From an uncultured Opitutales bacterium (GTDB lineage: Bacteria; Verrucomicrobiota; Verrucomicrobiia; Opitutales; Intestinicryptomonadaceae): 64,000 nt of DNA. Each line of letters begins with the position of its first letter. Position 1 is the first letter of the stretch. Shown here one piece after another: positions 1 to 64,000 of this stretch. A program made the translations under genes and the position numbers. The notes under the pieces were generated by a model. It did not search any database. It saw nothing but the letters and a program-made list of their open reading frames with translations, and was not told where the DNA came from. The DNA is taken from NCBI GenBank assembly GCA_944389195.1, contig CALXLM010000011.1, positions 1 through 64,000 of the forward strand. Reading direction: 5' to 3'.

Positions 1-834
1 CGGATTTACCGCATATCTGCAAGCACGGTTGAGCGGGCAATCCACAGTAGGTACGAGCAAAAGCTCAAAGAGCAAATCAACTATCCTTGTCCTGAAATTA
101 TAGGGATAGACGAGCACACAATCCACAAGGGTTACAAGTTTGCGACTACGATAGCCGACTTATCGCACCACAGGATATACGATGTAATTAAGGGCAAGAA
201 ACATAGCGATATAGAAGGCACGCTAATGTCGTACAAAGGGAGGGAAAAAGTAAAGGTCGTCTGCATGGATTTATCGAGCGGATATCGAAGTATCGTAAGG
301 AGATGTTTTCCGAGGGCGAAGATAGTAGCGGATAGGTTTCATGTGATACGATTAGTGCTCCACCACTTTATGGAATTTTGCAAGAGTGCGCAGGAAGAAG
401 TGAAGTGGAACAGAAAAATTACTTATCCTTTACGGAAAAGGAAAGAAATGCTAAAGCCGCAAGATAAAGAGCGACTTAAAAGCTTTTTTAAGGAAAGTCC
501 GGCAATCGAGCTAACATACGAATTTAAGGAGAAGTTATGCGAATTGCTAAATAAAAGAAGCCAAACGGTAAAGCAATGCAGGGACAACATAAAGAAGTTA
601 AAGGAAATGGTGAAGACAATGAGATACGAAGCGCCGACAGAGTTTGGGAAATTGGCGGAAACGATAAGCGAATGGTTTGCGCCAATAATCAGGATGTGGA
701 GATTTACGAAAAATAACGGAATTACCGAGGGTTTCCACAGCAAGATGAAGCTAATCCAACGTATGGCTTACGGCTATAAAAACTTTGAAAATTATAGATT
801 GAGGGTCATTGTCCAATGCGGCGTCTTCCATTAA
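1..834 (+). CDS. ISL3-family transposase, 5' end cut by window
   Basis: This is the C-terminal 277 residues of a DDE transposase; the reading frame is open from base 1, so the start lies outside the window. It moves the insertion sequence by cut and paste. The DDE triad is visible: the first Asp in GIDEHTIHKG (near base 106), the second in CMDLSSGYRS followed by ADRFHV (near bases 262-340), and the Glu in ITEGFHSKMKLIQRMAYGY (near base 721). That last block is typical of ISL3-family enzymes. The protein is Lys-rich and its codons are more AT-rich than those of the downstream genes, as expected for a mobile element. The frame shows no internal stop, so the visible part looks intact. Neighbouring tRNA-Asn lies on the other strand. 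Confidence 0.9.
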   Translation, partial: RIYRISASTVERAIHSRYEQKLKEQINYPCPEIIGIDEHTIHKGYKFATTIADLSHHRIYDVIKGKKHSDIEGTLMSYKGREKVKVVCMDLSSGYRSIVRRCFPRAKIVADRFHVIRLVLHHFMEFCKSAQEEVKWNRKITYPLRKRKEMLKPQDKERLKSFFKESPAIELTYEFKEKLCELLNKRSQTVKQCRDNIKKLKEMVKTMRYEAPTEFGKLAETISEWFAPIIRMWRFTKNNGITEGFHSKMKLIQRMAYGYKNFENYRLRVIVQCGVFH

Positions 835-867
835 CTCCCACTGACTTCGGTGTTGACCCAAAATAAA
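834..867 (+). mobile_element. Probable right end of the ISL3 element with candidate 8-bp target duplication
   Basis: Directly after the transposase stop comes a stretch (834-859) ending in GTTGACCC. Read from the outside it begins GGGTCAACACC, similar in style to ISL3-family terminal repeats. The next eight bases (860-867, AAAATAAA) are a candidate target-site duplication, since ISL3 elements make 8-bp duplications. The left end is outside the window, so neither the inverted repeat nor the duplication can be paired here. Confidence 0.5.
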
Positions 868-888
868 GGCTTTCCGAGTGGAAAGCCT
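867..888 (-). terminator. Intrinsic terminator of tRNA-Asn
   Basis: A perfect 9-bp stem (AGGCTTTCC / GGAAAGCCT) with a 4-base loop lies just downstream of the tRNA on the minus strand. It is followed by TTTATTTT, which is also the candidate IS target duplication. Confidence 0.85.
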
Positions 889-899
889 CTACTTTAAAG

Positions 900-974
<75 letters not shown>

Positions 975-1108
975 TTAACCGAATAAATTAGATTGGAAAG
1001 TTTGCCGGTTTTTAAAGCTATGTCAACACCTTTTTGCATAATCGTTCTTTTGCGACGCGGCTTGCGTCCGCGCGCAAGTTTGACAGGACTGAGCGATATG
1101 GGAAAGAA

Positions 1109-1795
1109 TTATTTTACAAGAACGCTTACAAGCCGCGCCATGTCTTTGGAATATTCTATTTTTGCCGGCATTATATCGTGGGCGAATTTTAATAGCTTTA
1201 AGGCTAAACTTGGCGATTTTACAATGGCTGCGAGCGTCTTAAGAGGTGATATTTCAAGCTCGCCGCTGCATTCGTTTATTGACGACTGCATGAAGGAAAG
1301 CGGAATGTTCGATTCAAGAGAATCGCTTATCCAGCGGAAGTGCCCGAATTCGGCGCCGCTTTCTTCTATCGCACGTCTGAAAAAGTCCGACTCCATTTCC
1401 ACACCGTCGTATCCGTTTTTGCCGAAAGACAGTTTTTGAGAGGTGTCGGCAAGTTTGTCGACAGATTTTATTTTTGCGCTTTTTCCACCTAATTTTAATG
1501 CAAGATCTTTCAATTCGGGTGACGATGTTTCGAAAATAAAGTCGCCGTTTTTGAGCTCCCTTTTGCAGGCTCCGCAAAATCCCGAAAGCAGAACAATATC
1601 GGGCATTATTTCTTTTATTGACGATGCCACGCGCTCCGCCGAAGTTTTGCAGCCGATTCCCGATACGACGACTGATACCTTGCCGTTTCCCGATTTTGCG
1701 GTGTTCCCGACCTTCGGTCGCATTTTGCAACCCACTCCTTTAAATGCCGGAAGCGCCTCGAATATAGTCGGGGATATGATAAGATATTTTTTCAT
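1109..1795 (-). CDS. hpnG: Hopanoid-associated nucleoside phosphorylase-like protein
   Basis: A 228-residue protein of the purine nucleoside phosphorylase / MTA-SAH nucleosidase fold. Visible blocks are the N-terminal strand ending in VVVSGIGCKTSAERV (about 45-60), LLSGFCGACKRELKNGD (about 69-85) and GVEMESDFF (about 130-138), which corresponds to the ribose-binding E-M-E motif of the superfamily. In hopanoid producers HpnG removes adenine from adenosylhopane to give ribosylhopane. The assignment here rests mainly on position: the start lies 3 bases after the stop of the fused hpnD-hpnE gene. No squalene-hopene cyclase or HpnH is in the window, so a more general nucleosidase role remains possible. 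Confidence 0.7.
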   Translation of the reverse strand: MKKYLIISPTIFEALPAFKGVGCKMRPKVGNTAKSGNGKVSVVVSGIGCKTSAERVASSIKEIMPDIVLLSGFCGACKRELKNGDFIFETSSPELKDLALKLGGKSAKIKSVDKLADTSQKLSFGKNGYDGVEMESDFFRRAIEESGAEFGHFRWISDSLESNIPLSFMQSSINECSGELEISPLKTLAAIVKSPSLALKLLKFAHDIMPAKIEYSKDMARLVSVLVK

Positions 1796-1798
1796 CTC

Positions 1799-3949
1799 TT
1801 ATATCCGGAAATCTTTAGAACTTTTTGCCGCTGATTCCATAGTGCACGGCAAGTCTGTTTGAATCCAATCTCCGCATATTGCCATGTTCGAAAATTCGCC
1901 AAGTTCGGGCTGTTTGGGGCGCGCAGCCTCGCTTTCGGGATCTGCCGAAATTGTGGCTTCCGCAAATGTGGCGGGGAGAATGCCGGATATTTCGACTTCG
2001 CCGAAGAATTTTTCGAGCTCATTTTTTAGCAGTTTTTCCGCTTCGGCTTTCGACATTGTAGATTCGCTTGCGCTTATTGTTATTCCGTAAATGCGCGTTT
2101 CGCCCTGTGCGGCGTTCGGGGTTTTGTCAAATATCCAATGAAGCGGGGATCCTATTAGGCACGCGTAATTCCCGTCGATTAATTTTTTGTTTGTGGAAAA
2201 GTAAATGTTTGACACTCCGGAAACGGAAATGTTTGAAATGCGCCCTTTGATTTTTGAAGTGTCGGGAAGAAGCTTTTTAAACGCCGAAAGATTTAGGGAA
2301 CTGGCGAGAAATTCGCAGGCGGCATGTTCGCATTTGTCAGTGGATATGCCGGTTGCGCAGTTTCCTTCAAAATGTATTTCCGAGACCCTTTCGCCCAAAT
2401 GAATTCCGGCTCCGACGCCCTTAAGATATGTTATCGCCGGGGCGAGCGCGTCGGCAATCGGCTTTTGCGGAAGGTAAAGCGCGCCGCTGTCTCCGCGCCC
2501 GAGCAGCGATTTTTTTGCGGTTTTTAACATTAAGCGGGCTTCGGCCCTTGACAGGGGCGTGTTGAGCGCCGAAACGCAAAACGGCTCCCAAAAATTTTCG
2601 ATGCAGCGCTTGCATATCCCCTTTCGAAGCAGGAAGTCGAGGGCCGTTTCGCCGTCTTTAGCCTTTACTATGCCAAATTTTAGGGATAGAAGCAGCGGCA
2701 ACATTCCGAGGGTTCCGTCCAACTTAAGATAATTCAGGAATGAGAATATTTTCGATAAGACGCCTGCGCTTTTGCCCGGAAGGGATACCGTGGCCTTTTC
2801 CCCATTTCCGAAAATAAAGTCCATGCGTTCTACGGGCTTGAAAAATTCTTCCGAATTTGTGCCGATTTGCCCGAGCATGGCAAAGAAGTTTTTATAACAC
2901 CCCATTGCGGCGTGCGTGCCGTTGTCGAGCCGAATGCCGTTCCATTCTATCGCCGCGCACCTGCCCCCTATGCGGCTTGAAGCTTCGTACAAAGAAACGT
3001 CAAACCCCTCCGCCGCCAGTCTTAGGGCGGCTCCTATTCCGGCGACTCCGGCGCCCAAAACGATGGCCCTTCCGCTTTTTTTGCCGGGCGGCTCGGGCTG
3101 CTTGGATCTGCAAATGGCCCCGAGCGCGAGGGCTATTTTTTTCGGCTTTGAAATTTTTACCGGGCTCTCCGTTATTAAGAAGCCGCTTTTTTTAATTGAT
3201 TCGAGTATTTCTTCGTAAATAGCCCACATAATAAGCGCGGGCGCCATCGAACGTTTGTCTTCGGGTTGGAGAAGCCTGCGGGATTTGTTGAAGAAATGTT
3301 TTGCGCGGAAATACATGAAGGCGAAAAGCCTTCTGCACTTCGCGGAATGCGGGCTTTCAAGAAGGTCGCGGCGCGATACGCCGAAGGCTTTCAGCTCGGC
3401 AGACGGGATATATACGCGGCCGTGCGACTTTATGTCGTCAACGACATCCCTGAGTATGTTCGTAAATTGCAGCGCATATCCGAGCGCCTCCGCAAAATCC
3501 TTTGTGCGCTCGTTTTTAAATCCGAAAACGTAGATGGACGCAAGCCCCACGGCCGAAGCCACGCCGTAGCAGTATTTGCGTATGTCTTCAAAAGTTTCGA
3601 AAGGTTCGCCCGTGGTGTCGCGCATTACGCCTTCGATGATGTCGAGCATGTATTGCTGCGGGATTTTTCTGCGCCGCACAAGCGAGCGCATTTCCTCCCC
3701 GAGGTCGGAAAGCGGCCTTTCAGAATCATAGGCGTCTGTTATTTCGGCTTTCCAACGCTCGAGCTCTGCGCGTTTTTCGGACTCTGGTATGCCGTCGGCG
3801 TCGGCGATGTCGTCCATCAGGCGGCAGAAGGCATAAAGCGATTCCATGTCTTTTGCCCTGTCTTTTTCCATGCAGAAAAACGCGAACGCCAAATTCGATT
3901 TTTTCCGTTCGCGCGCGTGGTATGAGCTTTTTGAATTTTCGGCTTCCAT
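1799..3949 (-). CDS. hpnDE: Fused presqualene diphosphate synthase / hydroxysqualene dehydroxylase (HpnD-HpnE)
   Basis: A 716-residue protein joining two enzymes of the HpnCDE squalene pathway. Residues 1 to about 275 are an HpnD-type prenyl synthase with the Asp-rich motif DDIAD (46-50) and the second motif RDVVDD (167-172); it condenses two farnesyl diphosphates to presqualene diphosphate. After a Lys/Pro-rich linker (about 282-292), residues 294-716 are an HpnE-type FAD amine-oxidase-fold enzyme with the dinucleotide motif VLGAGVAGIGAAL (297-309), GGRC (328-331), and a C-terminal ICGDWIQT FAD block; it reduces hydroxysqualene to squalene. The ATG at 3949 shares one base with the hpnC stop (TAATG), which fixes the start. 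A longer open frame runs upstream but overlaps hpnC and is not credible. These are usually two separate genes. Confidence 0.92.
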   Translation of the reverse strand: MEAENSKSSYHARERKKSNLAFAFFCMEKDRAKDMESLYAFCRLMDDIADADGIPESEKRAELERWKAEITDAYDSERPLSDLGEEMRSLVRRRKIPQQYMLDIIEGVMRDTTGEPFETFEDIRKYCYGVASAVGLASIYVFGFKNERTKDFAEALGYALQFTNILRDVVDDIKSHGRVYIPSAELKAFGVSRRDLLESPHSAKCRRLFAFMYFRAKHFFNKSRRLLQPEDKRSMAPALIMWAIYEEILESIKKSGFLITESPVKISKPKKIALALGAICRSKQPEPPGKKSGRAIVLGAGVAGIGAALRLAAEGFDVSLYEASSRIGGRCAAIEWNGIRLDNGTHAAMGCYKNFFAMLGQIGTNSEEFFKPVERMDFIFGNGEKATVSLPGKSAGVLSKIFSFLNYLKLDGTLGMLPLLLSLKFGIVKAKDGETALDFLLRKGICKRCIENFWEPFCVSALNTPLSRAEARLMLKTAKKSLLGRGDSGALYLPQKPIADALAPAITYLKGVGAGIHLGERVSEIHFEGNCATGISTDKCEHAACEFLASSLNLSAFKKLLPDTSKIKGRISNISVSGVSNIYFSTNKKLIDGNYACLIGSPLHWIFDKTPNAAQGETRIYGITISASESTMSKAEAEKLLKNELEKFFGEVEISGILPATFAEATISADPESEAARPKQPELGEFSNMAICGDWIQTDLPCTMESAAKSSKDFRI

Positions 3950-4815
3950 TATTGCGCCAGGGCTGAAAACAACAGTTTGATTTTGTCTATAAATCCGAGT
4001 GACGGCCGTTTTGAAAGGGTGTCGTAATTTTGCGAGGCTATTTTTTTGAGTATGCTTCTGCCTCCAGCTACGGTTATTTTTATTTCGAGTTTCAGCGGAA
4101 AGGGAAGGCTTCTTATCAGCCTCTCCCCGGACGCGAACATCTGTTCGGTGCGTTCGCATTCAAATTTAACAATTTCCCTGACACGCTCCGTAGCGGATTT
4201 CCCCATCAATTCGGCTTCGTCGGCGCCGCGCCAGTCCGATTGGGGAACGTATATCCTGTTTTTCCCCCTGTCAATGCCCATATCCTGCCAAAAGTTTGCC
4301 AGTTGGAGGGCCGAACATATGTCGTCCGAATATTGAAAAAGCTTTTCGTCGCGCATGCCGTGGAGAATCAGCACAAGCCTTCCAACCGGATTTGCGCTGC
4401 GCCTGCAATAGTCCAAAAGCTCCGGGAAGTCTGAGTACCTCTTTTTTGAAACGTCCTGTTCGAAGGCGCTTAGCAGGTCGAGCAGCAGCCCTTTGGGAAT
4501 GTCGAATTTTCTTACGGTGTCGTTTACCGCTTCGAAAATCCATCTCCAATTTTTTTCCATTCTGCCGGGGTCGTCGATATCAAGCTGCTCCCCGAATCTC
4601 TTTAATTCGGAGATTCTCGACGGCGCGTCGGCGGCGACGGTATCGTGGTTTTCGTCGGCGATGTCGTCTGCGGTGCGCGCAAAGGCGTATATCGCGGCGA
4701 CATGCTTGCGGATTTTCTTCGGCACCATTTTTGCGACGGGGAAATTCTCGTAATGCGAATCGGCAAGCGATACGCATTTGCGATACGCGCCATCTAAGTT
4801 CGGGAACTCTGACAT
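3949..4815 (-). CDS. hpnC: Hydroxysqualene synthase HpnC
   Basis: A 288-residue squalene/phytoene synthase-family enzyme. The first Asp-rich motif is ARTADDIADE (about 46-55) and the second is NFWQDMGID (about 175-183), both needed to hold the Mg-diphosphate. In the HpnCDE route it converts presqualene diphosphate to hydroxysqualene. It is translationally coupled to the HpnDE fusion (TAATG). The upstream gene tsaD ends 46 bases before it, so it may be carried on the thiD-radC-tsaD transcript or have its own weak promoter. Its pairing with HpnD and HpnE makes HpnC more likely than a stand-alone squalene synthase. Confidence 0.9.
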   Translation of the reverse strand: MSEFPNLDGAYRKCVSLADSHYENFPVAKMVPKKIRKHVAAIYAFARTADDIADENHDTVAADAPSRISELKRFGEQLDIDDPGRMEKNWRWIFEAVNDTVRKFDIPKGLLLDLLSAFEQDVSKKRYSDFPELLDYCRRSANPVGRLVLILHGMRDEKLFQYSDDICSALQLANFWQDMGIDRGKNRIYVPQSDWRGADEAELMGKSATERVREIVKFECERTEQMFASGERLIRSLPFPLKLEIKITVAGGRSILKKIASQNYDTLSKRPSLGFIDKIKLLFSALAQ

Positions 4816-4861
4816 TGTCTTGAATATAGAAGACTTTTTCGAAGCGTGTCGAGAAAAATGG

Positions 4862-5902
4862 CTATGCCATTTCGCGGGCAGAGTCTATTTTTAAAGCTTC
4901 TCCGGTTCGTCCGTACAGCGAAGACGGATCGAAAAATGCCGAAAATGCAATCATTGCGGCATTGTCGCCCCTGTACTCTCTGGGGGCCACAAGAAATTCC
5001 GCTCCGCGGGCCTTTGCCGTATTTTCGAAAACCGATACGACCGCGCCATTGTTTGACACGCCGCCGGACAAGCCTATGCTGGCGTAGCGCTTGCGTTTTG
5101 CGAAAAAATCGGTTCTTCTGCGCAGCTGTTCCGCTACGGCGAACTGGTAGCTTGCGCATATATCGGGCATTCGGGCCTCCAATTCCCCTTCGGGAAGCTT
5201 TTGAATAAAATAGCGCAGGCTCGTTTTTAGTCCGGAAAAGCTGAAATTGGGGTCTTCGTCTATTTTTCTGTTTTGCCCGTATGGAAACAGGTTTTTGTCT
5301 ATTTTGCCCCCCATTGCGGCCTTCTCAAGCAGGGGTGCGCCGGGATAGGGCATGCCCAGCATTTTGGCTCCCTTGTCGAGCGCTTCCCCCGCCGCGTCGT
5401 CAACGGTTTCGGCTATGACACGCACTTTTTTTTCGCGGTCGATTTCAAATAAGACGGTATTGCCCCCCGATACCGCAAGCCCGAGGTGCGGCAGCAGATC
5501 GAGGAGATTTTTATCGAAGTTTTTGGGCTCCGCCGCGTGTACGGGTATAAATGGCGAATATGCGTGTCCGCGCAAGTGGTTCGCGCCAAAGAGGGGGACT
5601 TTTAAAAAAGCAGAAGCGGCTTCGGCGCAGGCCACCCCTATCGCCAGGCAGTTTGGAAGCCCCGGCCCTGATGTCACTACCACCATATCGATATTTTTGA
5701 AATGCTCCGATTTTGAAATCTTTGACATCAGGGCGGGAAGTTTCTTCAAGTGTTCAGAACTCGCCAAATCGGGGACGACCCCCCCGTAGAGCGCGTGTAA
5801 ATCTATTTGGGAGTGTATGAGGTTTTCCAAAACTCCCGCTTCACTGTCGAACAGCGCGATCGACGATTCGTCGCATGAACTTTCCAGCGCCAGTATTCTC
5901 AC
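4862..5902 (-). CDS. tsaD: tRNA N6-adenosine threonylcarbamoyltransferase TsaD
   Basis: A 346-residue Kae1/TsaD protein, of normal family length. It transfers the threonylcarbamoyl group to A37 of ANN-decoding tRNAs in the cytoplasm, together with TsaB and TsaE. The N-terminus ALESSCDES is the family signature, and the metal-binding HxxxH is H109-LRG-H113. Further conserved blocks are TSGPGLPNCLAIGV (about 77-90), AVSGGNT and SFSGLKT. The start is a GTG that overlaps the radC stop (GTGA), so initiation is probably coupled. It belongs to the thiD-radC-tsaD run. Confidence 0.96.
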   Translation of the reverse strand: MRILALESSCDESSIALFDSEAGVLENLIHSQIDLHALYGGVVPDLASSEHLKKLPALMSKISKSEHFKNIDMVVVTSGPGLPNCLAIGVACAEAASAFLKVPLFGANHLRGHAYSPFIPVHAAEPKNFDKNLLDLLPHLGLAVSGGNTVLFEIDREKKVRVIAETVDDAAGEALDKGAKMLGMPYPGAPLLEKAAMGGKIDKNLFPYGQNRKIDEDPNFSFSGLKTSLRYFIQKLPEGELEARMPDICASYQFAVAEQLRRRTDFFAKRKRYASIGLSGGVSNNGAVVSVFENTAKARGAEFLVAPREYRGDNAAMIAFSAFFDPSSLYGRTGEALKIDSAREMA

Positions 5903-6696
5903 TGAGCCGCCCTTTCACTTGCCCTTTCCGCATAAGGTTTTCCGGTTGTGCGAATACGGCCTTCAAGCAGCGATTCGTCGTAAAGGCAGTCGAAATGTCC
6001 GTCTCTTCTAAACGAAAAACACGCCTTTTTACCCACTATTATATGCTCTATAAGGCTTATGTGTATGGGTCTGCACGCGTCCGAAAGGCGTCGGGTAAGG
6101 CGTATGTCTTCGAACGAAGGCGTCGGATCGCCGCTTGGATGGTTGTGGGCTATCGCGATGCTTGCGGCGCCGCGCTTTATCGCCGTTTCTATTATTTTTC
6201 TCGCGTCGACGTTTGCAGACGTCACGCTTCCCTCGAAAAGGCGCAGAGAACCGTTAGGGATTATTCTCAATTTGGCGTCGAAACAGACCATTTCCAGAAC
6301 TTCAAAGGGCTCAGAGGCGATTTTCGACTTAAAGTACTTTATGAGTTTTGCTATTGTTCCTATTTCGTCGGACGGCGTTTCAAGCTCGTTTGCGTGGTAT
6401 ATAGATATTAGGTCCTTTAAGAGAGACAACCCTATTGCGGCCGATTCTCCGACACCTTTGATTTTTTGAAGCTCGTCTCTCGGGGCGTCGAGTATCCCGC
6501 GCACGTTTTTAAATTTTTGAATGAGCGCCTTTGCCGCCGGTTTAACATCTACGCGCGGTATGAGGAAAGTGAGGAGAAGTTCCACCTGCTCGTAGTCGGC
6601 CAAAGAGGAAATGCCCCCCGTTTTGTATTTGAAACGGAGGCGTTCCCTGTGACCTTCGCGCAAATGGGCGTAATCGTATTTTTCGGCTCTATTCAT
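5899..6696 (-). CDS. radC: RadC/UPF0758 JAB-domain protein
   Basis: A 265-residue RadC-family protein. It has an N-terminal helix-hairpin-helix-like region (about 40-95, including IKGVGESAA) and a C-terminal JAB/MPN metalloprotease-like domain with the complete motif H184-N-H186-PSGDPTPSFED197. The family's cellular role is unsettled; the historical link to DNA repair is weak and the JAB domain suggests a Zn-dependent hydrolase. The ATG overlaps the thiD stop (ATGA) and its own stop overlaps the tsaD GTG, placing it inside a coupled three-gene run. Confidence 0.92.
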   Translation of the reverse strand: MNRAEKYDYAHLREGHRERLRFKYKTGGISSLADYEQVELLLTFLIPRVDVKPAAKALIQKFKNVRGILDAPRDELQKIKGVGESAAIGLSLLKDLISIYHANELETPSDEIGTIAKLIKYFKSKIASEPFEVLEMVCFDAKLRIIPNGSLRLFEGSVTSANVDARKIIETAIKRGAASIAIAHNHPSGDPTPSFEDIRLTRRLSDACRPIHISLIEHIIVGKKACFSFRRDGHFDCLYDESLLEGRIRTTGKPYAERASERAAQ

Positions 6697-7496
6697 AACA
6701 TAGGGAAGTGGTTTATAAAACTTCCGCCCGATGTTTCAAGAGGATTCTTCATGCAGGATACAATGTAGGCTTGCGCCGTTCGGCATGCGTCCGGCAAGTC
6801 CATTCCCTTTGCCAGATTTGCCGTTATTGAGGCGCTTAGGGTGCATCCGCTTCCGTGGGTGTTTACACCGTGTACGCGCTTCGATTTTATTTCCGAAATT
6901 TTTCCGCTTCTTTCGGCGAGGACGTCTGTTATTTCGTCGCCGCGAAGGTGTCCGCCCTTGAGCAGTACGGAAACGCCGAATTTGCGGCTTAATTCTGCGG
7001 CCGCCGCGGATATGTCCGCAATTTCGCTTTTGCCCATCAATGCCGCTCCCTCGTCGAGATTCGGCGTTATAAGCGCGGCCGAGGGCATGAGTTTTTCGGT
7101 GAGCGCTGCTACGGCGTCCGCCTTGAGAAGCCGCGCTCCGCTCGTCGATATCATAACCGGATCGACAACAAGCGCTATATGCGGCCTGCGCGCGAAAAAG
7201 TCGGCGACACATTCGACGATTTCGGCGGTGAAGAGCATTCCAGTTTTTGCAGCATTCGGCTTGTAATAGGCGCATACGGTTTCCATTTGGGCGTAGAGAA
7301 TACCGACGTCGGTTGCCTCCGCCGCTTTAACAATGTCCGGATTTTGCGCCGTAAGGGCTGTTATTGCCGTACAACCGTGTATTCCATGCGCGGCGAACGT
7401 CAGCAGATCTGCCTGAACGCCCGCTCCGCCTCCGGAGTCGCTTCCAGCCACGCTCATGGCGCACGGAACCGTTTTTTTCCCGTTTTCGTTAAGCAT
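6693..7496 (-). CDS. thiD: Hydroxymethylpyrimidine/phosphomethylpyrimidine kinase ThiD
   Basis: A 267-residue ribokinase-fold kinase, normal length for ThiD. It phosphorylates HMP and HMP-phosphate with ATP in thiamine biosynthesis. The N-terminal block SVAGSDSGGGAGVQADL (about 15-31) is the ThiD substrate site, VVDPVMIST lies mid-protein, and VHGVNTHGSGCTLSASI (about 218-234) carries the anion hole and catalytic Asp/Gly region; the usual GTGCT is here GSGCT. No other thi gene is nearby. The 5' region has no recognisable TPP riboswitch core. It heads the minus-strand run through radC and tsaD. Confidence 0.95.
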   Translation of the reverse strand: MLNENGKKTVPCAMSVAGSDSGGGAGVQADLLTFAAHGIHGCTAITALTAQNPDIVKAAEATDVGILYAQMETVCAYYKPNAAKTGMLFTAEIVECVADFFARRPHIALVVDPVMISTSGARLLKADAVAALTEKLMPSAALITPNLDEGAALMGKSEIADISAAAAELSRKFGVSVLLKGGHLRGDEITDVLAERSGKISEIKSKRVHGVNTHGSGCTLSASITANLAKGMDLPDACRTAQAYIVSCMKNPLETSGGSFINHFPML

Positions 7497-7529
7497 ATTC
7501 GTTAGAATACTGCACTTTTTTATAAATTA

Positions 7530-7637
7530 TTCAAGACAGCTTTAAGGGCGCTTGCGCCTTGTCATGCCCGCCAGATACGACGAGCAGTTTTGGCTCTTAT
7601 GCCGCCGGATATGGTAAGGCTTTAAGAATGTCTTGAA
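7530..7637. repeat. Spaced inverted repeat in the thiD / holin-like intergenic region
   Basis: TTCAAGACA (7530-7538) and TGTCTTGAA (7629-7637) are perfect 9-base complements about 90 bases apart. Between them is a small GC hairpin (GGCGC TT GCGCC, 7547-7558), and GCTTTAAG occurs next to both arms. No protein is encoded here. It could fold as a transcript or hold regulatory sites for the two divergent genes. Confidence 0.35.
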
Positions 7638-7730
7638 ATGGGCGGCGAATTGTACAATTATAATGCCGGATCTTTGAGGTATCAGTGTTGGAATTTCGGG
7701 GATCCCTTAAAACAGAATGAAAGACGACTT

Positions 7731-8219
7731 ATGCTGGAAAACCAAAACGACAATCAGGCGCGCCAGTTCTCTACCGTAAGAATCACCAGACGGATAGAGC
7801 TCGACTTTTGGCGCACGTGCATTCTAAATGCGGCGGGACTGTCTTTGGCATGGCTGACGACCCCGTCTATCCAGTTCAACAATATCGTGTCGTTTGCGAT
7901 GCTTGTGGTTCTAATATGGTTTTTGAACTGGATTCTCAAGCCGATACTCGTGCTCTTCGCACTTCCTTTCATAATTTTCACGATAGGGGTGGGCATGCTT
8001 TTTATAAACGCCCTCATAATATATTTTGCGGCGCGCCTGATTCCGGGCGACGACATAATTGTGGGGTCGTATTGGGCGGCGCTTTGGGCGTCGTTTTTGG
8101 TGTCTGTATTGTCATGGGGGTTGGCGTTGGCCAGAAGCGAACGCATAGGGGTTAGGACTTTCGCGCAAACGAAAAAAGATAAGAACGATTCCGATAACGA
8201 CGATGTCATTGATATTTGA
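7731..8219 (+). CDS. Phage-holin-family-IV-like small membrane protein
   Basis: A 162-residue protein when started at the ATG at 7731; an in-frame ATG at 7638 would add 31 residues that overlap the intergenic inverted repeat and look unlike the family. It has an acidic/polar N-terminus, then about four hydrophobic segments (an LSLAWL segment, a long VSFAMLVVLIWFLNWILKP segment, an FIIFTIGVGMLFINALIIYF segment and WAALWASFLVSVLSWGLAL), then a charged tail rich in Lys and Asp. The layout and the LNWILKPIL block match the PF04020 membrane family, whose chromosomal members have no established function. Nothing else phage-like is nearby. Its stop abuts the ATG of the next gene. Confidence 0.7.
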   Translation: MLENQNDNQARQFSTVRITRRIELDFWRTCILNAAGLSLAWLTTPSIQFNNIVSFAMLVVLIWFLNWILKPILVLFALPFIIFTIGVGMLFINALIIYFAARLIPGDDIIVGSYWAALWASFLVSVLSWGLALARSERIGVRTFAQTKKDKNDSDNDDVIDI

Positions 8220-8897
8220 ATGAAAACAACGCTAAAAATATTGGTTGCAGCCTTTGCGGTTTCCTTCGTTCCGGGAACGCGCGCCGCGTTTGCCCAGTCG
8301 GCGGCGAATCTTCCAGAAAAAACGACGTCCACTTTTGCGCAGATGTTTTCGGACATAGTTTTTTTCAGCCCTCAGGAAGCCTTGGCGGCATATATCGGAA
8401 ATTGGAGCGGGTCGCAGTCCCTTTATGTAGGCGACCGCCAAATATCTACGACTGTCGTGGAGCAAAACTATTATCCGGCGCGCGAGACTTCCGGCTTGAG
8501 GCTTGTCGGAAGCGGAAAAATCATAGGCGGTAAATCTTCGATTCCTACGCGCAGCGTGATGTATATCGAAAACGGCAAACTCTGCCTCGACATATTTACT
8601 ATAGACAACATATTGTCGCCGTACGTCGGGATTGTGGACGGAAGCAAGGTAATATGGGTGCCCAGGCATTTCTTTTTCCTTTACGACGTACAAACGGATT
8701 CGTTTTTCAACTCCTCCGACGGCCTAAAGATGGAGTCTTCGGGGATTAAATTTGTGTCTTTGCCAAAAAATGGTTTTGAGGGATATCTCGAGATAAGCTC
8801 CGTCCTTATACGCGGGCAGACGATATACTCCACCGACAAGGTCAATACCACCCGCAGCGCGAAATTCGAGTTTACGGGATCCAAGCTGCAGGATTAG
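8220..8897 (+). CDS. Secreted protein of unknown function
   Basis: I do not recognise this 225-residue protein. The N-terminus is a clear Sec signal peptide (Lys at 2, hydrophobic core, probable cleavage after the AAFAQ region near residue 26). The mature part begins with a helix-like stretch, followed by many short beta-prone segments starting at YIGNWSGSQSLYVG, reminiscent of lipocalin-like or DUF1579-like barrels, but I cannot assign a family. No Cys lipobox is present, so it is probably periplasmic or secreted. Its ATG follows the holin-like stop directly (TGAATG) and hrpB begins 13 bases downstream, so the three genes are probably co-transcribed. Confidence 0.7.
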   Translation: MKTTLKILVAAFAVSFVPGTRAAFAQSAANLPEKTTSTFAQMFSDIVFFSPQEALAAYIGNWSGSQSLYVGDRQISTTVVEQNYYPARETSGLRLVGSGKIIGGKSSIPTRSVMYIENGKLCLDIFTIDNILSPYVGIVDGSKVIWVPRHFFFLYDVQTDSFFNSSDGLKMESSGIKFVSLPKNGFEGYLEISSVLIRGQTIYSTDKVNTTRSAKFEFTGSKLQD

Positions 8898-8910
8898 GCG
8901 GCTCATCCAG

Positions 8911-11436
8911 ATGACGGAACTGCCCATAGATTCGCTTAGGGCCGGCGTTTATTCCGCCATAGACAGTGGCGTCAGGCGGATTGTCGTATCTGCTCCTACG
9001 GGGTCGGGCAAATCGACGCGCCTGCCGGCGATGATTTGCGACAAGGTTGGGGGGCGCGTGCTTGTGCTTCAGCCCCGCCGCGTTGCGGCGCGCATGCTGG
9101 CAAAGGGTGTTGCCTCCATTTTCGGAATGGGCGACTCCGTGGGGTGGCATGTCAGGTTCGACAAGCATTACTCAAAAGACGCAAAAATCGTGTTTCTTAC
9201 CGAGGGCATTTTGGCGCGCATGCTGCTTTCGGACCCTTGCTTGGAGGGCGTTTCCGCGATAGTGTTCGACGAGTTCCACGAGCGCAATATATACGCCGAC
9301 ATTTCTTTGGCGCTTGCCTTGCGCTGCCAGGAGACTTCCCGCCCTGACTTGCTTTTGGCGGTTTGTTCAGCGTCGATGGATTCGGGCGCTATAGCGTCAT
9401 ATTTGGGGAATGCCGTTGAATTTGAGTGCCGTTCCCGGCAGTTTCCGGTCGATGTGGAGTATTCGCCTCCGAAGGATCGCAACGCGCGCGTTTGGGATTT
9501 GGCAGCGCGCGAATTTGAAAGGCTGTCGAAAGAGGAAAAGGACGGCAACTTTCTCATATTTATGCCGGGAGCTTACGAGATAGGTAAGACAGTCTCCAAA
9601 ATTTTGGAAAGTCCGGCCTCAAAGGGGTTCGACGTTTTGCCGCTTCACGGAGATTTGCCTCCCGCCCAACAGGATTCCGTGCTGTCGGCGGGCAGTAGGC
9701 GCAAGGTTATAGTTTCGACAAACGTGGCCGAGACGTCGCTTACCATTGAGGGCGTAAGATTCGTAATCGATTCGGGGTTTGCGCGCGTGGCGCGTTTTGA
9801 CTCCGCGCGCGGGGTGAACACTCTGTTATGCGAGCGCATAAGCCTTGCGAGCGCTACGCAGCGCGCCGGAAGGGCGGGGCGCACCGCCCCGGGCCGGGCG
9901 GTTAGGCTTTGGAGAAAAAGCGACGAGCCGAATTTCGATAAACATACGCCCTCCGAGATATCGCGCATCGATTTAAGCCAGATTGTGCTTTGGCTTTCCG
10001 CGGCGGGTTTGTCGATGGACAGTCTGAAACTTTTTGAAAATCCCCCGCCCGAAGCTTTGCAAAGGGCGCGCCTTTCGCTGAAAAGGCTCGGCGCCGTCGA
10101 TTCCGGCGGCAGGATTACAAAATTGGGGCGCGATATGGCGTCGTTTCCCGTACAGCCGAGGTGCGCAAGGCTTTTAATAGAAGGCGCGCGCAGAAACTGC
10201 CTCGAAAAAATCTCCCTGATTGCCGCGCTTGACGATGTGGGAAGAATAAAGTTTCCCCTTGACGACGCCTTTGCTGAAAACGGGCGCGACGCTCTTGTGG
10301 GAGACGCGAAAAGCGAACCCGAGGAAATCGCCCGCCTTTGCGAAATAGCCCGCCAAAATTCCTTTTCGGAGTCCTTCTGCCGGCGCGCGGGAATACACTG
10401 CGGAAACGCTCGCAAAGCGGTGTCGGTTGCGTCAGATTTGGAAAGGCTGGCGCGCAGGTTTTCTTCGCCGGGGCGAGATACGGGCGCCGGAGGCGAAATA
10501 TCAAAGTGCGTTTTGTGCGCATATTCCGACATGGTGGGCGTGCGCCTCAACAGGGGAACTTTGGCGTGCAGATTTTCTGGGGGGCGCCGGGGGGAAATAC
10601 GGAAAGAGTCGCGCGCGTACGCGTCGGACATATTTGCGGCTCTTGAAATGAGGGAGCAAAACGTCGCAGGCGGAGTGTCGGTTTTGGCATCAATGATTGT
10701 GCCTGTTGAACGGGAAATGCTTGCAGAGCTGTTTCCTGAAGATTTTTCAAATTCGGTAGAGACAAAGTTCGACTCCGTTCACAGGCGCGTGGTTTCGGCT
10801 ACGTCGGTCAGGTTCGGCGACTTGGTTATCGAAGAGTCTGCGAGCGGATCTGTCGACCTTGACGAAGCCGCGAAAATTCTCCACGGGGAAATCATGGCGG
10901 GTCGATTGCAGCTCAAAAACATGGACGATGCCGCGCGCGATTTTATTGAAAGGGTGAATTTTGTCGCTTCCGCATGCCCCGAAAGCGGCATTTTGCCGAT
11001 AGACGATTCGGCAATATCCGACATTCTGTTGCAAATGTGCTTCGGCATGACTTCTTATGCCGAGGTGAAAAATTCCGACGTGCACTCCGCCCTGCGCGGG
11101 TGGCTTTCTTCTGGACAGCTTTCGCTTTTAAACTCGCTCGCACCGAGGTTCGCGGAATTTCCCCATTGCAAAAAGCCGTGTACAATACGCTACGACGCCT
11201 CCGCGCTCCGCGCCACGATATCGTCGTATTTCAGAAATTTCTACGATTTCGATCCGAAAAAAATAAAAATCTGCGGCGGCAAAATAAAACCCACTTTCGA
11301 GCTTCTCGCTCCGAGCGGGCGCCCCGTACAGACGACGCAGAATCTCGACGAGTTTTGGCGTACATCTTGGCTGTCTGTAAAAAAAGAGCTTAAGGCGCGC
11401 TATCCCAAGCATTTTAAACCGGGAGATTCGCGTTAG
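8911..11436 (+). CDS. hrpB: ATP-dependent helicase HrpB
   Basis: An 841-residue DEAH/RHA-family helicase, close to the usual HrpB length. Walker A is PTGSGKST (29-36), the Walker B box reads DEFH (120-123) and motif III is SAS (in AVCSASMD). The C-terminal helicase domain includes STNVAETSLTIEGV and QRAGRAGRTAPG. The end of the protein has the HrpB-specific C-terminal block: a GGKIKPTFELLAPSG segment, then RPVQTTQNLDEFW and a final RYPKHF. This distinguishes HrpB from HrpA. HrpB's biological substrate is poorly known; an RNA role is assumed. It converges with the purine permease gene, 13 bases apart. Confidence 0.95.
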   Translation: MTELPIDSLRAGVYSAIDSGVRRIVVSAPTGSGKSTRLPAMICDKVGGRVLVLQPRRVAARMLAKGVASIFGMGDSVGWHVRFDKHYSKDAKIVFLTEGILARMLLSDPCLEGVSAIVFDEFHERNIYADISLALALRCQETSRPDLLLAVCSASMDSGAIASYLGNAVEFECRSRQFPVDVEYSPPKDRNARVWDLAAREFERLSKEEKDGNFLIFMPGAYEIGKTVSKILESPASKGFDVLPLHGDLPPAQQDSVLSAGSRRKVIVSTNVAETSLTIEGVRFVIDSGFARVARFDSARGVNTLLCERISLASATQRAGRAGRTAPGRAVRLWRKSDEPNFDKHTPSEISRIDLSQIVLWLSAAGLSMDSLKLFENPPPEALQRARLSLKRLGAVDSGGRITKLGRDMASFPVQPRCARLLIEGARRNCLEKISLIAALDDVGRIKFPLDDAFAENGRDALVGDAKSEPEEIARLCEIARQNSFSESFCRRAGIHCGNARKAVSVASDLERLARRFSSPGRDTGAGGEISKCVLCAYSDMVGVRLNRGTLACRFSGGRRGEIRKESRAYASDIFAALEMREQNVAGGVSVLASMIVPVEREMLAELFPEDFSNSVETKFDSVHRRVVSATSVRFGDLVIEESASGSVDLDEAAKILHGEIMAGRLQLKNMDDAARDFIERVNFVASACPESGILPIDDSAISDILLQMCFGMTSYAEVKNSDVHSALRGWLSSGQLSLLNSLAPRFAEFPHCKKPCTIRYDASALRATISSYFRNFYDFDPKKIKICGGKIKPTFELLAPSGRPVQTTQNLDEFWRTSWLSVKKELKARYPKHFKPGDSR

Positions 11437-11449
11437 CATTGCCGCCTGT

Positions 11450-12775
11450 TTAGGACATTGCCACAAACAGGCACATTGCCGCAAAAAGCATCCATGTGGA
11501 GTACCTTATCTCTTTGATGCGCCCTGTCGATACGAGAATCAGGGTGTACGCGATTATGCCGAAGGCGAAACCTTCGGATATTTTGAATGACAGCGCGACA
11601 ATCATCATGCAGAAGAACGCTGGAATGGCCTCGCTGAGATCGCTGAATTTTAAGTCTTTCATTCCCTGCATCATCATTATGCCAACTATCACGAGGGCCG
11701 GGGCTGTCGCGGCCGCCGGGACGGCGTTGATTAGCGGCTCGATAAACATCGAGAGCAGAAAAAGCAAAGCCACCACGACCGCCGTAAGCCCGGTTCTTCC
11801 GCCAGCCTCTATGCCGGACGCCGACTCTACATAGGTTCCGGTTGTCGATGTTCCGAGAGCCGCCCCTATAATAGTGGCGCTAGCATCAGCCGCAAGTGCG
11901 CGTCCAAGCTTGTCCATGTGCCCGCTTTCGTTCATCATGCCGGTTCTCCGGCCGAGTGCGACGACGGTTGCGAGAGTGTCGAACATATCCAAGAAAAGAA
12001 GTATCAGTATAATGGGAAAAGCCTTTTTAAACTCCCTGAACGGGTAGAGCCAGTCGAGCTGCATAAACGTTTCAGATATGCCGTGGGGGAGCGAAAAAAC
12101 TGCGTCGGGCATTATGGCCATTTTTTTTCCCTCAGAATCCGTCGCAAAAAATGCCGTCAGGGTAAGTATGAATATTGTGGCGATTATCGCCGGCCGAAAC
12201 TTAAGGCATAGCAAAATCGCCGTCAGCCCTATTCCGAAAAGCGCAAACAGGCATTCTGGAGACATTATGGCGCCCGCCGTCACAAGGGTACTGTGGTTGC
12301 CGACTATTATCTTTGCGTTTTGAAGCCCGAAAAATGCGATAAACATTCCTATGCCGGCCTGCAAGCCTATCTGGAGCGCGCGAGGAACGCCGAGAATGAG
12401 TTTTTCGCGTATTCCCGTCACGGATATGATTAGAAAAAAAACGCCGTTGTAAAACACGAGGGCGAGTGCCTCCTGCCATTTTATGCCCATGCCTACGCAT
12501 ACGAGGATTGCGAAATAGGTGTTCGAGCCCATGGCGGGCGCAAGTGCTATCGGCATGTTTGTCAGCGCCGCCATAAACAGGCAGCCGATTGCCGATGCGA
12601 GCGCGGTCACGGTCACGAGAGTTGGTTTGTCCATACCCGCCGCGCCGAGTATCGCCGGATTGACGGCCAATATGTACGACATCGTCGCGAAAGTCGTAAA
12701 TCCCGCCACGATTTCCGTGGAAAGAGAAGTCTTGTTTTCTTTAAATTTGAAGATTTTTTCTAAAAATTTTGTCAT
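11450..12775 (-). CDS. NCS2-family purine permease (AzgA/PbuG type)
   Basis: A 441-residue inner-membrane transporter with about 12-14 hydrophobic segments. It belongs to the AzgA-like branch of NCS2, which imports adenine, guanine or hypoxanthine by proton symport. Signature stretches are the N-terminal [16 protein letters not shown], the [13 protein letters not shown] segment (family consensus APGMGxNAYF), [17 protein letters not shown] and the [22 protein letters not shown] block, which contains the substrate-binding Glu region. Its ATG overlaps the yifB stop (ATGA). The exact purine cannot be read from sequence. Confidence 0.9.
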
Positions 12776-14307
12776 GCTGTTCTGTCGAGAGAGCGGTAGT
12801 TTATGGCTTCAAGAAGGTGCTGGGTTTGAATATCGTCTGACGATTCGAGGTCGGCTATCGTGCGCGACACTTTTAGGATTCTGTCCCATGCGCGCGCCGA
12901 CAAATTCAGCTCTTCCATGGCAGCCGACAGTATTTCGGCCTGTTCGCTTCCGAGGGCGCAGAATTTTCTGATGTCGGCCGCCCCCATGGAGGCGTTTATT
13001 TTTGCGGTTCGAGGGTCTGCGCCGAAGCGTTTTTTCTGGATTTCCCTCGCGGCCGCGACGCGTTTTCTTATTTCGGCCGATTCCTCCCCGCATTCTTTGG
13101 AGCGCAGCTCGCTTATTGGAATGGCGGAGGCTTCGATATGGATGTCAATTCTGTCGAGCAGCGGGCCGGAAAGCCTCGAGCGGTAGTTTTGTATTTGCTG
13201 GGGCGTGCATGTGCATCTGTGTTTGGGGTCGCCAAGGTGTCCGCATTTGCACGGATTCATCGCTGCCACAAGCATGAAGTTGCATGGCAGTGAGGTCTTT
13301 CCGGCCGCGCGGGATATGGTTATTTTGCCGTCCTCCATCGGCTGGCGGAGATTGTCGAGAATGTTTCCAAATTCCGGAAGCTCGTCGAGAAAAAGAACGC
13401 CGTTGTGCGCGAGCGATACTTCGCCGGGTTTCGGGTTCGGACCTCCCCCGCAAAGTCCCACTTTGCTTACCGTATGGTGAGGCGACCTAAACGGGCGTCT
13501 GAAGCACTTGTGCTCGTTTGAGCGCGTGAGCCCGGCGGCCGAATATACGCCGAGTATCTCGAGAAATTCGTCGAGCGACGGGGCGGGCATGATGGACGGT
13601 ATGCGCTTTGCTATCATGCTCTTTCCGGACCCCGGAGGCCCTATCATGAGTATGTTGTGCCCGCCGGCGACGGCCACTTCCACGGCGCGCCGAACGGCGT
13701 GCTGCCCCTTTACGTCGCGGAAGTCCGGCATGGAGGAGTCTTCAAATTCCCGCCGGAAGGGGGAATCTTTGGAGCGCATTGGAACAAGCGGGCGCGTTCC
13801 GTTGAAAAATTCGGCAAGTTCGCGCAGGTTTTTTGCGGTATAAACTTCAATGTCCTCCACGAGCGCGGCTTCCGCCGCGGAATCCGGAGGAAGAATTACG
13901 CCGCGCATTTTTTTTGCGCGGGCCAAAAGCGCGAGAGAAACGCCCCCGCATATTGCGCGGAGCTCCCCCGAAAGGCTCAATTCGCCGGCGATTATAAAAT
14001 CGTCCAGCCTGCCGGAGTCGATGTTTCCGGTTGAGGCAAGTATTCCCAGCGATATCGGAAGGTCGTAAATGGGCCCTTCTTTTTTTATGTCTCCCGGAGC
14101 GAGATTGACCGTCATTTTTGTCGTCGGCATCGAGAATCCGCTGTTTGACATGGCCGATGAAACCCTGTTTATCGACTCCTTTACGGCGGCGTCCGGCAGG
14201 CCGACGATAAACGTTCGCGGTTCTCCTCTTTCGCCCGAATTCACTTCGACCTCTACGGGAAGCGCCTCAACGCCCAACAAGGCCCCCGATTTTACCCTCG
14301 ACAACAT
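12772..14307 (-). CDS. YifB/ComM-family Mg-chelatase-like AAA+ ATPase
   Basis: A 511-residue protein with the standard three-part ComM layout: an N-terminal Lon-substrate-domain-like region (about 1-165, with [19 protein letters not shown]), an AAA+ domain with Walker [10 protein letters not shown] (about 222-230) and Walker [12 protein letters not shown], and a C-terminal Mg-chelatase helical region with an AMNPCKCG zinc-knuckle-like block. ComM is a hexameric branch-migration helicase acting in integration of transformed DNA in competent bacteria; many non-competent bacteria also carry it. It lies upstream of the purine permease, overlapping by four bases. Confidence 0.92.
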
Positions 14308-14421
14308 GTTTGCTTTTCTTTGAAAAAATTTACTGTCCGCAGCTTTTATTAGTTTGGGCGTTTCTTGTCAAAATAGTTTTATGCTTGAACGCAAATTTTG
14401 CTCCGGTATTTTTTTACGGCG

Positions 14422-14928
14422 ATGATCGAAGATTTGAGACTTGCAGCCAAACTTGTATTGGAAAAGTGCGTCGAACGCGGATTGACCGCATGCGCGGCGG
14501 AATCGTGCACTGGCGGCCTTGTGGCTTCGTCGATAGTTGCCGAACCCCATGCGAGCCGGTTTTTTCTCGGATCGGCGGTGGTGTATTGCGACGCCGCAAA
14601 GGAGAGGATTCTCAAGGTTAAAGACGAAACCATCGAAAGGCATTTCGCTGAAAGCCCGGAATGCGCCCGCGAAATGGCGGAGGGGGCAGCGCGCCTTTTC
14701 GGCGCGGATATATCTGTTTCAACTACTGGATTTCTCGACGGAAACACCGGCAACCGTCCGGCCATTCTGTCGGGAAACGTATTTCTTTCGGTGTGCGTGC
14801 GAAACCGGGAAAACGGTGGTTTCAACTTCGATTCGTTCTCGCTTATGCTCGATCCGGAACGCCCGCGCAACGAAAATAGGGAAAAGGCGGCGCTGGCCGC
14901 GCTTAATCTTCTTTTGTCGAAACTTTAA
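14422..14928 (+). CDS. pncC: CinA C-terminal-type nicotinamide-nucleotide amidohydrolase
   Basis: A 168-residue stand-alone CinA C-terminal domain, matching E. coli PncC in length. It deamidates NMN to NaMN in pyridine nucleotide salvage. The conserved AAESCTGGLVASSIV block (about 24-38, with the catalytic Ser-Cys-Thr-Gly-Gly), FLGSAVVYCDAAK and GAARLFGADISVSTTGF are visible; the family usually reads GIAGP where this protein reads TGFLDG. The ATG at 14422 is chosen over an upstream TTG at 14398. It sits 19 bases before sppA and may share its transcript. Confidence 0.88.
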   Translation: MIEDLRLAAKLVLEKCVERGLTACAAESCTGGLVASSIVAEPHASRFFLGSAVVYCDAAKERILKVKDETIERHFAESPECAREMAEGAARLFGADISVSTTGFLDGNTGNRPAILSGNVFLSVCVRNRENGGFNFDSFSLMLDPERPRNENREKAALAALNLLLSKL

Positions 14929-14947
14929 CGCATAGGCCCGTTTTATT

Positions 14948-16708
14948 ATGAAGTATCTGCTGAATTTTTTTTCGTCACTGGCGGCAAATCTTTTTGCGCT
15001 TGCCATATTCTTTCTGGCAATTCCCGCAATCCTTCTGGTTATTTTGGGCATAAAGGCGGCAATGTTCGACTCGGACGCCCCGAGAGTTTCGCCGGAAGGC
15101 AAATATGCGCTCGTAATAGACATGTCCAAAGGCATTTCGGAATATCCGCACGCCGAGGGCTCGTTTTCAAATGTCGTGAGGGCAGACTTTTCCCAAAGCA
15201 CATATTCGGTATGCTCGAAAATCGAGGCCGCAGCTTCAGACCCTTCTGTCGCGGTGGTGTTTCTTACCGGATCTTTCGAGAATTCTCCAGTTTCGACCTC
15301 CTACGCGCAGATTGCCGAGGTCAGGGAGGCTCTCGCCAAATGCGTCCAGTCTAAAAAGGAGGTCGTCGCCTACCTTGAAAGGCCGTCGCTGCGCGACTAC
15401 TTTCTTGCAAGCGCCGCCACGACCGTTGCATTGGCCCCGTTTTCGGAGCTCGGGTTTAAGGGAATCGGCGGAAATACGATGTTTTTCGGAAACGCTTTTA
15501 AAAAATACGGCGTCGACGTGAAAGTGGTAAAAGTGGGAAAGCTCAAAAGCTTCGGCGAAATGTTCACCTCCGACAAGATGTCGCCTCCGGTGAGGGAAAA
15601 TTACGAAGACCTGCTGCTTTCGGTTTGGGATTCGGTTTCATCGAAAATATCCGCTTCGAGAAAATTGGGGCGTGACAGGCTTTCTCGGATATCCGGCACG
15701 CTCGCAATTCTTTCCTCCCGGGAGGCAAAATCCGTGGGGCTTGTTGACAGGCTGATGTACCGCGACGAAATAGTGGCTTTTATGTCGGAGAAAGTAGGCG
15801 TTTCCGGCGGCACATTCAAGCAGTTGCCGATAAGGTCATACTCGCCCAGAAAAACGCGTTCGCCCAAAAGCGTTGCGGTTGTTTACATGAACGGGGAAAT
15901 ATCCGACGCTTCCCCGGCAATAGGAATAATAGACGTGCGCTCTTATTCCGACCTCCTGCGCGAGCTGCGCTTGGACGAAGATGTCGGGGCGGTTGTTTTG
16001 CGCATAAACAGCGGCGGGGGCGGCGCATACGCAAGCGAGGCTATCCGCAGGGAGGTCGAGTTGCTCGCAAAGTGCAAACCTGTCGTGGCTTCCGTAGGCG
16101 GGATAGCCGCAAGCGGAGCCTATTGGATATCGACCGCAGCCAATAAGATAGTGGCCGACAGCGAAAGCATAACAGGTTCGATAGGAGTGTTTTCGGCGCT
16201 GTTTTCAGCCCGCGAATTGGCCGCCGGCTTCGGAGTGACGTTTGATTCCGTAAAAACCTCGCCTATGGCCGATATTGGAAGCGTTGCGCGCCCGCCGACA
16301 GAATCGGAAATAGAAAGAATAAAAAAACTGACCGAAGGCGTTTACGACAGGTTTGTGAGCCTTGTTTCGTCGTCGAGAAATTTGCCAGCAGCCGAAGTCA
16401 TGAAACTTGCCGATGGCGGGGTTTATTCGGGGGAAAAAGCCTTTAAATTGAAGCTTGTAGACGCGCTTTGCGGATTGTCTGGGGCGGTGTCCATGGCAGG
16501 CCGATTGGCCGGCATGGACGGGACTCCGCCGGTCGAGGAATATCCGAAAATAGACAGTTTGAAATTGTTTATGGGTGCATTTTCGGACGAAAGTTCGCCG
16601 TTTGCAAAGTCGCTTAAACCTCTTTCGGACTTTCGGCGTTCGGTTGAAAACATTTTAAAATCCCCCGGAATATATGCCCGCGTGCCTTTCGATTTTGAGG
16701 TAAAATAA
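14948..16708 (+). CDS. sppA: Signal peptide peptidase SppA, 67-kDa type
   Basis: A 586-residue long-form SppA, anchored in the inner membrane by one N-terminal segment (about 12-36) with the catalytic part in the periplasm. It degrades cleaved signal peptides using a Ser-Lys dyad. Two tandem peptidase-S49 domains are present: the first carries the likely general base K200 in VGKLKSFGEMF, and the second carries the likely nucleophile S389 in GGIAASGAYWIS. The INSGGGGAYASEAI block (about 353-366) precedes it. Both catalytic residues are intact, unlike some PVC homologues. It follows pncC closely and converges with trmL. Confidence 0.93.
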   Translation: MKYLLNFFSSLAANLFALAIFFLAIPAILLVILGIKAAMFDSDAPRVSPEGKYALVIDMSKGISEYPHAEGSFSNVVRADFSQSTYSVCSKIEAAASDPSVAVVFLTGSFENSPVSTSYAQIAEVREALAKCVQSKKEVVAYLERPSLRDYFLASAATTVALAPFSELGFKGIGGNTMFFGNAFKKYGVDVKVVKVGKLKSFGEMFTSDKMSPPVRENYEDLLLSVWDSVSSKISASRKLGRDRLSRISGTLAILSSREAKSVGLVDRLMYRDEIVAFMSEKVGVSGGTFKQLPIRSYSPRKTRSPKSVAVVYMNGEISDASPAIGIIDVRSYSDLLRELRLDEDVGAVVLRINSGGGGAYASEAIRREVELLAKCKPVVASVGGIAASGAYWISTAANKIVADSESITGSIGVFSALFSARELAAGFGVTFDSVKTSPMADIGSVARPPTESEIERIKKLTEGVYDRFVSLVSSSRNLPAAEVMKLADGGVYSGEKAFKLKLVDALCGLSGAVSMAGRLAGMDGTPPVEEYPKIDSLKLFMGAFSDESSPFAKSLKPLSDFRRSVENILKSPGIYARVPFDFEVK

Positions 16709-16793
16709 TTCGACTTAAAAAAAGCGCGCAATTAAATAACGGGAATTTTTCGGAAAAAACGCGGGATAACGCCGGCGCTTCTCTTTCGCTATG

Positions 16794-17276
16794 CTATGTG
16801 CGCATTATTTGGCGCATGGCTTCATAAGCCGCAATTCCCGCCGCTGTCGAAAGGTTTAAAGAGCGCAATTCGGGGGTAAATTGCGGTATTTTAAGCCTGC
16901 GGGCAGCAAGGTCGTCGTGGACACATTGCGGGCATCCGCAATCTTCGGCACCGAAGAGCAGGCCGTCGCCGCGCTCGAATTTCCCGTCCCAAAGGCTCCT
17001 TTCAGATTTTGTGGTCAGAAGCCATATCCTCGAAAGGGGCGGAGCTAAAGGGGATTTCTTAAAACTTTCCCAATCCTTATGGTGCACTACATCGAGCTTA
17101 TACCAATAATCCATGCCGCTTCTTTTTAACTTTGAATCGGTTATGATAAAGCCCAAAGGATGGATCAGGTGGAGCCTGGCTCCTATTATGGCGCACATTC
17201 TGCCTATGTTTCCCGTGTTTTGCGGTATTTTCGGATTGTGCAAAATTATATGCAGAGCGGGAGTTTCGCCTTCCAT
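16794..17276 (-). CDS. trmL: tRNA (cytidine/uridine-34-2'-O)-methyltransferase TrmL
   Basis: A 160-residue SPOUT-class methyltransferase of normal TrmL length. It methylates the ribose at wobble position 34 of tRNA-Leu isoacceptors. Typical blocks are HIILHNPKIPQNTGNIGRMC (about 9-28), LIHPLGF, the LFGAEDCG motif (family: FGPETRGLP; here divergent, with an extra Cys pair) and the C-terminal trefoil-knot signature IPQFTPELRSLNLSTAAGI. It starts 3 bases after the smpB stop. The window also carries a tRNA-Leu(UAA), a likely substrate type. Confidence 0.92.
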   Translation of the reverse strand: MEGETPALHIILHNPKIPQNTGNIGRMCAIIGARLHLIHPLGFIITDSKLKRSGMDYWYKLDVVHHKDWESFKKSPLAPPLSRIWLLTTKSERSLWDGKFERGDGLLFGAEDCGCPQCVHDDLAARRLKIPQFTPELRSLNLSTAAGIAAYEAMRQIMRT

Positions 17277-17279
17277 TCT

Positions 17280-17756
17280 TTATCTCCGCCTAAAATCGGA
17301 CATCGCCCGGCGGGCCTCCATTTTCGCCTCGTTTTTCCTGATGGTCTGCCGCTTGTCGTAAAGCTTTTTGCCCACGCACAGGGCTATCAGAACTTTGGCC
17401 AGCGATTTTTTCAAATATATCTTCAACGGTATGATGGCCGTGCCGCCGGAATCGGTGGCGGACTTGAGCTTGAGTATCTCCCTCTTGTGCAGCAGCAGCT
17501 TTCTCGGACGCGTCGGATTGTGGTTGTTGATGTTCCCGAAATCATATTCGGAAATGTGGGCTTGGTACATAAAGGCCTCGCCGTTTTCTATGCGCACAAA
17601 GGCGTCGTTTATTTGGGCGTGCCCGGAACGCAAACTTTTTATTTCGGTGCCGGCGAGCGCTATGCCTGCCTCGAACGTTTCGCCCACAAAGTAATCCCTA
17701 TTCGCCTTTCTATTGCGAATTTCAACGCCTTTCTTTTCGAGATTGTTCTTGGCCAT
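17280..17756 (-). CDS. smpB: SsrA-binding protein SmpB
   Basis: A 158-residue SmpB, the partner that delivers tmRNA to stalled ribosomes. Conserved blocks are NRKANRDYFVGETFEAGIAL (about 14-33), TEIKSLRSGHAQINDAFVRI, EAFMYQAHISEY and RPRKLLLHKREI, followed by a basic C-terminal tail rich in Lys and Arg. The ATG at 17756 is preceded by AAAGGA, whereas an upstream in-frame start would add nine residues foreign to the family. It is followed by trmL 3 bases on. I found no tmRNA gene beside it. Confidence 0.95.
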   Translation of the reverse strand: MAKNNLEKKGVEIRNRKANRDYFVGETFEAGIALAGTEIKSLRSGHAQINDAFVRIENGEAFMYQAHISEYDFGNINNHNPTRPRKLLLHKREILKLKSATDSGGTAIIPLKIYLKKSLAKVLIALCVGKKLYDKRQTIRKNEAKMEARRAMSDFRRR

Positions 17757-17833
17757 TTCCTTTAACAAAAAGCCGCGCCGCAAATTTAATCATGCCGCGC
17801 GGCAAAAAGCCGTAATACGAGCCTGTTGTGGGG

Positions 17834-18052
17834 CTATTTTACCCCGTCTGAATGCGGGGAAAAAAGCTCGTATGAGATGTTTCCCCTTATTATTTCGAGC
17901 AGGGCTATGTCTTCAAGGGAGAGCTTTTCGAGCGATTCTACGGTGGGTTCGCTTCCGGCTTTCAGCTGTTTTACGCGGCGCGACACCACGTTTATGAGGA
18001 TATTCGGGTCGGGTATGATTTTCTGTGCCTGTTTTATGTAATCTTCTCTCAA
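17834..18052 (-). CDS. rpoZ: RNA polymerase omega subunit
   Basis: A 72-residue omega subunit, short but complete. The block NILINVVSRRVKQLKAGSEP (about 18-37) matches the conserved Rpb6/omega core, and the segment SLEDIALLEIIRGNISYE fits the C-terminal helix. It assists assembly and stability of the RNA polymerase core. The start is a TTG at 18052, supported by a strong AAGGAG seven bases upstream; there is no ATG alternative. It precedes smpB by 77 bases and may be co-transcribed with smpB and trmL. Confidence 0.88.
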   Translation of the reverse strand: MREDYIKQAQKIIPDPNILINVVSRRVKQLKAGSEPTVESLEKLSLEDIALLEIIRGNISYELFSPHSDGVK

Positions 18053-18083
18053 GATAGTACTCCTTGTTTTAATGAAGGGCGCA

Positions 18084-18111
18084 AATCTAACATAATGCCG
18101 TTGTGTTGCAA
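18084..18111 (-). promoter_or_regulatory. Probable sigma70-type promoter of rpoZ
   Basis: On the minus strand TTGCAA (18111-18106) and TAGATT (18089-18084) are 16 bases apart, upstream of a good ribosome-binding site and the rpoZ TTG start. It begins just after the terminator of the upstream transporter gene. Confidence 0.45.
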
Positions 18112-18117
18112 CAAAAA

Positions 18118-18144
18118 AAAGAGCCTTCCAGCAGAAGGCTCTTT
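18118..18144 (-). terminator. Intrinsic terminator of the nucleoside symporter gene
   Basis: GAGCCTTC/GAAGGCTC forms an 8-bp stem extended by A-T pairs, with a 5-base loop. On the minus strand it is followed by a run of T residues. It lies 17 bases after the transporter stop. Confidence 0.88.
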
Positions 18145-18160
18145 CTTTGATAAGGTTGGG

Positions 18161-19417
18161 CTACGCCTGTTTTGTGTCGTCCTTAAACAGGAGGCAGAAG
18201 GCTATCAGGAGAACCCCGGACAGCGCCGTCTCGAAAAGGAACACGCTCTTCCAGTCCACGATTTTTGCCGAAGCCGATATTTCCTTTACGACATTGCCAG
18301 CTTGTTCCACCGCGCCGACAGCCACCGTGCCTTGGGTGTAGAAGTCGATAAGCCAATTCGTGAAATACGCCCCCAATATTTGCGCCACCCCGAAGGCCAG
18401 GCAGAAAAATAGGCCTTGCGCTTGCGCCTGGAGTTCGGCTGGCGCCTTTTTTGCCATATACATTTGGGCGCTTACGAAGAAGAATCCGAATATTATGCCG
18501 TGTACGGCGATTGCTCCCCAATATAATCCGGCGACTTCTGGGGAGTATGCGCACAGCGCATAGCGCACGACCATCGCCAAAATGCCTATCGCCATTGTGT
18601 TCTTAAGCCCGAATTTTTTGACGGCAAACGGCAGCAGCGCTATGAACAGCATTTCGGAAATTTGCCCCACAGACATCGTAGCGGTTATATCGCTGATTTT
18701 TAAAGCTTCAAGCAGGAAGGTCGAGAAGAAGAGCCAGTAGATTACGAAAGCGAACATCCAAACGCACGAGCACACCATAAATATGGCCGTATTCTTGTCT
18801 TTCAACATGCTGAATGCGCGAAGCCCGAGCGCGTCAACGATAGACATCGGCTGCCCTTTTGCCGCGGGAGGTGTCGGCGGAATAAGAAGCGCAAGCAGAG
18901 CGCCCACAACCGCCACTGCGGCCCCGCAATAAAGGGGCGTCGCGGTTCCGTCTATCGTTTCGTTAAACAGATATTTTGCAGCAATCGCAAAGCCCGCGGC
19001 GCAGACCCAGCCTATAGATCCGAATACGCGAATCATCGGGAAGGCCTCGGGTGTGCTGTTAGTGATTGCTATCGACGATGTAAGCCCCCATGTGGGCATG
19101 TAGCATATCATTGCAAGCAAAAGCCATACAAAAAGCATTATATGGTTTTCAGTTCCGGCAGCGAGAAAAAGAAACGCCGCGACAAGTATGTTCAGAATGA
19201 ACAGAACCTTTTCCGCGTTTATGAATCTGTCGGCGACCATTCCCACAATTGGAGAGAGTATCGCTCCCCACGCCATTGTCGCCATGATTGTCGCAATCAT
19301 GGCGCCGTTTACATTGATGGCTCCAAGATAGGCCGCCAGCTGCGGGAAAAACACCGCAACAAGCATGAACTGCAGGAACATCATCAGACTTAACTTGAAT
19401 CTTAATGCGATTGACAT
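18161..19417 (-). CDS. Nucleoside:proton symporter-type MFS transporter
   Basis: A 418-residue protein with about 12 membrane segments in the Nuc_H_symport (NupG/XapB-like) branch of the MFS. Such proteins import nucleosides with protons; some homologues in glycan-degrading bacteria are thought to move other solutes. Family-like features are the N-terminal RFKLSLMMFLQFMLVAVFFP, ILSPIVGMVADRFINAEKVL between segments 2 and 3, and FPMIRVFGSIGWVCAGF-like sequence in segment 5. A GAGGTAG ribosome-binding site precedes the ATG. It is a single-gene unit with its own terminator. Confidence 0.85.
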   Translation of the reverse strand: MSIALRFKLSLMMFLQFMLVAVFFPQLAAYLGAINVNGAMIATIMATMAWGAILSPIVGMVADRFINAEKVLFILNILVAAFLFLAAGTENHIMLFVWLLLAMICYMPTWGLTSSIAITNSTPEAFPMIRVFGSIGWVCAAGFAIAAKYLFNETIDGTATPLYCGAAVAVVGALLALLIPPTPPAAKGQPMSIVDALGLRAFSMLKDKNTAIFMVCSCVWMFAFVIYWLFFSTFLLEALKISDITATMSVGQISEMLFIALLPFAVKKFGLKNTMAIGILAMVVRYALCAYSPEVAGLYWGAIAVHGIIFGFFFVSAQMYMAKKAPAELQAQAQGLFFCLAFGVAQILGAYFTNWLIDFYTQGTVAVGAVEQAGNVVKEISASAKIVDWKSVFLFETALSGVLLIAFCLLFKDDTKQA

Positions 19418-19626
19418 ATCTACCTCGATGTTGATTTTTTTGTGTGAAATAAAAACAAAACACTCAAAAAGCGTTTTCTGATGTTTTATGAAACCCGCTT
19501 TTTCGACGAATTTGAATCCTTAAGCCGAAATTTCTCAAGCAAAAAATCGGTTTTATCCATGCTTTGCGGGCATATCCAGCATATTTGCCCGCACTGTTTT
19601 ACGCTTTAAATGCTATATTTTTACAA

Positions 19627-19820
19627 AAAGGGCCGCGATTCAATCGCGGCCTGTCTTTGGCGCTCTTATGGAAACAGTTAACTTTTCCGGCTTTTATGCC
19701 CTGCGGTTTTAGAACGGAAAAATCCGCCGTTAACAAGCTTCTCCGCTCCGAAGCACGTTCATCAAGGAACAAGACCGCAGATGAAAGGCTGCAGTTGCGA
19801 TTCAACCACGCCTCCTCCTT
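19627..19820 (-). ncRNA. Candidate structured non-coding RNA ending in an intrinsic terminator
   Basis: The minus strand downstream of the monooxygenase-fold gene contains a chain of possible hairpins: GTTC/GAAC, GCTTC/GAAGC, CGGA/TCCG and GGC/GCC, the last two enclosed by paired GTTAAC copies. It ends in a strong terminator (19651-19631). A GATAAT hexamer at 19832-19827 could be a -10 box, giving an RNA of about 190 bases, but no good -35 is visible. It could instead be a long structured 3' untranslated region. A 6S-RNA-like identity is only a guess. Confidence 0.4.
19631..19651 (-). terminator. Intrinsic terminator
   Basis: GGCCGCGAT/ATCGCGGCC is a perfect 9-bp stem with a 3-base loop, followed on the minus strand by CTTTTT. 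It closes either the lipoprotein-monooxygenase transcript or a separate small RNA. Confidence 0.85.
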
Positions 19821-19894
19821 CAAACTATTATCACTTTCGGAGAGTTCTGGAGTTGGGAGGGGGGCGTTTCTATTTATGACGCATCAAAAGCGGT

Positions 19895-20191
19895 TCAGGC
19901 GTCGCGCAGAACCCGCAGCCCGAGATAGCGGTCGAGCATTTCTCCCCGCTTTTGCCTAAACGCGTTCATGTAGGGCATTTCGCGGTGGGACTTGTAGGCG
20001 GACTCGTCGGAGTATTCTTCAAAAAAATAGAACGAACATTCGTCGCCGGCGTCCTGAAGAAGGTCGTATTTAACGCATCCTTTTTCGGAACGCGTGGCCT
20101 TTATTATCGGCTCGGCGCATTTTTTAAATTCTTCGGCGAGTCCGTCTCTCACACGCAGTCCGGCCCAGACTACTATTCCCCTACCGCCCAT
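19895..20191 (-). CDS. Antibiotic biosynthesis monooxygenase (ABM)-fold protein
   Basis: A 98-residue single-domain protein of the ABM/dimeric alpha-beta barrel fold. The family pattern is visible: an initial strand (IVVWAGLRVRDG), a helix with FKKCAEPIIKATRSEKGCVKYDLL, then CSFYFFEEYSDESAYKSHREMPYMNAF. Members include quinol monooxygenases such as YgiN and many proteins of unknown role. The substrate cannot be inferred. Its start overlaps the end of the META lipoprotein gene by 11 bases, so the two are probably translationally coupled. Confidence 0.85.
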   Translation of the reverse strand: MGGRGIVVWAGLRVRDGLAEEFKKCAEPIIKATRSEKGCVKYDLLQDAGDECSFYFFEEYSDESAYKSHREMPYMNAFRQKRGEMLDRYLGLRVLRDA

Positions 20192-20732
20192 TTTTGTCCT
20201 TAAAATTCGGTATCTTTTTAAACTCGATAAGCCTTTCGTTGTCGCGCATGAGCTTCAGGGTGTCTCCTGACGACGACAGGTATATGCGGTTTGCCTTTTG
20301 TATGGCCTGCAGAAATTTGTATTCGTATTTAGAATACGGGCCCATGCGGCGGGTGGAGTACATTCCGGCGGCCCTGAAGGATCCGTTTTTGCCGATGATA
20401 AAATCGCCCCCGCAGAGGTTGTCGCCGGACATGCCGTTGACTTTCAGGTCTTTTGCGAAATGTATGAAGACGATACCGTCTTCCCCGCCAGACGGCATAG
20501 GATCGCATCCTTGGTCGAAAAGAAATATTGGCGTCCACGTCGTATCCGCAAGTTCCGATTTGAAAGGTTCTTCGACTGTGCAGGCGTTTTCCGCAGCAAG
20601 CGCCACCGCGGCTTCGTTTTGAAGCGGACGCGCGGCATCGTCTTTCAGCCGCCTTGCCGATTCCTTCTCGGATGTAGATGCGCATCCGGCGCATGCAACG
20701 GCTATCGCCGCAAATATTAGTATGTTTTTCAT
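20181..20732 (-). CDS. META-domain (HslJ-like) lipoprotein
   Basis: A 183-residue lipoprotein with a signal peptide ending in the lipobox VACAGC (Cys at about 17), so it is membrane anchored. From about residue 65 it resembles META/HslJ domains: a strand with TTWTPIFLFD, an FAKDLKVNGMSGDNLCGGDF segment matching the family's G-x-GCN-x-F region, a YSTRRMGP segment, YEYKFLQAIQKANRI and a final strand pair with LKLMRDNERLIEFKKI. HslJ-type proteins are linked to heat or drug tolerance, but no biochemical function is known. An AAAGGA ribosome-binding site precedes the ATG. Confidence 0.78.
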   Translation of the reverse strand: MKNILIFAAIAVACAGCASTSEKESARRLKDDAARPLQNEAAVALAAENACTVEEPFKSELADTTWTPIFLFDQGCDPMPSGGEDGIVFIHFAKDLKVNGMSGDNLCGGDFIIGKNGSFRAAGMYSTRRMGPYSKYEYKFLQAIQKANRIYLSSSGDTLKLMRDNERLIEFKKIPNFKDKNGR

Positions 20733-20868
20733 ATTTATCCTTTAGACACGTTTATTTTTAAAATGTGCGATTCGGTTCGGTTGAAAAATTTTTAAATATG
20801 CTTTAATTGTGCTTCCCTCGCGGCCGAAAATATCGTTCAATCAGTTTTGTTTAGAAAGGATTTTTTTT

Positions 20869-21153
20869 ATGGAAGAGATACTTGACGGAGGGAAAAAATA
20901 TGCGGGATACTCTATTCCGACAAAAAATGCGTCTATATTGGTTATTCTTGCCAAACGCGGCATGCTTGCGTGCGGATATATAAATTTGGCTACGGCCGAC
21001 AGGCTCGGCGACGCTGCCGCAATCGTCACAGGTGTGGTATCGCATTCTGACATGTTGTCGAAAAAAGTAGTGGCCGTTTCTAAAGCTGCGGCCGATATGG
21101 GCGTCAAAGTTGGAATGAGCGGAAGCATTGCCCTCGAAAAAATGGATTTGTGA
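20869..21153 (+). CDS. DUF1805 (YunC-like) protein
   Basis: A 94-residue protein matching the DUF1805/YunC family over its whole length: AGYSIPTKNASILVILAKRG, then MLACGYINLATADRLGDAAA and GVVSHSDMLSKKVVAVSKAA, ending in a VGMSGSIALEKM segment. Function is unknown; members are small cytoplasmic proteins in bacteria and archaea. The Cys in LACGYIN is a conserved feature. The ATG at 20869 has AGAAAGGA upstream. A TTGAAA/TAATTG pair 17 bases apart (20781-20809) could be its promoter. It is a single-gene unit between two unrelated minus-strand genes. Confidence 0.82.
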   Translation: MEEILDGGKKYAGYSIPTKNASILVILAKRGMLACGYINLATADRLGDAAAIVTGVVSHSDMLSKKVVAVSKAAADMGVKVGMSGSIALEKMDL

Positions 21154-21483
21154 AAAATTTGCCGTATAAACTGAAACCCTGTCCGCCTTGCCGATTTAAG
21201 CTTGGCTAAGAACGCTATTTCAGTCCGGCGCGTTTCGCATTATAAAGTCTAAAAAACAACCGCGCTTCCGTGCGGGTTCACGCAAGCGCCCACCATAAAT
21301 GGCAAGCGCCGCTTGCGGCGTTCCGAATGAAAGCTTAATAGGCGTTCCGGCCGCGTATCTTGCGCATGCGCAATCCGGCACCGTCAATCGGCGCGACGCC
21401 TTTTCAAAGCAAATACATCTTGCATGCGGAAACGGGGACGCCGCTTTCAAACGGAACCCATAAACGGCGTTCGCCAGATTAGG
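21154..21483. other. 330-base intergenic stretch, no gene seen
   Basis: This lies between two convergent genes (DUF1805 and a PepSY-like gene). It contains GC-rich short inverted repeats, including the 14-base palindrome TTGCGCATGCGCAA (21360-21373) and a CAAGCG/CGCTTG hairpin (about 21303-21316). A 76-codon minus-strand frame (21450-21220) has no ribosome-binding site and an unnatural composition, so I do not call it. No T-tract terminator is clear. Confidence 0.6.
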
Positions 21484-21921
21484 TTAATCCATGCCTATGA
21501 ACGTATATTCCGAGTTGAATTTAAGCTCCTGCCCGAATGACAGCTTTATTTCGTACCCGTAGTTTTCCTTCTTTATTTCGACGATTGGCAGACCTTTAAA
21601 ATGCTTTTTTACATAAAGCGTGATTTTTTCGGGAATAAGGTTTTGGGGAACGGCGTCGATTCTGGTCTTTATTTCTTCCCAATTCCCGGAGCTGTCGAAT
21701 TCTATTTCGGTGCCGTCGGTGTACACCACTTTGTATCCATCGGTTATTGCGCCGAACATGCTTGTATCTATTTGCGCCGACGCCAGCTGTTTATCCTTGA
21801 AATTCGACTCCACAAATTGTTGAGCGGCCTTCGGGAGCTCTGTAAACGGTATGACTCTGTCTTTGGCGTTTGCGGGCAACAGCGCCGATGCGAGCGTTAT
21901 GAGTGCCAGTAGTTTTTTCAT
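21484..21921 (-). CDS. Secreted PepSY-like domain protein
   Basis: A 145-residue exported protein with a Sec signal peptide cleaved near ANA-K20. The mature part has the PepSY-like pattern (PF11396 type): LPKAAQQFVESNFKDKQLASAQID, then YKVVYTDGTEIEFDSSGNW, and a second half repeating the theme with VPQNLIPEKITLYVKKHFKGL and YEIKLSFGQELKFN. Such proteins are common in Bacteroidetes and PVC bacteria, have two beta-alpha-beta repeats and no known function. GAAAGG precedes the ATG. An AAACG-TT-CGTTT near-palindrome lies about 45 bases upstream (21967-21978). Confidence 0.82.
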   Translation of the reverse strand: MKKLLALITLASALLPANAKDRVIPFTELPKAAQQFVESNFKDKQLASAQIDTSMFGAITDGYKVVYTDGTEIEFDSSGNWEEIKTRIDAVPQNLIPEKITLYVKKHFKGLPIVEIKKENYGYEIKLSFGQELKFNSEYTFIGMD

Positions 21922-22111
21922 TTTGCCTTTCGTGTTTTATTGTTATTGTCTTTAATGATATTGGGGTAAACGTTCGTTTGCTTCAGACTTTATAGACCGT
22001 GCAAAATCGCACAAGTTAAAAAAACTTTTGTAAATGCACGTTTTGAACCATATCTGGGGCGCCGCCGTTCCGAATAGCGGAATCGTCCCGCCGCGAACGT
22101 CGCAATGCGCG

Positions 22112-22699
22112 CTATAACTCCGTCACTATGCCGTCCGCAAGGCCGTAGTCTATGGCTTCTTTAGCGGTCATAAAGAAGTCACGGTCGGTGTCGGTCGCTA
22201 TTTTTTCGAGGGGCTGCCCGGAGGCTTCGGCAAGTATTTTATTCAACTCCTCCCTCATGCGTTCGAGCTCCATCGCCTGAATGTGCATGTCTACCGCCGT
22301 TCCGCTCATTTCTCCCATTATTAGCGGCTGGTGTATCATAACGCGGGCGTTCGGGAAAAGAAAGCGCCTGCCCTTGGAGGCGGCGGACAACAGAATCGAA
22401 CCCATGCTCATGGCTATTCCCACAACCACAACCTTTACGGGCGCCTTTATGAGCTTCATGGTGTCGTAAACGGCCATGCCGGCGCTTATCGACCCTCCGG
22501 GGGTGCTCATATAAAGCGTTATCTCCTTTTCATGGTCGAGCATGTCCAAATATAGCAGCTTTTTTACGATGTCCGACGAGCTTTCGTCGCTTACTTCGTC
22601 CCACAAAAATATTTTTCGCTCTTCGAGAAAGCGCTTGTTGATTTCGTTGGCGAGGGAGTTCTTCGCCGAATCTTTGTTTTCGCATTTTTTTTCGTTCAT
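22112..22699 (-). CDS. clpP: ATP-dependent Clp protease proteolytic subunit
   Basis: A 195-residue ClpP, the barrel protease that works with ClpX or ClpA. The catalytic triad is intact: S101 in AMSMGSILL, H123 in MIHQP and probably D170 in ATDTDRDFFM. The oligomerisation and substrate-channel segment TPGGSISAGMAVYDTM (about 66-81) is also present. The ATG overlaps the metW stop (ATGA). A second clpP would normally sit by tig and clpX, so this copy beside methionine genes may be a paralogue. No terminator is clear downstream. Confidence 0.93.
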   Translation of the reverse strand: MNEKKCENKDSAKNSLANEINKRFLEERKIFLWDEVSDESSSDIVKKLLYLDMLDHEKEITLYMSTPGGSISAGMAVYDTMKLIKAPVKVVVVGIAMSMGSILLSAASKGRRFLFPNARVMIHQPLIMGEMSGTAVDMHIQAMELERMREELNKILAEASGQPLEKIATDTDRDFFMTAKEAIDYGLADGIVTEL

Positions 22700-23328
22700 C
22701 GTCTTTTTTCCTTAAAAATTTCAAATATGGCGTACCCCGAAAATATGTTTGGGAGAAGTTTGCACGGGGTTTCCCAGTCGCCGCGCAGAAAATGGGAACG
22801 CGCTATCTTTATATCGTTTTCCGCGCAGAATTCCTTAAACGAATTTACGGAAATTGCGTTGGTGGGCCGCGACGAATCCCACTTTAGGGGGAAAACTTCG
22901 TTTACGATGCGGTCGCCGGTCAGCGCCGTCGTGAGGCGGTTGCGCCAATAGGCGTGGTTTACAAACCCCACCGCAACCCTTCTGCCGACGCGGAGCGCCT
23001 CGAACACCACGTCCTTGGCATTTTCCAGTTCGGGAAGGGTTCTTGAACACACAATCCAGTCGAATGAGGCGTCGTCGAAGGCCGACAAAAGATCCATAAT
23101 GTCGCCGTGGTACGCGTTAACGCCGCGTTTTATTGCCCGGACTATTTTGTCGAAATCGGTATCCACGCCCACGCCGTATATGTTCTTGCGGCGCGCGAGC
23201 TCGTTTAGGAGTATTCCGCGCCCGCAGCCCAAGTCGAGCACCCGTTCGCCTTCGGAAATCCATTCGCTTATGGCCCTAAGCTCGATTTTTCTTTTCGACA
23301 ATGACTTTGAGTTCTTATCGTCAGGCAT
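22696..23328 (-). CDS. metW: Methionine biosynthesis protein MetW
   Basis: A 210-residue SAM-methyltransferase-fold protein. The SAM motif is VLDLGCGRGILLNELA (about 30-45), followed by GVDTDFDKI and the MetW-like pattern of ALRVGRRVAVGFVNHAYWRNRL. MetW is needed with MetX for homoserine O-acylation in several bacteria, although its exact activity is unclear. It overlaps the end of metX by eight bases (ATGCCTGA), a common metX-metW arrangement, which supports the naming. Confidence 0.92.
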   Translation of the reverse strand: MPDDKNSKSLSKRKIELRAISEWISEGERVLDLGCGRGILLNELARRKNIYGVGVDTDFDKIVRAIKRGVNAYHGDIMDLLSAFDDASFDWIVCSRTLPELENAKDVVFEALRVGRRVAVGFVNHAYWRNRLTTALTGDRIVNEVFPLKWDSSRPTNAISVNSFKEFCAENDIKIARSHFLRGDWETPCKLLPNIFSGYAIFEIFKEKRR

Positions 23329-24463
23329 TTAGAAAATACTCCACTAAATTGTAAAGTTTCGGAGAGTGTATCAGAAACGAGTCGTGCCCCAAGTCGCTTT
23401 TTATTTCCGCGTACGAGGCCGTCTTGCCTATGCGCAGAAGCGCCTTTACGATTTCGCGGTTCTGTTGGGGTGGGAACAGCCAGTCGGATGTGAAACCCAC
23501 CACGAGCGTTTTCGCCTCGACGTTTTTAAAGGCGGCTTCGAGGCTTCCTCCGTAGTTTCGCAGGTCGAACAGGTCGAGCGCGCGCGTAAAGTACAGGTAC
23601 GTGTTTGCGTCGAACCGGTTTACGAAGCTCTGCCCCTGGTAGTGCAGGTAGTTTTCTATTTCAAAGGACGGCTTGAAAATTTCGTCTCCGGCGATTTTTT
23701 TATGCTCGCGTCCGAACTTGTCGTCGAGCCCCTTGTCGGAGAGGTACGTTATGTGCGCCATCATGCGGGCTATCCCGAGCCCTACGCTTGGAACGCGCGC
23801 AAGTTCGTAGTTTCCGCCGTTCCAGACGGGATCCTGCATTATCGCGGAGCGCCCGACCTCGTTGAAGGCTATCGCCTGCGCGTTCTGGCGGGAAGTTGTT
23901 GCAAGCGCGCATATTTTTTCAACGCGGTCCGGAAAGTCTATCGCCCACTGGAGCGCCTGCATGCCGCCCATAGAGCCTCCTATGGCCATGGCGAGCTTGC
24001 CGATTCCCAAATGCGACACGAGCCTTTCCTGCACCGAGACCATGTCGCGCATGGTCACCGCGGGAAATGTAAGGTTGTAGCGTTGCCCCGTTTTCGGATT
24101 TACGGACGAAGGCCCCGTGGTTCCACGGCAACCGCCTATGCAGTTTGAGCAGATTACGAAATATTTGTTCGTATCGAGCGGCTTTTCGGGGCCTATTATG
24201 TTGTTCCACCAGCCCGACTTTTTGTCGCGTATCGAATATACCCCTGCGCAGTGGTGGTCTCCCGTGAGGGCGTGGCATACGAGTATGGCGTTGGACTTTT
24301 CCTCGTTTAGCCTGCCGTATGTCTCATAGCGCACGTTGAACGAATCGAGCCTTCCGCCGAGTTCGAAATCGAGCGGCTCATCGCAATAAAAGTCGCTATA
24401 CTCCACGATGCCCACGTCTCCCCCGTACTTTTCGGCGTGCGTGACTGTGTCGGAATCGTTCAT
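23321..24463 (-). CDS. metX: Homoserine O-acyltransferase MetX
   Basis: A 380-residue alpha/beta-hydrolase acyltransferase. It transfers an acetyl (or succinyl) group to homoserine in the methionine pathway. The nucleophile is S164 in AIGGSMGGMQAL, the acid is the Asp in FTSDWLFPP and the base is the His in LGHDSFLIH near the C-terminus. The oxyanion region is ILVCHALTGDHHCAG. Acetyl versus succinyl specificity cannot be settled by eye. The gene is coupled to metW and lies 31 bases after the HtrA-like gene, too close for a SAM riboswitch. Confidence 0.93.
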   Translation of the reverse strand: MNDSDTVTHAEKYGGDVGIVEYSDFYCDEPLDFELGGRLDSFNVRYETYGRLNEEKSNAILVCHALTGDHHCAGVYSIRDKKSGWWNNIIGPEKPLDTNKYFVICSNCIGGCRGTTGPSSVNPKTGQRYNLTFPAVTMRDMVSVQERLVSHLGIGKLAMAIGGSMGGMQALQWAIDFPDRVEKICALATTSRQNAQAIAFNEVGRSAIMQDPVWNGGNYELARVPSVGLGIARMMAHITYLSDKGLDDKFGREHKKIAGDEIFKPSFEIENYLHYQGQSFVNRFDANTYLYFTRALDLFDLRNYGGSLEAAFKNVEAKTLVVGFTSDWLFPPQQNREIVKALLRIGKTASYAEIKSDLGHDSFLIHSPKLYNLVEYFLNA

Positions 24464-24494
24464 TTTTTGAAATATTTTCCGCGTTTTTGAAGGT

Positions 24495-25625
24495 TTAATT
24501 TTGGGAGGCCGAAGGCCTGGATGTTTTTTTGTCCTGCCTTCCGGATTTTGCCCCGCCGTTTTTTTTGGTCTCCATCCCCGACAGGTTCGATTCGGCCGCC
24601 TTGATTATGTCCGAAGACATGCGCTCGGCGAGAACTTCGAGCTTCATGAGTTTCCCCGCGCGCCTGATTTTAAATACGGCCGTCTCTCCCGGCCTGACGA
24701 AAAACGTACAGTCACGCAGCTCCGTATTGTTTGTCACGCGCTTTGAGTTTATCTCGACGATTTCGTCGCCAACGTTGAATCCGCCTTTTTTTGCAGGGGC
24801 GTTTTCGGCGACGAGGCTGACCACCACTTTTGTGCCGTCGGTCGATTCCGCATCCTCGGCGCGGAGCCCGAACCAGCTGTAAACGGGTTCGCCGCACAGA
24901 ATGATGTCGTCGCGTATCTTCGATACGGCCTTTGCGGGAAGTATGAAGCTTCCGCCAGTTTCGGGAATGGAGGCTATCGTCATGCCGACGAATTTTCCGT
25001 TAAGGTCGAACACCGCCCCGCCCGCGCTTCCGCGCGGCGATAGAATTGTCGTTCTAACATACACGGTGGGAAGAAACGTTCCGCCGAACTCTATGTTGTG
25101 ACCGGAGGCGAGGCCGAGGCGGGGGGAGGGCGGCAGGCCCATTTCGTACGATACCGCCACAAGCATAGTACCTATTTTCGGCAGGGCGGACGAAGCGTCC
25201 ATCGTTATGATTGGGGCGTCTTTAGATTTGAAACCGCGCGCAGCCTTTACTATTGCGACGGTCGTTAGAGGATCGAACCCTACGATTTTTGCGTCCATAA
25301 TGGCGCCCTTCCATTCTATCCAAATTTTTTCCGCGCGGTGCGTCACAAAAGCGCTCGTCATGACAATCCCGTCTTTGCTTACGAGGAATCCCGTTCCGAC
25401 GTCGAGCACGGAAATGTTTTTCATATTCCCGCCTTCGTCCTTTGTATAGGTTGTTTTTTGCGCGTAAACTTTTACTGTGGCGTCTTTTACAGATTCGAAA
25501 ACCGAATATAGCTTGTCCTGCACGGTGTCGGCCGACGGCTGCGCCGCATATGCGCGCGCAAATACGGCGCACACACACACGCCCGCCAACATGAACAATT
25601 TGATCGGTTTCACCATTATGCGCAT
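24495..25625 (-). CDS. HtrA-like trypsin-fold/PDZ protein lacking the catalytic triad
   Basis: A 376-residue exported protein with a signal peptide (cleavage near AYA-A28), a trypsin-like domain (about 35-240) and one PDZ domain (about 250-335), and a Lys/Ser-rich tail. The fold is clear from VGTGFLVSKDGIVMT and IVGFDPLTTVAIVKA. At the positions of the HtrA triad I read Phe93 for His (TSAFV against TNNHV), Thr122 for Asp (LTTVA against TDLA) and Ala201 for Ser (GSAGGA against GNSGGP). It should therefore be inactive as a protease and may bind misfolded or C-terminal peptides. A TATAGA at 25630-25625 sits so close to the ATG at 25616 that the true start may be there, with almost no leader. Confidence 0.85.
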   Translation of the reverse strand: MRIMVKPIKLFMLAGVCVCAVFARAYAAQPSADTVQDKLYSVFESVKDATVKVYAQKTTYTKDEGGNMKNISVLDVGTGFLVSKDGIVMTSAFVTHRAEKIWIEWKGAIMDAKIVGFDPLTTVAIVKAARGFKSKDAPIITMDASSALPKIGTMLVAVSYEMGLPPSPRLGLASGHNIEFGGTFLPTVYVRTTILSPRGSAGGAVFDLNGKFVGMTIASIPETGGSFILPAKAVSKIRDDIILCGEPVYSWFGLRAEDAESTDGTKVVVSLVAENAPAKKGGFNVGDEIVEINSKRVTNNTELRDCTFFVRPGETAVFKIRRAGKLMKLEVLAERMSSDIIKAAESNLSGMETKKNGGAKSGRQDKKTSRPSASQN

Positions 25626-25828
25626 CTATACTGAACGTTGAGACTACTTAATCAAGACAATGTTCAAATAAAATTAGACTTTAGGCGCTTCATTTAACTC
25701 TGTATACCGTTTTTTTATATATCCGCATCGCGGAGCCGGTGCGGCGGCAATGCGCTCATTTTGCTTGCCAATCCGGCGTATTGCGTTTGGAATTTGGATT
25801 GTTTTCAATCGCTTAGGAGGAAAATAAA

Positions 25829-28800
25829 ATGAATGCGAATGTTTTTAGGCTCATAGCAGCGTTTTCGGCGGCGTTTTTTTCGTTTGTCGCGGCTCATGGA
25901 AGTATGCATAAAGATTGCGGCGCATATATTATAATCGAATCCGTTGCGAACTTGGAGTTTAAGGATCCATCGCCGGGGGCCGTTGTGGCGAAGTCGCCTA
26001 TTGTAAAAAACAACGTCAAGAAGTGCCTTATCAGGGTTAATTATACGAATTCAGGCGACGCATGGGAAAAGGTTTCCCTTAAGTTCAAGGCGGACGCCGA
26101 CGCGCCCGTGACGATAGCGTTTGCGGGCAAATGGGTTTCCAAGGACGGAAAGATGCTCCCCCTGGCGTCGATGTACGACGACGTGAGAATCGACGGGGTT
26201 CAGATTCCGAACGGGGGCTTTGAAAACGGATTGAAATTTTGGCGGCCGGAAAGGCTGGTTCCTCCCGCAAAAATAATGGGAAAGGAGGCCTACGAGGGTT
26301 CAAGGTGCCTTAGGACATGGTCCCAGGCTTACATTGCGCAGGATATAAACGCCGTAAAGGACAAGTGGTACGAGCTGTCGTTTGTGACGCGCCCTTTCGG
26401 CGCGGTGTCGGAGGATTCGGACGATGTGCCGCTGGATATTTCAAAGAGCGCAAATTTTTCAACTTCCGATATAAAAAAATTTAAGTCGAGGTTCGATCTT
26501 TCGAAACTTCCGATCGGTGCCGTGAAGCTCGGCGGCATATCGTTTAACATTTTGGACGCATCTTCAAGCGGCGGTAAAAACGCCGTTCTGTTTAAGTCGA
26601 AGGACGCTCCCGAGGGGATAGCAAAACTCACTTTTGAAAGGCCGGATGGCGGGAATTGGCTGTATCTTTTGCACACGTCCTTTTACAGCGGTTCCGGGCC
26701 GTCGCGCAACGGCGAAATAACCATGGAGGGTTCCAACGGCACGTTTGTCAGATACCCGCTGTTCAGGGGGCGCGACACCTGGCTGTTCGAGGACGTCCGC
26801 GAAAAGTTCGGAAACGTTTTCCCCGTATGGAGCGCCGACAAAAAGAGCGGCCTCGGCAAGATATACATTTCAAAATACCAAATCCCCGCAGGTTTGACCG
26901 ACAAAATAGAAATAAAATCGGAAGTCAACGACACCGTTATATTGCTCGGGGCTACGGTCTCGAATAAGGACGTCCCGACAATCAGGACAAAAACTTTCGG
27001 GCTGTCGAATTTCACTCCGGTTGATATGCCGGATTGCATCTATGTGAAGGAGGGCTCGGCTCTCGACCTGTCGGGCTTTTTTAAAAAGGAGTCTTCTGGC
27101 GACAGGGGCAGAGTGATACTGTCTGAAAGGGGGACTCTCGCTTTCGAAAAAACGCCCGGCAAGGACGCCAGGTTCAAGGGCTTCTCGGAGCATATGCGCT
27201 CGCATTTCCGCTCCCTGCCAAAGGACGTCCGCCGGGCGGAGATTGCCCGCTATGCGGCTTCGTTTAAAGCCAACGGATATAATTTTGCCCGCGGCACATA
27301 CGGGGCCGGCGACCTTGAACACGTTCCCGAACCGCTGAAGGAGGAGGCTATGGACATTCTCGACATGCAGCTTGCGGAGTTTAAGAAGAACGGCATTTAT
27401 ATCCACCACGTGTTTTACAGGGTCCCGCTTGAGGACTATAACTTTTATATACGGGACGACGTAAAATTGCGCACGGTTTTCGGCGATCCCTTTGTGCGCG
27501 CGGCATGGAAAAAATGCGCGGAGGATTCTCTTAACCACGTAAACCGCTACACGGGAATCGCGCTTAAGGACGACCCTATGCTCGTTTGCGTCGAGCTGTA
27601 CAACGAACTTGCGATCTGCTTCAGCAGAATGGACGAAAACTCGAAGTTCGATCCGAAGGACACGATTTTGCCGGAAACAAAAAAGCTCGTAATGTCGAAG
27701 TGGAGGGCATGGCTCAAAAAGCGCTACGGCGGAGACATCGCCGCCCTTAACGCCGCGTGGAGCGGATTTTTTGGCCGGGCGGTTTCGTATAAGAATTTCG
27801 ACGAGGTTGAGTGCATAGTGTACAGAAACCCCGATTGGGAGAAATGCTGCTGGGACCACCTTGAGGAGTTCATAGGGTTTGCGAGGAAAGTCGTGCGCGG
27901 CACCGGATACAAGGGGCTGATAGTTCAAAACAATCTCGGCACGGCTATATACGGAAGCGGGGTGAGGTCACGGACCACCGACTACGTCATATTCGACACG
28001 TATTTTTCGCACCCGTCGAGTTTCAACGCCTCGAGCGCTTCGTGCGGGCAGAGAAGCTCCATCGACACCTACGCCGACTATTGGCGCTCCATAGCAACCA
28101 CAAAAATCGACGGAAGGCCGTTCGGTGTCGCCGAATACAACCACTGCTTCTGGAATAAATACCGCCATGAAATGGCCGCGATGTTTGCGCCGTATTCGGC
28201 GTTTCAGAATTTTTCTGTTTTGACGATTCACGAGTCGGCGGTGGCGGTCAGCCCCAAGGCTCCGAAGCACGTCGGGTTCTTCAACGTGTTTAATTCTCCG
28301 GCGGCGAAAGTCAGCGAGCTTTTTTCGGTTTCGTCGTTCATTCGCGGGGACGTCAAAAAAGCGAAAAGAAAGATTCTTATGGAGGTTTCTTCGGACTTCC
28401 TCAAAAACAATCCGGGGTCGGCGCGCGCGCTTAACTCAAAGCAGACGATTCTCGCGCTTTTGACTGGTTTTGCCTCAAAATTCGAAGGCGAAGTTCCGGA
28501 GTCGGCTGAAAACATTAAACCGCGCAAGCCCGACATGACAATAAGCCCAGTCGGGAGTTCCGAGATCATAGCCGAGGCGTGGTACCATTCTGTTGTGGAG
28601 GGCGGCGACACTGAATTTAACATTCGGAAATTCTCCGAAATTCTGCGCGAAAAGAAGATTCTTTCCAAGGATAACAAAACCGACGTGGAAAAGGGAATTT
28701 ACCAGACGGATACCGGACAGATCACCCTTGACAACGGCAACCTTACCCTTTCTGTCGAGACTCCCAGGACGGAAATCGTCGCGCTGTCGAAGAAGCTGTC

Positions 28801-29191
28801 AGGAAACCTTAAAACTTTGAGGTCTGTTTCCACTACGGTTCCGGCGTCTGTCGGGCTTGTTTCTTTGGACGGCAAGAAGCTGGGGAAAAGCGGCAGGCTT
28901 ATTTTGGCTTATCTGACGCGCGAAGCGAATCTGGGCATGAAGCTTTCTCCCGACGACATTGTGGCCGCCGGGCAAGGCGACGGCCCGGTCGCGCTCGAAA
29001 ACGGCATATTGAAAGCCGAAATAGCGCTCAATCCGTCGGCTAAATATTCTGTTTATCCGCTCGCTTTCAACGGGGAACGCAGGGAAAAAATTCCGTTCAA
29101 GTTCGACAAGGACGGAATAATGACCGTCTCCATAGACAATTCGGCGCTTAAGAACGGATCCACTCCGTTTTTTGAGATAGTGGCCGAATAA
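25829..29191 (+). CDS. Large secreted clan GH-A-type glycoside hydrolase
   Basis: A 1120-residue exported protein with a signal peptide (about 1-23) and a perfect TAGGAGGA ribosome-binding site. Residues about 30-450 look like beta-sandwich or carbohydrate-binding modules (for example IPNGGFENGLKFWRPERL, a typical CBM4/9-like opening). A TIM barrel follows from about 450. The two catalytic Glu residues expected of clan GH-A are probably E593 in VELYNELA and E769 in GVAEYNH, 176 residues apart. The C-terminal part (about 880-1120) is a further beta domain. I cannot name the GH family; GH5-, GH39- or GH42-like members are all possible. It stands alone on its strand. Confidence 0.75.
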   Translation: MNANVFRLIAAFSAAFFSFVAAHGSMHKDCGAYIIIESVANLEFKDPSPGAVVAKSPIVKNNVKKCLIRVNYTNSGDAWEKVSLKFKADADAPVTIAFAGKWVSKDGKMLPLASMYDDVRIDGVQIPNGGFENGLKFWRPERLVPPAKIMGKEAYEGSRCLRTWSQAYIAQDINAVKDKWYELSFVTRPFGAVSEDSDDVPLDISKSANFSTSDIKKFKSRFDLSKLPIGAVKLGGISFNILDASSSGGKNAVLFKSKDAPEGIAKLTFERPDGGNWLYLLHTSFYSGSGPSRNGEITMEGSNGTFVRYPLFRGRDTWLFEDVREKFGNVFPVWSADKKSGLGKIYISKYQIPAGLTDKIEIKSEVNDTVILLGATVSNKDVPTIRTKTFGLSNFTPVDMPDCIYVKEGSALDLSGFFKKESSGDRGRVILSERGTLAFEKTPGKDARFKGFSEHMRSHFRSLPKDVRRAEIARYAASFKANGYNFARGTYGAGDLEHVPEPLKEEAMDILDMQLAEFKKNGIYIHHVFYRVPLEDYNFYIRDDVKLRTVFGDPFVRAAWKKCAEDSLNHVNRYTGIALKDDPMLVCVELYNELAICFSRMDENSKFDPKDTILPETKKLVMSKWRAWLKKRYGGDIAALNAAWSGFFGRAVSYKNFDEVECIVYRNPDWEKCCWDHLEEFIGFARKVVRGTGYKGLIVQNNLGTAIYGSGVRSRTTDYVIFDTYFSHPSSFNASSASCGQRSSIDTYADYWRSIATTKIDGRPFGVAEYNHCFWNKYRHEMAAMFAPYSAFQNFSVLTIHESAVAVSPKAPKHVGFFNVFNSPAAKVSELFSVSSFIRGDVKKAKRKILMEVSSDFLKNNPGSARALNSKQTILALLTGFASKFEGEVPESAENIKPRKPDMTISPVGSSEIIAEAWYHSVVEGGDTEFNIRKFSEILREKKILSKDNKTDVEKGIYQTDTGQITLDNGNLTLSVETPRTEIVALSKKLSGNLKTLRSVSTTVPASVGLVSLDGKKLGKSGRLILAYLTREANLGMKLSPDDIVAAGQGDGPVALENGILKAEIALNPSAKYSVYPLAFNGERREKIPFKFDKDGIMTVSIDNSALKNGSTPFFEIVAE

Positions 29192-29230
29192 TTGTTTGCT
29201 TTGCGTTTTTACCGGCGCCAAAAAAGGTTT

Positions 29231-29260
29231 TGACTTAAACGGCGTTTTTTCAATACTGAA
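29231..29260 (+). promoter_or_regulatory. Possible promoter of tRNA-Leu
   Basis: TTGACT (29231-29236) and TACTGA (29255-29260), 18 bases apart, lie 17 bases before the tRNA. The -35 is good and the -10 weak. Confidence 0.35.
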
Positions 29261-29277
29261 CGCTTTTTAGAATTTCT

Positions 29278-29360
29278 GCTCGGGTGATGGAATGGTAGAC
29301 ATAGCGGACTTAAAATCCGCTGGCTTAACGGCCGTACGGGTTCGAGTCCCGTCCCGAGTA
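29278..29360 (+). tRNA. tRNA-Leu (anticodon UAA), no CCA encoded
   Basis: The acceptor stem GCTCGGG pairs with CCCGAGT through a G-U first pair, with discriminator A. The anticodon arm is GCGGA-CTTAAAA-TCCGC (anticodon TAA), the T arm contains TTCGAGT, and there is the extended variable arm expected of a class II tRNA. CCA must be added after transcription, unlike in the tRNA-Asn of this window. Confidence 0.95.
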
Positions 29361-29547
29361 TTTCTTTGCGCAGTCGCTGGGCCATACCCCAAACTAAACC
29401 GGCGCGGGATTTTCTCGGTTGGCTCCTCCGGCTTTTACGGATTGTTTGAGGTCGCACTGCCGTGCGCTTTGGCGGTAAGACAGCCAACGCGCCATCGGAC
29501 GCACTCTTAAGATTGCCTCTGGTGAAGGTTCAGGCACCATTGGAGGT

Positions 29548-30978
29548 TTATCTTATCTGGCAGTCGTCCCACTTGAACGCGCTCATCATCACAACCCAAA
29601 AGCTTATCAATACAGCCGAACTTTGGAACGGGTGCGAGAATACTCCCAATAACAGCGTTCCTGCAAGAGTCATAAACATGAGCGCTCCCGATTTGCTGAA
29701 ATCGCGCCTCCACAACCACCTCAATCCGAATGCCAACGGCGTTATCATTGCCAGAATTAGGCCGGCAATGCCGTTCTCGATGAATTTTTGCAGTATATCC
29801 GAGTAGGGCGACGGAATCGGCATGTCTCCCAAGTCGGCTCCCTGCTTAAATGCAAATACAGTCGGGAAGGAATTTGTCCCCCATCCCGTAAGCGGGGTTT
29901 CTTCGACTATGCGTTCGCAGTCTTTAATAATAGATATTCTTTCCGCAAGGCTGCGGGAGTGGGAGTTCTCCGATACTATAAGCCTTTCATTGGGATTGTT
30001 CCATGAGTCAGTTCCAATCCATGCTGAAGCGGCAAGAAAGAGAACCGACAAAGTCGCATAACAGGCCGCCGGGAACAAGAGGCGCAGCCATTTATGCTTT
30101 GGCCCCACATATTTTGACGTCCAGTGGCGTGCAAGATTCGATTTTGTGGGAACGGTGTCCAGAAAGATTATTGCGTATCCCGCGCTTGTCAGGAATAGGG
30201 CGACCGTCTTTTCGAGCGGCGTACCGCAATATAGCACGCTTCCCAAAAGAACTGAGGCTGTTATCAACGACAGGAACTTTAACGAAAACAGGAAAGTGGT
30301 CAGTCTGAACCTTTGCGAAGAATATGCGGCTATGACAAGTGCGGCTCCCATCCAAAGTATTGCAAACGCCGACCATTGCGAGGCGTCGGTAAACGTTGCA
30401 AACGAATTTTTTCCGAGCGAGGGAAGTATGAATCCGGGAATTGATTCAATTCCGCCGTAAATAAGCGATATGACGACCAATATCGCCGCTCCGGACGAAG
30501 CGAAAAAAAACATGCGCCTTATTATATAGCGCGAATCAGTAATGAAAAATATGGACAATCCGCACGCCACAGCCGCCAGCGTCACGAGATCGGACGTGAC
30601 GGCGGTTAAGGCAGAATCGGCGGCCGAAACTATGTCGTAATAAGACGGGGACGAAAGCCTCCAAAATACGCCCGTATTTCCGCCGGGGGAAGTCAGTATG
30701 GGAACGCTCAAAATGTCTATAACGAGCGCGGCAATATACGGCGACAGGGCCAGCAAATACAGCGGCAGCGTTGACGGAGGGGCGTCTATCCAAGTGTTCT
30801 TGTATTTTATTACGTTTAGCGGAGCAAGTATTCCTAGTGCGATGAAAAGTCCGTGCGCCAATTCGGAATTTCCGCCGAACAATATCGTGGGAATTGCCGT
30901 CATCATCAATACGTTCAGTATTAGAAGACGTTCGCTTCCATTTCTGGCGCCTTTTAATATTACTTCTTCGTCGAGCAT
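29548..30978 (-). CDS. O-antigen ligase/polymerase-like membrane protein
   Basis: A 476-residue integral membrane protein with about 12 hydrophobic segments. The Wzy_C/O-antigen ligase signature is seen near the C-terminus in the periplasmic loop: ETPLTGWGTNSFPTVF (about 365-380), then IPSPYSDILQKFIENGIAGLIL. These enzymes join O-polysaccharide or similar glycans to lipid A-core, or polymerise repeat units. It is the last gene of a nine-gene collinear run and has no glycan-biosynthesis neighbours. It starts one base after the DJ-1 gene stop, so it is surely co-transcribed with it. Confidence 0.8.
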   Translation of the reverse strand: MLDEEVILKGARNGSERLLILNVLMMTAIPTILFGGNSELAHGLFIALGILAPLNVIKYKNTWIDAPPSTLPLYLLALSPYIAALVIDILSVPILTSPGGNTGVFWRLSSPSYYDIVSAADSALTAVTSDLVTLAAVACGLSIFFITDSRYIIRRMFFFASSGAAILVVISLIYGGIESIPGFILPSLGKNSFATFTDASQWSAFAILWMGAALVIAAYSSQRFRLTTFLFSLKFLSLITASVLLGSVLYCGTPLEKTVALFLTSAGYAIIFLDTVPTKSNLARHWTSKYVGPKHKWLRLLFPAACYATLSVLFLAASAWIGTDSWNNPNERLIVSENSHSRSLAERISIIKDCERIVEETPLTGWGTNSFPTVFAFKQGADLGDMPIPSPYSDILQKFIENGIAGLILAMITPLAFGLRWLWRRDFSKSGALMFMTLAGTLLLGVFSHPFQSSAVLISFWVVMMSAFKWDDCQIR

Positions 30979-30979
30979 G

Positions 30980-31540
30980 TTATTCGTTAAAACAAATTGA
31001 CTTTGCGATTTCGTCGGATTGGCCTTTTTCTCCGAGTGCTTCGAGAATCTTCAATCCGAACTCCACGGCGGTTCCCGCACCGCGGGACGTGATGATGTTT
31101 CCGTCGCGCACCGTGCCTTCGGGGGATCTCTTTCCGCCGATCGTTTCCGATACCGAATGGTGGGACGTCCAGTTTTTCCCGTTTAGAAGTCCGATTTCGG
31201 CGAATACCGCAGGCGCCGCGCAGATGGCGGCTGTGATTTTGTCCATTGAGGCGTGCCTTTGCAAAAGCAGTTTTAGGGAATTTGCCTGACTGTTCGCATT
31301 GCCGGCAATATCGCGAACTCCGGGCCCCCCCGGCAGTATTACGGCGTCGAAATTTTCGTCGAAGATTTCGTCGAATAGCTTGTCGGCCTCTATCGATATT
31401 CCGCTTCTTCCTGTGATTTTAAGCGAGTTTCCAAGCGCAGCGGTCGTGACGCCAACATTAGACCGCCGAAGTATATCGATTGGCGCTACCGCTTCTATTT
31501 CCTCCGTTTTGTCGAAAAGTATTACGAGAGCCTTTTTCAT
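30980..31540 (-). CDS. DJ-1/PfpI-family protein
   Basis: A 186-residue DJ-1-type protein. The nucleophilic Cys lies in AAICAAPAVF (about 104-113) and the partner Glu in DKTEEIEAVAP (about 10-20); the ILPGGPG strand and a C-terminal TSRGAGTAVEFGLKI block complete the signature. Members act as glyoxalase III/deglycases or as redox-protection chaperones. The ATG at 31540 overlaps the upstream hydrolase stop (ATGA); a longer frame would run into that gene without reason. It lies one base before the O-antigen ligase-like gene. Confidence 0.9.
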   Translation of the reverse strand: MKKALVILFDKTEEIEAVAPIDILRRSNVGVTTAALGNSLKITGRSGISIEADKLFDEIFDENFDAVILPGGPGVRDIAGNANSQANSLKLLLQRHASMDKITAAICAAPAVFAEIGLLNGKNWTSHHSVSETIGGKRSPEGTVRDGNIITSRGAGTAVEFGLKILEALGEKGQSDEIAKSICFNE

Positions 31541-32328
31541 GGTTTTTTCGGGTTTTCTATAAACGAAACGGTTTCGCTCCAAAATTCCGGGGACGAAACG
31601 ATATCGTTATGGTGAAATCCTTCAAGCCACACCAGCTTTTTGGGATGTTTTGCGGCGTTGAAGTTTTCCCGTGCGTTGCGCGGAGCCACTATAAAATCGA
31701 GAGTTCCGTGCAATAAAAGCAACGGGCATCCGATTTTTGACACTTTTGACGAATTGTCGAGAATTTTCCACGGTATAATATCCACTGGAAGTATGGTCTT
31801 TACACCGTTGGATATTCCTCCGGCAAGCACCATTCCCCTCCATCCCGAATATTTTTCAGACAAGCTGCACACGGCCGCGCTGCCGAGGGAAAATCCCATC
31901 AACACGGTATTTTCAGGCGTGAATCCGAATTTTTCCGAAGCGCACTTCCATGCCGCCTGCGCCGATTCGTAAAGATTTTCTTCGGTCGGGCTGGCCTTTC
32001 CGTATGAATATCCGTATCCGGGGTAGTCGTATGAGAACACTGAAAAGCCGCGCCTTCTAAGTTCGTTCAACACGGGGTATATCATGCCCAAGTCCTCCCC
32101 GTTTCCGTGGCAGTAAAAAACTTTTGGGGCGTCGGGATTTGACGATTTCAGGAAAACGGCGGTCAGTTCCGTTCCGTCGTGCATTTTGAATGCAGTGTGT
32201 TCCGGAGTTTTTGAATATGTCCTCGCTGGCGGGTGGAACATCAGGGCGTTGGAGAAAAGCCTGGCAAAAATTAGAAGCGCGGCGTAAACAGACAGGGCGC
32301 AAGCGGCGGATATGAAAACCAGTTTCAT
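31537..32328 (-). CDS. Membrane-anchored alpha/beta hydrolase
   Basis: A 263-residue hydrolase with an N-terminal membrane anchor (about 2-28). The nucleophile elbow is MGFSLGSAAV (Ser about 149), the oxyanion turn is YCHGNGEDLG, the acid is probably the Asp in HGTLDFIVAP and the base the His in GFHHNDI. It resembles the ABHD13/17-like serine hydrolases with the SYDYPGYGYSYG block. The substrate is unknown. It overlaps rsmA and the DJ-1 gene by four bases at both ends. Confidence 0.88.
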   Translation of the reverse strand: MKLVFISAACALSVYAALLIFARLFSNALMFHPPARTYSKTPEHTAFKMHDGTELTAVFLKSSNPDAPKVFYCHGNGEDLGMIYPVLNELRRRGFSVFSYDYPGYGYSYGKASPTEENLYESAQAAWKCASEKFGFTPENTVLMGFSLGSAAVCSLSEKYSGWRGMVLAGGISNGVKTILPVDIIPWKILDNSSKVSKIGCPLLLLHGTLDFIVAPRNARENFNAAKHPKKLVWLEGFHHNDIVSSPEFWSETVSFIENPKKP

Positions 32329-33164
32329 TTTCGTGCAATTTTGTCGAGCTCGCGCCAGTGGCGGTTTGAAATAGTTTCGGGGCGCGAGTTCCGCGGAAGA
32401 TCGGGTACGCTGTCGAGCCAGTCGAGAAGCGTTTGCGAGTATTCCCCGGCGTTTTTTGCAATGGTGGATATTTGTTTTCTCCTTTTAGAGAATACGGCGC
32501 GCATGATTTCCCGCGTCCTTTGGGAGAATGTGCGGGCATCGTGTTTTCTCGAGAGCGGAAGCAGCATCGAGTCGACCGCGGGGCGCGGGTAAAAACAAGA
32601 CGCAGACACTTTGTGCGGGGGCATAATGTCGTAAGCTTCCGATAAAAAAACCGATATCGGAGAAAATTCCCCCGATCCGCTTCGGGCCGCAAATCTTAAG
32701 GCAGCCTCCTTTTGAAGCATAAGCGACATCTTTTGCGGGAGCCTTCCGGGCAATACCCTGTCGAGCCACGGCGTGCTTATCGCGTAGGGAAGGTTCGCTA
32801 CTATCTTAAAGTCGGCGGAGTTGTCGGGCAGTCCCGCCAGAGGTCGGTCTAAGGCGTCGGCGTTTATCAGGTTTACGTTTTCGTTTCCGCAGAACCGCTT
32901 TGTTAGGAAATCGAAAAGCCGTTTGTCTATTTCTACGGCGTAAACTTTCGCTCCGGCTTCGGCGAGAGCTCCGGTAAGGGTTCCCAATCCCGGGCCTATT
33001 TCCACTACGATGTCTCCCCTGGCAATTTCTGCAAGTTCAAGGGATTTTCTGACGATATTGGCGTCTATAAGAAAGTTTTGCCCGAATTTCTTTAGCGGAA
33101 TATGGCCGAGCCCGCGCAAAATATCCGTCGTTTGCGACGGCGAAAGTTGTCCGTTATATTCCAT
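32325..33164 (-). CDS. rsmA: 16S rRNA dimethyladenosine transferase RsmA (KsgA)
   Basis: A 279-residue RsmA, which dimethylates two adjacent adenosines near the 3' end of 16S rRNA during 30S assembly. The SAM-binding GQNFLID (N-terminal), VVEIGPGLGTLTGAL, VEIDKRLFDFL and the catalytic NLPYAISTP block are all present, with FYPRPAVDS in the C-terminal part. I use the ATG at 33164: a longer frame extends 104 codons upstream but is out of family and overlaps the DUF4405 gene. Its stop overlaps the hydrolase ATG. Confidence 0.95.
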   Translation of the reverse strand: MEYNGQLSPSQTTDILRGLGHIPLKKFGQNFLIDANIVRKSLELAEIARGDIVVEIGPGLGTLTGALAEAGAKVYAVEIDKRLFDFLTKRFCGNENVNLINADALDRPLAGLPDNSADFKIVANLPYAISTPWLDRVLPGRLPQKMSLMLQKEAALRFAARSGSGEFSPISVFLSEAYDIMPPHKVSASCFYPRPAVDSMLLPLSRKHDARTFSQRTREIMRAVFSKRRKQISTIAKNAGEYSQTLLDWLDSVPDLPRNSRPETISNRHWRELDKIARK

Positions 33165-33238
33165 GAACACAGAATTTATGGCTTTCCGGAGGCTGCTTTG
33201 CGCCTTCGCGCTTTGCCCCCTTGGCGCGCATTCCGGAG

Positions 33239-33619
33239 CTATTTCGATACTGCCGCAGATTGCGCAGCCGTTTGAATATTGGGTTGGCCCTTTTGCGTCT
33301 TTTTGGGGAATAGCGCAAGCCCCAATATGATGGCGGCGCCGACAAGCGCAAATATGGCAGCAGCTATTTTGCTTTTGGCGCATAATGCGTTCTCGATGAA
33401 TTTCCTGTTCAAAAGCAGGTGGATTACGACACCTACCAGCATTATGACTCCCGCATACAAATGAAGCGTTTCCCATTCGGGTTTTGAAAGCCCGATTACG
33501 GTTTGTATGCCGGCGCCCTTTACGAATGAAAATTTCATCATAAAACCTGTTCCGCAGAGGAAACAGAACATGGCGTATATCAGAACGTCGTTTATTTTTC
33601 TCAACATTGTCGTATTCAT
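33239..33619 (-). CDS. DUF4405-type small membrane protein
   Basis: A 126-residue inner-membrane protein with three hydrophobic segments: INDVLIYAMFCFLCGTGFMM, LHLYAGVIMLVGVVIHLLL and IAAAIFALVGAAIILGLALF. It fits the DUF4405 family of cytochrome b561-like proteins. Two His residues (H53 and H67) in the second segment sit where such proteins hold haem, but the first segment lacks the usual His, so a full bis-His haem site is doubtful. Function unknown. It is followed 74 bases on by rsmA. Confidence 0.72.
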   Translation of the reverse strand: MNTTMLRKINDVLIYAMFCFLCGTGFMMKFSFVKGAGIQTVIGLSKPEWETLHLYAGVIMLVGVVIHLLLNRKFIENALCAKSKIAAAIFALVGAAIILGLALFPKKTQKGQPNIQTAAQSAAVSK

Positions 33620-33646
33620 AAATGAGATAGAATGGTGAAGCGGAAA

Positions 33647-34873
33647 CTAATGGCGGTTTGAGAGCATGTTGAAATACGCGTTCGGGTCTGCGGGAGCGTC
33701 CCTGCCGTTAGATATGTCGGAAAGCATGGATTTTGCCGTCTGAAGCGTTTGTTTAAGCATATTCGCCTGTACGTTTTTAGTGTCGTTTGCCTGCTCTCCG
33801 AGCGCGCCTATATTCTTTTGGGTGTCTTCTATTACGTCGTTGCACCATTTGACGGCGTTTTTTGTGTCGCCCGCCTTCCAATATTTGAATATCAAATACA
33901 TCTTGGTCGTGACGTCGCTGTTCTGGGCGCCGCGCGCGTACCACTCGAGCGACTTTGTTTCGTCCTGAGGAAAACCGTCTTTCCCTTCGCCGTAAAATGC
34001 GGAAATTTTAAAACAGTACGAAGGGTCGGTGTTTGCAAGCTTTTCGAAATATTCCTGCGCCTTCTCCGGATTCTTCGGCAGAAAACGCCCTTTTGCGTAC
34101 ATTTTTGCGACCTTGTCGATGGCCTCGACATTTCCCGCGTCCGCCGCCTTTTTGTACCAATAAATCGCCTGAATCCGGTTGCGCGGCAGGCCTTTGTTCC
34201 CCGACATTAATTTGTCGGCAACAGCCACCATCGCGACCGCATTACCTTTGTTTGCGGCATCAAGCTGCATTTTGGCGAATACAGTGTTCCATTTTTCAAG
34301 CTCCGCCCCGTTTTTCAGATTGGTGTGAATCTCAATTAGTTTCACAACGGCGTCGGCGTTGCCTTCTTCGGCCGAAAGAGTTATCCAATGCAGGGCTTTC
34401 ATTTGGTCTTTTGGAACGAGAAACCCGTACAAAAACGCGTTGCCGAGTGACCATTTGTCGTTTGCGTCGCCGATTTTTGCGGCGGCTTCGCGCCACTTGA
34501 CGGCCTTTTGCATGTCGCGCTTTACAAGTTTGCCTTCGCCGTAAATGTACCCCAGATACGCCATAGCAGCCTTTTCGCCGCCATTGGCAGATTTTTCGAG
34601 CCATTCGACGGCCTTTGCTGCGTCCGCCGGAAGCCCCCGTTCTCCCCTGGCGTAATACGAGCCCAACGCCAGCTGGGCGTTCGCATCTCCGGCACTGGCT
34701 TTTGAAATTATGGAATCGAGCGATTCTGCCGGCGTGTTTGCGGCCTTTATTACGCCCGCGCTTATTCCCGTATTTGCTTTCCCGCCGGCTTTGGCAAGTT
34801 CTCCTATGCTTTGTCCGTTGGCGCATGCCGCACAGATACAAAACACGGCGAAAAAGTAAACGCATGCGTTCAT
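33647..34873 (-). CDS. Secreted Sel1-repeat protein
   Basis: A 408-residue protein with a signal peptide (about 1-20) and roughly seven Sel1-like helical repeats between residues 55 and 350. Typical units are AQLALGSYYARGERGLPADAA followed by KAVEWLEKSA, and AMAYLGYIYGEGKLVKRDMQK. Sel1 repeats form a superhelix for protein-protein contacts and are common in exported proteins. The partner is unknown. It lies 5 bases after the thioesterase stop and 27 bases before the DUF4405 gene. Confidence 0.88.
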   Translation of the reverse strand: MNACVYFFAVFCICAACANGQSIGELAKAGGKANTGISAGVIKAANTPAESLDSIISKASAGDANAQLALGSYYARGERGLPADAAKAVEWLEKSANGGEKAAMAYLGYIYGEGKLVKRDMQKAVKWREAAAKIGDANDKWSLGNAFLYGFLVPKDQMKALHWITLSAEEGNADAVVKLIEIHTNLKNGAELEKWNTVFAKMQLDAANKGNAVAMVAVADKLMSGNKGLPRNRIQAIYWYKKAADAGNVEAIDKVAKMYAKGRFLPKNPEKAQEYFEKLANTDPSYCFKISAFYGEGKDGFPQDETKSLEWYARGAQNSDVTTKMYLIFKYWKAGDTKNAVKWCNDVIEDTQKNIGALGEQANDTKNVQANMLKQTLQTAKSMLSDISNGRDAPADPNAYFNMLSNRH

Positions 34874-34878
34874 ATATT

Positions 34879-35256
34879 TTATTTTTTGAAAATTAAACGC
34901 GACTGGAATATTGCAAACACCTTTCCCGAAGATTCAGACGCTATCGAAACGTCGCATAAGGCGCTTCGCCCGTCGCAATACGGCATGGAGGCCACAGCCA
35001 GGATAGTCTCGCCTTTCGGGCACGGGGCAAGATAGTTAATCGAAGCCGCCGAACTTATCGCCGTGCCGCCGCCGGCGTTGGCCGCGAGCGCCGAGGCGAA
35101 GTCGGCGGCGGCAAACAGGAATCCCCCATGGGCTATGTCAACGCCGTTGAGGAATTCGTCTTTGGCGACGGCGCGTACGCGTGCGGAGCCGAACGAGCTT
35201 TCCACAACCTCGAATTCGAGCGTTTTAGCCATTCTGTCCCTGTCTGTATTTGCCAC
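34879..35256 (-). CDS. PaaI-family hot-dog thioesterase
   Basis: A 125-residue hot-dog-fold protein. The family motif is DIAHGGFLFAAADFASALAAN (split here as the His-Gly-Gly turn plus the long central helix, about 40-60), where the catalytic Asn/Asp region lies, followed by ASINYLAPCPKGE. PaaI-type enzymes hydrolyse acyl- or phenylacetyl-CoA thioesters. A shorter start at the Met of MAKTLEFEV (35232) is possible. The gene is 40 bases downstream of ilvE. Confidence 0.85.
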   Translation of the reverse strand: MANTDRDRMAKTLEFEVVESSFGSARVRAVAKDEFLNGVDIAHGGFLFAAADFASALAANAGGGTAISSAASINYLAPCPKGETILAVASMPYCDGRSALCDVSIASESSGKVFAIFQSRLIFKK

Positions 35257-35296
35257 GGTGGTGCTTCGGTTGGCGTGCGGAGCCGGCTGCTTGTGT

Positions 35297-36163
35297 TTAT
35301 ATCTTTACGCCCTCTAATGGCGCGACTTCGTTAAATGCGGCCGTTAGGCGTTTGGTTATTTCCCCGGGTTTTCCAGTGCCTATTTTGCGGGCGTCGAGTT
35401 CCACAAGCGGTATGAGTTTGGCGGCGGTTCCGGTGAGAAAACATTCGTCGGCTGTCCAGACGTCAAATCTTGTAATCGGTTTTTCCACCAGTTTTATGCC
35501 GAGCTTTTCAGCCAATTCAAGAACCGTTTGGCGGGTCATTCCCCCAAGAGACCCGCAGCTTACGGGCGGCGTTATCAGTGTATTTTCAAAAACGATGAAC
35601 ACGTTGTCTCCGCTGCATTCCGCCACATAGCCTTCGTTGTTTAGGAGCAGGCATTCCTGGTATCCGAGCTTTTGCGCCTCTATTTTCGCCAGAATGTTGT
35701 TTAAATAGTTCAAGCTTTTTACCATTGGCGGAAGCGCCGCATGGGAGTTTCTTCTCGTCGGGACGGTGACGGCCTTGAGGCCGTTGTCGTAAAGCTCCTG
35801 CGGATAAAGCTGGATTTGGTCGGCAATGATTATAAGTTGCGGGTCGGAACAGGAAAACGGCGAAAGCCCGAGCTTGCCCTTTCCGCGGGACACGATAAGC
35901 CTGATATAGCCGTTTGTAAGGCCGTTGGTGCGGCAGGCGTCGCATACGGCGTCCATAATTTCTTGTTTGCTCCACGGCAGGTCGAGCATGATTGCGCGCG
36001 CCGAGCGGAACAGGCGGTCGATGTGTTTCGGGAGTTTGAATACGTTTTTGTCGTAGAGGCGGATGCCCTCAAAGATTCCGTCCCCATACATAAATCCGTG
36101 GTCGAAAACCGACACTTTTGCGTCGTTTTCGTCGTAATATTTTCCGTTTATATATACTTTCAT
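35297..36163 (-). CDS. ilvE: Branched-chain amino acid aminotransferase
   Basis: A 288-residue class IV PLP aminotransferase. It interconverts Leu, Ile and Val with their 2-keto acids. FDHGFMYGDGIFEGIRLY (about 19-36) is the phosphate/substrate region, the PLP Lys is in MVKSLNYLNN (about 150), and EGYVAECSGDNVFIV plus GTAAKLIPLVELD are characteristic. A D-amino-acid or aminodeoxychorismate lyase role is less likely because of the EGIR motif. I take the ATG at 36163, since 11 extra upstream residues are not family-like. It heads the nine-gene run. Confidence 0.9.
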   Translation of the reverse strand: MKVYINGKYYDENDAKVSVFDHGFMYGDGIFEGIRLYDKNVFKLPKHIDRLFRSARAIMLDLPWSKQEIMDAVCDACRTNGLTNGYIRLIVSRGKGKLGLSPFSCSDPQLIIIADQIQLYPQELYDNGLKAVTVPTRRNSHAALPPMVKSLNYLNNILAKIEAQKLGYQECLLLNNEGYVAECSGDNVFIVFENTLITPPVSCGSLGGMTRQTVLELAEKLGIKLVEKPITRFDVWTADECFLTGTAAKLIPLVELDARKIGTGKPGEITKRLTAAFNEVAPLEGVKI

Positions 36164-36240
36164 AATTTTGTCGCTTTTGTTTGAAATACAACTCAACGGC
36201 GGAGTTGTTGGGAACGGCGCCGCGCGGTATTGATTTTGTT

Positions 36241-36268
36241 ATTGTCGCGCCGATTTTGATTTCGTCAA
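36241..36268 (-). promoter_or_regulatory. Probable promoter of ilvE and the downstream run
   Basis: On the minus strand TTGACG (36268-36263) and GACAAT (36246-36241) are 16 bases apart. The leader also contains a small CAACTC/GAGTTG hairpin (36189-36207). Confidence 0.5.
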
Positions 36269-36305
36269 CTTTTTTTGTGCTGAGATGAACAATGAAACGC
36301 GCCCG

Positions 36306-37988
36306 TTATTTGCCGTAGGAGTCCTTCAGGGCCACCGTTCTGTTGAATACCGGCCGCCCGCCGCCCGCTGAAAGTTTTGTGTCGGCTGTAAAATAGGCGA
36401 TTCGTTCAAATTGGAGGGGAACTCCGGGTTTTGCTTCCGCCAAGGACGGCTCTCCCAGAAATTCGGTCTCTGTCAACGAATTGGGATTTAGGAAGTCCTT
36501 AAAGTCGCTGCCTTCCGGAAGTGCCGACATATCTGCCCGGGTGAAAAGGTTTTCATACAGCATTGCCCTGCATTTTACAGCGGACTCTGCGTCAACCCAG
36601 TGTATTGTGGCCTTTACTTTTCGCCCGTCTGGCGAGTTCCCGCCCCTGCTGTCGGGGTCTATCGTGCAAATCAGCTTTACGACCGTTCCGTCGTCCGCTT
36701 TGACAACCTCTTTGCATTTCATGAAATACGCGTATCTTAAGCGGACTTCCGCGCCCGGCGAAAGGCGGAAAAACTTTTTCGGCGGATTTTCCATGAAATC
36801 GGCGCGCTCTATGTATATGCGCTTTGAAAACGGTATTTTGCGGGTTCCAGCCGATTCGTCTTCGGGGTTGTTCACCGCTTCCAGTAGTTCGCTCTTGCCT
36901 TCGTCCCAGTTTTCGATTTCCACCTCGAGCGGATCGAATACCGCCATGCGTCGCAGCGCTATTTTATTCAAATCCTGCCTTACGCAGTGTTCCAGAAGCG
37001 AGAGCTCGGTAAGGCTGTTGAATTTTGTGCACCCGACGGTTTCGCAGAAGTTTTTTATGGCCGCTGGAGTGTATCCGCGGCGGCGCATTCCCGACAGCGT
37101 CGGCATGCGCGGATCGTCCCAACCGGAAACTGTCTTTTCGGCGACAAGCTGCTGCAGCTTGCGTTTGCTCATCATCGTGTACGCCAGGTTCAGCCTCGCA
37201 AATTCGTACTGCCTCGGGCGGACCTTCAGCGTATTTATGATGCTTGTGTTTTCTATAAACCAGTCGTAAAGCGGGCGGTGCACTTCAAATTCGAGAGTGC
37301 ACATCGAGTGCGTTATGCCCTCTATGGCGTCGGAGAGGCAGTGGGCGAAGTCGTACATCGGGTATATGCACCATTTGTCCCCCGTGCGGTGGTGCCCGGC
37401 TTTTTTTATGCGGTATATGGCGGGGTCGCGCATGTGGAGGTTGGGGGAGGCCATGTCGATTTTTGCGCGGATTACATAGGCGCCCTCGTCGAATTCCCCG
37501 GCACGCATGCGGCGGAATATGTCGAGGCTTTCGCTCGGCGGTCGGTCGCGCCACGGGCTCGGTTTGCCGGGCTTGCCGGGAACTCCGCGATACTCCTTGA
37601 ACTCTTCGGGGCTTAGCGTGCAGGCATAAGCCTTGCCCGCCGCGATAAGCTCCTCGGCGAGGGAGTACAATTTTTCAAAATAGTCCGAGGCGTAAAATTC
37701 ACGGTCTCCCCAATCGAACCCCAGCCAGTGGACGTCTTCCCTAATGGAATCGACAAACCGCGTTTCCTCCTTGTCCGGGTTTGTGTCGTCGAACCGGAGG
37801 TTGCATAGGCCGCCGTTTTCCTCCGCCATTCCAAAGTCGAGGCAGAAGGCCTTTGCGTGGCCGATGTGCAGGCAGCCGTTTGGTTCGGGCGGGAAGCGCG
37901 TATGCACGCTTGAGGGTGGAAGCCCGTTTTTTATGTCTTCGGCTATAATCTGCCTTATAAAATGCATTGATTTGTTAGATTGGTCCAT
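36306..37988 (-). CDS. glnS: Glutaminyl-tRNA synthetase
   Basis: A 560-residue class I synthetase of the GlnRS type, close to the E. coli length. The HIGH motif is in PPEPNGCLHIGHAKAF (about 32-47) and the KMSKS-like loop reads MSKRKLQQLV (about 272-281). The catalytic region RFDDTNPDKEETRFVDSI is GlnRS/eukaryotic-GluRS-like, and the C-terminal part is a beta-barrel anticodon-binding domain with RIPFSKRIYIERADF-type sequence. It charges tRNA-Gln directly. It is preceded by its own promoter. Confidence 0.96.
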   Translation of the reverse strand: MDQSNKSMHFIRQIIAEDIKNGLPPSSVHTRFPPEPNGCLHIGHAKAFCLDFGMAEENGGLCNLRFDDTNPDKEETRFVDSIREDVHWLGFDWGDREFYASDYFEKLYSLAEELIAAGKAYACTLSPEEFKEYRGVPGKPGKPSPWRDRPPSESLDIFRRMRAGEFDEGAYVIRAKIDMASPNLHMRDPAIYRIKKAGHHRTGDKWCIYPMYDFAHCLSDAIEGITHSMCTLEFEVHRPLYDWFIENTSIINTLKVRPRQYEFARLNLAYTMMSKRKLQQLVAEKTVSGWDDPRMPTLSGMRRRGYTPAAIKNFCETVGCTKFNSLTELSLLEHCVRQDLNKIALRRMAVFDPLEVEIENWDEGKSELLEAVNNPEDESAGTRKIPFSKRIYIERADFMENPPKKFFRLSPGAEVRLRYAYFMKCKEVVKADDGTVVKLICTIDPDSRGGNSPDGRKVKATIHWVDAESAVKCRAMLYENLFTRADMSALPEGSDFKDFLNPNSLTETEFLGEPSLAEAKPGVPLQFERIAYFTADTKLSAGGGRPVFNRTVALKDSYGK

Positions 37989-38320
37989 GGCGCAATAAAA
38001 ATACTTGCGGCGAATTTAGCACGCCCGCCATGTGCGTCAATAAAAACATGTTGTCAGCCGCCTCCGCCCGGTTCGCCATTGCGGCCGCAAAAATCGAAAA
38101 AAAACGCATTTCTGGGCTTCGGGCTGCGCGTAAAAACATGCCACTCATGGGAAGTCTTAGACTGCCGCCGCGGCGCCCTTGTGGACGGATTCCGACTTGA
38201 ACGCGCGCCCGCGAAAATCAAGTTGGACCTATCAACAGATTCAAAGGCCCGCCGTATTCCCCCGGCATTTGCCGTTGCAAATTCGCGGCGGGAATTTTTT
38301 CGAACGGGCGCGGGCGGAAA
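37989..38320. other. 332-base intergenic stretch, promoter only
   Basis: It lies between ygjP-type and glnS genes on the minus strand. The part next to glnS holds a promoter (see entry). The rest is GC-rich and shows no open frame of quality, no tRNA and no clear terminator. Confidence 0.6.
38013..38040 (-). promoter_or_regulatory. Probable promoter of glnS
   Basis: Minus-strand TTGACG (38040-38035) and TAAATT (38018-38013) are 16 bases apart, about 25 bases before the glnS ATG. Confidence 0.55.
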
Positions 38321-39076
38321 TTATTTTAGAATTATTCCGAAAAGTTTGGGGGATATTTTGGAAAGTTCCCTGTCGAGGCGCTTCGCGCGCGGGCAAAGCG
38401 AATTTAGCCATATCCAAAAAGACACCGAGTGGTCCATAAACCGTGCGTGCGCCAGTTCGTGGCATACTATGTAGTTTTGAAGTTCCGGAGTTAAAAACAG
38501 CATGCGCCAGTTGAATGACAAGCCGCCGCCTGAAGAGCGCGAAGCCCATATTCCCGATTGGTCGCGCACCGAAATCGACGAATGTCCTATTCCCGCGCTG
38601 TCCGCCGTCCTTGCGGCCATTTCCGATATTTTCGCCGCGGCAAAATTTCTGAAAGCGCCGCAAAGGGGATCGTTTTCTCCGTTTCCGCAACCGGGGAAGG
38701 GAGCGGAGAACACCACTTCCCTTGCGGCTGGGGCCTCCACAAAAAACGCGTCCGTGCGGGAATGCTCTATCCACACCTTCCATTTTTGCCCGTCAACGAA
38801 TACGAACGGATTCTTCTCCAGATATTGCCGGAGCGGGATTTTGCAGGCGGCGTTTTCAAGCGCTTTTATAGCCCATTCAGAAACGGATTCGAGAAACTCC
38901 AAGGCGGCGCGCCTCGACGCCCATGCCGGTTTTGTAATTTTTATTTCGTCGCGCCCGGCGATTCTTGCGCGGAAATTTTTTGCCCTTGCGGAATTTGCAA
39001 TCTCGACTGTGACGCGCGCGGATTTTCCCCCCGCCGATATTAGCGCAGAACACGAATATGCGGAGGATTTCCCCAT
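38321..39076 (-). CDS. YgjP-like zinc metallopeptidase domain protein
   Basis: A 251-residue protein of the YgjP/DUF45 (WLM-like, M48-related) group. The zinc motif is CHELAHARFMDHSVSFW (about 208-224): HExxH plus a third His in DHS, as in SprT- and YgjP-type proteins. The N-terminal half is the beta-rich domain typical of the family. Substrate unknown. It begins 3 bases after the mazG stop and is probably co-transcribed with it. Confidence 0.87.
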   Translation of the reverse strand: MGKSSAYSCSALISAGGKSARVTVEIANSARAKNFRARIAGRDEIKITKPAWASRRAALEFLESVSEWAIKALENAACKIPLRQYLEKNPFVFVDGQKWKVWIEHSRTDAFFVEAPAAREVVFSAPFPGCGNGENDPLCGAFRNFAAAKISEMAARTADSAGIGHSSISVRDQSGIWASRSSGGGLSFNWRMLFLTPELQNYIVCHELAHARFMDHSVSFWIWLNSLCPRAKRLDRELSKISPKLFGIILK

Positions 39077-39079
39077 GGC

Positions 39080-39721
39080 CTATTTTCCCAGCTTTTCGGC
39101 CTCTTTCCTTATTTCAAATAGGTAGTCGCGCAGGGCTGACTCGGGCTCGACCCCGTCTTCGGCCGCGCGTTTGACAAGTTCGAATACGGCGCTTCCGAAC
39201 TCGAGGTTTTTACCGCCCTTTCTTTTTGCGCTTTTTGCGGCTTCAAGGAGCGTCTGGGCGTCTGCCTTCTTTGCGATATCGAGAGCGTAGCGCAGCGCGG
39301 AAAGTTGCGGCGGAATGCCGTCGAACAATTTTCCCACTGTCCGCTCTTTCTTCTCCTTCGCTTTTGCGTCCTGCCATATTTTAAGCACTTCGCCGCTGTC
39401 GGCGGCCTTTTTGTCCCCGAATACATGCGGGTGGCGCCGCACAAGCTTGTCGCCGAGTTCCCGCGCCACGTCGTAGAAGTCGAAATTCCCGTTTTCGCTT
39501 TCGATTTCGGAGTGGAGAAGTATGTGCATGAGGACGTCTCCGAGTTCCTCCCTGATTTTCCCCTTGTCGTCGAGGTCTATCGCCTCGAGAAGCTCGGCGC
39601 ACTCTTCGACGAGGTGCCCGCGCACGGAAAGGTGGGTTTGCTCCCTGTCCCACGGGCATCCGTCGGGCGCGCGGAGTCGCTTCACGATTTCTATTAAACG
39701 GTTTACAGGATTGTTTTCCAT
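39080..39721 (-). CDS. mazG: MazG-family nucleoside triphosphate pyrophosphohydrolase
   Basis: A 213-residue MazG. It hydrolyses (d)NTPs to the monophosphate and pyrophosphate and so cleans the nucleotide pool. The Mg-binding EExxE...ExxxD motif is in VEECAELLEAIDLDD and IREELGDVLMHILLHSEI, and the RAPDGCPWDREQTHLSVRGH opening (about 14-33) is characteristic. The ATG at 39721 is preferred over a TTG four codons upstream. It is divergent from the TIM-barrel glycosidase-like gene, 51 bases apart. Confidence 0.93.
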   Translation of the reverse strand: MENNPVNRLIEIVKRLRAPDGCPWDREQTHLSVRGHLVEECAELLEAIDLDDKGKIREELGDVLMHILLHSEIESENGNFDFYDVARELGDKLVRRHPHVFGDKKAADSGEVLKIWQDAKAKEKKERTVGKLFDGIPPQLSALRYALDIAKKADAQTLLEAAKSAKRKGGKNLEFGSAVFELVKRAAEDGVEPESALRDYLFEIRKEAEKLGK

Positions 39722-39772
39722 TTTGTGTTGCAATAAAAGCGCCGGCGCAATACAATTGCAAGCAACATTGTT

Positions 39773-41794
39773 ATGATAAGAAAAATTTGTTTTGCGCTGT
39801 TTGTTTTTGCGTCTTTTGTTTCGGTTTCTTTTCCCTCAAGCGGGGGAGTGGAAATTTTAAACATGGTTATGCTTTTCGACGAAAATATAGAAAAGCAGGC
39901 GGAAGATTTGAAGAAAATGTCGGCCGACGGCACGGCCGACATACATATGGTTTCGTTTTTTCTCGTTCCGGAGGGAAGCCCGCCCCTCGACAAAATATCG
40001 CTCTACGAGGAAAAATACAGGCGCCTCCGCAAAGCCATAGGCGGCGCCGATTGTAAAACCGGGATAATCTTGCAGGCGACTCTCGGCCACGGTTTCGACC
40101 TCGAGGTGCCGCATCCGTTTCAAAAGATGGTTTCGCGCGACGACCACAGGAAAAACATGGTCAACATAGTCTGCCCGCTCGACGAAAATTTCAGAAAATA
40201 TTTGCGCGAATGCGTCGCAAGGGCGGCCGCCTTGAAGCCCGCCGTAATGATGGTTGACGACGATTTCCGCGTCATGGGGGGAAGGAACGGCTGCCTTTGC
40301 CCGCTGCACCTTGCGAAAATCAAAAAGGATTTCGGATACGACCTCACGCGCGAACAGCTGGTAAGGCATTTGCGCGGGAATTCCGATTTGGACAAAAAAA
40401 TATCCGCCGCCGCCATGAAGGTCAACGGCGACTCTCTCAGGGAGCTTGCGAAAATAGTGAGGGACGCTATCGATTCGGTCGATCCGTCGATACATTGCCT
40501 AATGTGCGGCTCTCCCGACGACATGGGGCATGACGGCGACATCGCCCGCATACTCGCCGCCAAGGGCAAACCCGCCACTTTGCGCATCGGCAACGCCCGC
40601 TATTACGACCCCAAATACCGCAATTTGTATTCCACCGCGCGCCGGCTTGCATTGCAAAACGCCATAGCCAAGCCCGACCGCGTTTACGCCGAAGTGGACA
40701 CATATCCCCGGAACAGGTACTTTACAAGCGCCCGCACTCTCGACGCCGGGCTTGTCGTGTCGATTTTGGAGGGCGCATCGGGCGCGAAGTATTGGCCGAA
40801 CAGGTTTGTCGACTACGAGCCGGACAGCGGAATCGAATACAAGAGGGTGCTTGCCCAAAACAGGGGAAAGTACGACGCCCTCTTAAAATCCGCAAAAAAT
40901 GCGAAATATTCTTGTATCGCCGATGTTCTCGTTCCTATTCCCAAAAATCTGCGCTACGACAGCGCATTGCTTTTGGGGGACAACGCCTTCTGGAGCAACA
41001 TAACGGGCGTAATGGGCCTGCCCGTTTCGTTTTCCACAGTCGCCGATTTGGACAGGCCCGCCTTTTTGCGGGGGCGCGTGGCGGCAGTGCTTTCGGACGA
41101 CGAGATAAAAAAAATCCTCGCTCTCGGTTGCGTTCTCGACGGCGACGCGGCAATGGAGCTTCAAAGACGCGGTTTCGGCAAGTATCTTGGGGTAAAGGTT
41201 TCCAAATGGGGAAACTATGCAAAAATTTCGCGCGAGCGCTTCGGCGAAAATTGCGGGGGCGCTTCGGGAATGGTGTGCGAGGCTCCGGACAATCCGTTTC
41301 TGCTCGAGCCGCTCTCGGACAAGACCGAAGTGTATTCCGATTTCATACATCTTCCGTACACTTACGGGGACAAAAAATTTGCCGAGCACATTGCGCCCGC
41401 AACCACGTTTTTTGAAAACGAACTTGGCGGAAAGGTCGCGGTGTTTGCGTCGCGTCCGGAGGGCGCGAACCACCTCAACGAGTCTCGGAAAAAACAGTAC
41501 CTTGAATTATTCAACAGAATCGCGCCGTATTCGGTTTGGTATGCGGGAGACGCCGAAGCGTATTTTAAAAACTTTGCGCTTCCGGACGGCTCGGAGCTTG
41601 CGGCCTTTATCACGGTGGGCATAGACCCGGTAAGCCCGCTGGTGTTACAGTCGGGCAAAAACTTCTCGAAAGCGAGTCTGCTCGGCCGCGACGGCAAGTG
41701 GACCGACATACCGTTTAAAAAGGCCGCCGGTGGAAAGATGGTTTTCGATCTCAGGGCGGAGATTTACGACGCCGTCGTATTGCGCCTTCAATAA
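39773..41794 (+). CDS. Secreted TIM-barrel glycoside hydrolase-like protein, family unclear
   Basis: A 673-residue exported protein with a signal peptide (about 1-25). An alpha/beta barrel covers roughly residues 25-390, with acidic clusters at the ends of strands (MVDDDFRV, about 160-167; a YAEVDTYP strand, E307) that could be catalytic. Residues about 400-560 look like a GH42-type trimerisation region (LDGDAAMELQRRGFGKYLGVKV), and a C-terminal beta domain follows. Cys-rich CLCPLHL (about 174-180) is unusual. I cannot assign a GH family. No clear ribosome-binding site is seen before the ATG. Confidence 0.6.
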   Translation: MIRKICFALFVFASFVSVSFPSSGGVEILNMVMLFDENIEKQAEDLKKMSADGTADIHMVSFFLVPEGSPPLDKISLYEEKYRRLRKAIGGADCKTGIILQATLGHGFDLEVPHPFQKMVSRDDHRKNMVNIVCPLDENFRKYLRECVARAAALKPAVMMVDDDFRVMGGRNGCLCPLHLAKIKKDFGYDLTREQLVRHLRGNSDLDKKISAAAMKVNGDSLRELAKIVRDAIDSVDPSIHCLMCGSPDDMGHDGDIARILAAKGKPATLRIGNARYYDPKYRNLYSTARRLALQNAIAKPDRVYAEVDTYPRNRYFTSARTLDAGLVVSILEGASGAKYWPNRFVDYEPDSGIEYKRVLAQNRGKYDALLKSAKNAKYSCIADVLVPIPKNLRYDSALLLGDNAFWSNITGVMGLPVSFSTVADLDRPAFLRGRVAAVLSDDEIKKILALGCVLDGDAAMELQRRGFGKYLGVKVSKWGNYAKISRERFGENCGGASGMVCEAPDNPFLLEPLSDKTEVYSDFIHLPYTYGDKKFAEHIAPATTFFENELGGKVAVFASRPEGANHLNESRKKQYLELFNRIAPYSVWYAGDAEAYFKNFALPDGSELAAFITVGIDPVSPLVLQSGKNFSKASLLGRDGKWTDIPFKKAAGGKMVFDLRAEIYDAVVLRLQ

Positions 41795-41914
41795 TAAATT
41801 CCCCTTTGCGCTTCCGCAGGGGCGATTCCGCATCCGCCGCTTTCAGCGAAGAATACGCCTTTCTGTCGGGCGCATTTTGCGGGCGCCTTAATATGCCCAG
41901 CATTTTTTACAAAA

Positions 41915-41940
41915 AAACCGCCCCGGTTTTAGGGCGGTTT
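41915..41940 (-). terminator. Intrinsic terminator of glgP
   Basis: AAACCGCCC/GGGCGGTTT forms a 9-bp stem with an 8-base loop. On the minus strand it is followed by a T run (TTTTTTT). It lies 18 bases after the glgP stop. Confidence 0.88.
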
Positions 41941-41958
41941 TAATAAGAATCCGAATGT

Positions 41959-44460
41959 TTAAAGCTTCCAGATTTCCCTTGCGTACTCGCGTATCGTGCG
42001 GTCGGACGAGAACTTCCCGATTCTTGCGGTGTTGAGTATCGCCATTCTCGCCCAGCGGCGCTTGTCCATAAACGCTTGCGCGACGGCCTGCTGGGTGTCG
42101 CAGTAGGACTGGTAGTCGGCGCACACCATAAAGTTGTCACCCCAATCGAGAACCGATTTGCGCATCGGCATAAACGCGTTGGGGTTTGACGGCATGAAGT
42201 AGTCCGACACAAGCCAGTCGAGGGCGTCCTTGAGGTTTCCGTTTTTGGCGTAGTACTCCCACGGGTTGTAGCCGCAGCCTTTGAGTTTCTGAACCTCCTC
42301 CACGGTTAGGCCGAATATGAAGATGTTGTCGTCTCCGACAGCCTCCTTTATTTCGACGTTCGCACCGTCGAGAGTCCCGATTGTCACTGCCCCGTTGAGA
42401 GCAAGCTTCATGTTGCCGGTGCCGGAAGCCTCCTTGCCGGCTGTGGAAATCTGTTCCGAGACGTCGGCCGCTGGAATGATGTTCATTGCCGACGAAACGC
42501 TGTAATTCGGAATAAAGACAACCTTTAGCTTGCCGTTTATGCGCTCGTCGGAATTGATTTTTTCGCCTACCTTGTTGATGGCGTAGATGATGTTTTTTGC
42601 GATGTCGTATCCGGGGGCGGCTTTTGCACCGAATATGAACACCCTCGGCGGAACGTCCAAATTCGGATTGTGCAGAAGCTTGCGGTACAGCGTTAGAATG
42701 TGCAGCAGGTTTAGATGCTGGCGCTTGTACTCGTGAAGCCTTTTTATTTGCACGTCGAAAAGGGCATCTGGGTTGACGTCGATTCCGCAGGTCTTCTTTA
42801 TCACGGAGGCCAAATGTTTTTTGTTATCGAGCTTAACCTTCATGAACTTATCCTGAAACGCCGCGTCTGAGGCGTATTTTTCAAGCTCTTTAAGGTAGTC
42901 GAGATTCTTCGGCCAGCATTTGTCGCCGATTTTTGTGTCTATAAGGCTCGACAGCCCGGGATTGCATACCTTCAGCCAGCGGCGCGGCGTGACGCCGTTT
43001 GTCTTGTTGTTGAATTTCTCCGGTGAAACCTCGTAAAAGTCCCTGAGGACAGAATCCTTTAGCAGCTCGGTGTGCAGCGCCGCAACGCCGTTTACGCTGA
43101 AGCTGCCCACAACAGCAAGGTACGCCATTCTTATCATTTTCGGGGAGCCCTCCTCAATAATGGAAAGGCATTCGCGCTTGTGGGGATCGGTCGGATAGAG
43201 CTTGTTTATCCTGTCCATCCAACGCGCGTTTATTTCGTAGATTATCTGAAGATGTCTTGGAAGAAGCCTTTCAAAGAAGGCTACGGACCATTTTTCCAGC
43301 GCTTCCGGCAGAAGCGTATGGTTTGTATAGGCGAATATTTTAGAGCACATCGCCCACGATTCGTCCCACGGCAGGCCGTGAACGTCCATAAGCAGGCGCA
43401 TGAGCTCCGGTATGGCTATTGCCGGATGCGTGTCGTTTAGTTGGATTACTACCTTGTCGGTGAATTCCGACCAGTCGCTGTGTTCGGCCAGATAGCGGCG
43501 GATTATGTCTTGGAGAGAGCACGACACGAAGAAATATTGCTGAATGAGGCGCAGATATTTCCCGTTTTCGGTTTTGTCGTTCGGATATAGGACCTTTGAT
43601 ACGGTTTCGCTCATGGCCTTTTCGTGGACGGCCTGGGTGTATCCGCCCTCGTTGAAGGCGTCGAGGTCGAATTCGTTGGACGCCCTCGACTCCCACAAGC
43701 GCAGGAAGTTTACGGTTTTTGCCCCGTATCCCACAACGGGAATGTCCCACGGAACTCCGAGGATTTCTTTTGCCGGCTTCCATACGGGAGTCCAGTCGCC
43801 GCGGTCGTTCATGGAGCTTTCGACCTTTCCGGATATCGGGACCCTTACGGTCCTTTGCGGGCGCACAATTTCCCACGGGCATCCGAATTTAAGCCAGTTG
43901 TCGGGCGATTCAATTTGCCTTCCGCCTTCAAACGACTGCGTGAAGAGGCCGAATTCGTATCTTATTCCGTATCCGATTGCGGGGTAGTCGAGGGTTGCCA
44001 GCGAATCTTGGAAACATGCGGCGAGCCTGCCGAGGCCTCCGTTGCCCAAGCCCATATCGACCTCTTCGGCAATTACGCTGTCGGCGTCCACCCCGAGTTC
44101 GGCAAGCGCCTTTTTGGTGGGTTCAAGCAGGTGCGTGTTTACAAGGAGGTCTTCGGTAAGTCTGCCGACGAGGTATTCGAGGGAAAAGTAGTACACCCTG
44201 CGCGCATCGTTTTCGTACTGCCTGTTCATGGTCTTTATGAAGCGGTCCATGATATGGTCGCGGACGGCGAGCGCCGTGGCCACCCACCAGTCCCGGTTTG
44301 TCGCCGTTTTCCTTGCGCGCGCAAGCGACGTTTCAAGATGCCAAAGTATGGCTTTTTTCATTCCTTCGGCGTTTTCGCTCACATAAAACGGGCAGGAGTT
44401 TGCGTCCGAAAATGCGCGTTCCGTAGGTTCGATTTTTATAGGGGCTTTGTCTTTGTTCAT
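41959..44460 (-). CDS. glgP: Glycogen/starch/alpha-glucan phosphorylase
   Basis: An 833-residue GT35 phosphorylase, normal family length. It releases glucose-1-phosphate from alpha-1,4-glucan with PLP as cofactor. The PLP-Lys motif is [28 protein letters not shown] (shortened here: [15 protein letters not shown], Lys about 672), and [15 protein letters not shown] (about 133-147) and [14 protein letters not shown]-like sequence are also typical. An ATG at 44460 is used rather than a TTG three codons upstream. No other glycogen gene is next to it. It has its own terminator. Confidence 0.95.
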
Positions 44461-44671
44461 ACAATGCAAATCGTTTTTTAAAAAAAGACCCTTCGACTAT
44501 ACGCAGGCTTTGCGCCTTTACAAGCATTTTAATGGCAGGGCATGTTGTGTCGTGAATTGGGGGGGTGGAGGGGGGAAGAAGCCGTTGGGGCATTTATTTT
44601 TCAATCGCTTCAATTTGTCCTTGTTTTTTATATTTTCATCGTCAAAATCCGTTGAACTAAAAATATAAAAG

Positions 44672-44743
44672 GCTCCCATCGTTCAATGGATAGGACTACG
44701 GTTTCCGGTACCGTCAATCAGGGTTCGACTCCCTGTGGGAGTG
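44672..44743 (+). tRNA. tRNA-Arg (anticodon CCG), no CCA encoded
   Basis: The acceptor stem GCTCCCA/TGGGAGT has a G-U first pair and discriminator G. The D arm is GTTC/GGAC, the anticodon arm ACGGT-TTCCGGT-ACCGT carries anticodon CCG, and the T arm has TTCGACT. It reads CGG codons. Confidence 0.92.
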
Positions 44744-44866
44744 CGCTTGTTGGCGCGTTTTTTTTGCCGGTTCGGACTTTTAGCCCGTTCGGAGGCATAT
44801 CTTTGGATTTTGTTTTAAGGGGGATTTTATAGAAAAAATCGTTATTGTTTAAATTTTGATAATCTT

Positions 44867-46312
44867 ATGAAAAGACATATTCTTGCGACAGTCGTTTCCG
44901 CCATGTCATGCCTTATCGGGGCATTGTATGCGGGAGAGGCGCCCGCATCCGAACTAAAAAACTATAAGGACGCCGCCGATTTCGGTTTCCTTCCCGAAAA
45001 CGACGGCTTAAAAAACGCCGACGCTTTGCAGAAAGCCGTCGAAGGCGGCGGAACGATAGCGGTATTCAAAAAGGGGACGTACGCCGTTTCAAAAACCGTT
45101 ATGCTCGACGACAACACCAGGCTGGTTTTCGGGGCCGGGGTGTCGCTCAAAAAGGTGAAAGCCGATTTTCCCCTGGCGTTTTTGTTTGTAAACAGGGGCG
45201 CCTACGATAAAAAATACAACAAGAACATAAGGATAGAGGGGTTAAACCTGATTGTAAACGGCGTGGATGTTGACGACCCTAATATAATCGGGCTGAGGGG
45301 GCATTTGTCGTTCTTTTATGTGAAGGATTTAAGAATAGAAAATTTCAGGTGCTACGATTTGGAGAAGAAGGAATTTTGCATACACGTGTGCACTTTTGAA
45401 AACATTCTAATCAGCGACGTTATAATACGCGGAATGAAAGACGGAATACATCTCGGCCGCGGAAAGTCGTTCAAAATATCCGATTGCGAATTTACAACAT
45501 TTGACGACGCGATTGCGCTCAACGCGCACGACTATTCCACGTCGAATCCGGAAGTCGGTTGGATTGAGGACGGCGTGGTTGAAAATATTACCGACCTTTC
45601 CCAAAAGAACACAACCGGTTATTTTTGCCGGATTCTCGCAGGAGCGTGGGTCGATTGGCGGGAGGGCATGGTTGTCCGGCGCTCCGACAGCGTTGTGTCG
45701 AACGGAATGGTGTATAGGGTGGTAAATAAAAATATCGACGGCAAGACCTATGTTTCCAAAATCAGGCCGACCCACAAGTCGGGCGTGAAGGTACTCGACG
45801 GGATATATTGGGCGGCGGTTCAGGAGGGCGCCGTCTATACTGCTGGAGTTCGGAACGTTGTCTTCCGCGACATATACCTATATAAACCGCGCGTTGCGTT
45901 TTCCATACATTTCGACAACGACAATTGGAGCCGCTCCTATTATCCGGGAGCCGACAGGGTGTGCCAAGAGGGACTTGTATTCGACAACGTCCGCGTTTTG
46001 CACGGCAAACCCCTTCCGTTTATAGCCTCCAAAACGCCAATCGATGTGGTTGTTTTGAAAAACTGTTTTTTGGGTAAAAGCAAGATAGTATTCACGTCGA
46101 ATTCTGAAATGAAAGACTTCGGCAAGACGTTCATAAGAATGTACGGTTGCGTTTACGATTTCCAGGGCGAATATCCCGTGATTGTAAACAACGTCAAATC
46201 CAAGGAACTCGACGTGTTTTCGTCGGGGACGGTAATGCTCGGCGGCAAGGCCGCGGTTTCAGACGCCTCGGAGAAATCCGTATTCAATTGCGACTTTCTG
46301 CAAAACAGATAA
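44867..46312 (+). CDS. Secreted right-handed beta-helix (GH28/pectate-lyase-like) protein
   Basis: A 481-residue exported protein with a signal peptide (about 1-23). It starts with the pectate-lyase-3-type opening (ADFGFLPENDGLKNADALQKAV, about 37-58, and GGGTIAVFKKGTYAVSKTVML) and continues as parallel beta-helix coils. A DGIHLGRG segment is followed by DDAIALNAHDY (about 222-232), resembling the paired Asp active site of GH28 polygalacturonases. It probably acts on pectin-like or other uronic polymers, but the substrate is unsure. It is followed by the GH92 gene on the same strand. Confidence 0.75.
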   Translation: MKRHILATVVSAMSCLIGALYAGEAPASELKNYKDAADFGFLPENDGLKNADALQKAVEGGGTIAVFKKGTYAVSKTVMLDDNTRLVFGAGVSLKKVKADFPLAFLFVNRGAYDKKYNKNIRIEGLNLIVNGVDVDDPNIIGLRGHLSFFYVKDLRIENFRCYDLEKKEFCIHVCTFENILISDVIIRGMKDGIHLGRGKSFKISDCEFTTFDDAIALNAHDYSTSNPEVGWIEDGVVENITDLSQKNTTGYFCRILAGAWVDWREGMVVRRSDSVVSNGMVYRVVNKNIDGKTYVSKIRPTHKSGVKVLDGIYWAAVQEGAVYTAGVRNVVFRDIYLYKPRVAFSIHFDNDNWSRSYYPGADRVCQEGLVFDNVRVLHGKPLPFIASKTPIDVVVLKNCFLGKSKIVFTSNSEMKDFGKTFIRMYGCVYDFQGEYPVIVNNVKSKELDVFSSGTVMLGGKAAVSDASEKSVFNCDFLQNR

Positions 46313-46327
46313 TGGTTGAAAATCTTG

Positions 46328-46356
46328 TTGACAAGCGCGTTGGCGCTGAATACCCT
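46328..46356 (+). promoter_or_regulatory. Probable promoter of the GH92 gene
   Basis: TTGACA (46328-46333) is followed after 17 bases by TACCCT (46351-46356). The -35 is perfect, the -10 weak, as in regulated promoters. Confidence 0.5.
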
Positions 46357-46365
46357 TCGGATTAG

Positions 46366-46386
46366 TTAATTAAACGTTTAACTTAA
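46366..46386. promoter_or_regulatory. LacI-family-like operator downstream of the GH92 promoter
   Basis: TTAAACGTTTAA (46370-46381) is a perfect 12-base palindrome with the central CG and flanking AAA/TTT typical of LacI/PurR-family sites. Further TTAA repeats flank it. It sits about 6-18 bases after the predicted transcript start, where a bound repressor would block the GH92 gene. Confidence 0.5.
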
Positions 46387-46411
46387 AGATTGTCGGAAAG
46401 GGGTAGGTTAA

Positions 46412-48589
46412 ATGAAATTGAAATTTGCGGTGGGTATTGTCTTTGCTTTTTTTGCCGCGTCAATTGTGCGGGTTTTCGGGGATGCGGCTGAAAACGTCGA
46501 CGTGTTTATAGGGACTGCAGGAACCGGGCACACTTATCCCGGTGTGGTGGCGCCATTCGGAATGGTGCAGCCCGGCCCGGAGACGGGATATTCCGGGTGG
46601 AGGTATTGTTCCGGTTATAATTACGACGACTCCCGGATACTTTCATTCGGCCAGACCCACCTGTCCGGTACGGGATGCCCGGACAGCGGCGACGCGGCGT
46701 TTATACCTTTTACCGGCGAACCCGTCAAGGACGACTATTCAAGCTCGTTCAAAAAGGCCAACGAAAAGGCAGAAGTGGGAAAGTATTCCGTGGTTTTGGA
46801 CGACGCCAAGGCAGTTGTCGAATTGACTGCCGACGAAACCGTGGCGCTTTACCGCATAAAATACTTGGCCGACGGTGGCGGTCTGTTTTTCGATTTTCAA
46901 ACCGGCATGGTGGGCAACCTCGCCGCGCGCGTAATCGAAAGCGACATCCGCCTCGCCGACGAGTACACGGTTGTTGGAACGCAAAGGGTGCGTTCGTTTA
47001 CGCAGCGCGACATAAGTTTTGCCGTGAAGTTCGACAAGCCCGTAAAACAGCTTATCGAGATATCCCGCCCGGCCGCGCACAAGGCTCCGCGCTGGAGCCT
47101 TTGCTTCGGTTTGAAGAAAGGCGAAACGCTAAAGGTGAAGGCGGCGGTATCGACCGTGTCCGGGGAGGGCGCCCTCAAAAATCTTGCGTCGCTTCCACAT
47201 TGGGACTTCGACGCAGTCGCCTCGCAAACGAGGGCAAAATGGGACGCCTTGCTTTCAAAAATTTCCATAGACGCCCCTGAAAAGCAAAGGAAGATTTTTT
47301 ACACTGCGCTGTACCATTCGTTCATTTCGCCGAACAACATAGCCGATGTGGACGGCAGATACCGCGGGACCGACGGAAAGGTGGCGGCGGTTTCCGATCC
47401 GTCGGGGAAATACTATACGAATCTCTCGCTTTGGGACACATACCGCGCAGTCATTCCGCTGACTTCCATACTGGCTCCTGAGATGCTTCCGCGTTTCGCA
47501 AACTCCATGCTAGACCATTTCGATGCGGCGGGAGTGTTGCCCACGAACGCCTATTGGGGCAAGGAAACGTGGTGTATGATAGGCAATTACGCCATATCTG
47601 TTATCGCTGGTTGCATGCAGCGCGGACAGAGGGGTTTCGACTACAATAGGGCACTCGAGGCGATGCGCGTTTCTTCGGAAAAGAACCACCCCAAAAGTGA
47701 TTTTTCGGTTCTTGAAAAGTACGGCTATTATCCGTTCGACATTGTGAAGACGGAGTCGGTTTCAAAGACTCTTGAGAACTGCTATGGGGATTATTGCCTC
47801 TCTAAGGCCGCCGAATCCATGGGGGATAAGGCGTTGTCGGCAAAGTTTGCGCGCAGGGCCGGTTTTTACAAAAATCTTTTTGACACTAAAACGAAGTTTA
47901 TGCGCGGCAAAGACTCTTCGGGAAAATGGCGCGAGCCGTTCAATCCCTTCGAGTATTCCCATGCCGAGAGTTTCGGCGGCGATTATACCGAGGGAAACGC
48001 ATGGCAGTACACGTTCCACGTTCAGCACGACGTGCGCGGCTTGATAGGCCTTTTCGGCGGCGCAGACAATCTCGTGCGGGCGGTAGATGCGATGTTTGCC
48101 GCGCGCGATACGCGCGCGGAGGGCGAATACAATAAAAGCGCAGACATAAGCGGGCTGATCGGGCAGTATGTGCACGGAAACGAGCCCAGCCACCACATAC
48201 CGTACCTTTACGCCCTCGCAGGGCGGCCCGACAAGACTGCGGAGACGGTCCGCAAAATCTGTTCGGAGCTTTACGGGGCGTCGCCCGACGGGCTTTGCGG
48301 AAACGACGATTGCGGACAAATGAGCGCATGGTATCTGTTCTCCGCCATGGGGTTTTATCCGGTCAATCCCAACGGGCTTGAGTATGTCGTCGGGGCGCCC
48401 CAAATAGGGCGTGCCGAAATATCGCTGCCGGGGGGCAAAAAATTCACGGTTGTGGCGCACGGGCTGTCGGAGGAAAACAAATACGTGTCGGCGGTGTCTC
48501 TCAACGGAAAGCCGCTCAAGGGTGGCGTAATTTCCCACGCCGACATATTGGCGGGCGGCAAACTTGAATTTTTTATGGCGCCCAAGTGA
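46412..48589 (+). CDS. Secreted GH92 alpha-mannosidase
   Basis: A 725-residue exported GH92 enzyme with a signal peptide (about 1-23). GH92 enzymes are Ca-dependent exo-alpha-mannosidases, mostly alpha-1,2, used on N-glycans and fungal mannan. The family opening is [23 protein letters not shown] (about 30-52, shortened: [18 protein letters not shown]), then [12 protein letters not shown]. The probable general acid Glu is in [17 protein letters not shown] and the catalytic Asp pair in [29 protein letters not shown] ribosome-binding site precedes the ATG. It is regulated separately by its own promoter and operator-like palindrome. Confidence 0.94.
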
Positions 48590-48632
48590 TTTTTTTGTTT
48601 TAAAAGGGAGAAAAAATTGCGAGACTTGCGGC

Positions 48633-49415
48633 ATGTCAGCTAAAGTGTTCGCAATCGCAAATCAAAAGGGCGGCGTGGGCAAAACCACGACTGCCGTAAA
48701 TCTTTCGGCAGGATTGGCGCGCAGGAAGATTCGCACTCTGCTTGTGGATATGGACCAGCAGGCGAGCGCAACGAGCGCTCTCGGATACGAAAAGGCCCGC
48801 GGAGCAAGCCTTTACCAGGTGATGCACGGCGAGGGTTCCGCAAGCGACAAGCTTATAAAAACGGAACGCAACAATCTTTGGCTTATACCGTCGGAAACCG
48901 ACATATCGGCGATAGAGGTGGAGCTTTCCGGAAGCGAAAACTACCTCGTGCGTCTGCGCGATTGCCTGGCGCCCCTGAAGGATTCCGGCGATTTCGACGC
49001 CATAGTAATCGACGCGCCGCCGTCACTCGGGCTGCTGTCCATGAACTCCCTGGCTGCGGCCGACTACCTTCTTGTCGCGCTGCAGTGCGAGTATCTGGCC
49101 ATGGAGGGGCTCGGGCAGATTATGGGCGTTGTGGAGCAGCTGCGCGAGGCGGGTGTAAGCGATTCGCTTGAGGTCGGCGGAGTTGTGATGACCATGTACG
49201 ATTCGAGGACGAACCTTTCGAAACAGGTGCTAAACGAAGTGAAAAACTATTTGAACGGCCTTGTTTTTAACACTCTCATACCGCGCACGGTAAGGCTTGC
49301 CGAGGCCCCGAGTTTCGGAAAGACGATTTTCGAATATGCAAAGTGGAACGAGGGGGCTTTCGCCTACGAGAAACTTGCAAAGGAAGTCGACAGGAGGTTT
49401 TCCCTCCGGGCTTAG
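48633..49415 (+). CDS. ParA/Soj-family chromosome-partitioning ATPase
   Basis: A 260-residue ParA ATPase. The deviant Walker A is KGGVGKTTT (about 11-19), Walker A' DMDQQASAT and Walker [23 protein letters not shown] is also typical. ParA drives chromosome origin segregation together with ParB bound at parS. No parB follows; instead rnc starts 3 bases after its stop. The ATG at 48633 lies 23 bases after the nearest AAGGGAG, so the true ribosome-binding site is unclear. Confidence 0.9.
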
Positions 49416-49418
49416 GAG

Positions 49419-50270
49419 ATGGAACTGAAGAAATACATAAAGACCATTTTGAAACCGTCGGTTGCAAAGCGCGCCAAGGCGATGAAAATGGCAAGGCGCA
49501 ACAGGAAAGGGGCGGCGCTGGCGGAAGACAAGGATTACGGTTCCCTTGAAAAGCTTATCGGATATTCGTTTAAAGACAAATCGCTTTTGCGCGAGGCTCT
49601 CACCCATCCGGGTTCCGTCGGCTTTGAAAAAAAAGTCAAATCCAACCAAAGGCTCGAATTTTTGGGAGACGCCATATTGCAGGCGGTCGTCACCGACGCC
49701 GTGTTTAGAAAATTTCCCGACGACGAAGGCAAGCTTACGAAAATCAGGATAGCTCTTACGCAGGGTTCGTTTTTGACCGGCTTGTCGAGGTCGCTTGGGA
49801 TACCGCAGCGGTTGATTCTGCCGAAGGGGGCCGAGGACATTCGGGAAAGCGCTTCGGCGGCGGAGGACGCCTTTGAGGCTTTGGTCGGGGCAATATATTT
49901 GGATTCTGATTTCGCGTCGGCGCATTCGGTCGTATTGTCGTGGTATAGGCGCAAACTCGACGAGCTTCCCGACTTGGTGCGTGCGCAAAATCCCAAGGGC
50001 GCGCTGCAGGAGATTGCCGCGAGGCGTGGCGACTCGGTTTCGTACGCTCTTGTTTCGCAGAGCGGCCCCGACCACAGAAAGGTTTTTGAGGTTGAGGTTT
50101 TGGTGAACGGCAGCTCCCTGGCCCGCGCTTCGGCCAGCTCTAAAAAGTCCGCCGAAATAAAGGCGGCCCGGGCGGCTTTGAAAGACTATCCGGAGTCCGC
50201 AGACGCGGGGGATTCGCCCGCGAAGAAGCGGGCATCGGGGGGAAAGTCCGCGGGCGCGGAGAAACGTTGA
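49419..50270 (+). CDS. rnc: Ribonuclease III
   Basis: A 283-residue RNase III that cleaves double-stranded RNA, including rRNA precursors. The catalytic signature reads NQRLEFLGDAIL (E. coli NERLEFLGD), with metal ligands Glu and Asp intact but Gln at the first Glu position; the second catalytic block is EDAFEALVGAIYLD. A dsRNA-binding domain follows (NPKGALQEIAARRGDSVSYALVS). The tail is Lys/Ala-rich. AGGAG sits directly against the ATG, so a start a little downstream (49482) is possible. It is followed by mfd 16 bases on. Confidence 0.93.
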   Translation: MELKKYIKTILKPSVAKRAKAMKMARRNRKGAALAEDKDYGSLEKLIGYSFKDKSLLREALTHPGSVGFEKKVKSNQRLEFLGDAILQAVVTDAVFRKFPDDEGKLTKIRIALTQGSFLTGLSRSLGIPQRLILPKGAEDIRESASAAEDAFEALVGAIYLDSDFASAHSVVLSWYRRKLDELPDLVRAQNPKGALQEIAARRGDSVSYALVSQSGPDHRKVFEVEVLVNGSSLARASASSKKSAEIKAARAALKDYPESADAGDSPAKKRASGGKSAGAEKR

Positions 50271-50286
50271 GGCGGCATTTGCGAAG

Positions 50287-53200
50287 ATGTTTCGCGCAAA
50301 ACCCACAGGCGAAAAGATTTTTTACCCGAACGTCGCGCGCTCGGCGCGCCCGGCGGTTTTATCTGTGGCTTTGTCCCGGGGAAACGGTTTAAGCGTCGTT
50401 TTTTTCGAAAGTTTTTCCGAATGCGAGCAGGCTTATTCGAGGCTTAAATATTTTTTGTCGCTTTCAGAAGGCCGGTTTTCGGTCAAGGTGCTTCCGCCCG
50501 GAAACAGTTCTGATAGATCCGACGCCGGAAGCTTCGACGCCCTGTGCGAGCGCGCCGGCACTCTCAACGCCATTGCCGAATCGGACGTTGTGGCGCGCAG
50601 AACCGTGGTGCTTGCAACGCCTGAATCATTTTTTTCCGCCGCCCCGCCGCCCGGAACGGCGCGCAGTTTCGAGGTTGCCGTGGGAACGGAGATGTGCATG
50701 GACGACCTGAAGGCGCGGCTTGTGGAATACGGATATTTTAACGAGGTTTTGTGCGAGAGCCCGGGGCAGTTTTCAGTTAGGGGAGGGGTTGTAGATGTTT
50801 ACCCGGTGGCGTCGCAGTTTCCGGTAAGGCTCGATTTTTTCGGCGATAGCATAGAGGCACTAAAGGCTTTTAATCCCGACACGCAGCTTGCCGACGACAG
50901 GCTCGAAAGGATAAGGATAGACGCAGTTCCCCGGAATGATGAGGACGCGGAGTTCAACGCGGCGGATTATTTGCCGAAGAAATGCGGAAGCGCCGAATGG
51001 ATTTTTTCCGAACCGGCCGTATTAGAATCCAAATTTTCGGAGCTGTTTTCATATCCCGAAAATATGTCGTTTTCCCCGTTTAGCTTTAAGCGGGTTTTCG
51101 ACCGAAGCGAAAGGGCTGTCGCGCTTTCGGAAACTGAGATAAGCGGGGAAATGTTTGCCGAATCCGTGGCTGTCGATTTTCCATGCGAGGATCTGCCTAT
51201 TCCGGCGGCTTCCGTATTCGCCTCCGACATCGGTGTTGAACGCTTCGAATCGGAAACTAAGTGGAGGGAGAAGTTTATTAGGAAAATCGCCGAATGGCGC
51301 GCGGATGGCATAGACGTGTTTTTGGCGGCCGACGGAAAGGGGGACGAGGCCCTGGCCCGGAGAATGTTTAAGGACGCCGGAGTTAAGTTCGACTGCCGTT
51401 TTCTGCCAGACAAGTTCGGCGGGGGTTTTTTTATTCCGTCTTTCGGCGGAAAGCGCCCCGATTGGAATGTGCTTTCTTCCGGCGCGTCCGGCGCGGCGTT
51501 TGTCGGAGTGCGCGACTTTTTCGGGCGGCGAGCTAAGATTGAGCTCGAGCCCCGCAGAAGAATGTTTTCGCACCGCGCGCAGGTTGACCAGCTGCTCGAC
51601 TTCTCGGAGATAGGGGAGGGGGACTATGTGGTGCACCTCGAACACGGCGTGTGCAGATACCACGGAGTCGTAAAGCTCGATTTGGGAGGAAAAAAGGAAG
51701 AAGCCATAAAGCTCGAATTTGAGGACGAAGCGTCGCTGTATCTACCCCTTCACAAGTCGCATCTTTTAAGCAGGTATATCGGTCTCGACAAGAAGCATCC
51801 GAAACTTTCAAAACTCGATTCCAAATCGTGGGTGAAGGTGAAATCCGCTGCGGAGCTTGCCGCTATGGATTATGCCGCGGAGCTTCTCGAGATGCAGTCG
51901 AGACGGGAGTTGTCGGACGGGCACGCGTTTGCGCCCGATTCGGATTGGCAGCGCGATTTCGACGGCGCCTTTCCGTATGTCGAAACGCCCGACCAGCTCC
52001 GCGCAATAGACGAGGTTAAGGCAGACATGGAAAAATCCAAGCCCATGGACAGGCTCTTGTGCGCCGATGTGGGGTTCGGAAAGACAGAGGTCGCAATGCG
52101 TGCGGCTTTTAAATGCGTAATGGACGGCAAACAGGTGGCAATACTGTGCCCGACTACGATTTTATGCCAGCAGCATTTCAGAAATTTCAGGGAGAGGTTT
52201 TCGGGCTATCCGATTGTTGTGGAGATGTTGTCCAGGTTTAGAACGAAACGCGAGTCGGAAAATATAAAAAGGCAGCTGGCGGAGGGGCGCATCGACATCG
52301 TAATCGGGACGCACGCGCTTTTGTCGGACGGCGTCGCTTTTAAGGATATCGGGCTTCTTGTGGTCGATGAGGAACACCGCTTCGGGGTTAAGCACAAGGA
52401 GCGGATAAAAAAGATGAAGGAGGGAATCGACGTTTTGTCGATGAGCGCAACGCCCATTCCGCGCACGCTGTATTTTGCAATGATGGGAGCGCGTTCTATA
52501 AGTTTGATGGAGACCCCCCCGAAAAACCGCTTTCCGGTGGAAACCGTCGTCAGGGAGTACTCCGACGCAGCTGTGCGCGAGGCTGTCGGCCGAGAACTTG
52601 CGCGCGGTGGGCAGGTTTTCTATCTCCACAACCGCGTTGCTACAATCGAATCCGCAGCGGCTAAGCTTCGCCAAATGTTTCCCGAGGCGCGCATAGCCGT
52701 CGGGCACGGGCAGATGCCCGAAAGCAGGCTCGAGCGCCTGATGGCAAAATTTGTAGACGGAGAATTCGACATTCTCGTTTGCACAACCATAATAGAGTCG
52801 GGGCTGGACATTCCGAATTGCAACACGATAGTGATAGACAGCGCGGACAAATTCGGGCTTGCCCAGCTTTACCAGCTTCGCGGAAGGGTGGGAAGGTTTA
52901 CGCGGCGCGCTTATGCGTGGCTGCTTTTGCATAAATATGCCGGGCTCGTAGAAAGCGCGCGCAAAAGGCTCGGGGCGATAAGGCAGTACAACAAGCCAGG
53001 AGCGGGTTTTAGGATAGCCACCCGCGATCTTCAGCTGCGCGGCTGCGGCAACCTTTTGGGCGCCAAGCAAAGCGGGCATGTGGCGGGCGTCGGCTTCGAT
53101 CTGTATTGCGCGCTGCTTAAAAAGAGCGTAGCGCTTTTGAAGGGGGAAAGGCCGCATTCGATGGAGCGCGCCGCGGCTGATTTGGATTTTGTAAAAATGG

Positions 53201-53676
53201 GAGAGGCCGATAAAAACGGGGCCGACGTTTCAAACACCGAAAATTATTTTCAGGAGATCAAAATACGCGAGATGGAACGGGGCGGGGGCGAGTGCGTCAA
53301 GGCATTCATACCGGCGGCGTATATTCCGCAAACGCAGCTTAGAATAGAGTTCTACCGCAGGATTTCAACGGCGGCTTCGCTAAGCGAGCTTGATTGCCTT
53401 CTGTCAGAAATGTCGGACAGATTTGGGAAAGTTCCCGGCGAGGTGGAGTACTTGGTAAAGGTAGCTCGGGTGAGGGTGTGCGCCGAATCTCTCGGATTTT
53501 TACGCGTGGAGACGCAGGGCGATGTTTTAAAACTTTTGGTTCGCGGCGGGAAAAATCCGGAATATTTCCGGATAAACGGCCATTTTCCCCGCTTGACGAA
53601 ACGCGGCGCTGCTGCCAAACTTGGGGAAATAGAAAAATTTTTAATAAATGTAGTTCCGAGCATAAGGAAAACATGA
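50287..53676 (+). CDS. mfd: Transcription-repair coupling factor Mfd
   Basis: A 1129-residue Mfd, normal length. It removes RNA polymerase stalled at DNA lesions and recruits UvrA. The UvrB-like N-terminal part covers about 1-350, the RNA-polymerase-interaction domain about 430-500 (DYVVHLEHGVCRYHGV), and the translocase has Walker A DVGFGKTEVAM, Walker B VVDEEHRFG and motif III SMSATPIPRT. The TRCF C-terminal domain ends the protein. Its TGA overlaps the ATG of the downstream surA-like gene (ATGA). Confidence 0.96.
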   Translation: MFRAKPTGEKIFYPNVARSARPAVLSVALSRGNGLSVVFFESFSECEQAYSRLKYFLSLSEGRFSVKVLPPGNSSDRSDAGSFDALCERAGTLNAIAESDVVARRTVVLATPESFFSAAPPPGTARSFEVAVGTEMCMDDLKARLVEYGYFNEVLCESPGQFSVRGGVVDVYPVASQFPVRLDFFGDSIEALKAFNPDTQLADDRLERIRIDAVPRNDEDAEFNAADYLPKKCGSAEWIFSEPAVLESKFSELFSYPENMSFSPFSFKRVFDRSERAVALSETEISGEMFAESVAVDFPCEDLPIPAASVFASDIGVERFESETKWREKFIRKIAEWRADGIDVFLAADGKGDEALARRMFKDAGVKFDCRFLPDKFGGGFFIPSFGGKRPDWNVLSSGASGAAFVGVRDFFGRRAKIELEPRRRMFSHRAQVDQLLDFSEIGEGDYVVHLEHGVCRYHGVVKLDLGGKKEEAIKLEFEDEASLYLPLHKSHLLSRYIGLDKKHPKLSKLDSKSWVKVKSAAELAAMDYAAELLEMQSRRELSDGHAFAPDSDWQRDFDGAFPYVETPDQLRAIDEVKADMEKSKPMDRLLCADVGFGKTEVAMRAAFKCVMDGKQVAILCPTTILCQQHFRNFRERFSGYPIVVEMLSRFRTKRESENIKRQLAEGRIDIVIGTHALLSDGVAFKDIGLLVVDEEHRFGVKHKERIKKMKEGIDVLSMSATPIPRTLYFAMMGARSISLMETPPKNRFPVETVVREYSDAAVREAVGRELARGGQVFYLHNRVATIESAAAKLRQMFPEARIAVGHGQMPESRLERLMAKFVDGEFDILVCTTIIESGLDIPNCNTIVIDSADKFGLAQLYQLRGRVGRFTRRAYAWLLLHKYAGLVESARKRLGAIRQYNKPGAGFRIATRDLQLRGCGNLLGAKQSGHVAGVGFDLYCALLKKSVALLKGERPHSMERAAADLDFVKMGEADKNGADVSNTENYFQEIKIREMERGGGECVKAFIPAAYIPQTQLRIEFYRRISTAASLSELDCLLSEMSDRFGKVPGEVEYLVKVARVRVCAESLGFLRVETQGDVLKLLVRGGKNPEYFRINGHFPRLTKRGAAAKLGEIEKFLINVVPSIRKT

Positions 53677-54662
53677 ACATAAAACTTTTGATATCGGTTG
53701 TCTGCGTGTTTGCGGCGTGCCAGTCTTTTTCGCAGGGGCTGCTTAGGTCTCCCAGCAAACAGGTTTTGGGAAGCAACAGCATTCTTGCGGTCGTTGAGGA
53801 CCGCGTAATCACAAGGGCGGAGGTCATGAAAGAGGTAGAGCCGTTCATACCTCAGATTAGGGCCGCCGCGCGCTCCGAATTTGAATTTACGAGCCGTGTA
53901 AACGCGTACGTGCGCGAAATAGTGCAAAACATGGTGGACCGCGAACTCATCGTCAAGGAGTTTAGAAACAAGGGCATGAGCATTCCGCAATCGTATCTCG
54001 ACACCCATTTCGACGACTATTTAAACAAGGAGTTCAACGGGGACCGCGCCGAATTCATAAAATTCATACAGGCGCAGGGAAAAACAATTAAGCAGTTCCG
54101 AGCCGAGCAGGAAAAAGACATAATTGTAGGATATATGCAAAACCAGAAAAGGCAGAGCGTTTCCGAAATAAGCCCCGCAAAAATCAAGGAGTATTACGAG
54201 GCGAACAAGTCGCAGTGGTATTCTCCGGCAAGCGCGAAAATAAGTCTTATAACCTTGAAGACCGGCATGTACGCCACGATGGAGGAAAACAGAAAACTTG
54301 CCGCCGAAATCATGGAAAGGCTGAAAAAAGGCGAGAGTTTTCCCGAGCTTGCAAAACGCTTCAGCAAAGACGACAGTTCGACAAAAGGGGGAGAATGGGG
54401 CTGGTATAAAAAAGGCGAGCTAAACCCCGTTCTTGATAAAAAGGTGTTCGCCCTCAAGCCGGGCGAAGTGACCGAACCGACGGAGATAGGCGACATGATT
54501 TTTATACTTAAAGTCGAGGAGAGAAAAGAGGACGGCATACAGTCGATAGACGACGTTCGCGAAAAGATAGAGTGGACTATCGTAGAGCAGAACGCAAAGG
54601 CAATGTACCAGAAGTGGCTCGAGGGGCTCCGCAGAAACGCGTTTGTAAAATACTACGAATAA
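53673..54662 (+). CDS. SurA-like periplasmic peptidyl-prolyl isomerase
   Basis: A 329-residue exported protein with a signal peptide (about 1-20). An N-terminal SurA-like chaperone region with VEDRVITRAEVMKEVEPF (about 42-59) is followed by one parvulin PPIase domain: SAKISLITLKT, GESFPELAKRFSKDDSSTKGGEWGWYKKGEL, DKKVFALKPGEVTEPTEIGD. SurA escorts outer-membrane proteins through the periplasm. Only one parvulin domain is seen, as in PrsA or the short SurA-like proteins. It is translationally coupled to mfd. Confidence 0.88.
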   Translation: MNIKLLISVVCVFAACQSFSQGLLRSPSKQVLGSNSILAVVEDRVITRAEVMKEVEPFIPQIRAAARSEFEFTSRVNAYVREIVQNMVDRELIVKEFRNKGMSIPQSYLDTHFDDYLNKEFNGDRAEFIKFIQAQGKTIKQFRAEQEKDIIVGYMQNQKRQSVSEISPAKIKEYYEANKSQWYSPASAKISLITLKTGMYATMEENRKLAAEIMERLKKGESFPELAKRFSKDDSSTKGGEWGWYKKGELNPVLDKKVFALKPGEVTEPTEIGDMIFILKVEERKEDGIQSIDDVREKIEWTIVEQNAKAMYQKWLEGLRRNAFVKYYE

Positions 54663-54749
54663 TTGCGCGCGCTGAAACAAAACTTGGGATTAAAAAAATA
54701 TAAACCAAATTTGCTGCCGCATGCGAAGCCGCAGGGCTTTGCGCAATTA
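54660..54749. repeat. Spaced inverted repeat downstream of the surA-like gene
   Basis: TAATTGCGC (54660-54668) and GCGCAATTA (54741-54749) are perfect 9-base complements. Next to the right arm is an imperfect GCGAAGCC/GGCTTTGC hairpin (about 54724-54743). It may help end the surA-like transcript, but no T tract follows. The remaining 100 bases before the convergent LptA-like gene show nothing else. Confidence 0.35.
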
Positions 54750-54866
54750 TCATTAGGCTTATTTAAAAGTGCGCACGGTTTGCAGCATGTCTGGCTTGTC
54801 GTCGATGGCATAAACTTCTCAGTCGCGAAGCGGCGGCGGGCGCTATAGACGGGACAGATGACAGCG

Positions 54867-57080
54867 TCAGCGTTTTTGCCTTATGGGGAGCTTTATTGTG
54901 GGGCGCGCCGGTGCATCACCGTCTTCGTCGGGGATCAGGGACGGCTCCGAGTTTATGCCGCCCGTTTGCCCTCCGGGCGCTTCACCCTCCACTGCTATCG
55001 ACTGCGTACCCTTGTTGTAAACTATGCGGTGGCCTGATACGCGGGAGTTGTCTTCGCGGTTGATTACGACGGGATCGTCGCTAAGAACGATCATTTGCTC
55101 GTCGGCGTAAATGTCGGCCCGGCCGCACCTGACCTCCTTGAGCTGCTGGTCAAGTTTTACTCCGCCGGTCATGGCTATTTGGGTTATTTCTTTTTGGCCA
55201 CCGCCGCGTTTCGGGCGCATTGTCACTTCTATTTTTTCGCACGAGGCGTTCATATCTGTCCCGTTTACGGTGACGTCTCCCTGAAAGTAATAGCGGTCGG
55301 CGTCTTCAGAACTTGCAAGCCATTGTTTGTCGCTCTTTATTACGGTTTCTGTCGGCGTTATTTTTGAGGCCGCGTCTGAGCCTTTCAACCCTATGTTTTT
55401 GACGGGGGGTAGCTTGACCGTCGGCCGACGTCCCGGATTCGACGGGTCGGTGGACAGTTCTACGTATTTATGCGGTTTTTTCGAGCCGTCTTCGCCCGGA
55501 GATTTAAGCTTTATTCTCGGATAAATAGCCGCCAATTCGGCTTCGGCGGAATATCCCTTCTGCTTTACTGTGACGTTGTCGGAGGCCGATATTTTTTTCA
55601 GCGTGGTGGTTCCCGCATTGTCGGTTTCTGCGTACACGTTCATTTTTTGGCAGAAGGCGTCCATGTCTGAGGACCTTATGGATACGTCCTTAAAAAACGC
55701 AAATTCCGACGATTTGTCGGCGCGCGAAAAATTCAGGCGCTTCGATTTTATCACAGTTGGTTCCCGTGTGGCGCTTTTTTTATCTACCCCGACTGCCGAA
55801 CCTATGTCGGGAGACTCGTCTATTGATACTGTCACAAACGAATTTTTATCTTTTGCGTCTGAAAGCGCCATGCCGCTGTTCTTGTCGCGTATGAATACAA
55901 CCGTCGCGGCAGTCAGAGCGGTTCCGCGTTCCGGATTTTCGAGCCGCGCTTTGCCCGCAAGCCAAATTTCGGATTTTTCGGGATATATTTCGAGCTCTTC
56001 GCCGGTCGCCGTCCCGTCGGCGTTTTTGAATTTTACGTTGCCGGTTCCCTTTATAAATTCAAGCGCCGCCTTTCCTTCGGAGGAGTCCAGAGCGGAGGCC
56101 GTAAGTTTTGAACATTCCGCCTTAAAGTCTTCCGCGAGTATCTTTACGTTGCCTTCAAAATCGAAAGAGTTTTTGCCGTCTTTTTTTAACATTGTTATTT
56201 TATCGGCAAATATTTCTATCCTTTGTTCTTTGCCGTCGGAGCCGTCGTGGAATATCTCGGCGCTGGCGCGGTTTTTCAGAGTTCCGAAAGACACGACTTT
56301 TTGCGCTCCGCGATCGAGCGCTATGCGGTGCCCCCCGAGTTTCGCCTTGGTTGCAACGTCAACTATTTTTGGGTTTCCGTCGAGGGTGGCAGTTTCTTTT
56401 TCTGGAAAGATATCCGCCCTTTCTGCTTCGGCGTTGCGGCCGCCGTATGACATTTTGACGTTTCCGGAGGCAACTATGCCGCCTACGCCGTTTCCAGACT
56501 TTGCGGAATCGAGTTTTATGCGGTCGCAAGTCAGGCTCATTTCGGGATTTTTTACTGTCGCGTTGTCTTTTAGAACGAATATGTTTGAGTCTCCGCCATA
56601 GTCGAGGCTCGCATATCCGCCTTTGAGTTTTGTTGGGTCTCCGTTCTTGCTTCGGCTTTTTACGGTTATGTTGACATCGGAAAATACTTCGACAAAGCGT
56701 TTGTCTCCGTTCCATTTCCATTTTTTCCCGTTCATGTCGAAGTCTTTTGCCGACACGTCTATGGTGGATTCGCTTTCGGAAATTTTTGTGTTCGGGTTTA
56801 CGCGAGCCTTCGGGCTTTTTATTGTTGCGCGCAAAACCGCCTCCGTCTTACCCTCGAACAGATTCAGCTTTATACCGTAAACGTCGACCCTGTTGTCGTT
56901 TATGTATTTCGCCTTGTCTCCGAAAAGCTCCCATTCTTTTACGCCGGTGTTTTCGTTGAAATTGGGAAGTTCGAAATTCGAAACCGTGCCGGGAAGCATT
57001 GTTGTCTGCCTGGCAGGCGCCGGAATCCATGCCAATACCGCACAACAGACGCATAAAATGTTCAGCAGGCGCGCAGGCAT
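54867..57080 (-). CDS. Long multi-repeat LptA/OstA-like protein
   Basis: A 737-residue exported protein with a signal peptide (about 1-24, ending near PAPARQ). It is built of repeated LptA/OstA-type beta units of about 25-30 residues: for example FELPNFNENTGVKEWELFGD (about 36-55), LTCDRIKLDSA, AERADIFPEKETATLDGNPK, EGNVKILAEDFKAECSKLTA, GEELEIYPEKSEIWLAGKA, FQGDVTVNGTDMNASCEKIEV and GRADIYADEQMIVLSDDP. LptA normally has about 180 residues and bridges LptC and LptD for LPS transport; this one could hold some four LptA domains in a row. The ATG at 57080 shares one base with the elbB stop (TGATG), fixing the start. Confidence 0.82.
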   Translation of the reverse strand: MPARLLNILCVCCAVLAWIPAPARQTTMLPGTVSNFELPNFNENTGVKEWELFGDKAKYINDNRVDVYGIKLNLFEGKTEAVLRATIKSPKARVNPNTKISESESTIDVSAKDFDMNGKKWKWNGDKRFVEVFSDVNITVKSRSKNGDPTKLKGGYASLDYGGDSNIFVLKDNATVKNPEMSLTCDRIKLDSAKSGNGVGGIVASGNVKMSYGGRNAEAERADIFPEKETATLDGNPKIVDVATKAKLGGHRIALDRGAQKVVSFGTLKNRASAEIFHDGSDGKEQRIEIFADKITMLKKDGKNSFDFEGNVKILAEDFKAECSKLTASALDSSEGKAALEFIKGTGNVKFKNADGTATGEELEIYPEKSEIWLAGKARLENPERGTALTAATVVFIRDKNSGMALSDAKDKNSFVTVSIDESPDIGSAVGVDKKSATREPTVIKSKRLNFSRADKSSEFAFFKDVSIRSSDMDAFCQKMNVYAETDNAGTTTLKKISASDNVTVKQKGYSAEAELAAIYPRIKLKSPGEDGSKKPHKYVELSTDPSNPGRRPTVKLPPVKNIGLKGSDAASKITPTETVIKSDKQWLASSEDADRYYFQGDVTVNGTDMNASCEKIEVTMRPKRGGGQKEITQIAMTGGVKLDQQLKEVRCGRADIYADEQMIVLSDDPVVINREDNSRVSGHRIVYNKGTQSIAVEGEAPGGQTGGINSEPSLIPDEDGDAPARPTIKLPIRQKR

Positions 57081-57739
57081 CACTTTAACGATTTCAGCAT
57101 TTCCGAAAGCATAGCCCCGACGCCCCTGTCTATTTGCACGGTGTCCGAGGCAAGCATATATGCGGGGGTTGAATATACGTTTTTTGATTCGTCCCTTACA
57201 AATCCGTCGGGGGTGCAGTCGATATGTTTTGCGCCCATGGCATTGATTGCGGAGGCCGTCTGGGGGTCGTTTCCGATTGTTATTTTTACGCCGTCTCCTA
57301 TGACTTTGGCGCCGATTACGGGAGATATGCAAATGAACCCTATCGGCTTTTTGAGTTTGAGCATAGCCTTGATGGCGTCGGCCACTTGTTCGTTTACCTT
57401 CATCGACGCCCCCGAAACCGCAAAATCGGAAAGGTTTTTTGCGGCTCCGAAACCTCCGGGAAACACGAGGACGTCGAAATCTTCCGCGCGAAATTTTGAA
57501 AGGGGGGATATTTCCCCGCGGGCTATTCTTGCCGATTCCTCGAGAACGTTCCTTTCAAGGCGATCGGGTTTTCCCGTCAGGTGGTTTACGACGCCGCTTT
57601 GCCGAATGTCGGGCGCGAAGAAAAATACTTCGGCGCCGAGCTTTTGCAGGTTCAACAGCGCTATTACGGATTCGTGTATTTCGGATCCGTCGTAACCTCC
57701 GCATCCCGAAAGTACCAATGCAGCCTTTTTCCTTTTCAT
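57080..57739 (-). CDS. elbB: Isoprenoid-biosynthesis-associated glyoxalase ElbB
   Basis: A 219-residue DJ-1/PfpI-superfamily protein of the ElbB type. The signature is VLSGCGGYDGSEIHESV (about 8-24), with LVFPGGFGAAKNLSDFA and the nucleophile-region IGFICISPVIGAK. ElbB has weak glyoxalase activity and was found as an enhancer of isoprenoid yield; its true role is unknown. The ATG at 57739 has AGGAGG upstream. The stop overlaps the LptA-like gene start. With hpnC and hpnDE it is one of several isoprenoid-linked genes in the window. Confidence 0.92.
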   Translation of the reverse strand: MKRKKAALVLSGCGGYDGSEIHESVIALLNLQKLGAEVFFFAPDIRQSGVVNHLTGKPDRLERNVLEESARIARGEISPLSKFRAEDFDVLVFPGGFGAAKNLSDFAVSGASMKVNEQVADAIKAMLKLKKPIGFICISPVIGAKVIGDGVKITIGNDPQTASAINAMGAKHIDCTPDGFVRDESKNVYSTPAYMLASDTVQIDRGVGAMLSEMLKSLK

Positions 57740-57795
57740 TGCCCTCCTTTGTTTGTTCAGAATATATAAAATCGAGGCGCGGCCACTATTCAACC

Positions 57796-58572
57796 CTAAA
57801 TTTCCAGAGAAAGGCCGTCGTATGCCATGTGACACGGCGGCGGAAGTTTGGGTTCCCAAGTGCCGTAATCGAGGCGGGACGTCGTGTGTATGAAATAGGC
57901 GACTTTCGGGGAAAGTTCGGCGGCATACTCGGCCGCCTCGTCAACGCAGAGGTGCGACGGGTGCTTCTTGGGGCGCAGCGCGTCGATGGCCAGAATATCG
58001 GCGCCGCGCGCGAGGCTCACCGCGCGGTCGGTAAGCAGCTTACAGTCGGTAAAATACGCTATTTTCTTTTCAGACTCCCTGAATACAAGGCCGAGCGTTT
58101 TGACGGGGCCGTGCGGAAGTTCCACCGACTCCACCGTCCCCCCTCCGGGAAGATTTAAAACTTCGGGCATCTTTTGTATTTTAAAACACGGATATCCGCG
58201 CGAGCGCGGCGTCGAACCGAGCGCATATGGAAACATGGCGCGTATTCTTTCAAGACCGTACTCGTTCGAGTAAACCGGAAGCACGTTGCCGTCGATTTTG
58301 TCGCAAAAGCGGCGCAAGTCGTCCATGCCGGCTATGTGGTCGGCGTGCCCGTGCGTAAGGATAAAGATATCCGCGCGGTCTATTCCGTTTTTTATGCATT
58401 GAAGCCGCAGTTCCGGCGCGGCGTCGATTAGAATCTTAACGCCCGACATCTCTACGAAGGCGCTCGTGCGGGTGCGCCAGTTCTTCGGATTTGAAAGATC
58501 CAAATCTGGGTTGCTTCCGCCTATTACAGGAACGCCTTGCGACGTCCCCGTCCCTAAAAAAGTTATTTTCAT
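57796..58572 (-). CDS. MBL-fold phosphodiesterase-like hydrolase (PhnP/RNase Z-like)
   Basis: A 258-residue metallo-beta-lactamase-fold protein. The opening FLGTGTSQGVPVIGG (about 4-18) and the metal motif THGHADHIAGMDDLRRF (about 74-90) match the PhnP/YycJ-type group, with later ligands in YFTDCK and FIHTTSRLDYG. Substrates in this group include cyclic phosphates and nucleic-acid phosphodiesters. No phosphonate operon is nearby, so a PhnP role in phosphonate use is unlikely. The ATG at 58572 starts a normal N-terminus. It precedes elbB by 56 bases. Confidence 0.88.
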   Translation of the reverse strand: MKITFLGTGTSQGVPVIGGSNPDLDLSNPKNWRTRTSAFVEMSGVKILIDAAPELRLQCIKNGIDRADIFILTHGHADHIAGMDDLRRFCDKIDGNVLPVYSNEYGLERIRAMFPYALGSTPRSRGYPCFKIQKMPEVLNLPGGGTVESVELPHGPVKTLGLVFRESEKKIAYFTDCKLLTDRAVSLARGADILAIDALRPKKHPSHLCVDEAAEYAAELSPKVAYFIHTTSRLDYGTWEPKLPPPCHMAYDGLSLEI

Positions 58573-58705
58573 GCTTAAAAAATAAAGCGGGAGAAGAAAT
58601 ATCCCCTCCCGATTTTTGCAAGCGCCAAACCGAAAAAATCTCCCGGTTTCTCGATTTTTTGCGGCCGCGCCGTTTCGGCGCAACCCTCAAACGGCCTTGT
58701 CCGTT

Positions 58706-60019
58706 TTAGACGAGTTCGTATTTTCCCGGGACGGGCACGCCTTTCCATGGCATCTTTTGCTTCAAGTCGAACTTTTCCGGCAGGAAGCTTTCCTTTGATT
58801 TCGCCAACACCCAGTCGAACTTGAACTTTTTGCCGGAATATGCGCTCATTCTGCCTGCAATCGCAAGAAGCGTGGAGTTGACAAGTTGGTCGAGCTTGTT
58901 GACGTGCTTCCCCTTGCGCACGGCGTCGAGAAGGAACGCATGCTCTTCAACCATGCATTCGCGCCCCTTTTTGTCGTATGTCCATTTCTTTTTGCCGTCG
59001 AGATCCGAAATGGATATCGTGCCGTAGAGATTTGAGTACATTACGCCCTTCGTGCCCACAAGGCGTTCGCCGATTTCTCCGGCGGCTTTGGGATCCTGCT
59101 GGCAGTAGCTTGCAAGACGCAGACCGTTGCCCATGTCGAAATCAACAGCAAAGTGGCTGAAGCGGTCGCCGTACTTCGGCATCGGAAGGTCGGTGCTTCT
59201 GCCTCCCCATGCGCGCACCTCCTGCGGCTTGCGGTTGTCTCCCAGCGCCCACATTATCACGTCCAAATTGTGCACATGCTGCTCTACGATATGGTCGCCG
59301 GACGCCCATATAAAGGAAAACCAGTTGCGTATCTGGTATTCCATGGTGTCGCACGCAAGCTCTTCGTGGTTTATAAACTGCGGCCCGCCAACGTAAAGCG
59401 ACGCATTCCAATAGCATTGCGCCGAGACAATGTCGCCGATTTCGCCGTCCTGGACGCGTTTTACCATTTCCTGATATCCTGCGTCGTACCGGCGCTGGGT
59501 TCCGCACACTACGCAGAGCCCTTTTTCGTCGGCCTTTTTGGAAAGCTCCAGCATTTGCCTGGCCTGCACCGCGTCGACGCACGGCGGCTTTTCGAGAAAT
59601 GCGTGCTTGCCGGCAGCAACAATCTTGGCGTAGTGGGGCGTCCTAAATACGGGTGTCGTGGCCTCTATCACAACATCGACGTCCTCTTTTAGAAGATTGT
59701 CAACGCAGTCCCAACCGGTGAACGTCTTTACCTTGTCGGGGTCGAATATTTCCTTTGAGTTGTCGAACTTTTTGGCAAAGTTGGCTATCTTGTTTTTGCC
59801 TTTCAGAAGCTTGTCCTCAAAAAGATCGGCCATTGCCACAATTTTTATGTTTTGGTCGGCGACCATCATATTGCATGTCGCGCCGCTGCCGCGGCCTCCG
59901 CAACCTATAAGCCCTACCTTTATTCTATCGCTTCCCTTTGCGGCTGCAAAACTGAAGCGCGGAAGCATGCTCGATGCCCCGATTATGGCCGACGTTTTTA
60001 CGAAGTCTCTTCTTTCCAT
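58706..60019 (-). CDS. Tat-exported Gfo/Idh/MocA-family oxidoreductase
   Basis: A 437-residue NAD-dependent oxidoreductase with a Tat-like signal: MERRDFVKTS then a hydrophobic stretch and AFAAA (about 1-27). The Rossmann motif is VGLIGCGGRGSGAT (about 35-48) and the family motif EKPPC follows in HAFLEKPPC. Gfo/Idh/MocA enzymes oxidise or interconvert sugars and inositols. Export of such proteins with their cofactor bound is common in Planctomycetes and Verrucomicrobia. The substrate is unknown. It is divergent from a beta-propeller lipoprotein gene, 202 bases apart. Confidence 0.9.
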   Translation of the reverse strand: MERRDFVKTSAIIGASSMLPRFSFAAAKGSDRIKVGLIGCGGRGSGATCNMMVADQNIKIVAMADLFEDKLLKGKNKIANFAKKFDNSKEIFDPDKVKTFTGWDCVDNLLKEDVDVVIEATTPVFRTPHYAKIVAAGKHAFLEKPPCVDAVQARQMLELSKKADEKGLCVVCGTQRRYDAGYQEMVKRVQDGEIGDIVSAQCYWNASLYVGGPQFINHEELACDTMEYQIRNWFSFIWASGDHIVEQHVHNLDVIMWALGDNRKPQEVRAWGGRSTDLPMPKYGDRFSHFAVDFDMGNGLRLASYCQQDPKAAGEIGERLVGTKGVMYSNLYGTISISDLDGKKKWTYDKKGRECMVEEHAFLLDAVRKGKHVNKLDQLVNSTLLAIAGRMSAYSGKKFKFDWVLAKSKESFLPEKFDLKQKMPWKGVPVPGKYELV

Positions 60020-60221
60020 TTTATTCCTTGTAGCGTTTGTTTTTATTAAATTTTAGCTGTATGCTCCCCGTAAACCGCGCTCACCACGCGTACGACTATT
60101 CGAACACTGCTAATGTATTCCATATTATAGTCAACATTTTTACTCGATAATCTCAAAAAAAACAAAAAATATTTATATTTTAATTTGACATTATGATATA
60201 AATATAAGATTTTTTTGAAAT

Positions 60222-61274
60222 ATGAAAAACTTGATATGGTTGTCGATTGTAGCCTTGGTTTCGTTCGGATGCGTTTCCGGCAATGTTTCAGATAATAAGG
60301 CAGCGGCTTCCGCTGAACTTCCGCTGCCTGCCGGGTGCAAAACTCCCGACGGCATGGTTCTCGGAGCCGACGGCGACATTTACCTATCAATAAACCAGTC
60401 TTCGGACGGATTTAAAAACAAGGCAAAAATAGTAAAAATAACGCGCGACGACAGGTTTGAGGACGTTATAACCCTTTCTGTCCTGAAGGAAAGCGGCGTG
60501 GCATCTCCAATGGGGCTGGCTTTTGACTCGGCGGGAAACCTTTATGTCGCCGACAATCAAATGTTCGGCGGGCATGCTGGAAAGTCGCGCATATTGCGGG
60601 TTAAATTCGAGAACGGCAAGGCGGTGTCGTGCGGAGCAGTAGTCGAGAACCTGAGCGTTGCAAACGGGCTGGCATACGCAAACGGCAAACTGTATCTGAC
60701 TGACTGCATGGTGGACTTTCCTTCAAACCCTGTAAAGAGCATCGTATATGTGTTCGACGTTTCGAAGCTAGACGAGTCAAATCCTGTTAAGATATCCGGC
60801 CGTTCCGATCCGCATGTTTTCGACAGGCTTACCACGCATTTCAAGCACGACTGGCAGCAGGTGGGGGCAGACGGCATAGCCGCGGACGGCGATGGCAATA
60901 TTTATGTGGCGAATTTCGGCGAAGCCTCCGTTTCGAAATACGAGTTGTCTCCCTCCGGAAAAATATTGAAAAAGAGCGTTCTTTTTAAGGGCGGGCCCCT
61001 CAAAAGCTGCGACGGCCTGCGCTTCGACCGGGACGGAAATTTGTGGATAGCGGATTTTGCCGGAAATGCGGTGGGCATGTACGATTTTAAAACAGGAAAG
61101 GTGTCCGTCGTCAAAAAGAGCCCCATTCCGTCCGACGGCTCCGCGGGGACTCTCAACGCGCCGGCCGATATTGCGCTGCGCGGAGGCAGGCTGTACATAT
61201 CGAATATGAATGTAAACATGTCGCCCCACAAGGCGTCTCCGGTTCATTCCATGACGGTTGTGGATCTAAGGTAA
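60222..61274 (+). CDS. SMP-30/gluconolactonase-like beta-propeller lipoprotein
   Basis: A 350-residue lipoprotein with signal peptide and lipobox VSFGC (Cys about 17). The mature part is a six-bladed NHL/SMP-30-like propeller, with repeats PMGLAFDSAGNLYVADNQ, NGLAYANGKLYLTDCM, ADGIAADGDGNIYVANFGE and CDGLRFDRDGNLWIADFAGNA. Such proteins include sugar lactonases. The metal-site residues cannot be placed securely. It may form a functional pair with the divergent Gfo/Idh enzyme. A -35-like TTGACA lies near 60185 in a very AT-rich leader. Confidence 0.85.
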   Translation: MKNLIWLSIVALVSFGCVSGNVSDNKAAASAELPLPAGCKTPDGMVLGADGDIYLSINQSSDGFKNKAKIVKITRDDRFEDVITLSVLKESGVASPMGLAFDSAGNLYVADNQMFGGHAGKSRILRVKFENGKAVSCGAVVENLSVANGLAYANGKLYLTDCMVDFPSNPVKSIVYVFDVSKLDESNPVKISGRSDPHVFDRLTTHFKHDWQQVGADGIAADGDGNIYVANFGEASVSKYELSPSGKILKKSVLFKGGPLKSCDGLRFDRDGNLWIADFAGNAVGMYDFKTGKVSVVKKSPIPSDGSAGTLNAPADIALRGGRLYISNMNVNMSPHKASPVHSMTVVDLR

Positions 61275-61666
61275 TAAGGCGCAAATGCCTTGCGCGCTGC
61301 GCCTTTTTGCGGAACGTCGCCGTCGGCCGGAGATTTTTACGCCTGTTCGATAGAAGGTTTTGTGGGGCTGTTTTAAAGCGCCCGCGGCTTTGCTTGTTTG
61401 CGGATCTGTTTGAGGCATGCCGCATTGTTCCGTGTGGCGCAACGCTAAACTTTGGGAAAATAACGCCTGTAAAAGGCGAGGCGTATCGTTTTTCAAGAAG
61501 TCCCGTTGGCAAAGTTCCCCGTTTGCGGTCGTTTTAGATTCACCGTTCGGCGTAAAACCGCCTTTTGGACGGACGGTTTTAAAACAGATTGTTTTGCGGA
61601 AAAAATAAAAGAATAAATAGGCGTCCTTTTTGCGGCGCGCCGGCTTTGCGCGCAAAATGCGAAAAA
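61275..61666. other. 392-base intergenic stretch with a terminator
   Basis: It lies between two convergent genes. The first 34 bases form the lipoprotein terminator. The rest is a mix of short GC-rich inverted repeats (for example GCGCGC flanking at about 61636-61655) and AT-rich runs, with no credible open frame, tRNA or promoter. Confidence 0.6.
61276..61308 (+). terminator. Intrinsic terminator of the beta-propeller lipoprotein gene
   Basis: AAGGCGC and GCGCCTT form a 7-bp stem around a 16-base loop, followed by TTTTT. It begins two bases after the stop. Confidence 0.65.
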
Positions 61667-62431
61667 TCACATAGCGCTTTTTTGTTTCATTATTTCCGCG
61701 ATTTTCGGAAAGTCAGAAACTTTCAGCCGTTCTGACGGCCCCGTCACCCATATTGAGGCCGTAGGCGTTCCGTTTGCGTCCAATATGGGAACCGCCACGC
61801 AGTTCATTCCGCGCACATATTCCTCTATGTCTGTGGCATAGCCTTTTCGGCGCGCTTCTTTGAGAACCTTTGCAAAGTCTTTTTTGTTTGTGACGGTGTT
61901 TTCGTTGTATTTAACAAAATCTATTTTTGATATGTATTTCGAGGCTTTCCCGGCGTCCATGAATGCCAGCATGGCTTTTGCCCCCGCGGCAGTATGCATC
62001 GGGCATACAAGGCCTATCGTCCCGGTATAGTTGAAGCTGTGTTTGCCGATTTCCTGGTGGAGCATTACAAACCTGTCTTCAAGCATGATTCCGAGCATGG
62101 TTGTTTCTTTCACGGCGTCGCGTATATCGACCATAATGTCGGATACTCCCCTGATGAGCTTTTTCGTCTTTTCGGCGCCGAGCGCCATCTGGAGGAACAG
62201 TTTGGATAGCGTATAGCGGTTGTCGTTCGGGTTTTTATCTACAAGGCCGTAGTCCTGAAGCGTCGCCAGTATTCTGAATATTGCGGATTGGACGAAATTT
62301 GTTTTTTTCATCAGTTCGAGCTGCGTGAGGCCGTTTTCGCATTCGGAAAGAGCCTCCCAAACCTTTATGGCTTTCACTAAATTCGGAATGTGATACCGCT
62401 TGTACTGGAATCTGGCTGTGTCAGTAATCAT
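61667..62431 (-). CDS. IclR-family transcriptional regulator
   Basis: A 254-residue IclR regulator. The N-terminal winged helix-turn-helix spans about 14-75 (VKAIKVWEALSECENGLTQ, then FVQSAIFRILATLQDYGLV). The effector domain follows, with MHTAAGAKAMLAFM and a YVRGMNCVAVPILDANGTP block typical of the family. IclR proteins often control sugar or aromatic acid catabolism; a nearby target could be the Gfo/Idh and lipoprotein genes. The transcript may begin at the ATG (see the promoter entry), as there is no ribosome-binding site. Confidence 0.93.
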   Translation of the reverse strand: MITDTARFQYKRYHIPNLVKAIKVWEALSECENGLTQLELMKKTNFVQSAIFRILATLQDYGLVDKNPNDNRYTLSKLFLQMALGAEKTKKLIRGVSDIMVDIRDAVKETTMLGIMLEDRFVMLHQEIGKHSFNYTGTIGLVCPMHTAAGAKAMLAFMDAGKASKYISKIDFVKYNENTVTNKKDFAKVLKEARRKGYATDIEEYVRGMNCVAVPILDANGTPTASIWVTGPSERLKVSDFPKIAEIMKQKSAM

Positions 62432-62439
62432 GGCGCAAA

Positions 62440-62468
62440 ATTTTCCGCATTTTTCTTTGCGCTGTCAA
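62440..62468 (-). promoter_or_regulatory. Promoter of the iclR-type gene, probably near-leaderless
   Basis: Minus-strand TTGACA (62468-62463) and GAAAAT (62445-62440) are exactly 17 bases apart. The expected transcript start is about two bases before the ATG at 62431, and no ribosome-binding site is present. Confidence 0.6.
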
Positions 62469-62477
62469 AAATAAAAC

Positions 62478-62492
62478 TTTCGGGTCCCGAAA
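62478..62492. promoter_or_regulatory. 15-base palindrome upstream of iclR, candidate operator
   Basis: TTTCGGGTCCCGAAA is a perfect palindrome around its central T. It ends nine bases upstream of the -35 box. Placement and symmetry fit an autoregulatory site for the IclR dimer, but no second copy was noticed in the window. Confidence 0.45.
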
Positions 62493-62511
62493 ATCGGATT
62501 TGAAAGATAAA

Positions 62512-62539
62512 AAAACCGCGGTTTTCAAGCCGCGGTTTT
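62512..62539 (-). terminator. Intrinsic terminator downstream of rubrerythrin
   Basis: AAAACCGCGG/CCGCGGTTTT forms a 10-bp stem with an 8-base loop, followed on the minus strand by a T run. Confidence 0.88.
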
Positions 62540-62550
62540 CGCAGTTGTTG

Positions 62551-62589
62551 ACGGCCTCCTAACAGGGATTCTTACCTGCGCGGGGCCGT
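62551..62589 (-). other. Nested inverted repeats in the rubrerythrin 3' region
   Basis: An outer ACGGCC/GGCCGT pair (62551-62556 with 62584-62589) encloses a CAGG/CCTG hairpin (62563-62578). Read on the minus strand, the inner arm resembles a tRNA T arm with an altered loop (TAAGAAT instead of TTCGAAT). It may be a tRNA relic or a 3' stability element. Confidence 0.35.
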
Positions 62590-62599
62590 TCGCATAAAG

Positions 62600-63169
62600 T
62601 TAGAAGTTGTCGGCAAGGAGTTCGAAATACGCCTTCGGATGGGCGCACGCCGGGCATTTATCCGGCGCCTCGGATCCGGTGAAAACGTATCCGCAGTTTC
62701 TGCATTTCCATTTTACGGAAACGCCTTTTGAGAACACTTTGCCGTCTTCGATATTTTTTGCAAGGGCGCGGTAGCGTGCCTCGTGGTGGGCTTCAACCTC
62801 GGCTATTTTCCTAAATGTCACCGCTATTTCCGAAAAACCTTCGGCGTCGGCTTCGTCGGCGAATTTGCGGTAGAGGTCGTGCCATTCTTCGTATTCTCCC
62901 TGTGCGGCGGCAAGCAGGTTGGATTTTGTGTCTCCGAGGTGGCTTTCAAATTTGCCCTCGACTTCCACGGAAGCTTCCCCGAGAAATTTGTAGAAACGCT
63001 TCGCGTGTTCTTTTTCGTTGTCGGCTGTTTCCGTGAAGATTGCGGCAATCTGTTCGTACCCCTCCTTTTTAGCCACGCTGGCAAAGAATGTGTACCGGTT
63101 GCGGGCTTGCGATTCTCCCGCGAAAGACAGCATAAGATTTTTTTCGGTTTTAGAGCCTTTTAATTCCAT
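62600..63169 (-). CDS. rbr: Rubrerythrin
   Basis: A 189-residue rubrerythrin, a peroxide-reducing enzyme of anaerobes and microaerophiles. The ferritin-like diiron domain carries E-x-x-R-N and E-x-x-H motifs ([43 protein letters not shown]), and a C-terminal rubredoxin domain has the iron-binding Cys pairs in [10 protein letters not shown] and [11 protein letters not shown]. The ATG at 63169 has AAGGA upstream; ten residues added by an upstream start are not family-like. It is divergent from the zinc transporter. Confidence 0.96.
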
Positions 63170-63203
63170 TTTTTTTTCCTTAGTTTTTGGATTTGTCATC
63201 CCG

Positions 63204-63232
63204 ATTATATGGTTGTAAACAATCGATTGTCG
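63204..63232 (-). promoter_or_regulatory. Promoter of rubrerythrin with overlapping palindrome
   Basis: Minus-strand TATAAT (63209-63204) is perfect; CGACAA (63232-63227) is the likely -35, 17 bases away. ACAATCGATTGT (63219-63230), a perfect 12-base palindrome, lies across the spacer and -35, and GTAAAC/GTTTAC (63215-63220, 63233-63238) flank it. A repressor bound here would block transcription. Confidence 0.55.
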
Positions 63233-63289
63233 GTTTACATTTTCCCTTATTGCGGTTTTCCGTCAAGAATTAAAAACATGATGTAAAAT

Positions 63290-64000
63290 ATGGAACAGAA
63301 CGCCATAATTGCTTTGGGATTGTCGCTGTTTGCGGGCGCCGCTACCGGCATTGGCGCAGCGTTGACATTTGCGGTAAAAAAGAACGATTTTAAGATATTT
63401 GCCCTCGGCATGAGCTTTTCGGCGGGAGTGATGATTTATCTGTCGTTTATGGATATTCTGCCGATGGCGATAGAGCATATGAAAGGCGGATTCGACGGCG
63501 GGGAGTCGGGAAGATTGGGGCACCTTATTGCGGTTCTCGCGTTTTTTGCGGGTGTGCTTTGCGCGGGAATAATAGACTATTTTGTGCCCGAACACGTCGG
63601 ACGCGATATGGTGGACAATCCGCGCGGGGGAGGCAAAGCCGGGAAAACGGCGATGTTGACAGCCGCGGCATTGGCAGTGCATAACTTTCCCGAGGGGCTT
63701 TCGGTTTTTGTGGCGGGGCTTGAAGACATAACAGTTGGGGTTGGCGTGGCCGTGGCAATAACGCTTCACAACATACCCGAGGGCGTTTCGGTGGCTCTGC
63801 CGATATATTCGGCTACGGGAAACAAGCGCAAGGCGTTCTTTTGGGCAACTTTTTCTGGTTTGGCAGAACCGCTTGGGGCTTTAGCGGCGTATTTTATACT
63901 CGCGCCCTACCTGACTCCGGGGATTGTCGGTGCGGCGCTCGCACTGACGGCAGGCATTATGGTATATATTTCCCTTGACGAACTTCTCCCCATGGCAAAG
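63290..64000 (+). CDS. ZupT-type ZIP zinc transporter, cut by window end
   Basis: The first 237 residues of a ZIP-family metal importer, still open at base 64000. Membrane segments include ALGLSLFAGAATGIGAALTF, FKIFALGMSFSAGVMIYLSF and IAVLAFFAGVLCAGIIDYF. The metal-binding motifs are VHNFPEGLSVF and LHNIPEGVSVALP, as in ZupT, which brings in Zn and other divalent metals. A short His/Gly-poor cytoplasmic loop lies between segments 3 and 4. No ribosome-binding site is seen; the ATG directly follows TAAAAT. The remaining C-terminus (about 25-35 residues) is outside the window. Confidence 0.92.
   Translation, partial: MEQNAIIALGLSLFAGAATGIGAALTFAVKKNDFKIFALGMSFSAGVMIYLSFMDILPMAIEHMKGGFDGGESGRLGHLIAVLAFFAGVLCAGIIDYFVPEHVGRDMVDNPRGGGKAGKTAMLTAAALAVHNFPEGLSVFVAGLEDITVGVGVAVAITLHNIPEGVSVALPIYSATGNKRKAFFWATFSGLAEPLGALAAYFILAPYLTPGIVGAALALTAGIMVYISLDELLPMAK

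Follow-up and report, generated by a model that had tools for sequence, protein, structure and literature searches.

A catalytically dead HtrA-like protein of Verrucomicrobiota and its probable place in RpoE-like ECF sigma factor control

Introduction

What a protein with the body of an HtrA protease can do once its catalytic residues are gone is the question raised by a gene in the window studied here, a stretch of 64,000 nucleotides from the genome of an uncultured Opitutales bacterium (phylum Verrucomicrobiota). A first-pass annotation had read the product, which we call pseudo-HtrA, as a secreted HtrA-like pseudoprotease, had treated the neighbouring metX-metW-clpP genes as an informative setting and had proposed a role as chaperone, decoy or regulator of a real HtrA. 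In described systems, the PDZ domains of DegS and AlgW read YxF/WVF ends, and RseB and MucB shield RseA and MucA from DegS and AlgW (PMC8545111).

Results

The architecture of pseudo-HtrA (Table 1) is that of an HtrA (S1C) protein, a trypsin-like domain followed by a PDZ domain, according to both Pfam and structure matches. Pfam matched Trypsin_2 over residues 77-215 with 55 bits, against a cut-off of 27.6, and PDZ_2 over residues 254-331 with 46.7 bits, and it placed one PDZ domain only in the protein, followed by a short tail. The score against the NCBIfam DegP/HtrA 'Do' model was 106 bits, far under the curated cut-off, and that against the DegS equivalog was 88 bits, below its cut-off of 423. 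The AlphaFold2 model (mean pLDDT 78.5) matches chains of DegP, DegQ and DegS with Z of ~26-30, Foldseek matches being in line with this; the HtrA fold and a single PDZ domain were retained. Pfam found no MucB_RseB domain in pseudo-HtrA, the fold being that of HtrA instead, and no TauE-like C-terminal domain. An N-terminal hydrophobic stretch ending in AYA-A, seen by eye, looks like a signal peptide, and the protein is probably secreted, as had been supposed.

Table 1. Location of pseudo-HtrA, its domains and altered sites, and adjoining features in the window
Feature	Position	Strand	Basis or remark
pseudo-HtrA gene	24495..25625	-	376 aa
Trypsin-like (dead protease) domain, ~residues 35-244	24894..25523	-	Pfam match and predicted structure
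PDZ domain, ~residues 250-336, peptide-binding-loop motif W-F-G-L (Gly253)	24618..24878	-	Pfam
F93 codon, catalytic His position	25347..25349	-	Alignments
T122 codon, catalytic Asp position	25260..25262	-	Alignments
A201 codon, catalytic Ser position	25023..25025	-	Alignments
Possible promoter of ECF type (TGAAC-N17-GTCTCA), immediately before the pseudo-HtrA start codon	25639..25666	-	Suggestive only
metX, downstream neighbour	23321..24463	-	NCBIfam; local to the window's family
metW, downstream neighbour	22696..23328	-	Pfam; local to the window's family
clpP, downstream neighbour	22112..22699	-	Pfam; local to the window's family

The triad sites were placed by alignment to DegP, MucD and DegQ chains and to the active HtrA of the same genome, and both alignments put F93, T122 and A201 where the first reading by eye had put them. 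The active motif LTNAH becomes MTSAF at the His site, DxxTD becomes DPLTT at the Asp site and GNSGGP becomes GSAGGA at the Ser site. The His-Asp-Ser triad of an HtrA (S1C) serine protease is missing and, judged by its sequence, pseudo-HtrA is a non-peptidase homologue and not a protease of the S1C family.

Whether this loss is shared was asked of 89 extracted orthologue copies, some of which are fragments and which, where they come from related genomes, are not independent. A few orthologue matches (G039:C38, G047:C2 and G071:C6) cross in-frame stop codons, which may reflect genuine loss, errors of sequencing or the edges of the matches. The His position holds S, N, Y, F, T and other residues, with H in 0/89 copies; the Asp position holds N (70), T (10) or G (8), with D in 0/89; and the Ser position is mostly G. 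Serine does occur at the nucleophile site in 9/89 copies, which could be taken as a sign that the catalytic centre was rebuilt and that the protein is a protease in disguise, but the absence of His and Asp at their sites throughout the copies makes this hardly conceivable. The specific alternative named in the first-pass annotation, a triad built from H96 and a nearby Ser, was rejected, as neither residue is conserved: in the nearest orthologues position 96 holds Y, C, R, M or N, and S200 occupies the Asn position of GNSGG, where most orthologues have E, Q or D.

Other positions have become newly fixed. P168 and R191 are present in 99% of pseudo-copies and in 0% of 15 active HtrAs, and A233 (94%), E104 (88%) and D240 (87%) are nearly fixed in the pseudo-copies and absent or rare in the same active set. 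The single PDZ domain has the peptide-binding loop of the DegS/AlgW type, and Gly253 in that loop is present in 84/89 copies. In phylogeny the pseudo-copies group in a single clade, divided from the active HtrAs by a branch with SH-aLRT 100. Orthologues occur in 11/19 genomes of the window's family, widely in the order and also in other orders of the class. The loss of the triad is old and conserved across a clade of single origin, and the residue pattern points to an old family under a constraint of its own, not to a decaying gene. Outside this clade, a Planctomycetota contig (L012:1-2004) encodes another trypsin-like/PDZ protein, apparently triad-less, which has NNYGGP at the Ser site, two PDZ stretches and an esterase-looking C-terminal domain.

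The genes around pseudo-HtrA differ between the window's family and other genomes. In the window and in several family genomes metX, metW and clpP follow on the same strand at close spacing, from which a function tied to these neighbours might be proposed, but among 40 regions of other genomes the arrangement was found only in the window's family, sigma and anti-sigma-like genes being the partners elsewhere. MetX, MetW and ClpP are moreover cytoplasmic, whereas pseudo-HtrA appears to be secreted. We consider a functional tie to metX-metW-clpP very improbable and rejected it as a family-specific context. On the other side, a divergent gene (25829-29191, + strand) encodes a probably secreted protein of 1120 aa whose match to glycoside hydrolase 42 is weak (26.4 bits), and a similar protein is encoded at L231 (C20).

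Outside the window's family the pseudo-HtrA gene is the third of a three-gene operon, behind an ECF sigma factor and a single-TM anti-sigma-like protein. This order holds in 73/78 copies, and a contig end interrupts at least one of the five exceptions; the same operon recurs in f30, f31, f34, f35 and f36, which belong to other orders of the class, and, within the phylum, in f40. In the genome studied here the pair lies at C15:28019-28633 (sigma) and C15:27572-28006 (anti-sigma-like), apart from pseudo-HtrA, and it was because of this location on another contig that the first-pass annotation could not see the link.

The linked sigma factor scores 111-124 bits against the ECF model TIGR02937 (NCBIfam; cut-off 42.9) and 135-155 bits against the RpoE equivalog TIGR02939, below its cut-off of 236, and we call it RpoE-like only. 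Its partner has ~140-270 residues, an N-terminal motif LLxLKRxExPxxxFWxxF, one hydrophobic segment and an outer tail of ~95 residues. An excess of K/R on the N side of the TM segment was seen in 69/83 of these proteins, and 5/83 have fewer. Hydropathy, charge and gene order agree with a protein of the RseA/MucA type, that is, single-pass with the N-terminus inside, a periplasmic tail and a gene that follows the sigma gene. No known family, and among them no known anti-sigma family, was matched in Pfam, NCBIfam or PDB, and a remote relation to solved structures was looked for and gave no match. It is from position and topology that we infer an anti-sigma factor and take the name.

The C-terminal residue of the partner is F or Y in 78/83 proteins, compared with 8.6% of the ORFs of these regions; in other orders the proteins terminate in VAF, LRF or VDF. 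Such an end resembles a PDZ ligand or the tail of an outer-membrane protein. The family f14, whose genomes mostly have no pseudo-HtrA, serves as a control: it has kept the sigma/anti-sigma-like pair, and the partner there ends in IKF, LKF or FRF. The notion that the F/Y tail exists just for pseudo-HtrA is weakened by this retention. The tail persists without pseudo-HtrA and must therefore have at least one other reader, perhaps an active HtrA, an S41 tail protease or an RseP-like protease. The f14 partner is also longer, about 260-310 aa (L209-L227, e.g. L218:2034-2843).

In the window's own family the sigma and anti-sigma-like genes are still paired, although away from pseudo-HtrA. The pair is present in 11/11 family genomes with pseudo-HtrA, and close relatives of both genes are absent from 8/8 genomes without it. 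In a weakly supported tree of the active HtrAs the genomes that have no pseudo-HtrA do not form one clade, and therefore the joint loss of pseudo-HtrA and the pair probably happened more than once. Pseudo-HtrA and the anti-sigma-like gene are associated across the order, with 149 genomes having both, 12 pseudo-HtrA only, 34 the anti-sigma-like gene only and 78 neither, in a table compiled from two search listings that ignores shared ancestry.

The promoter-like site listed in Table 1 would keep the relocated pseudo-HtrA gene in the sigma regulon, which is suggestive at most. In its form TGAAC-N17-GTCTMA the site has three copies in the genome of 2.37 Mb, before pseudo-HtrA, at C3:50553 and at C20:27062, and no obvious envelope genes lie behind the other two exact copies, one of which precedes a ROK-type sugar kinase-like gene. 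The motif was first seen in the very data to which it is applied here and is not general; a looser site, GAAC-N16-18-GTC, stands before 5/10 family pseudo-HtrA genes, 1/11 family sigma genes and 7/64 sigma genes elsewhere. The RpoE consensus GAACTT...TCTAA was not found.

The real HtrA that the first-pass annotation had supposed does exist, since the only other Trypsin_2 protein of the genome is an intact HtrA on contig C17 (L001). The genome also has M50/RseP-like and S41 proteases. Family genomes with pseudo-HtrA, among those examined, usually carry an active HtrA too. At three loci, L071 and L074 (G001, G002) and L139 (G016), the active htrA gene lies ~4-6 kb from pseudo-HtrA or from the sigma/anti-sigma-like pair, a distance that may hint at a working link.

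Discussion

The statement on pseudo-HtrA that is best supported is that it is a non-proteolytic part of an ECF sigma pathway. The proposal of a role as chaperone, decoy or regulator of a real HtrA is retained to the extent that a non-proteolytic regulator is plausible. We regard it as probable that pseudo-HtrA, dead as an enzyme, works in the periplasm as an HtrA/DegS-like component of RpoE-like ECF sigma control, a non-cutting regulator of an envelope-stress pathway, preferably in a place like that of RseB/MucB, and we infer that it would act either on the periplasmic tail of the anti-sigma factor or on the protease that cuts this tail.

The system type, a sigma factor, an anti-sigma factor and an HtrA-type periplasmic member, is known. 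As in sigma-E/RseA/DegS of E. coli and AlgU/MucA/AlgW of Pseudomonas, there is an RpoE-like ECF sigma factor, a single-pass partner with a periplasmic tail and a periplasmic HtrA-fold protein with one PDZ domain, and C-termini that end in F are in play. Unlike DegS and AlgW, the HtrA-type member described here has no triad and is encoded in the sigma operon, and unlike RseA and MucA the membrane partner itself ends in F or Y. Site-1 cleavage of the anti-sigma factor by pseudo-HtrA is not expected because the triad is missing. The proposed likeness to RseB/MucB lies in the position in the pathway, that of a periplasmic partner without enzymatic activity whose gene follows those of the sigma and anti-sigma factors; however, pseudo-HtrA consists of trypsin-like and PDZ domains in contrast to the lipid-binding MucB_RseB fold, and shielding is here a proposal only.

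In the preferred version, pseudo-HtrA would take the position of RseB/MucB with a body of the DegS type. It would hold or shield the anti-sigma tail, possibly with its PDZ domain on the terminal F or Y; misplaced outer-membrane-protein C-termini would compete for it, and pseudo-HtrA would release the tail. A real protease would then destroy the anti-sigma factor, the candidates being the active HtrA or the S41 tail protease, followed by the RseP homologue. The full form of this model, in which the anti-sigma factor carries its own aromatic PDZ ligand, is capped by a dead DegS-like protein and becomes accessible to a tail-reading protease once misplaced outer-membrane proteins displace the cap, is tentative and, on present evidence, rather doubtful. 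Against our main explanation it can be said that in f14 the pathway can run without pseudo-HtrA and the tail does not need it, that the sigma pair and pseudo-HtrA are unlinked in the genome of the window and that the membrane protein, by its sequence, falls outside the known anti-sigma families.

Dead HtrAs are known too, and MamO, a degenerate-triad HtrA of magnetotactic bacteria that is required for MamE-dependent proteolysis, is a precedent for a protein that works without catalysis alongside an active paralogue (PMC4794232). By analogy, pseudo-HtrA could join the active HtrA and switch it on to cut the anti-sigma factor, thereby promoting activation, and the usual co-presence of an active HtrA, together with its proximity in three family genomes, would fit. 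However, an active HtrA is also found in G007, G010 and G017, where pseudo-HtrA and the sigma pair are missing, and therefore the active HtrA has other work to do. MamO moreover activates via its TauE domain, which pseudo-HtrA lacks; it binds metal and serves magnetosomes, whereas pseudo-HtrA carries a PDZ domain, is associated with an ECF sigma operon and comes from another lineage. We find a MamO-like activator unlikely.

Chaperone activity is known for HtrA proteins such as DegP. Pseudo-HtrA might accordingly serve outer-membrane proteins in the periplasm as a chaperone or holdase, its gene being a mere target that the sigma factor controls and that does not signal back, and both the retained PDZ domain and the sigma-type site that several genomes of the family have ahead of the relocated gene would suit such a role. 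A plain target gene, however, need not be third in a sigma/anti-sigma operon across the class, nor need it vanish with the pair in the family, and we judge this explanation improbable. Membership in the sigma pathway itself, in the RseB/MucB-like place, is the reading that we prefer.

In the literature searched, which left most subscription papers outside its scope, we found no description of a dead HtrA in that place across a class, none of the three-gene operon and none of a sigma-E-type system in Verrucomicrobiota. If our interpretation is right, pseudo-HtrA would be an old and widespread pseudoprotease of Verrucomicrobiota that can be assigned to one pathway, the control of an ECF sigma factor, where a non-enzyme would have taken the place of DegS, and if the capping model is also true, a protease fold would have turned into the guard of its former substrate. 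The contribution that a DegS-like body can make to stress signalling without cutting would thereby become a testable question.
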